From a virus: DNA of 20,429 bases. The stretch lies in the IMG/VR virus record IMGVR_UViG_3300042296_000195, positions 1-20,429 of that record; one strand, 5' to 3'. The notes under the pieces are model-generated. The model saw nothing but the letters and a program-made list of their open reading frames with translations. It searched no databases and was not told where the DNA came from. Both the position numbers and the translations under genes were made by a program. This document shows positions 1 through 20,429 of the stretch, piece after piece (the stretch's first letter is position 1; the number at the start of each line of letters is the position of its first letter).

Positions 1-28
1 TCTATTCAATAATAATCATATAAAATAA

Positions 29-64
29 GGCGGTTTTTGTTACAAATAGAACATAGTGACCGCC
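29..64 (-). terminator. Hairpin downstream of the ERF operon, possible terminator
   Basis: On the minus strand GGCGGT (59-64) can pair with ACCGCC (29-34). The loop is long (24 nt) but contains a further weak TGTT/AACA pairing. The arm is followed by TTATTTTATA rather than a clean T-tract, so termination efficiency is uncertain. It lies 40 bases past the stop of the annealing-protein gene, the expected place for an operon end. A hairpin with the same 3' arm, ACCGC(C) then TTA, lies after the gene at 11165-11416. Confidence 0.4.
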
Positions 65-68
65 GTAT

Positions 69-106
69 TAAAACTATATTTAGCTGTTGTACTAAAATTA
101 TATTTA
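69..106. repeat. Short direct repeat TAAAAYTATATTTA, two copies
   Basis: The 14-mer at 69-82 and the one at 93-106 differ at a single position (C or T) and start 24 bp apart. The second copy overlaps the stop codon of the annealing-protein gene. The motif is AT-rich and could have arisen by chance; no function is assigned. Apart from this and the hairpin at 29-64, I see nothing in bases 1-103. Confidence 0.3.
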
Positions 107-712
107 CATGGTGCGATTCTGAATCTCCATATTTAACCATTCAAACTGACCTTTATCTAAGTCATAAAACTGATTGACCTTTTCGTGCCTGCTCAAATCC
201 TCCAGAACCCAGTCAACAATTTTATTTAATTGCTCAATACTTTCTACTTTTTTCTTTGCTGGCGCTTTCTTTAGCTGTTCACTTTTAAGTTTACTATCCT
301 GACCGTCATTGTCCACGTCAACAGAAATTTGAAGTAAGGCTGAAAGGGAATAACGCTTTGCATAAGTAATGCCACCGCCTAACTCTTGTAAGGCATTAGT
401 TCCTTTGTTTCCAGACATTGGATTAAATGGCATTTTAGAACCTATATACTGTCCAGAAACGTGGTATATAACAGTTCTCAAATAGTCGCCTGCTAAAGAC
501 TGAACTATGACTAAGTTATTTTCGCTTAGAATAGGTCTTATAACGTGCAATAAGTTGTCTAAACTTACATAGGAATTTCTTAGATGTTCATTTTTTGCAT
601 CTTTTTTAAGACTTGCATTTTGAAAAGCAATTTGGAATTTAACCATAGACTGAATTAAGTCTGTGATAGTTTGGCTTTGATAAAAATCCGCTGTTATTTC
701 TTGTGTTTGCAT
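104..712 (-). CDS. erf: ERF-family single-strand annealing protein (recombinase)
   Basis: This 202-residue protein matches the ERF family of phage recombinases, which bind single-stranded DNA, anneal complementary strands, and act in phage recombination and genome circularisation. The family core covers roughly residues 15-140. The best marker is the glycine-rich segment GGGITYAKRYSLSALLQI (residues 112-129), followed by the acidic stretch DVDNDGQD (132-139). A lysine-rich linker (about 143-156) leads to a C-terminal tail rich in charged and aromatic residues, of the kind used by annealing proteins to contact SSB or other partners; that role is inferred. The protein is about the usual length for the family. 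It is the last gene of a four-gene operon started by the promoter at 1580-1633. No exonuclease or SSB partner is visible here, but one could lie left of the window. ATG start. Confidence 0.88.
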   Translation of the reverse strand: MQTQEITADFYQSQTITDLIQSMVKFQIAFQNASLKKDAKNEHLRNSYVSLDNLLHVIRPILSENNLVIVQSLAGDYLRTVIYHVSGQYIGSKMPFNPMSGNKGTNALQELGGGITYAKRYSLSALLQISVDVDNDGQDSKLKSEQLKKAPAKKKVESIEQLNKIVDWVLEDLSRHEKVNQFYDLDKGQFEWLNMEIQNRTM

Positions 713-730
713 GATAAAAATATTTAAAGA

Positions 731-997
731 TTAGAAATTATATTTAATGTAATCGTGGTATTCTTCGTTAAGCATATCGTTAAGGTCTGCATTCAATTCG
801 TACCAAGTGAAGTATCCAACAGCTTGAGCCGTTTCATCTAAGTCAAAGATATTAACATCCTCTACCCAAATATCTTGGATGTCCCATCCTGCAGGTTCTG
901 CTGGTTCTTCCAGACTACCTTTAAAACCTTTCCAATATTCAGCCTCAACAGTTACCTTTAAGCCGTTAATAATAAAATCGTGTGTAATTGCGCTCAT
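731..997 (-). CDS. Small acidic protein of unknown function, paralogue of its upstream neighbour
   Basis: An 88-residue acidic protein with no family that I recognise. It opens with DFIINGLKVTVEAEYW and later has WDIQDIWVEDVNIFDLDETAQA. Both blocks align with the protein encoded immediately upstream (DYVNGFKVTLQIS and FEIDSIHIEDIFIEDFQRA), so the two look like diverged tandem duplicates. The first block reads as a beta-hairpin; the second begins a beta strand that passes into a helix. Only two bases separate this gene from its upstream neighbour, and 18 bases separate it from the annealing-protein gene, so all are co-transcribed. Position suggests an early accessory role in DNA metabolism or host takeover, but nothing in the sequence shows the activity. 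Confidence 0.7.
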   Translation of the reverse strand: MSAITHDFIINGLKVTVEAEYWKGFKGSLEEPAEPAGWDIQDIWVEDVNIFDLDETAQAVGYFTWYELNADLNDMLNEEYHDYIKYNF

Positions 998-999
998 GA

Positions 1000-1212
1000 C
1001 TAATTTAATCTATAATAATTGTTAATAAATAATTGAGTAAACTCTACTACATCCATGTTTAAAACATTTAAGGCTCTTTGAAAGTCTTCAATAAAAATAT
1101 CTTCAATGTGAATGCTATCTATTTCAAACTTTGACATATCAGTTTTTTTATTGTGTTTGCAACTTATTTGAAGCGTTACCTTAAAGCCGTTAACATAGTC
1201 TGTAATAATCAT
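1000..1212 (-). CDS. Small protein of unknown function, tandem paralogue
   Basis: A 70-residue protein of unknown function. It shares with the next gene (731-997) an N-terminal NG-hydrophobic-KVT block and a central I-x-x-I-x-(V/I)-ED-x-x-I block, with a shorter linker between them (about 14 instead of 22 residues) and a different C terminus. Its ATG overlaps the stop of the preceding gene in an ATGA arrangement (1209-1212), which implies translational coupling. The first residues MIITDYVNG follow directly from that overlap, so the start is well fixed. Confidence 0.68.
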   Translation of the reverse strand: MIITDYVNGFKVTLQISCKHNKKTDMSKFEIDSIHIEDIFIEDFQRALNVLNMDVVEFTQLFINNYYRLN

Positions 1213-1550
1213 TTTAAAAGCCAGTTTTCATATTCGTTTAAATGGTATTCATTCTCTATTCTATCCTGCTCTTCATTTAACATTATAACCTTTTGCTCTG
1301 GAGTGTAATCTGGTTCGTAGTATTTAATAAACTCTTTGCGGTCATTGTAATATTTATTCATTAGCCATTGATTAACTTCAGGCATCTCAATTGCATCGCC
1401 TACAACATAAGCATTTCTAACCTCAATCTTTGTATCGTAACAAGTAATAAAAGAATTTAAATAATCGCAGTAACAGCAAATAGAGAATTGAGCATCCAAA
1501 GCTACAAAATAAAATTTACCGTGTTCAAAAGTTCTGTTTTCGTTTAGCAT
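1209..1550 (-). CDS. Protein of unknown function, first gene of the ERF operon
   Basis: A 113-residue protein that I do not recognise. The N-terminal half is aromatic and cysteine-containing, with a CCYC cluster near residues 25-28 and further Cys at 37. The C-terminal half is strongly charged and predicted helical, rich in Glu, Asn and Tyr. It is the first gene after the promoter at 1580-1633, with the ATG 30 bases beyond the -7 box in an AT-rich leader lacking a Shine-Dalgarno site, which is normal for Bacteroidetes. Its stop overlaps the next start by four bases (ATGA). Operon position suggests an early function. Confidence 0.7.
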   Translation of the reverse strand: MLNENRTFEHGKFYFVALDAQFSICCYCDYLNSFITCYDTKIEVRNAYVVGDAIEMPEVNQWLMNKYYNDRKEFIKYYEPDYTPEQKVIMLNEEQDRIENEYHLNEYENWLLK

Positions 1551-1570
1551 AAAATTAGTGTTTTGTGTTA

Positions 1571-1633
1571 TTGATAGGTCAAATTTAAAACCTTATATTC
1601 ACAAAACAAAACTTTTGTTATCTTTTTTTTAAT
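1571..1633 (-). promoter_or_regulatory. Bacteroidetes-type promoter with overlapping palindromic operator (copy 1)
   Basis: Read on the minus strand, the -33 box TTTG (1607-1610) and the -7 box TAAATTTG (1580-1587, consensus TAnnTTTG) are separated by exactly 19 bases, the spacing typical of Bacteroidetes housekeeping promoters. The -33 box lies inside the imperfect palindrome AACAAAA-G-TTTTGTT (1605-1619), and an A8 tract lies upstream (1623-1630), resembling an UP element. Bases 1603-1633 are identical to 11477-11507, which sit in the same relation to another good promoter. Downstream of the -7 box both copies carry CTATCAA (here 1571-1577). It drives 1550 through 104. Confidence 0.8.
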
Positions 1634-1668
1634 AATCTGTAAAATAAATTATCTCTAATCTGTAAAAT
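1633..1668. repeat. Direct repeat TAATCTGTAAAAT, two copies upstream of the promoter
   Basis: The 13-mer occurs exactly at 1633-1645 and 1656-1668, with starts 23 bp apart, about two helical turns. The pair sits between the terminator of the late unit (1670-1696) and the promoter at 1580-1633, directly abutting the A-tract. The placement would suit a pair of protein-binding sites, but no binding protein is identifiable. Confidence 0.45.
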
Positions 1669-1669
1669 G

Positions 1670-1696
1670 AAAAAGGATAGCCTTACGGGGCTACCC
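1670..1696 (-). terminator. Intrinsic terminator after the holin-like gene
   Basis: On the minus strand GGGTAGCC (1689-1696) pairs with GGCTATCC (1675-1682) over eight base pairs including one G-U, across the six-base loop CCGTAA, followed by five T. On the plus strand the same position would be an A-C mismatch with no T-tract, so the signal is directional. It ends the unit that includes portal, neck, fibre and holin-like genes, and insulates the early-type operon at 1550-104. Confidence 0.8.
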
Positions 1697-1725
1697 TTCA
1701 TTCATGGTCTAAAATGCAGATTGTC

Positions 1726-2190
1726 TTATTGTTTGTCTTCGTTGAAGTTCTTTAAATCGTTCTTTATATCGTTCGCCTTACCTATCAATTCCTTAACGCT
1801 CGTGAAGATACTTTTACCCTTTACTATGGTATAACTTTCATCTATCGAAGTAAACTCTATAAAGATAAAAACTAAACTCAATAATTTAGTCATAAAATAT
1901 TCAATCTTTACCAAATTAACAAATAAACTATTCAAAATAAATTTATCCATTAAGAAAAAAAGAATGATTAAACTAATATAAGTAATAGACTTATTTATCA
2001 GACCTACTCTTAACTTTCTACTTGTCCACTTAGTACCTACCTTCTTAACCCTCCAGTAAGCAAATAGAGTGTCAATAGTTACAAAGCTAATAACAGTCAA
2101 AATAACCCCTGCAATAGGATTTAAAAAGACTAATATAGTAAGTAGTACAGAGTGTAAAACGTTAACAACGTCTGATAGTAAAGTCTTCAT
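1726..2190 (-). CDS. Holin-like membrane protein
   Basis: A 154-residue membrane protein. Hydrophobic segments lie at about residues 12-45, long enough for one or two spans, then 66-81 and 100-113. Between the first and second lies a basic loop (RVKKVGTKWTSRKLRVGL, 47-64). The C-terminal tail is charged, and its last 25 residues are predicted helical. This pattern, an early acidic residue in the first membrane segment (VTIDTLF), then a Lys/Arg-rich loop with a conserved-looking SRKLRVGLINK, resembles the phage holin family that includes Phage_holin_4_1 and toxin-secretion holins. Holins form lesions that let the endolysin reach the cell wall. The gene is last in the late unit, just before a terminator. 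No endolysin adjoins it in this window, so the role rests on topology and family resemblance. Confidence 0.62.
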   Translation of the reverse strand: MKTLLSDVVNVLHSVLLTILVFLNPIAGVILTVISFVTIDTLFAYWRVKKVGTKWTSRKLRVGLINKSITYISLIILFFLMDKFILNSLFVNLVKIEYFMTKLLSLVFIFIEFTSIDESYTIVKGKSIFTSVKELIGKANDIKNDLKNFNEDKQ

Positions 2191-2199
2191 TATTTAAAT

Positions 2200-2499
2200 T
2201 TAATCAATTATAACATTGTAACCTAACAATATAAATTCATTTTGCATATAAATCAAAGCCGTTTCTAAACTTTGTGTCTCAGTTGGAAGTATAGCAAAGT
2301 TATAAGTCAAATTTACAATATTTGTACTTAATTCTTTACCCTCTAAAAAGCTATCATAGTTTAAATAGGTTTTATAGTTTACTGTTAGCGTTCCATCTAA
2401 ATTGCAAGTGAAAACAATTCTAACATAAACAGATGCCAGTTCAATATCAGTATTTTGAACTAAAATAGAAGTAGTGTTTTTTGATAATAATAGTGCCAT
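2200..2499 (-). CDS. Small phage protein of unknown function, next to the tail fibre
   Basis: A 99-residue protein that I cannot assign. It is mostly predicted beta strand: an N-terminal hydrophobic segment LLLSKNTTSILV, the strand VYVRIVFTCNLDGTLTVNY, then a helix near the C terminus (ETALIYMQNEFILLGY). It lies four bases downstream of the tail-fibre gene and nine bases upstream of the holin-like gene. That makes a small fibre-associated virion protein or fibre chaperone plausible, but only from context. Confidence 0.6.
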   Translation of the reverse strand: MALLLSKNTTSILVQNTDIELASVYVRIVFTCNLDGTLTVNYKTYLNYDSFLEGKELSTNIVNLTYNFAILPTETQSLETALIYMQNEFILLGYNVIID

Positions 2500-2503
2500 A
2501 GTT

Positions 2504-3976
2504 TTAATCTAATCTTTTAAATTTTAAAATTGTTCCTTTACAAGTTCTGGCTGTTCCAGATGCTCCAGAGTTTAATGCAAATTGAAATTTAAATATACCA
2601 TTATTTGTCGCATAGAATCCAAAGTCAATAGTACCAGTTGTTATTCCATTTAAATTTCCTATTTGACCAATAGGTATAGCATTTGTTATACTTGCACCAG
2701 TAACGTTTATAGCAGTTACAACAGCAGAATTTGCAGCATTTCTACAAATAGCATTCCCAGAACCAGTCATCGTACCTGCACTAACAGCATAACCAAATTT
2801 GTAATCGTTTAATGAACTGTCTCCAGCTGTAGCTAAAACCATTTGAATCATATAGTTTCCACCAGCCACAACTGAAAATTGTAGTTCTGTATCATCTACC
2901 AAAGTTGAACTATTAACTACATTTTGATTTGCACTTTTTATAATAACTGTCCATCCTTCACTTTGAGCAGGGGTATAACCTAAAGCTGTCGCTATCGTTT
3001 TGTTCTCCCAAACTAATGTACTTGAGTTATAAGCTACAATATCATTATTTGCTAAAGTACCTGTATTTATATCTACGTTATGCAATTCGTTAAGTTCATA
3101 ACCGTTGTCTATCTTAACGTAAATCTTGCCATTTATAGCGTGAGCATATTCGACATAACCAACCCTAACCTCGTGAAATGGTGCGCTCGGTTTTACATTT
3201 GTAACCGCTCCAAAAGTTGATGGACTTAAATATAATAAATCGCCATCGTTCCAAGTCTCACCCTGTAAACTACCTGTTGTATTTATTTTAGTTAACTGAC
3301 CTACTGATACAATAAAACCTTCTTGGTTAACTGCTATATTCTCACAAACAATACCTAAAGTCCCAGCACTATTAGCGTCATTGTCAGCCTTTGCTAACTT
3401 AACAGATAACCTCTGACCAGTAGCACCTGAAACAATAACAACCTGATAACCTGCCTTAGTCAAAGGAACTAAAGGAGATGTCTTATTAACTACCCTTGCA
3501 TGAAGATGCTGACCTACATTTGAAATTGTAGTGCCACCTTTTAAACCTAAGTCTAAAGTTCCTAAAGTATCATTCCAAACAAGCTGACCAACTCCAGCAG
3601 TATCTGTGGTAGCCGTATTAAAGTCTAACTTGTCAACATCAACTATATCCTGATTACCTGCTGAGTTTCCAATAGTTAAAACTTGACTTAAATTTTGAGA
3701 CCCACCGCCCCCACTTAACTCAAAAAAAAAAGAACTACTAAGTAGTGAAACCAAAGAGTAAGCGTTACCATTAAATGGAACAGCTGCAGCAGGTTCTATC
3801 TGAGTGTTATCTATCTGGTCCGCAAAGAGTGTAGTCCATTGATTCATTCCGTACTTAACGATAATCTCATTTGAACTAACAACATCCAAAGCATTAACCT
3901 GAACAAATACCTTTAAGATATTACCGCTGTTATCAGTTAAAACTACGTTACCAGTTGACTGTTTTACTATGTTCAT
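2504..3976 (-). CDS. Tail fibre or receptor-binding structural protein
   Basis: A 490-residue protein rich in Asn, Thr, Ser and Gly with the modular look of phage tail fibres. Residues 1-85 form a beta-rich, probably virion-attaching domain ending in a glycine run (SGGGG, 88-92). Residues 150-295 form a middle domain with the pattern of a fibre shaft (WNDGDLLYLSPSTFGAVT, then VRVGYVEYAHAINGKIYVKI). A short linker, ELHNVDI followed by DIVAYNSSTLVWEN, leads to a C-terminal beta-sandwich (about 342-490) beginning at SANQNVVNSSTLVDDTELQF and ending in KRLD. Similar C-terminal modules are common in fibres of environmental phages and probably contact the host surface. A run of ten A on the plus strand (3722-3731) encodes Phe-Phe-Phe without breaking the frame. 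The gene lies one base downstream of the neck adaptor. Confidence 0.75.
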   Translation of the reverse strand: MNIVKQSTGNVVLTDNSGNILKVFVQVNALDVVSSNEIIVKYGMNQWTTLFADQIDNTQIEPAAAVPFNGNAYSLVSLLSSSFFFELSGGGGSQNLSQVLTIGNSAGNQDIVDVDKLDFNTATTDTAGVGQLVWNDTLGTLDLGLKGGTTISNVGQHLHARVVNKTSPLVPLTKAGYQVVIVSGATGQRLSVKLAKADNDANSAGTLGIVCENIAVNQEGFIVSVGQLTKINTTGSLQGETWNDGDLLYLSPSTFGAVTNVKPSAPFHEVRVGYVEYAHAINGKIYVKIDNGYELNELHNVDINTGTLANNDIVAYNSSTLVWENKTIATALGYTPAQSEGWTVIIKSANQNVVNSSTLVDDTELQFSVVAGGNYMIQMVLATAGDSSLNDYKFGYAVSAGTMTGSGNAICRNAANSAVVTAINVTGASITNAIPIGQIGNLNGITTGTIDFGFYATNNGIFKFQFALNSGASGTARTCKGTILKFKRLD

Positions 3977-3977
3977 T

Positions 3978-4619
3978 TTAGTATAATATTATATTTGTTG
4001 AATTATTTTTTCTCGTTCTGCAAGACCTGCAATAAAAGCCAGACCTTAAAAAATAACCGCATTCGTGACCATAACCGCAACCGCAATTATTATCATCCTC
4101 ACAGCTATGACAATCGCAATGTTTACTATCAAACAAAGGCAAAGTATTCTTGTTATCACAGAGGTATTTTTCAATTAAAGGTTTTAAATTATCTATCTTT
4201 TGAAGCGTGTTATCCTGCATGAATTTAACAGATGCCAAACCGCCATTTGAAGCGAACTCACTATCATTTGTGAATATACCCTTAGAACTTACTTGGAACG
4301 TTAAATAAGGTAAAGCCTCGTAGTAAATAACATAACCTATGTATCTTAAAACATAAGCAGTCCAAAGGCTTTCATAAGCAGGATTTAAAGGAAACTTTTG
4401 AACAATAGCACCAGCATCAGGATTATAATTTGATACATTCGCATTCTGTTGTAGTATCATATCATTGTATAAAGCCGAACCCAACAAAGGCAAAAGAAAA
4501 CGCTCTTCCGCACTTTTAATGTGAGGCGCTATAATGTTAATATCAAACCTTGTATTAACTGGCGCCGCTCTATAGATACCGGTATTAACAACCTCTTGAG
4601 GCTTAATCAATGTACTCAT
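3978..4619 (-). CDS. Head-tail adaptor-like neck protein with a cysteine-rich C terminus
   Basis: A 213-residue protein. Residues 1-155 resemble the small helical head-completion proteins found beside the portal in Bacteroidetes phages (I believe DUF6712): an N-terminal strand, then INIIAPHIKSAEERFLLPLL (28-47) and long helices with many aromatics (ESLWTAYVLRYIGYVIYYEALPYL). Such proteins probably join the portal to the tail. The unusual part is residues 154-200, with nine cysteines (154, 168, 170, 173, 179, 181, 187, 197, 200) and several His and Asp. The spacing suggests bound metal or disulfides, but no standard zinc-finger pattern fits cleanly. The ATG shares a base with the portal stop (TAATG), implying coupled translation. 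The adaptor role is inferred from fold pattern and position. Confidence 0.68.
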   Translation of the reverse strand: MSTLIKPQEVVNTGIYRAAPVNTRFDINIIAPHIKSAEERFLLPLLGSALYNDMILQQNANVSNYNPDAGAIVQKFPLNPAYESLWTAYVLRYIGYVIYYEALPYLTFQVSSKGIFTNDSEFASNGGLASVKFMQDNTLQKIDNLKPLIEKYLCDNKNTLPLFDSKHCDCHSCEDDNNCGCGYGHECGYFLRSGFYCRSCRTRKNNSTNIILY

Positions 4620-6208
4620 TATCCTGCAATTTCATTTGTTGGTAAATTATTTTCAACAACACCAAATACTAATCTTTCAGCATCCTCTTTATTTAATCCA
4701 AATAGAATCATAATAGTTTCTACTTTCTGGCTTTGAGACAATAGAGGGTCAGAAATAATAGCGACAAGTGATTGAGTGCCACCGACACCAAGTTTCTCAG
4801 ATAATGTAACCTGTCCACTTGTACCAGTTGCATCAGAAACTAAAGGCTGGAATCCAAGTTCACTACGTTGCTCATCCGCTGTTAATACCGTTTGAACATT
4901 TAAGTCACCAGCAAAAGATACAGGCATTGACTTTGCAATATCCAAAGCAATATTTGTCCAGTCTTTGCCAAAGAATCTTCCAGCATCTTGAATAACTGGA
5001 TTTAAAAACTTTGTTAAAAACATTCTTTGAAAAGGTCTAATAACTGTATTGTAAACAATATCAAACTCACTTCTGATTTGTTGGTTAGAACCTAAACTAC
5101 CCGCACTTCTTAACCCTGTTAAACTCATAGTCCATCTGTGAGCCGAAATGATAGCCTGCTGCGCTACATTTTGCAACTGCATAAATTCGCCATCAAAACT
5201 ACTATCTAAAACTTGTACGTCAGCCTTATAACTGTTATCTCTCAAAGCCTGAATAAACATCTTGTTATTATTTCCAGTTCCTGTAAAACAGTCGCGCATC
5301 GCTCTTACTACTTCCTGAGCCTCTTCTTGATTTGTAGAACCGTATAAAGAAATAATAGCACTTGGAGTGAAACCATTTTCAAACTTACTTTGATTAAACT
5401 TTGGTATTCTATATTCCAACTCAGACCATATCTTAGCACTAACCCAGTCAGGAATACCCCAATAAACTAAAGTAGGTTCGTAATTCTTTAAATGTATAAT
5501 AGATTTTTCCACGTTATCGAATCGCTCGAAGTGTGGAAATAGTGGTAAGTCAATTGGGTCTTTTGGTGTTATAATATAGTGCTGTTCAAACTCGGAACTG
5601 ATACCTATATGAGTAGGGTAAAGTTCGTCTTTAGCAGCCTTTTTTGGTCTACACCATGTAATAGGTAGCAATCGCATTGTATATTTTAACGTGCCACCTA
5701 CCTTAATTCTCTGAAGTTCTATAAAGGCATTACCAAAACTGGCAAAGTCTTTAAATATCTTTGCGCTCAATTCCTCTAAACTTTCATTCTCAGGATTAAC
5801 ATTTGTAAGAAAGTCATTCAATTCACTTTCCTGCTCCATTGTTATTTGCGCCTCGTCAACCAATTGTTCACGCAAAGACGATAGGATAGATAGAGAAGAA
5901 GCAGGTACAGAATAAAAGCCATCACCTAAAGAATAATTTACTTTTTGCTGAATTATTGAAGCCGTTGTTGGCGAATTATTACAGATAGCCTGAATCCTAT
6001 CTAATCGCCAAAGGTCATAGGTATTAAAAGGAATATACTCTACAACCGTTGTATCTAAAAACTCCTTAGTTGGTTCTCTAAAGATGTCATCTATTAAAAA
6101 AGGGCGAACACCAAGCTGAACTCCTGTCCACGCGTGGACTTTGTTCGAGGTGGCAGGATTCGCATTGATTCTATTCGCCCTCAGATTCGTTTTGTTTTTC
6201 ATTTTCAA
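4619..6208 (-). CDS. Portal protein
   Basis: A 529-residue portal protein, the dodecameric ring at one capsid vertex through which DNA is packaged and the tail attached. Family features: an N-terminal segment binding early in the clip or wing (residues 40-75, YIPFNTYDLWRLDRIQAI), a hydrophilic region, then FKDFASFGNAFIELQR, the strand-helix typical of portals of the PBSX/HK97-like groups. The central helices follow (NQEEAQEVVRAMRDCF, then FMQLQNVAQQAIISAHRW), and the stem or crown region includes IRSEFDIVYNTVIRPFQRMF. The length is normal. Its first 38 bases overlap the end of the preceding small gene, and no later ATG fits the family start, so the overlap is probably real. It lies downstream of the capsid gene, the reverse of most siphophages. 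Confidence 0.85.
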   Translation of the reverse strand: MKMKNKTNLRANRINANPATSNKVHAWTGVQLGVRPFLIDDIFREPTKEFLDTTVVEYIPFNTYDLWRLDRIQAICNNSPTTASIIQQKVNYSLGDGFYSVPASSLSILSSLREQLVDEAQITMEQESELNDFLTNVNPENESLEELSAKIFKDFASFGNAFIELQRIKVGGTLKYTMRLLPITWCRPKKAAKDELYPTHIGISSEFEQHYIITPKDPIDLPLFPHFERFDNVEKSIIHLKNYEPTLVYWGIPDWVSAKIWSELEYRIPKFNQSKFENGFTPSAIISLYGSTNQEEAQEVVRAMRDCFTGTGNNNKMFIQALRDNSYKADVQVLDSSFDGEFMQLQNVAQQAIISAHRWTMSLTGLRSAGSLGSNQQIRSEFDIVYNTVIRPFQRMFLTKFLNPVIQDAGRFFGKDWTNIALDIAKSMPVSFAGDLNVQTVLTADEQRSELGFQPLVSDATGTSGQVTLSEKLGVGGTQSLVAIISDPLLSQSQKVETIMILFGLNKEDAERLVFGVVENNLPTNEIAG

Positions 6209-6374
6209 GATTGTCTACTGGTTTGTTCTTTACCTTTTTTTTATCTGCAATTACACCCTCATGACCTATGTGATACAAATGCTCTAATTGGTCTTGTGTA
6301 GCATCCTTTAAAGATACGTTAAATTGAGAACAATAAACAGTACAGTCTTTAAATTTATCAGTTACTTTAAACAT
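6171..6374 (-). CDS. Small charged protein preceding the portal
   Basis: A 67-residue protein. The first 45 residues form a compact unit (MFKVTDKFKDCTVYCSQF, then DATQDQLEHLYHIGHEGV) and the last 22 are a disordered Lys/Glu/Asn tail. Short proteins with a (D/N)ATQ-x-QL-x-x-LY-x-x-GH segment occur near the portal and capsid genes of Bacteroidetes phages; the function is unknown to me. It follows the hairpin at 6389-6413, with only 14 bases between the end of the T-tract and its ATG, so it is presumably expressed by readthrough or from a promoter overlapping the hairpin. It overlaps the portal gene by 38 bases in another frame. Confidence 0.65.
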   Translation of the reverse strand: MFKVTDKFKDCTVYCSQFNVSLKDATQDQLEHLYHIGHEGVIADKKKVKNKPVDNLENEKQNESEGE

Positions 6375-6388
6375 AGCTTTAAAATTTT

Positions 6389-6413
6389 AAAAAGGGTGGC
6401 TATTAACCACCCT
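6389..6413 (-). terminator. Intrinsic terminator or attenuator between the capsid and portal units
   Basis: On the minus strand AGGGTGG (6407-6413) pairs perfectly with CCACCCT (6393-6399) across the seven-base loop TTAATAG, followed by five T and then AAAATTTT. It lies 26 bases past the stop of the tube-like gene. Because the next gene starts only 14 bases later, this hairpin may lower, rather than abolish, transcription into the portal genes. Confidence 0.8.
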
Positions 6414-6439
6414 CCGATATATAACGAACAAAGCAGAGC

Positions 6440-6973
6440 CTATACTGGAATAGTAACCGCTGTAGCTACTGGCCAAGCCAAAGCAGTCCCGCGAGAAACC
6501 AAAGTTATTGAAGCCTGATTCTGGTCATTGATAGCAGTTCCTGTAGTAGTTTCAAACGCTGTCAATTGAGCAGGGAAGTGAACACCATTTGAAGACAAAG
6601 ATTGAGGAACGCCCCAAATCCAACGTGTACCATTGTTTTCTTCGTGAATAACCACGAATCCACAACAACAAGCCTTCAATTCGTCAATAGCTTCTTTCAT
6701 GTCTTGAGCATGACAAGGGAATATACCTGTCAAAGTTTGAGTTACAACTGTATTACAGTTTGTTCTCTCACCAGTTTCTACCCAGCTACCAGTTTCTTGG
6801 TAAGGGATAAACTCATAAAATTTAGCAGCACCATTCATAGTAATTGCTGTCAATTCACCACTTGTGTAGGTAAGTGAAGTTATATCGCCAATACTTGCCA
6901 ACCAGAACTTATATAGACCGCCTGAGCAAGATGTTGAACAACTTACACTATAACCAGAAGTTAAACAACTCAT
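6440..6973 (-). CDS. Virion structural protein, possibly the tail tube protein
   Basis: A 177-residue, mostly beta protein. Its central and C-terminal patterns resemble tail-tube-type proteins of Bacteroidetes phages: AKFYEFIPYQETGSWVET (49-66), a helix (AQDMKEAIDELKACC), the hairpin VVIHEENNGTRWIWGVPQ, and a C-terminal strand pair (DQNQASITLVSRGTA). Tube subunits stack as hexamers around the tape measure. The N terminus is unusual, with Cys at 3, 12 and 16, and there is a CCC triplet at 101-103; eight cysteines in total is high for a virion protein and may mean disulfide bonding. It follows the capsid gene directly and precedes a strong hairpin, consistent with high expression. The tube assignment is tentative; a head decoration or neck protein is the main alternative. 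Confidence 0.55.
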   Translation of the reverse strand: MSCLTSGYSVSCSTSCSGGLYKFWLASIGDITSLTYTSGELTAITMNGAAKFYEFIPYQETGSWVETGERTNCNTVVTQTLTGIFPCHAQDMKEAIDELKACCCGFVVIHEENNGTRWIWGVPQSLSSNGVHFPAQLTAFETTTGTAINDQNQASITLVSRGTALAWPVATAVTIPV

Positions 6974-7005
6974 ATAATTATAGATTTATTTTGTTAATAG
7001 ATATA

Positions 7006-7033
7006 GGGGGTATATTTCAACCCCCTTTTTTTT
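7006..7033 (+). terminator. Strong terminator-shaped hairpin oriented against the genes
   Basis: On the plus strand GGGGGT (7006-7011) pairs with ACCCCC (7020-7025) across eight bases, followed by eight T (7026-7033). This is a textbook intrinsic terminator in the plus direction, although all neighbouring genes are on the minus strand. On the minus strand the same stem forms, but it is preceded by A8 and followed by TATATC, so it would act only as a 3' RNA structure just after the capsid stop codon. Blocking antisense transcription into the capsid gene or stabilising capsid mRNA are both possible. Confidence 0.65.
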
Positions 7034-8021
7034 AGTATGCTACAGTGATAAGTTCATTGTGCTTATAGTTGAAACCTAAGTAGAATTTAATCTTAGCTTT
7101 CAATTTCTCACTTTCCCAATCCTGCCAAGCCTGAACTTGGTTCAATGGAGAAGTAACGTCAGTACCCATAACTAAGTTATCTCTCTTAGTGTAAAGAACG
7201 TAGTTAGCATCATTGATTCCTTGATAAGCTAAAGCATAGCTTTGCCATTCGTACATAGGCTTAACTTCGATACCGTTAAATGTCAATCTGGTAGTACCAT
7301 TCATTAACAATTCAAGGTGCATATTTGAAGAGATACCATTGTTTTGTAGGTCAGCTAAGTATTGTCTGTAAACATTAGCAGAAACTAAGAATACCTTTTC
7401 AGCTTCAGGAACTGCACTCAATACGTTTGTAGAGTTTTCCCAAACAGCTTGTAGTAAGTCAATACCATCACCTGCTCCCAATGGAACACCAGAGTTTGAG
7501 TTGATGTAAGGAACTAAGTTAAGAGCTACTAAGTTAGGAATGTAAACAGACCACATACCGTCAACGATGTTAACATCATTGTTAGCAGAAGCCTTGTCTC
7601 CGAAGAAAGAAAGAAGTAAAGCCTGCTTTCTAACAGCTTGTTGCATTCTTAACAAAAGTAAATCCATGAAGATAGTACCTTCAAGATTATCAATCTGTGT
7701 TCCTTTCTTAAGAAGTTGCTTGTAAACTGTATCTTTAAATTCATCAAAACAAAGTTCTACGTTTGCCTTCACAAATTCAGTTTCGATACATCTCTCATAG
7801 ATAGACATTGCGCCTTTTGGAGTCCAACCACAACCATCACCAAGTTGTAGGATGTTTTCCATTTCGCCTACATAACCAATATTCTGCTTCTTGTTAACTA
7901 AAAGCATAGTATCAAAAATGTCTTCTACTTCAGCATCAAAAAAAACTGGTTTCAAAAGTAGTTCCTGTGCCTGTTCGCCAATCAAATTGATATTGAACTG
8001 ACCGTTTTCATATATTGCCAT
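7032..8021 (-). CDS. Major capsid protein (HK97 fold)
   Basis: A 329-residue protein read as the major head subunit. Bacteroidetes phage capsid features are visible: an N-terminal helical segment including FFDAEVEDIFDTMLLV, a glycine-rich loop, a long helix equivalent to the HK97 spine (DLLLLRMQQAVRKQALLLSF), the segment VFLVSANVYRQYLADL in the P domain, and the C-terminal run DNLVMGTDV then EKLKAKIKFYLGFNYKHNEL, ending in an ITVAY strand. The size is typical for HK97-fold capsids of this group. The gene sits between the Ig-domain head protein and the tube-like protein, downstream of protease plus scaffold, which supports the call. Overall identification is by fold-like pattern and context, without a close named homologue. 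Confidence 0.82.
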   Translation of the reverse strand: MAIYENGQFNINLIGEQAQELLLKPVFFDAEVEDIFDTMLLVNKKQNIGYVGEMENILQLGDGCGWTPKGAMSIYERCIETEFVKANVELCFDEFKDTVYKQLLKKGTQIDNLEGTIFMDLLLLRMQQAVRKQALLLSFFGDKASANNDVNIVDGMWSVYIPNLVALNLVPYINSNSGVPLGAGDGIDLLQAVWENSTNVLSAVPEAEKVFLVSANVYRQYLADLQNNGISSNMHLELLMNGTTRLTFNGIEVKPMYEWQSYALAYQGINDANYVLYTKRDNLVMGTDVTSPLNQVQAWQDWESEKLKAKIKFYLGFNYKHNELITVAY

Positions 8022-8058
8022 AATTATTATATTTCAATTTAAAGTTTTAAAATTAAGA

Positions 8059-8865
8059 TTAAGCCAAAGTGTAATCAATAGTAACATTATAAACAGCTAC
8101 ATTTGAAGCATCGCTATTGATAACAATTGCACCTGTGTAAGAACCAGCTGCACCTGAAGCATCAACAGTTCCTTTTAAAGTTATTGAGTTACCAGGATAA
8201 ATAACACCTGCAAAAGATGGAAGCGTAAAGCTAAGAACGTCACCAGAAAATGTAACAGAACTGATAGTTAAAACTGAAGCACCAGTATTTTTAATTACTA
8301 TACTAAAATCTTCAGTTGTTCCACCATCAGGGAATGTTCCTAAGTCATAAGTACCAGCGTCAGCAATAGCAGTTGTACCATCAGCTTCAAACACAGCAAC
8401 TCTCGCAGCATACAAAGTAGTAGTGTCAACAGTTACAGAACCTACAAAGCTATTGTAAGGGAATGTGTACTCGACCATACAAGGACAGTCTACTGAAGCG
8501 TTAGATAGAACTTCAATAACAACCGATACAGTCCAAACAACTGAAACGTCTAATCCAGTTACATCAACTGTCAAACTTGAAACAGTACCAGTTCCTACAG
8601 CCGTAGCAAAGTTACCTTGTCCATCTGTAACTACTACCTTTACATATCTTGAATCAATAGTTGAAGTAGGAGCAGAAAAGTCAATAACGAAATCACCAGC
8701 ACTGTATCCGTATTCAGCAACTAAGGCGAACTCAGTATCGCAACATCCTGTTTTTTTAATCTTTAGGATTTCAGCGTTAGCAGGGTTTGCAAGTGGGTTT
8801 GTACGAGAAAAGAAAAACTCTTGACTGTTACCCTCTTGATAGAAATTTTCTTTATTAAAAGCCAT
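8059..8865 (-). CDS. Capsid-associated protein with C-terminal Ig-like domain
   Basis: A 268-residue protein between the protease/scaffold and the capsid gene. The N-terminal half (1-150) is an unrecognised beta-rich domain with Cys pairs at 41-42 and 127/129. The C-terminal half (about 155-267) is an immunoglobulin-like sandwich of the HYDIN or choice-of-anchor-D kind, shown by DLGTFPDGGTTEDFSIVIKN (174-193), then the alternating strand pattern of LTISSVTFSGDVLSFTL, the turn YPGNSITLKGTVD, and GSYTGAIVINSD. Ig-like domains are frequent on phage capsid and tail surfaces, where they can bind carbohydrates or cell surfaces weakly. Position next to the capsid gene suggests a decoration or head-fibre protein, though a tail component cannot be excluded. 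Confidence 0.65.
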   Translation of the reverse strand: MAFNKENFYQEGNSQEFFFSRTNPLANPANAEILKIKKTGCCDTEFALVAEYGYSAGDFVIDFSAPTSTIDSRYVKVVVTDGQGNFATAVGTGTVSSLTVDVTGLDVSVVWTVSVVIEVLSNASVDCPCMVEYTFPYNSFVGSVTVDTTTLYAARVAVFEADGTTAIADAGTYDLGTFPDGGTTEDFSIVIKNTGASVLTISSVTFSGDVLSFTLPSFAGVIYPGNSITLKGTVDASGAAGSYTGAIVINSDASNVAVYNVTIDYTLA

Positions 8866-8876
8866 TTTTTTAAGGT

Positions 8877-9317
8877 TTATTTATTTAACAATGATTTGAT
8901 AAACGATGATGCCTGAACAATCTGGTCTTGAGTAAATTTACTCTTTACAGCCGTTCCTTTGTTTTCACTTTTGTAAGCGATTTTTGCGAATGCTTGAGCC
9001 TGTGCTTCTTCCATCATTTTCTCTTTTTGAGATAAGACAGCTTCTTTGTCTTTCATCATGTCTTCCTGAGATTTAATTTTCTCTTTCATGGCAGCCATTT
9101 CAGTAGACATCGCTTCCTTTTCAGCTTCAAGTTCAGCAATCATTTTTTTGTAGTAATCGATTTTTTCCTCTGGAGTGTAATCTTCAAACTCCCTTTCGAT
9201 TTCAATCTCTAAAGCCTTTGGTTCTTCAATAACTGTCATATCTTTTTCTTCGACTATTTCAGCTTTGAAACCAAAAACAGAAGCGATACTTTGTAACAGA
9301 CTTTTCTTGTCATTCAT
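8877..9317 (-). CDS. Possible separate scaffold protein from an internal start
   Basis: In the same frame as the protease, ATG at 9315-9317 begins MNDKKSLLQSIASVFGFKAE, which reads like a natural protein N terminus and lies right after the linker that follows the protease domain. The 146-residue product would contain the whole coiled coil. The bases just upstream are A-rich (AAAAATTAAAAACAGT on the minus strand), favourable for initiation in Bacteroidetes. Scaffolds made from an internal start in a protease gene are known, for example lambda Nu3 within C. Here it is only a prediction. Confidence 0.35.
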   Translation of the reverse strand: MNDKKSLLQSIASVFGFKAEIVEEKDMTVIEEPKALEIEIEREFEDYTPEEKIDYYKKMIAELEAEKEAMSTEMAAMKEKIKSQEDMMKDKEAVLSQKEKMMEEAQAQAFAKIAYKSENKGTAVKSKFTQDQIVQASSFIKSLLNK

Positions 9318-9932
9318 ACTGTTTTTAATTTTTGGAATGTTTTTAAATTTAGATTCAGCGCGTACTTTATTGATTACCGCTGCATAAGTATTATAGTCCT
9401 GTATTTGTGCCTCATCCATTATGTAATCCGCAAAGCCATAGTCAACAGCCTCTTCAGCACTAAGCCATGTTTCCGCTTGCATCATTTCTTTTACATAGGC
9501 TTTAGTCTCTTCAATAGAGTTATTGATTAACTTTCCTTTGCTTTCCATTTGAGCCGTATAGATGTTAACCATTTGCTCATCTACTTTACTCAATAGTTCA
9601 ACTGTCTTACTGATTTCTTTAGCGTTACCTTCAGCACCAGCCCAAGCTGAGTGAATCATAAAGAAACTATTTTTAGTAAGTATCTTTTCGTCAGCTGCTA
9701 AAAAGACAACCGTTGCAGCACTGGCAACTATACCGATTCCTTTAGCCGTTGTTTTTCCTTTGTAAGTAGAAATCATGGAAGCCATAGTAAGACCTTCAAA
9801 GTAAGACCCACCTTCCGAAGCAATGTTAAGAGTTACATCGCCACCGTTTGCCGTTTCAAGTTGCGCTCTTAGGTTATTAGCGTTCGCATCTGAATAACTA
9901 TCTATTGCTCCAATTATATCGATTTGTTCCAT
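8877..9932 (-). CDS. ClpP-type prohead protease with C-terminal scaffold-like region
   Basis: With the ATG at 9932 the protein has 351 residues. Residues 1-180 are a ClpP/crotonase-fold serine protease, which cleaves scaffold and capsid N termini during head maturation. The nucleophile is probably Ser71 in GIGIVASAATVVFLA and the general base His94 in FFMIHSAWAG; the third member of the triad is not assigned. Residues 205-351 are scaffold-like: a coiled-coil stretch of about 230-315 rich in Glu, Lys and Met, then a basic tail. A GTG at 9950 would add six residues (MFKVYT), but it overlaps a -7-like TAACTTTG (9950-9957), and I prefer the ATG. The gene opens the capsid unit after the terminator at 10024-10058. 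An internal ATG at 9317 may produce the scaffold alone. Confidence 0.8.
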   Translation of the reverse strand: MEQIDIIGAIDSYSDANANNLRAQLETANGGDVTLNIASEGGSYFEGLTMASMISTYKGKTTAKGIGIVASAATVVFLAADEKILTKNSFFMIHSAWAGAEGNAKEISKTVELLSKVDEQMVNIYTAQMESKGKLINNSIEETKAYVKEMMQAETWLSAEEAVDYGFADYIMDEAQIQDYNTYAAVINKVRAESKFKNIPKIKNSMNDKKSLLQSIASVFGFKAEIVEEKDMTVIEEPKALEIEIEREFEDYTPEEKIDYYKKMIAELEAEKEAMSTEMAAMKEKIKSQEDMMKDKEAVLSQKEKMMEEAQAQAFAKIAYKSENKGTAVKSKFTQDQIVQASSFIKSLLNK

Positions 9933-10023
9933 TGTATAAACTTTAAACACAAAGTTAATTGAGCAATATTCTAAAAAATAAAGATTTTAGTATAAACCAT
10001 TTCGTGAATCTTAACGTGATGGT

Positions 10024-10058
10024 AAAAACAAAAAACCCCTGCACTTTCGTACAGAGGT
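10024..10058 (-). terminator. Intrinsic terminator with GAAA tetraloop
   Basis: On the minus strand ACCTCTGTAC (10049-10058) pairs with GTGCAGGGGT (10035-10044) over ten base pairs, including two G-U pairs, closed by the GNRA-type loop GAAA and followed by TTTTTTGTTTTT. This is one of the clearest terminators in the window. It ends the small-gene cassette and separates it from the protease-capsid unit. The remaining 66 bases before the protease contain only a -7-like TAACTTTG (9950-9957) without a matching -33 box. Confidence 0.88.
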
Positions 10059-10091
10059 AATCACTAAAACCTTTTACTAACTAAACTAAAA

Positions 10092-10283
10092 CTAAAACTT
10101 AAATATATCTCCAAATAAATCTTTGATATTGTCTGGAATATCGCCTACATTATCTTTAAATTCGACTTTATGAAATATCAGTTTATCAATAACTTGTTGC
10201 CTTGCCTTTGCAGGGTCTTGAGCCTTAACCTCTGTTTTCATTTTCTTGCCGAATATCTCAAAGTAAACTATGTATGTTTTCAT
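10092..10283 (-). CDS. Small basic protein of unknown function
   Basis: A 63-residue protein with the pattern strand (TYIVYFEIFG), strand (KKMKTEVKAQ), helix (DPAKARQQVIDKLIFH), strand, then a hydrophobic end (IPDNIKDLFGDIFKF). This resembles the small alpha-beta modules common among phage accessory proteins. No function can be assigned. Its ATG overlaps the stop of the upstream gene (ATGA, 10280-10283), so the two are translationally coupled. The terminator at 10024-10058 follows its stop after about 33 bases, making it the last gene of its unit. Confidence 0.65.
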   Translation of the reverse strand: MKTYIVYFEIFGKKMKTEVKAQDPAKARQQVIDKLIFHKVEFKDNVGDIPDNIKDLFGDIFKF

Positions 10284-10606
10284 AACCAGCCTTTGTCTTC
10301 TAAATGTCTAAGAAATTGAATGAAAGTATTTAGACCACTAATAGTTAAATAGTCTCTTGCACTTTCAATGGATTCAGGATGTGAATATAAAACTGATTTA
10401 ATCCAAGTTTCATTATCAAAATAGCTTTTTTTACCTGTGCGCTTTTCTTTTATTTCAACTGTTAGGATATCGCTTGACCCTTTAATAATTGAAGCATCAA
10501 AAGTATATTCGTCATCGTCATATTCGCAACCTTCATACTCAGTAATGTCAAGCTGTGAAGTTATTTCTGGAACGTACCAGATTCCGTTAATCATTATTCT
10601 GCTCAT
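10280..10606 (-). CDS. Acidic protein of unknown function
   Basis: A 108-residue protein that I do not recognise. The N-terminal half is predicted beta and very acidic (EYEGCEYDDDEYTFDASI). The C-terminal half is helical (ESARDYLTISGLNTFIQFLRHLEDKGWL). The gene is the first after the palindrome-rich region 10637-10738, and its leader is AT-rich with no Shine-Dalgarno site. It is coupled to the following 63-residue gene by an ATGA overlap. The acidic beta start could suit a DNA-mimic or inhibitor role, but nothing more supports that. Confidence 0.62.
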   Translation of the reverse strand: MSRIMINGIWYVPEITSQLDITEYEGCEYDDDEYTFDASIIKGSSDILTVEIKEKRTGKKSYFDNETWIKSVLYSHPESIESARDYLTISGLNTFIQFLRHLEDKGWL

Positions 10607-10636
10607 GTTAAAATATAGTTTTACTTTTTAAAAAAT

Positions 10637-10738
10637 TAGTAAACTTATAGGTTTACAAAAATAGTGGCTATACACTTGTTTATCCTTAGATAGTACGTCT
10701 ACTATCCTCACGCGTAATCATTCGCGATATATAGTACG
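10637..10738. promoter_or_regulatory. Palindrome-rich intergenic regulatory region
   Basis: The 167-base gap between two small genes holds several ordered elements. GTAAAC-6-GTTTAC (10639-10656) adjoins a -7-like TATTTTTG on the minus strand (10656-10663), though no TTTG lies at the right distance upstream. GATAGTA-CGTC-TACTATC (10689-10706) is a perfect 7-bp inverted repeat. CGCG(T)AAT-C-ATTCGCG (10711-10726) is an inverted repeat with one bulged base. ATAGTACG occurs at 10690-10697 and again at 10731-10738, 41 bp apart. Taken together they look like operator sites controlling the gene starting at 10606, or 3' RNA structures of the gene ending at 10774. Confidence 0.45.
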
Positions 10739-10773
10739 CTTGAAATAAATCAGAGGCTATCGGATTATCTTCT

Positions 10774-11100
10774 TTATTGTACGTTATCAAATAGCTTTCT
10801 CAAAGCCTTAACTTGCTTTTCAGTCATAGTAACAAGTAAAGCGTCTGGGTAAATCTTGAGCCATTCAGCATGGTTAACCAACTGCTCAGACTTGTTATTA
10901 AAAACATAAAGGATTCGTGAGCGCATTCTATTATTTACAGCTACTAAATCAATCATAGGAACGTCACAGGTATCTCTAACAACCATATCCTTTTTAATTA
11001 AGTGCGGATTTTCAGTTGACATAACTTGTACCGCGTAATAAGTCTGTCCATAGGTTACAGAAGCAACCAAAAGCATAATGGAAAAAAGAGTGTTTTTCAT
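10774..11100 (-). CDS. Secreted small protein, possibly SPOR-like
   Basis: A 108-residue protein with a clear Sec signal peptide: MKN, a hydrophobic core (TLFSIMLLVASV), then TYGQT, a cleavage region of flavobacterial type with no lipobox cysteine. The mature part of about 90 residues begins YYAVQVMSTENPHLIKKDM and ends with YPDALLVTMTEKQVKALRKL. A strand of the form YxVQV at the start and a (Y/F)P-x-A-x-x-V element near the end recall SPOR domains, which bind denuded septal peptidoglycan, but the resemblance is partial. A phage-encoded periplasmic protein could act in lysis, in superinfection exclusion or in remodelling the envelope. It sits alone between a possible terminator hairpin (11133-11151) and the palindrome-rich region, with a CA-repeat leader before its ATG. 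Confidence 0.65.
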   Translation of the reverse strand: MKNTLFSIMLLVASVTYGQTYYAVQVMSTENPHLIKKDMVVRDTCDVPMIDLVAVNNRMRSRILYVFNNKSEQLVNHAEWLKIYPDALLVTMTEKQVKALRKLFDNVQ

Positions 11101-11132
11101 GTGTGTGTGTTTTAAAAGTAAAAAAATGTAAG

Positions 11133-11151
11133 GCGGTTTAAGGTTGACCGC
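11133..11151 (-). terminator. Hairpin after the 83-residue gene, possible terminator
   Basis: On the minus strand GCGGT (11147-11151) pairs with ACCGC (11133-11137) across nine bases, followed by CTTACA and seven T. The stem is short and the T-tract is offset by six bases, so termination is uncertain. The 3' arm plus tail, ACCGCCTTA, is the same as in the hairpin at 29-64. Confidence 0.4.
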
Positions 11152-11164
11152 AAACCTATATTTT

Positions 11165-11416
11165 TTATTTACTTAACATTGATACTCCATCCCAAATCTT
11201 ATTGTTAATAGAGATTAAAATATTAACTCCATCTGTATATTTTATAACATTTTGAGTTTTTTCTAATCTTGATACTGAATTTTGCATCTCAATAATGCTA
11301 TACGGTTGTTCGTTAAAATATCTTTTGCCAAATTCTTGAGTATTTTTTAGCATTTCTAACATTTCAGTTGTTACAGTTACAACATTTAATACTTGGATTT
11401 CTTTTAAAGTTTTCAT
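11165..11416 (-). CDS. Small helical protein of unknown function under the repeated promoter
   Basis: An 83-residue protein of unknown function. Residues 14-60 are predicted helical (EMLEMLKNTQEFGKRYF, then IIEMQNSVSRLEKTQNVIKY), followed by a short beta end (GVNILISINNKIWDGVSML). It resembles small soluble regulators or inhibitors in size only; no helix-turn-helix is obvious. It is the only gene between the strong promoter at 11454-11507 and a hairpin 14 bases past its stop, so it may be a single-gene transcript expressed together with the ERF operon. Its leader is CA-rich (ACACAAAAACACACGG before the ATG). Confidence 0.62.
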   Translation of the reverse strand: MKTLKEIQVLNVVTVTTEMLEMLKNTQEFGKRYFNEQPYSIIEMQNSVSRLEKTQNVIKYTDGVNILISINNKIWDGVSMLSK

Positions 11417-11444
11417 GACCGTGTGTTTTTGTGTGTTTGTTAAT

Positions 11445-11507
11445 TTGATAGAACAAATATATAACGACTTATTTAGAAAACAAAACTTTTGTTATCTTTT
11501 TTTTAAT
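11445..11507 (-). promoter_or_regulatory. Bacteroidetes-type promoter with overlapping palindromic operator (copy 2)
   Basis: On the minus strand the -33 box TTTG (11481-11484) and the -7 box TATATTTG (11454-11461) are 19 bases apart, an ideal Bacteroidetes promoter. The palindrome AACAAAA-G-TTTTGTT (11479-11493) covers the -33 box and an A8 tract lies upstream. Bases 11477-11507 match 1603-1633 without a difference, and CTATCAA (11445-11451) recurs just after the -7 box as in the other copy. The spacer sequences differ, so the conserved part is specific to the palindrome and upstream tract. Confidence 0.82.
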
Positions 11508-11523
11508 CTTTTTTAAAAATATT

Positions 11524-11859
11524 TTAGAACTCTATCTTGTTAGGGTGAAAATAAGCATAGTGGTTAGCCAAAATACTATATATAGCTTTAGCCTCCAAAG
11601 GATATTCTTTAGCCATTTGTCGAACCGCCTTATCCTTACTGCCATACATCTCTAAGTAGTTTGGATAGGTAAATATAACAACGTACCTGTGAACGATAGA
11701 CTGCCTTACTACATTGTGCCTAATCAAATAGCTAATGATATTCTGAATAGATACATCTTGCTTTTTGCGTTCTAAGGTTTCGTTAATATCCAAATCTAAT
11801 AACTCTATAAAGTCCCTATTGCACTTTTTACGCCTTTTGCTATTTACGTTATCTACCAT
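11524..11859 (-). CDS. Basic helical protein of unknown function downstream of the tape measure
   Basis: A 111-residue protein. It begins with a basic, probably disordered segment (NSKRRKKCNRDF), followed by helices DINETLERKKQDVSIQNIIS and YLIRHNVVRQSIVHRYVVIF, then AVRQMAKEYPLEAKAIYSIL. The spacing around SIQNIISYLIRHNVVRQSIVHRY might fit a helix-turn-helix, which would make it a candidate regulator, but the match is weak. Its ATG overlaps the end of the upstream 80-residue gene by seven bases, so the pair is coupled and probably co-transcribed with the tape measure. The gene ends just before the repeated promoter region, with no hairpin between. Confidence 0.6.
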   Translation of the reverse strand: MVDNVNSKRRKKCNRDFIELLDLDINETLERKKQDVSIQNIISYLIRHNVVRQSIVHRYVVIFTYPNYLEMYGSKDKAVRQMAKEYPLEAKAIYSILANHYAYFHPNKIEF

Positions 11860-12095
11860 TCTATGACTGTTTTTTTGAAGTAACTCATAACCTTACCGAT
11901 GCAAGAACCGCATCTTAAATCTTGTTCAATTTTAGCCTCTATAGATTCGCCTTGTCTCATAACATAGATAAACCGATAGTAATAATAGAATAGCGTTCTG
12001 CGGTCATCAAAGGGCAAATAGAGCATCTTTTTCTGACGCTCCATAATAACCTTTATTTCTTCTCTGTATTGCTCTGGAATTTCTCTAATATACAT
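11853..12095 (-). CDS. Small protein with a CxxC pair, downstream of the tape measure
   Basis: An 80-residue protein of unknown function, mainly helical and rich in aromatic and basic residues (RRTLFYYYYRFIYVMRQG). A CGSC pair (residues 62-65) sits near the C terminus. With only one pair it could be a redox site or half of a metal site formed on dimerisation. It starts two bases after the tape-measure stop and overlaps the next gene, so it belongs to the tail transcript and could help tail assembly. The evidence is position only. Confidence 0.6.
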   Translation of the reverse strand: MYIREIPEQYREEIKVIMERQKKMLYLPFDDRRTLFYYYYRFIYVMRQGESIEAKIEQDLRCGSCIGKVMSYFKKTVIEW

Positions 12096-12097
12096 AT

Positions 12098-15061
12098 CTA
12101 AAATGTTGAATTTGCTTTAATCGTTTTCTTATCGTTTCTACCCTTTTCGACTTCAAAGTCTGTGGTCGCTGTATAAACAACCGACAACCTGTCAATCCTG
12201 TTATTAGTTGCTGAAATCATTTCATCCATCAAATTAACTCTCATTTGCTCATTTGCTATTGAATTATTTGCGTTGGTTATTAGCGTACTTGGTGCGCCTA
12301 CCAAACCACCATTTGCAAAGTTAGGAATCTGTGCCTTCTTTAATGAAGCATAACCTATCCTTCTTTGTTGGCTTTCATTCAATACTATTTCGCCAGTCTT
12401 TAAAGTAGCCAGAACGTTATCACCATTCGACAAAGGTTTAATGTTTCCTTTTGACGTAACTCTACCGCCTGAAGCGAACTGGACTATTTCGTCACCCTTA
12501 CCAACAACACCACCTTTTGCGAGAGGTTGAGCAGCGATAACAGCCGTTTGTGCAGCTCCAAAGATTCCAGCGATAACAGCACCAATAGGGCCAGACTCAA
12601 AATAGGCGCGAGTAACTGCTAAAGCTGTGTTAATAATAGATTCGATAATAGCTGTCGCTTTGCGTTTCTTTGCAGCTTCAGCCTCTATCTTTTCCTTTTC
12701 CTTTTCAATCTTTTCAGCAGTCTTAACGTTATTTTCAAGCTGTTGCTCTAAATACCTACGCTCTAATCCTGTAGCATTTTGTAAACGATTGTTAAGGTCT
12801 TCTTGAATCTTTGCATTTGCTTCGGCATCTTTTTCTAAACGTTCTAATCTTTGATTATCGGCAGCTTCAATAAATCCACTAATAATACTGACAGCTTCCT
12901 GAGCATAAGCTAAAGCGTTTTCAATAGCTTTTCTTTGCGCCTCTTCTTGTTCGTCACTTGTTTTCTTTACCTCGTTACGTTTCTTTTGTTCATTATCCGC
13001 GAACTGTTTAGCCTCATCATTTTTTAAAGCTATCAATTTATTATTAAGTTCAGCCTGCTCCTCAATAGTTAGATTCTTATTATTCTTTAATTCATTTTCA
13101 ATTAGTTCCTGCTCATCTTTTAACCTATTAGCAGTAATATAATAGATGTCCTGATTAAGTTGTTCTTCTAATTTAAGAATCTTTTTAGCATCCTCTTCCT
13201 TGTTTTTATCTAATAGTGCGGTCTCTTGGCTAAACTGGATTTGCTTTTGCTGGATAAGCATATTAGCAGTATCCTGCTCTCTTTTAAGATTTGCATCTAA
13301 AGCCTTTTTTTGAATGTCAGCTTTTAATTTAACCTCATCTTCATTTGTTTTTATTATCTCTTTTTTAAGTTGCTTTTCCCTTTCCTCTTTAAACTTAGCA
13401 GCCTCTTCTGTCGCTTTTTTCTCATCCTCAGTAACTACTTTTTGAAAGTCTTTAGCCTGTTGAGATTCTTTGCCATATTTTTCTTCTATTTCTTTTAGGT
13501 TTTTCTCATTAGCTTTTTTCTGTGCTTCTAAAGTTGCATCAATTTCTGATAAATCCCTATTAAAATTGTCTTGAGATAATTGTCTTCTTTTTACAAACTC
13601 ATTTTCTATAAGGTCTGTAATAACCTTATTAGTTTTTTCTACTATTGTAGATGTAAACTTAGCAGCCTCTTCAGTAAAGGATTTAGTCAAAGCCACTTCA
13701 GCTTCCAACTCCTTAACAAGTTGCGCACGTTGTCCAGTTATTCGCCTTGTTTCAGCAAAGTTTTGAGTTCTTAGGTTTATAAGGTCAGCTTCAAGTTGTG
13801 CAATCTCTTTTAACGAATCTTTATCTGCGTCATCTTGAGCCATTATTTGCTTTGCAATAGATAGCTTAGTCGCTGCTATTTCTTCAGAATTTTTAAGAGT
13901 TTGCAATTCGGCTGCGATAGCTTGGTCTAAAAACTTTAAACGTTCCTCACTTGAAAATTTATCTGTTTGTGCAGCTTTCAATCTGGCTTCAGCTACCTGT
14001 TGCTGTAGTTTAGCATTTTGTATTAAAACATCTCTCTCTTTTTTGTCTAAAGCATCTTGCAAATCTGAAATCTTTTGTCTTTGCGCTATCTCCTTTTCTG
14101 TATTCTTTGCAAATTCAACCAATAAATTATTAGCTACATTAAAACCGTTAACAGCTTTATCTGTAAAATCAGCAACTCCTAAAGTAAGTTTTGCAAGTGC
14201 ATCAGTTGCAGTCTTACCAGCAGCAACAAAGTCTCCAGAGAATGCTTCACTTAATGCTTTACCTAACTTTGGAATCAACTCTAATAAACCGACAAATCTA
14301 TTAGTTATATTTTGAACTATAAAGTTTCCTAAAGCCTTAATACTTTCTACTGGCTTCTCAAAAACACCTACTATAATTTCACCTAATTTCTCAAATATAT
14401 CTGTTAAGTTATCGAAAACAACTTTAGCAATAGCCTGCAATCTTCTAAACTTATTCTGACCTTCTTCAGAACTATTAAAAAACGCTCTGACAGAACCTAT
14501 AACTAAACCTATCGCTGCGATAATTAAACCTATTGGACCAAGTGCAGCTTTGAATGCAGCGCCAAATGCCTGAATGCCTCCAACCGCTTGACTTGCAAAT
14601 GTACCAACACCTCCAAGATTGTCAGCTATTCCCTTAACAGCATCACCATAGTTACCAACATTTCTTTGGAACTGTCCGACTTTTGCGTCTGTATCTTTTA
14701 ACTGTCCATCTAAGGCTTGAATTTGTTTTAATAATGCTTGAGCGCCTTTACCGCCACCCTGACCGCTAACCTCTAAATCTTTATATTCTTTGCGCAACCT
14801 GTTTAATTTAGCACTAAGTTTATCATAAGCGCCTAAAGAGTTTGATGTCTCTAAAAATGATTTATTAAGGTCATCTTGATTCTTTTTAGCTGCCTTTTGT
14901 TCTGCAGTTAATTTACCTAATTTCTCTTGTAACTTTAACCTTTCAGCAGCATCCTCTGTCGCATTAAGCGCAGCTGTTGTTTCTTTAATAGCCTTATTTA
15001 AATCATTGATAGAATTTATACCCTCAATGTTTATACTAAAACCAACTACTGTATTTGCCAT
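12098..15061 (-). CDS. Tail tape measure protein
   Basis: A 987-residue tape measure protein, which sets tail length, fills the tail tube and can be ejected into the host membrane. Residues 1-130 are helical and coiled. A membrane-active hydrophobic segment lies at about 175-195 (GPIGLIIAAIGLVIGSV). Residues about 320-800 are a very long charged coiled coil rich in Lys, Glu, Ala and Gln. A second hydrophobic region at 805-846 (SGPIGAVIAGIFGAAQTAVI) is followed by glycine-rich repeats typical of the C termini of these proteins (LAKGGVVGKGDEIVQFASGG, 852-871, and FANGGLVGAP). At about 0.15 nm per residue it would suit a tail near 150 nm, an estimate from the general rule. It follows the tail-tip genes rather than preceding them. 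Confidence 0.92.
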   Translation of the reverse strand: MANTVVGFSINIEGINSINDLNKAIKETTAALNATEDAAERLKLQEKLGKLTAEQKAAKKNQDDLNKSFLETSNSLGAYDKLSAKLNRLRKEYKDLEVSGQGGGKGAQALLKQIQALDGQLKDTDAKVGQFQRNVGNYGDAVKGIADNLGGVGTFASQAVGGIQAFGAAFKAALGPIGLIIAAIGLVIGSVRAFFNSSEEGQNKFRRLQAIAKVVFDNLTDIFEKLGEIIVGVFEKPVESIKALGNFIVQNITNRFVGLLELIPKLGKALSEAFSGDFVAAGKTATDALAKLTLGVADFTDKAVNGFNVANNLLVEFAKNTEKEIAQRQKISDLQDALDKKERDVLIQNAKLQQQVAEARLKAAQTDKFSSEERLKFLDQAIAAELQTLKNSEEIAATKLSIAKQIMAQDDADKDSLKEIAQLEADLINLRTQNFAETRRITGQRAQLVKELEAEVALTKSFTEEAAKFTSTIVEKTNKVITDLIENEFVKRRQLSQDNFNRDLSEIDATLEAQKKANEKNLKEIEEKYGKESQQAKDFQKVVTEDEKKATEEAAKFKEEREKQLKKEIIKTNEDEVKLKADIQKKALDANLKREQDTANMLIQQKQIQFSQETALLDKNKEEDAKKILKLEEQLNQDIYYITANRLKDEQELIENELKNNKNLTIEEQAELNNKLIALKNDEAKQFADNEQKKRNEVKKTSDEQEEAQRKAIENALAYAQEAVSIISGFIEAADNQRLERLEKDAEANAKIQEDLNNRLQNATGLERRYLEQQLENNVKTAEKIEKEKEKIEAEAAKKRKATAIIESIINTALAVTRAYFESGPIGAVIAGIFGAAQTAVIAAQPLAKGGVVGKGDEIVQFASGGRVTSKGNIKPLSNGDNVLATLKTGEIVLNESQQRRIGYASLKKAQIPNFANGGLVGAPSTLITNANNSIANEQMRVNLMDEMISATNNRIDRLSVVYTATTDFEVEKGRNDKKTIKANSTF

Positions 15062-15062
15062 T

Positions 15063-17228
15063 TTAAACGTTTAATTTTCCTATTAACAAAGTGTTTCTAA
15101 TTTGCGTCTGCTCCGTTCCGTTTCCTAAATCGTCATAAATCAAATAGGTCTTTGTGGATTCATTACTTGTAACCGAAAAGCTATTTATTTCTTGTAAGAT
15201 ATAATTATCTCCATGAATCTTAACGCGCTTTCTAAAATCTAACTGACGAATCATTAAAGCATCCCAAAAGATGTAACACTCAACCTCTTTACCTGCCTGT
15301 CTTCTTATAAATTCAGCTATGTAAAAACGTTCTAATAAACCTTGAATCTGAAAGCCGTTAACCGTTTCACTTCCAAAACTAAGGCTCATGAAATCGCCCG
15401 TAGTATTATTATAGTCTACCATATAAGCGACAGGGGTATCGTACTCATTAGTAGTCGCGCCATCATTTATATTGATAGTACCGTTATACTCAGGGTCTGT
15501 TTTATCCGTAGCCAATAGTCTTGGCATGATATCATAGTTCGCCTCCGTTACGCTTGTATTCTCTAAGTAGTTTTCAGACCAGATAATCGGCATCATTGGA
15601 GTTTTAGTTGTATTCGCTCCCTGAATCGTACTATCGGCAATAACTAAAGTAGAACTGAAAAAAGGATTCTCAATTAGGTCTTCGTCTTTTTGAAATCTGT
15701 TAGGTATAAAAGTAAAACGCGCCTGATGTAAAGCGACAGCCTCTATACCGTTTAACGCTTCCAGTGTCGGGTCATTACTATCATACTGCCAACTAAATTT
15801 TACTAACTGGTTAATATCAGAACGTGAGTAAATCTCACCTCCTTTGATTAAATCAACATCTTCTGTCAAGTCTAAGATAGTAGTCTCATAAAATCCCTGT
15901 TCATTATTTTGTACTGCTGGTCTACTTTGGTTAAGGTAAGTATCAGCAGGTTCTATTGTTACGTTTCTATTATCTACATCCGTTTGGAAAGTAAGGTTAA
16001 AAGCATGAGCCAAACCTTTGATAAATTCAAGGCTATTCCATTCTTTGTTTAGGAAGTATCTAAAGTCTACTTGTAAACCAGAAGATACTTCAGCTTCTCC
16101 AAATATTTCTAATTTAAATTCCCAAGTAGTTACATTTTGTCCAGTAGGTACTTCAGCATTTGCAATTCCTAAAGATAATTGAGTTCCTGCTGTTAAATAA
16201 ACAACATCAGATTCTATACTTGCATAAGCATTGCCTGAATATGGAGCAAATAATCCACCAAATAAAATAGTACTATTTGGAATTGGATTTGTAACATCAT
16301 TATTTATAGCTACATTAAACCAGCTTCTGTGAAATCCAGTTGAAACAACATCAACAGTTAACCTTGCATAATAATAACCTGTTACTGGAACTGTATAAAA
16401 ACCAGTTCCTATGTTATAAGGAGTAGCTAAATTTGGCTGAACAATATTTGTAAATAGAAAAGGAGTTACTAAATATGGTGGCGTAGGAATAAAATATTCT
16501 AAATTTGTTGGCGGTTCGCTTAAAGTTACATTTAAATAATCTTTACCATATTGAGGGTCATCAATCTTATCAGCTAAAGGTACTGGCATAATTAAACGCT
16601 CTGCACTATCTAAGCTGAAAAAATTACTTGTATATGTATAGCTTATATCGCTAAAGATTCTGTCTAAAATAGCTTTAACGAATAATGCAGGGGTAAATTC
16701 AGACCATTGAACCTCTCCACTCACAGACCAGTTTTTCCACTTAATAAGAATGTACTTATAGATGTCAGTATAAACATTACTAAAGCTACTTAAAACCGTT
16801 CCTGAGTCAAAAGTGTGAGTACCGAAGTCATATTGGTAAATATACTTATCTTTTAACTGAGCGACCCAGTCAACGTTATTACCATAAAAACCAACTTTGT
16901 AAGTCTTACCCTTCCAGTAGTACAAATCTGGTTCTATCGTTGTACTTGTTAACTGTGCCAAACCGCTAAAGAATGGTAAGCCGTTAACCTCAATACTTGC
17001 AGTTAACAAAACCTGTTTGTTTCCTGTCTCTTCACTTACATCGTAAAACCTGCTAAAGATAACATCGTTGTTATGAGTACTCGGAAGTTCAAAGGAATAC
17101 TCAGAACGTGAGCCTGTATTGACAGCGAATCCATCTCTATCTTTTAAAGAATAGGTAAGGTTTAAATTCAAGTCATTAACTGGTAAATCAACAACCTGAT
17201 TATCTATGATTATCTTAATATCAGCCAT
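15063..17228 (-). CDS. Large tail-tip or baseplate protein with inserted C1q/TNF-like domain
   Basis: A 721-residue structural protein transcribed just before the tape measure. Residues 1-250 are beta-rich (KIIIDNQVVDLPVNDLNLNL at the start). Residues about 258-378 look like a jelly-roll insertion of the C1q/TNF type: GFYTVPVTGYYYARL (276-290) then VYLTAGTQLSLGI (343-355). Residues 390-721 continue the tail-hub body, with WNSLEFIKGLAHAFNLTF and the segments MPIIWSEN and VECYIFWDALMIRQLDFR. I read it as a tail-tip or hub protein, with the insertion likely contacting the host surface. DNA between 15983 and 16481 has no CpG, unlike its flanks, matching the inserted part. The start shares one base with the previous stop (TAATG). 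Confidence 0.65.
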   Translation of the reverse strand: MADIKIIIDNQVVDLPVNDLNLNLTYSLKDRDGFAVNTGSRSEYSFELPSTHNNDVIFSRFYDVSEETGNKQVLLTASIEVNGLPFFSGLAQLTSTTIEPDLYYWKGKTYKVGFYGNNVDWVAQLKDKYIYQYDFGTHTFDSGTVLSSFSNVYTDIYKYILIKWKNWSVSGEVQWSEFTPALFVKAILDRIFSDISYTYTSNFFSLDSAERLIMPVPLADKIDDPQYGKDYLNVTLSEPPTNLEYFIPTPPYLVTPFLFTNIVQPNLATPYNIGTGFYTVPVTGYYYARLTVDVVSTGFHRSWFNVAINNDVTNPIPNSTILFGGLFAPYSGNAYASIESDVVYLTAGTQLSLGIANAEVPTGQNVTTWEFKLEIFGEAEVSSGLQVDFRYFLNKEWNSLEFIKGLAHAFNLTFQTDVDNRNVTIEPADTYLNQSRPAVQNNEQGFYETTILDLTEDVDLIKGGEIYSRSDINQLVKFSWQYDSNDPTLEALNGIEAVALHQARFTFIPNRFQKDEDLIENPFFSSTLVIADSTIQGANTTKTPMMPIIWSENYLENTSVTEANYDIMPRLLATDKTDPEYNGTININDGATTNEYDTPVAYMVDYNNTTGDFMSLSFGSETVNGFQIQGLLERFYIAEFIRRQAGKEVECYIFWDALMIRQLDFRKRVKIHGDNYILQEINSFSVTSNESTKTYLIYDDLGNGTEQTQIRNTLLIGKLNV

Positions 17229-18553
17229 TAGTTTTGTTGTACGCTTATATTATTAGATTCTGTAAACTTAACAGTCACGTTTATCAGTTCATTAGTTTCT
17301 TCAATCTTTATCTGACTGTCAGTAATTACAACTGATACCAAACCGCTCGGAGTTTCCATATAGACCTCTGGACTACTTAACAACTCTGCTAACCATTCGC
17401 CCCAACTAACATCATAAAAAGTGCTTTCTACTTCATACTCTTTTAATACTGTCTGTTGTATCTTATACCTACCTTTGTCCCATGTATAAGTAGATGGCGA
17501 TGGTGGTGTAGCTTGAATCCAAGTTTGCATCTTTTGCGCTATCTCACTTGCATTAGATTCTAATACTGTTTTCTTATTCGTGAAAGTGTAAGCATCCGAA
17601 CCGCCTAATCTATTAAGCCAGTGAAGCCTTACTTTATTAGCACAACAGTCTACAACTTTGAACATATATTTAACACCTTGTAAAGTGAACGTACTTGGTG
17701 CTATTAGATTTCCTGCCTGTATAGAGTAATAATAACCTTCTGGAATATTTGCTAAAGCTAAACCAAACAAAGGATTAAAAGCCGTATAAGTTGCGACTGC
17801 TAACTGTGGTATCCCTATGCCTAAAGTTCGAGGTGTAAGCGTACTATTTGGAGTCAATGTAATAAACCCAGCAGAACCTACAACGGTCTGGCTACTATCA
17901 TAAATAATAACTCTTAAAGCGTTAGTTCCTGCCGTTGGAATATAAGACATTGTCTGGTTATCCGTTCTGCAAATAGGAATAGGATTGTTAGTCTTTGCTG
18001 AAGCCTGTGGTAAAACGTACGGAAGTTTAGTAAGCCAATATCTATCGTAAACATTTGGGACAGCAGGATAGTCAATAGCGTAATTATCTAAACCCATGTA
18101 GTCCAAAGTTTGACGCGTTCCTATTGTGGCAAAGAAACCAGTTCCGATAGTATCTAAAACTGGTGAACCGCCTGAAGTTAACTGAGTCAATAGATTTGTA
18201 ATAGGGTCTATATAATAATAAGATATAATTAACCCTACTGAAGTATGACAGTCTGAATTTAAAACATTATAAACAACATTTAAATCCTTTGCAAATACCG
18301 AAGTAATTGTCTTTGGATTTGGAGCAGAAACTGTCTGCAAAACCTTAGATACATCAAACTCGAAAAAAAACGTAGTTGGTGCGCTACCTGTTGTATAAGC
18401 TGGTTGTTTTCTTATCGTAGTAACTACAATAGAATCCACAACAATTGAAGCTACAGCCAAAACCAAATTTTCAGTAGTTGTTTGAGACGTAACAAAGACA
18501 TTAGGTCTGTACATCGAATTAGGACTATATGGAGGTGTGTATATTACAGCCAT
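17228..18553 (-). CDS. Tail-tip or baseplate protein (Dit-like candidate)
   Basis: A 441-residue beta-rich protein. The N terminus is a proline-rich segment (YTPPYSPNSMYRPNVF). The central part is a set of strands separated by Thr/Ser/Pro loops. A conserved-looking element, WLNRLGGSDAYTF (residues 312-324), is preceded by CC (303-304) and followed by a domain ending in long beta strands (SGLVSVVITDSQIKIEET, then INVTVKF). The W-x-N-x-x-GG-x-D-x-Y-x-F element occurs in tail proteins of Bacteroidetes phages. The protein is probably a distal-tail or baseplate component that pairs with the following 721-residue protein, to which it is coupled by a TAATG overlap. No adhesin domain is obvious. Confidence 0.55.
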   Translation of the reverse strand: MAVIYTPPYSPNSMYRPNVFVTSQTTTENLVLAVASIVVDSIVVTTIRKQPAYTTGSAPTTFFFEFDVSKVLQTVSAPNPKTITSVFAKDLNVVYNVLNSDCHTSVGLIISYYYIDPITNLLTQLTSGGSPVLDTIGTGFFATIGTRQTLDYMGLDNYAIDYPAVPNVYDRYWLTKLPYVLPQASAKTNNPIPICRTDNQTMSYIPTAGTNALRVIIYDSSQTVVGSAGFITLTPNSTLTPRTLGIGIPQLAVATYTAFNPLFGLALANIPEGYYYSIQAGNLIAPSTFTLQGVKYMFKVVDCCANKVRLHWLNRLGGSDAYTFTNKKTVLESNASEIAQKMQTWIQATPPSPSTYTWDKGRYKIQQTVLKEYEVESTFYDVSWGEWLAELLSSPEVYMETPSGLVSVVITDSQIKIEETNELINVTVKFTESNNISVQQN

Positions 18554-18558
18554 TATGG

Positions 18559-18867
18559 TTATCCGTTTAAATAATTATTTAATTCTTGGTCAGTTGACAC
18601 TTGACTATCAAAGCTACTAACAAAGTCATCAGCAGTTGTATAAGGTAAAACCAAAGTTTTAATGCTTACTCTTGCAAAAGCTAACTGTACGGATTCGCTT
18701 GCATTGTCATAATCTGTTTCGTACTTTGTAGGAATCAATACTGTTTGATATTGCTTTTTATATTGAGTGTCCCAAAGAGCAAAAACTTTAAACATGATAG
18801 AAGTTAAATACTCTGTCAATATTTCGTTTAAAAATCCTGCTTGTAATTCAGCTGTTTCTTGGTCCAT
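18559..18867 (-). CDS. Small tail-block protein of unknown function
   Basis: A 102-residue acidic protein lying between the gp10-like gene and the tail-tip genes. It is helical at the start (AELQAGFLNEILTEYLTSIM), with a middle strand region and a C-terminal acidic tail rich in Asp, Ser and Gln. In many siphophages the gene at this place is a tail-assembly chaperone or an adaptor; the sequence does not decide between them. The spacing to both neighbours is very short (1 and 5 bases), so it is part of the same transcript. Confidence 0.62.
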   Translation of the reverse strand: MDQETAELQAGFLNEILTEYLTSIMFKVFALWDTQYKKQYQTVLIPTKYETDYDNASESVQLAFARVSIKTLVLPYTTADDFVSSFDSQVSTDQELNNYLNG

Positions 18868-18868
18868 T

Positions 18869-19432
18869 TTATTTAATATTTACTTTTAGGTTTTTAGAAT
18901 TTTGTTTACTTATTTCTGCAAAGGCTGAAATCATGATACTATCAATTACCATAGGAAAGTATTTAGAGATAGCCTCGTTTACTTTTGGAGTTGCTTCAGC
19001 TATACCTTCAGTAATCCAGTTTAACCTTCTGCCGTTCTTACTATAACTATAACTACCTTTCGTTGGCATTCCTTCCGTTTTATGTTTACGAGCAATAGCA
19101 AAAGCAATACGTTCCGCCTCTTTGCCTGACTTACCCATTCTATTCTGAACGAACTTAACTAATCCATCAATATACTTACTTTTCTTTGCTCCACTACCAG
19201 CGCTAAACGGAATCCTATCCGCTTTAATACCGTAGTTTTGCACCATACCATAATCCAAAAAGGAATAGTCAATTATTACTTTACTTGCCTCACTTCTTAT
19301 TTCGTACTTAATAGAGTTATAAAGGTCGCCAGTCATCTTATGACCTTGCGCTTCCAGTTCTGCCTTAACAGAAATTAGAACAATTTCAGCGACCTCTGAA
19401 CTCAATGTATTTAATGCTTCTTCCTGTGTCAT
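18869..19432 (-). CDS. HK97 gp10-like neck or tail-completion protein
   Basis: A 187-residue protein. The segment MTGDLYNSIKYEI (33-45) followed by the strand KVIIDYSFLDYGMVQNYGI (51-69) matches the usual signature of HK97 gp10-like neck proteins (TG-x-L-x-x-S, then beta strands leading to Y-x-x-x-V-x-x-G). The remaining part is helical and basic, with a Ser/Tyr/Lys segment (PTKGSYSYSKNGRRLNWI) that is longer than in the average family member. Such proteins sit at the head-tail connection or complete the tail. Its start shares a base with the previous stop. Confidence 0.62.
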   Translation of the reverse strand: MTQEEALNTLSSEVAEIVLISVKAELEAQGHKMTGDLYNSIKYEIRSEASKVIIDYSFLDYGMVQNYGIKADRIPFSAGSGAKKSKYIDGLVKFVQNRMGKSGKEAERIAFAIARKHKTEGMPTKGSYSYSKNGRRLNWITEGIAEATPKVNEAISKYFPMVIDSIMISAFAEISKQNSKNLKVNIK

Positions 19433-20004
19433 TATTCTTGCTCTAAATCAATAATCGGAGGGGGTACATCTGCAAAGTCACCAGTCAATGTAGAAATGTC
19501 AGCCACGTCAATAGGACAATCCCATTGATACCAGATACTGAAACTCGTATCTAACAAAACTAAGCTGTTATTGTGAGCGTCACTAAGGTAATCAATAGAG
19601 ATAGGAGTTGTTATTCCACATTGATAGTCCTTTGTTCTGCCTATCCTATTAAATTCGCTCAATACATTTACAGCCAAGTCCTCTAAATCGCTTTGTACTT
19701 CGATTATAGAACGCTGATTAGTGCTTGCATCGTTATTGTAATATTGTAAGTCTGAGAATATCAAACGACAGTTAAGCGTTCCCCTTACTGATTTCTCTTT
19801 AATCTCTACGGAAGCCGTAGGATATAGCAACTGAACGCTCGGATAAATAACACCTACTGTGTTCTGACCAGTCCAGTTGTTTTGTACATTAGTGTTTACA
19901 TCGGAATACCAACCATAGTGATAGAATCCAATTCTGCCAGCCGTACTTTGATTGATAGCTAAACAGATTTGGTTAAAAAGATTTGAGATTTGTACTAATT
20001 TCAT
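19432..20004 (-). CDS. Tail-terminator-like protein
   Basis: A 190-residue protein. The N-terminal helix (SNLFNQICLAINQS) and the element RIGFYHYGWYSDVN are followed by beta strands (IYPSVQLLYPTASVEIKEKS, RGTLNCRLIFSDLQYY), a central helix (IIEVQSDLEDLAVNVLSEFN) and a C-terminal strand (VLLDTSFSIWYQWDCPID). The arrangement helix-strands-helix-strands and its place just before the gp10-like gene fit tail-terminator or tail-completion proteins of siphophages. I see no unmistakable family motif, so this stays a likelihood. It is three bases past the stop of the preceding gene. Confidence 0.5.
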   Translation of the reverse strand: MKLVQISNLFNQICLAINQSTAGRIGFYHYGWYSDVNTNVQNNWTGQNTVGVIYPSVQLLYPTASVEIKEKSVRGTLNCRLIFSDLQYYNNDASTNQRSIIEVQSDLEDLAVNVLSEFNRIGRTKDYQCGITTPISIDYLSDAHNNSLVLLDTSFSIWYQWDCPIDVADISTLTGDFADVPPPIIDLEQE

Positions 20005-20007
20005 TAT

Positions 20008-20429
20008 TTAACGTTTATTCATTAAAACATCTTGATAGCGTTTCTGGTAATCATTCTCAGCTGCGACACTACTAAGGTAAGTATAAGCCTCATAAAGATT
20101 AGCCAGTTCTGCGCTTCTCATAGGTGTTGCATCTGGTCTATTAAAAATACCGCTCTCTGCTATTTGTTTTATCGTTAAATACCAACCAAACCCCTCGTTT
20201 AATTGCTCAATTCCTGCTTTAATCGCATCAAATTCTGCGCGTTTGTATAGATTGCTGAACTTATTGCGTATTTCTCGATTTGCTTCGACAAAAAAAAAGC
20301 TACTGTCCAACAATCATATAAGTTCCAAGATAAGAATAATTCTTCACGTTTTAATAACTTATCAGAATATGGCTCATCTTTTTTTCTAACAAGTACGCAC
20401 ATCATTTTCGCCAGTGCCTTCCATTCTCC
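20008..20429 (-). CDS. 5'-truncated phage protein in two frames joined by a probable -1 frameshift
   Basis: One gene appears to be split over two frames. The first frame runs from the window edge through ATG at 20405 (codons before it, reading GEWKALAK, are also open) and continues to a stop at 20199. The second frame carries the C-terminal part to 20008. It has no ATG start: it opens with TTG immediately after a TGA at 20314-20316. The two frames overlap at nine T on the minus strand (20290-20298). A -1 slip there converts TVAFF into the second frame at FVEANREIRNKFSNLY, giving 132 residues from 20405. The product is mainly helical, ending in ENDYQKRYQDVLMNKR. Its position at the head of the tail block fits a neck, head-completion or tail-assembly role, but I do not recognise the family. 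Confidence 0.55.
20290..20298 (-). other. Slippery homopolymer, candidate programmed -1 frameshift site
   Basis: The minus strand reads GC, nine T, then G. Ribosomes or RNA polymerase slipping by -1 here would leave the frame that ends at 20199 and enter the frame ending at 20008. Seven consecutive T satisfy the X-XXY-YYZ pattern. I see no convincing downstream hairpin within about 60 bases, so the alternative, a missing T in the assembly, is also open. Confidence 0.5.

Follow-up and report, generated by a model that had tools for sequence, protein, structure and literature searches.

Repeated promoter element and the genes it precedes

The window, meaning the whole stretch of DNA analyzed here, is the 20,429-base IMG/VR virus record IMGVR_UViG_3300042296_000195. 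Our data confirmed that a 31-nt element pointed out in an earlier note is present in the window twice, at 1603-1633 and 11477-11507, without a single difference. In 300 simulated windows (Markov orders 2 to 4), direct repeats peaked at 13 to 19 nt and never exceeded 19 nt, so that a 31-nt repeat is well beyond chance. With its surroundings, this core forms an ungapped repeat of 83 nt at 78% identity between the two copies.

Primary-sigma promoters of Bacteroidetes consist of a -33 TTTG and a -7 TAnnTTTG, the -33 being weak in Flavobacterium johnsoniae (PMC6847099). Read on the minus strand, which bears the genes, each copy of the element gives A8-GAT-AACAAAAGTTTTGTT, and with it TTTG, a 19-nt spacer and TAnnTTTG. 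The window has two occurrences of the palindrome AACAAAAGTTTTGTT and no more, both on the minus strand (1605-1619 and 11479-11493). The proposed placement of both copies in TTTG-N19-TAnnTTTG promoters also proved right, these being the sole two such places in the window: TTTG-N18..20-TAnnTTTG is found at 1610-1580 and 11484-11454 only. By itself this promoter pattern is not unusual, 0.8 occurrences being expected by chance. The ERF recombinase operon stands behind copy 1, with the following features.

104..712, minus strand: ERF-like ssDNA-annealing protein, 202 aa (phrog_2324, E 5.9e-34)
1209..1550, minus strand: 113-aa gene (ORF), first of the ERF operon
1571..1577, minus strand: CTATCAA, predicted initiation region of promoter 1, not invariant
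1580..1587, minus strand: -7 element TAAATTTG of the ERF-operon promoter, from the pattern scan
1607..1610, minus strand: -33-like TTTG of promoter 1, within the right arm of the palindrome, variable across relatives
1612..1622, minus strand: conserved box GATAACAAAAG, copy 1, at about -47 to -37, from comparison of relatives
1623..1630, minus strand: A8 tract directly upstream of box 1, read from the sequence; at least six A's in 17/17 copies
1672..1699, minus strand: intrinsic terminator of the upstream 154-aa gene (46-nt fold, -19.1 kcal/mol, z -5.4)

The terminator at 1672-1699 is the operon boundary just ahead of promoter 1, and a promoter of the related phage G003 is also preceded by its counterpart. 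The 31-nt element was itself considered as a terminator and rejected: its 31- to 37-nt folds reach -1.1 to -3.7 kcal/mol, with no clear gain over shuffled sequence, and folding against shuffles found no GC-rich stable hairpin ahead of a T tract at the element. Copy 2 lies between tail and head genes.

11165..11416, minus strand: 83-aa gene, first behind promoter 2; the slot holds other small genes in relatives
11445..11451, minus strand: CTATCAA, predicted initiation region of promoter 2, from comparison of both copies
11454..11461, minus strand: -7 element TATATTTG of promoter 2, from the pattern scan
11481..11484, minus strand: -33-like TTTG of promoter 2, from the pattern scan
11486..11496, minus strand: conserved box GATAACAAAAG, copy 2, from comparison of relatives
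11497..11504, minus strand: A8 tract directly upstream of box 2, read from the sequence

Copy 2 leads the 83-aa gene, which the earlier note had taken to be isolated; instead, it is the first of a block of small genes lying between tail and head modules. Between the window (11165-11416) and the corresponding position in L070, L072, L074 and L083, this first gene is swapped (83-aa, 72-aa and 108-aa genes), which gives the position the look of an accessory-gene slot that has a promoter of its own.

An asymmetric box in related phages

Related contigs were gathered by IMG/VR pattern scans together with an ERF search (32 loci), and the near clade contains 17 distinct promoter copies from 11 phages. 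GATAACAAAAG is unchanged in 16 of the 17, the remaining one reading CATAACAAAAG, and a -7 element of the TAnnTTTG type lies upstream of a gene start in all of them (16 TTTG, 1 TTCG). Every exact GATAACAAAAG in the near-clade contigs has at least six A's before it, TT after it and a gene downstream, and its distance to TA..TT[TC]G is 23 or 24 bp throughout; among single-mismatch matches, the promoter copy of G008 has a -7 box and none of the others does. Larger contigs carry two to four copies (two each in the window, G001, G002, G010 and G011; four in G003). In G003, the box precedes four gene groups: the operon for ERF and replication, one of small genes located behind a RuvC-like gene, one with helicase/methyltransferase genes, and an accessory slot between tail and head genes; the capsid, portal and tail genes of this phage have no boxed promoter directly in front. 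The earlier suggestion that the copies are promoters of a single regulon, with a conserved binding site and a variable spacer, is supported: the same element recurs at 17 distinct promoters in 11 phages, and the further copies all precede genes and keep a fixed distance to TAnnTTTG. Among cultured relatives, the search returned just one major-capsid-like match (21.7%, Bacteroides phage BS-TP3).

When the 21-mer AAAGATAACAAAAGTTTTGTT was compared over the 17 copies, allowing up to 4 mismatches anywhere, the first 16 columns held 1 mismatch and the last 5 columns held 19. Counted by palindrome arm, the mismatches amount to 0/119 on the left and 19/119 on the right, which rules out the palindrome as the conserved unit; the conservation of both arms characteristic of a dyad operator is not seen in the 17 copies. 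Right-arm and -33 variants include TTATGTA, TTTGGTA, TTATATA and TTTTCTA, and where the right arm varies, the A-tract and GATAACAAAAGTT do not. Within the right arm (TTTTGTT), T1, T2 and T6 are kept in 17/17 copies and the perfect dyad in 7/17, and several relatives lack or displace the TTTG found at -35 to -32 in both window copies. Both features, the right arm and this TTTG, are semi-conserved. Because the left part is nearly free of mismatches, which fall on the right, these alignments identify the conserved unit as an asymmetric box, A6-9-GATAACAAAAGTT, at about -55 to -35 (numbered as in PMC6847099) and 23 to 24 bp upstream of the -7 element. The expectation that the palindrome and A-tract would be conserved and the spacer would not thus held for the A-tract and the spacer but not for the right arm of the palindrome, and the recurrence of CTATCAA after the -7, in the same register in both window copies, extends to only 6/17 distinct copies across relatives. 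Loss of TTTG alone is no proof of activator dependence, since the -33 is weak in F. johnsoniae too (PMC6847099).

The box is specific to these phages. IMG/VR pattern scans with the 16-nt box plus the -7 element recovered this phage clade and one additional locus, L087, judged a likely chance match, and the 16-nt box gave six scattered matches in 84,980 prokaryote genomes, at other spacings or outside promoters, which we regard as chance-like. In 120 Flavobacteriaceae genomes, CAAAAGTT-N22-TAnnTTTG matched 27 times versus about 50 for the reversed control and was thus not in excess, and the longer box matched 3 times, never followed by TT. As the box is clade restricted and not in excess in Flavobacteriaceae, its reader is probably phage encoded; a host regulator is disfavored, since host genomes either lack the box or show no enrichment of it.

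A Cro-like candidate reader

Directly after ERF lies the gene for HTH67, a Cro/XRE-like protein of 67 to 68 aa; this gene is outside the window and was seen in the nearest relative. HTH67 is 84 to 100% identical across eight box-bearing phages, in which ERF goes down to 67 to 70% identity with that of the window. One clade member, G012, carries a different box at its two corresponding promoters, and this single phage is the one natural switch of box and HTH protein available. Its two syntenic promoters share TTAAAAAAAAGTTTTGTT instead, with the left half changed and the right half intact, and its HTH67 is 43 to 49% identical, with changes at most of the exposed positions in the predicted recognition helix. 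Between G012 and G011, ERF is 97% and most other genes are 85 to 100% identical. Promoter anatomy, conservation, phage specificity and, in this one phage, co-variation with the HTH gene are directly supported by our data. The sole other gene with a pattern this strong is the unrelated 154-aa holin-like gene beside the promoter, also replaced in G012, which weakens the case for HTH67. At L079 5641-6132, upstream of the ERF promoter, the holin-like gene is 35% identical to its G012 replacement, with neighbors at 87 to 97%; this replacement is a mosaic exchange adjoining the promoter.

An AlphaFold2 model of HTH67, built on 9 sequences, has four helices (pLDDT 78). Its top Foldseek matches are mostly lambda-repressor-like (XRE) proteins at a TM score of about 0.6 and E values of at least 0.1, VIA-align gives a Z of at most 6.5, and the G012 homolog matches VanU, AimR and HipB weakly. 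The fold is predicted to be lambda-repressor-like; the fold evidence for HTH67 alone is weak, and the co-variation of box and HTH protein is the stronger point.

Other observations also count against HTH67. XRE proteins usually bind dyads as dimers, and the conserved part of the box is asymmetric. Furthermore, in clades whose ERF is 52 to 57% identical, CAAAAG lies exactly 24 bp before the -7 at 6/9 occurrences in the scanned range, and HTH67 was not detected in these clades, which keep the register all the same. A second DNA-binding protein encoded downstream of ERF (196 to 249 aa) is an unlikely reader because phages with the same box have divergent versions of it, only about 42% identical. 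Searches for further HTH67 relatives gave known loci only among the IMG/VR matches listed and none in the phage collection. From the sequence comparisons we infer that a phage-encoded protein most likely binds the box, HTH67 being the best candidate for this reader.

Proposed mechanism, rival readings and wider family

We propose that, in this class of phage promoters, the host primary sigma factor would read the -7 box (TAnnTTTG), with the phage-specific A6-9-GATAACAAAAGTT box standing in for a strict -33 element and marking recombination/replication and accessory-gene operons. A phage-encoded protein, for which HTH67 is the best candidate, would bind the box beside host RNA polymerase at the -7; with HTH67 as the reader, the ERF operon would be autoregulated. 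We put at about even the chances that the box is the site of a phage regulator on host-sigma promoters, with HTH67 as the best candidate to bind it and with an activator slightly favored over a Cro-like repressor because a box centered near -41 and rigid spacing suit contact with RNA polymerase. Binding, the identity of the reader, and the sign and timing of regulation are what we infer in this proposal. More speculatively, and with distinctly less confidence, the reader may be a single-domain Cro-like activator of about 68 aa on sigma-ABfr promoters, for which the asymmetric box replaces the -33; box and recognition helix would then co-evolve, creating orthogonal regulons between phages, with nothing but the CAAAAG core kept at this register in distant clades.

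Host primary-sigma promoters of Bacteroidetes and the phage promoters share the -7 element, placed before A/C-rich leaders without a Shine-Dalgarno sequence; the host promoters lack the box, whereas the phage promoters add the invariant A-tract and GATAACAAAAGTT at a fixed distance. The nearest working analog, in organization and not by homology, is the T4 MotA box. T4 middle promoters likewise combine a host core with an asymmetric phage box at fixed spacing in the -35/-33 zone and serve replication genes, just as a phage-specific box is found here at a fixed 23/24 bp from a host core at several operons. However, the MotA box is spaced at 12 +/- 1 bp and centered at -30 (PMC2988021), while the present box is spaced at 23 to 24 bp, occupies -47 to -35 and differs in sequence. 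No MotA/AsiA homolog has been shown in the box phages, in which the candidate reader is Cro-like instead. Lambda CI at PRM acts where the box lies, and HTH67 resembles Cro/CI (XRE) regulators and restriction-modification C proteins in size, predicted fold and position in its own operon, although the box is asymmetric and the XRE-family sequence similarity of HTH67 is very weak. Neither a CI partner gene nor a lysogeny module turned up in the box phages.

The overlap of the box with the -33 also allows Cro-like repression. An HTH67 dimer on the box and a degenerate right arm would then cover the -33 and shut these early promoters down in the course of infection, making the box a repressor operator, which we hold to be possible though clearly short of an even chance. 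The partly conserved right arm, the overlap of palindrome and -33, the Cro-like size and predicted fold of HTH67 and the location of its gene inside the operon it would control all suit such an operator; the rigid 23- to 24-bp spacing to the -7 would be unnecessary for repression, and one half of the dyad varies freely, as does the -33 TTTG. Rather unlikely is a promoter without a dedicated regulator, in which the A-tract and AAAAG would act like an UP element on the alpha C-terminal domains of host RNA polymerase and drive strong constitutive early expression. A-tracts at about -55 to -48 and AAAA near -41 do resemble UP-element positions, plain A-tract plus AAGTTTTG promoters are present in G012 and in the unrelated phages L120-L122, and even the host promoters of F. 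johnsoniae show a weak -33 motif (PMC6847099). Such elements tolerate substitution, however, whereas G, T, C and G within the box are essentially invariant, and the core is not enriched at this register in hosts. An origin of the two copies by gene conversion or a recent duplication of the promoter in the phage, with no binding site under selection, would fit the 83-nt alignment of the window copies but is very improbable and largely refuted by the comparative data, with the same box at non-orthologous promoters in phages whose ERF is 30% different and with differing spacers and right arms.

Neither this box nor any class of regulated promoter in Bacteroidetes phages was described in the literature we searched. 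In these uncultured Bacteroidetes phages, a nearly invariant, phage-specific DNA tag would mark blocks of replication and accessory genes. Because the box is precisely defined, its geometry is fixed, a candidate regulator can be named and G012 offers a natural switch, the phage-regulator model is directly testable, and the box promoters could supply phage-derived regulated promoters for Flavobacterium-type hosts.

Other promoter types were seen beyond the near clade. The scan for the G012-type box returned three contigs of unrelated phages; L120, L121 and L122, from an unrelated phage group, carry near-identical TTTTTTTTAAAAAAAAGTTTTGTT...TAnnTTTG before a 42-aa gene (MKTVLTYTANIPAMPMNGLGN...). 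Two Flavobacteriales MAGs (L093, L094) carry AAAGATAACAAAAGTTT upstream of TAATTTTG at the same small gene, with a spacing of 21 and not 24. Several distant-clade phages have a repeated promoter of their own, for example, TCAAAAGCTTTTTTATT...GTAGTTC-TATCTTTG-TATCAA. In the distant ERF phages at L100-L109 (G016-G021), the form AAAATG/AAAAGC-TTTTTTTATT...GTAGTTC-TATCTTTG-TATCAA precedes two to three operons per genome, lying at 28227, 17226 and 11942 in G016. Both contig ends carry the same sequence in G016, G020 and G028, which are therefore probably complete genomes of about 33 to 38 kb.
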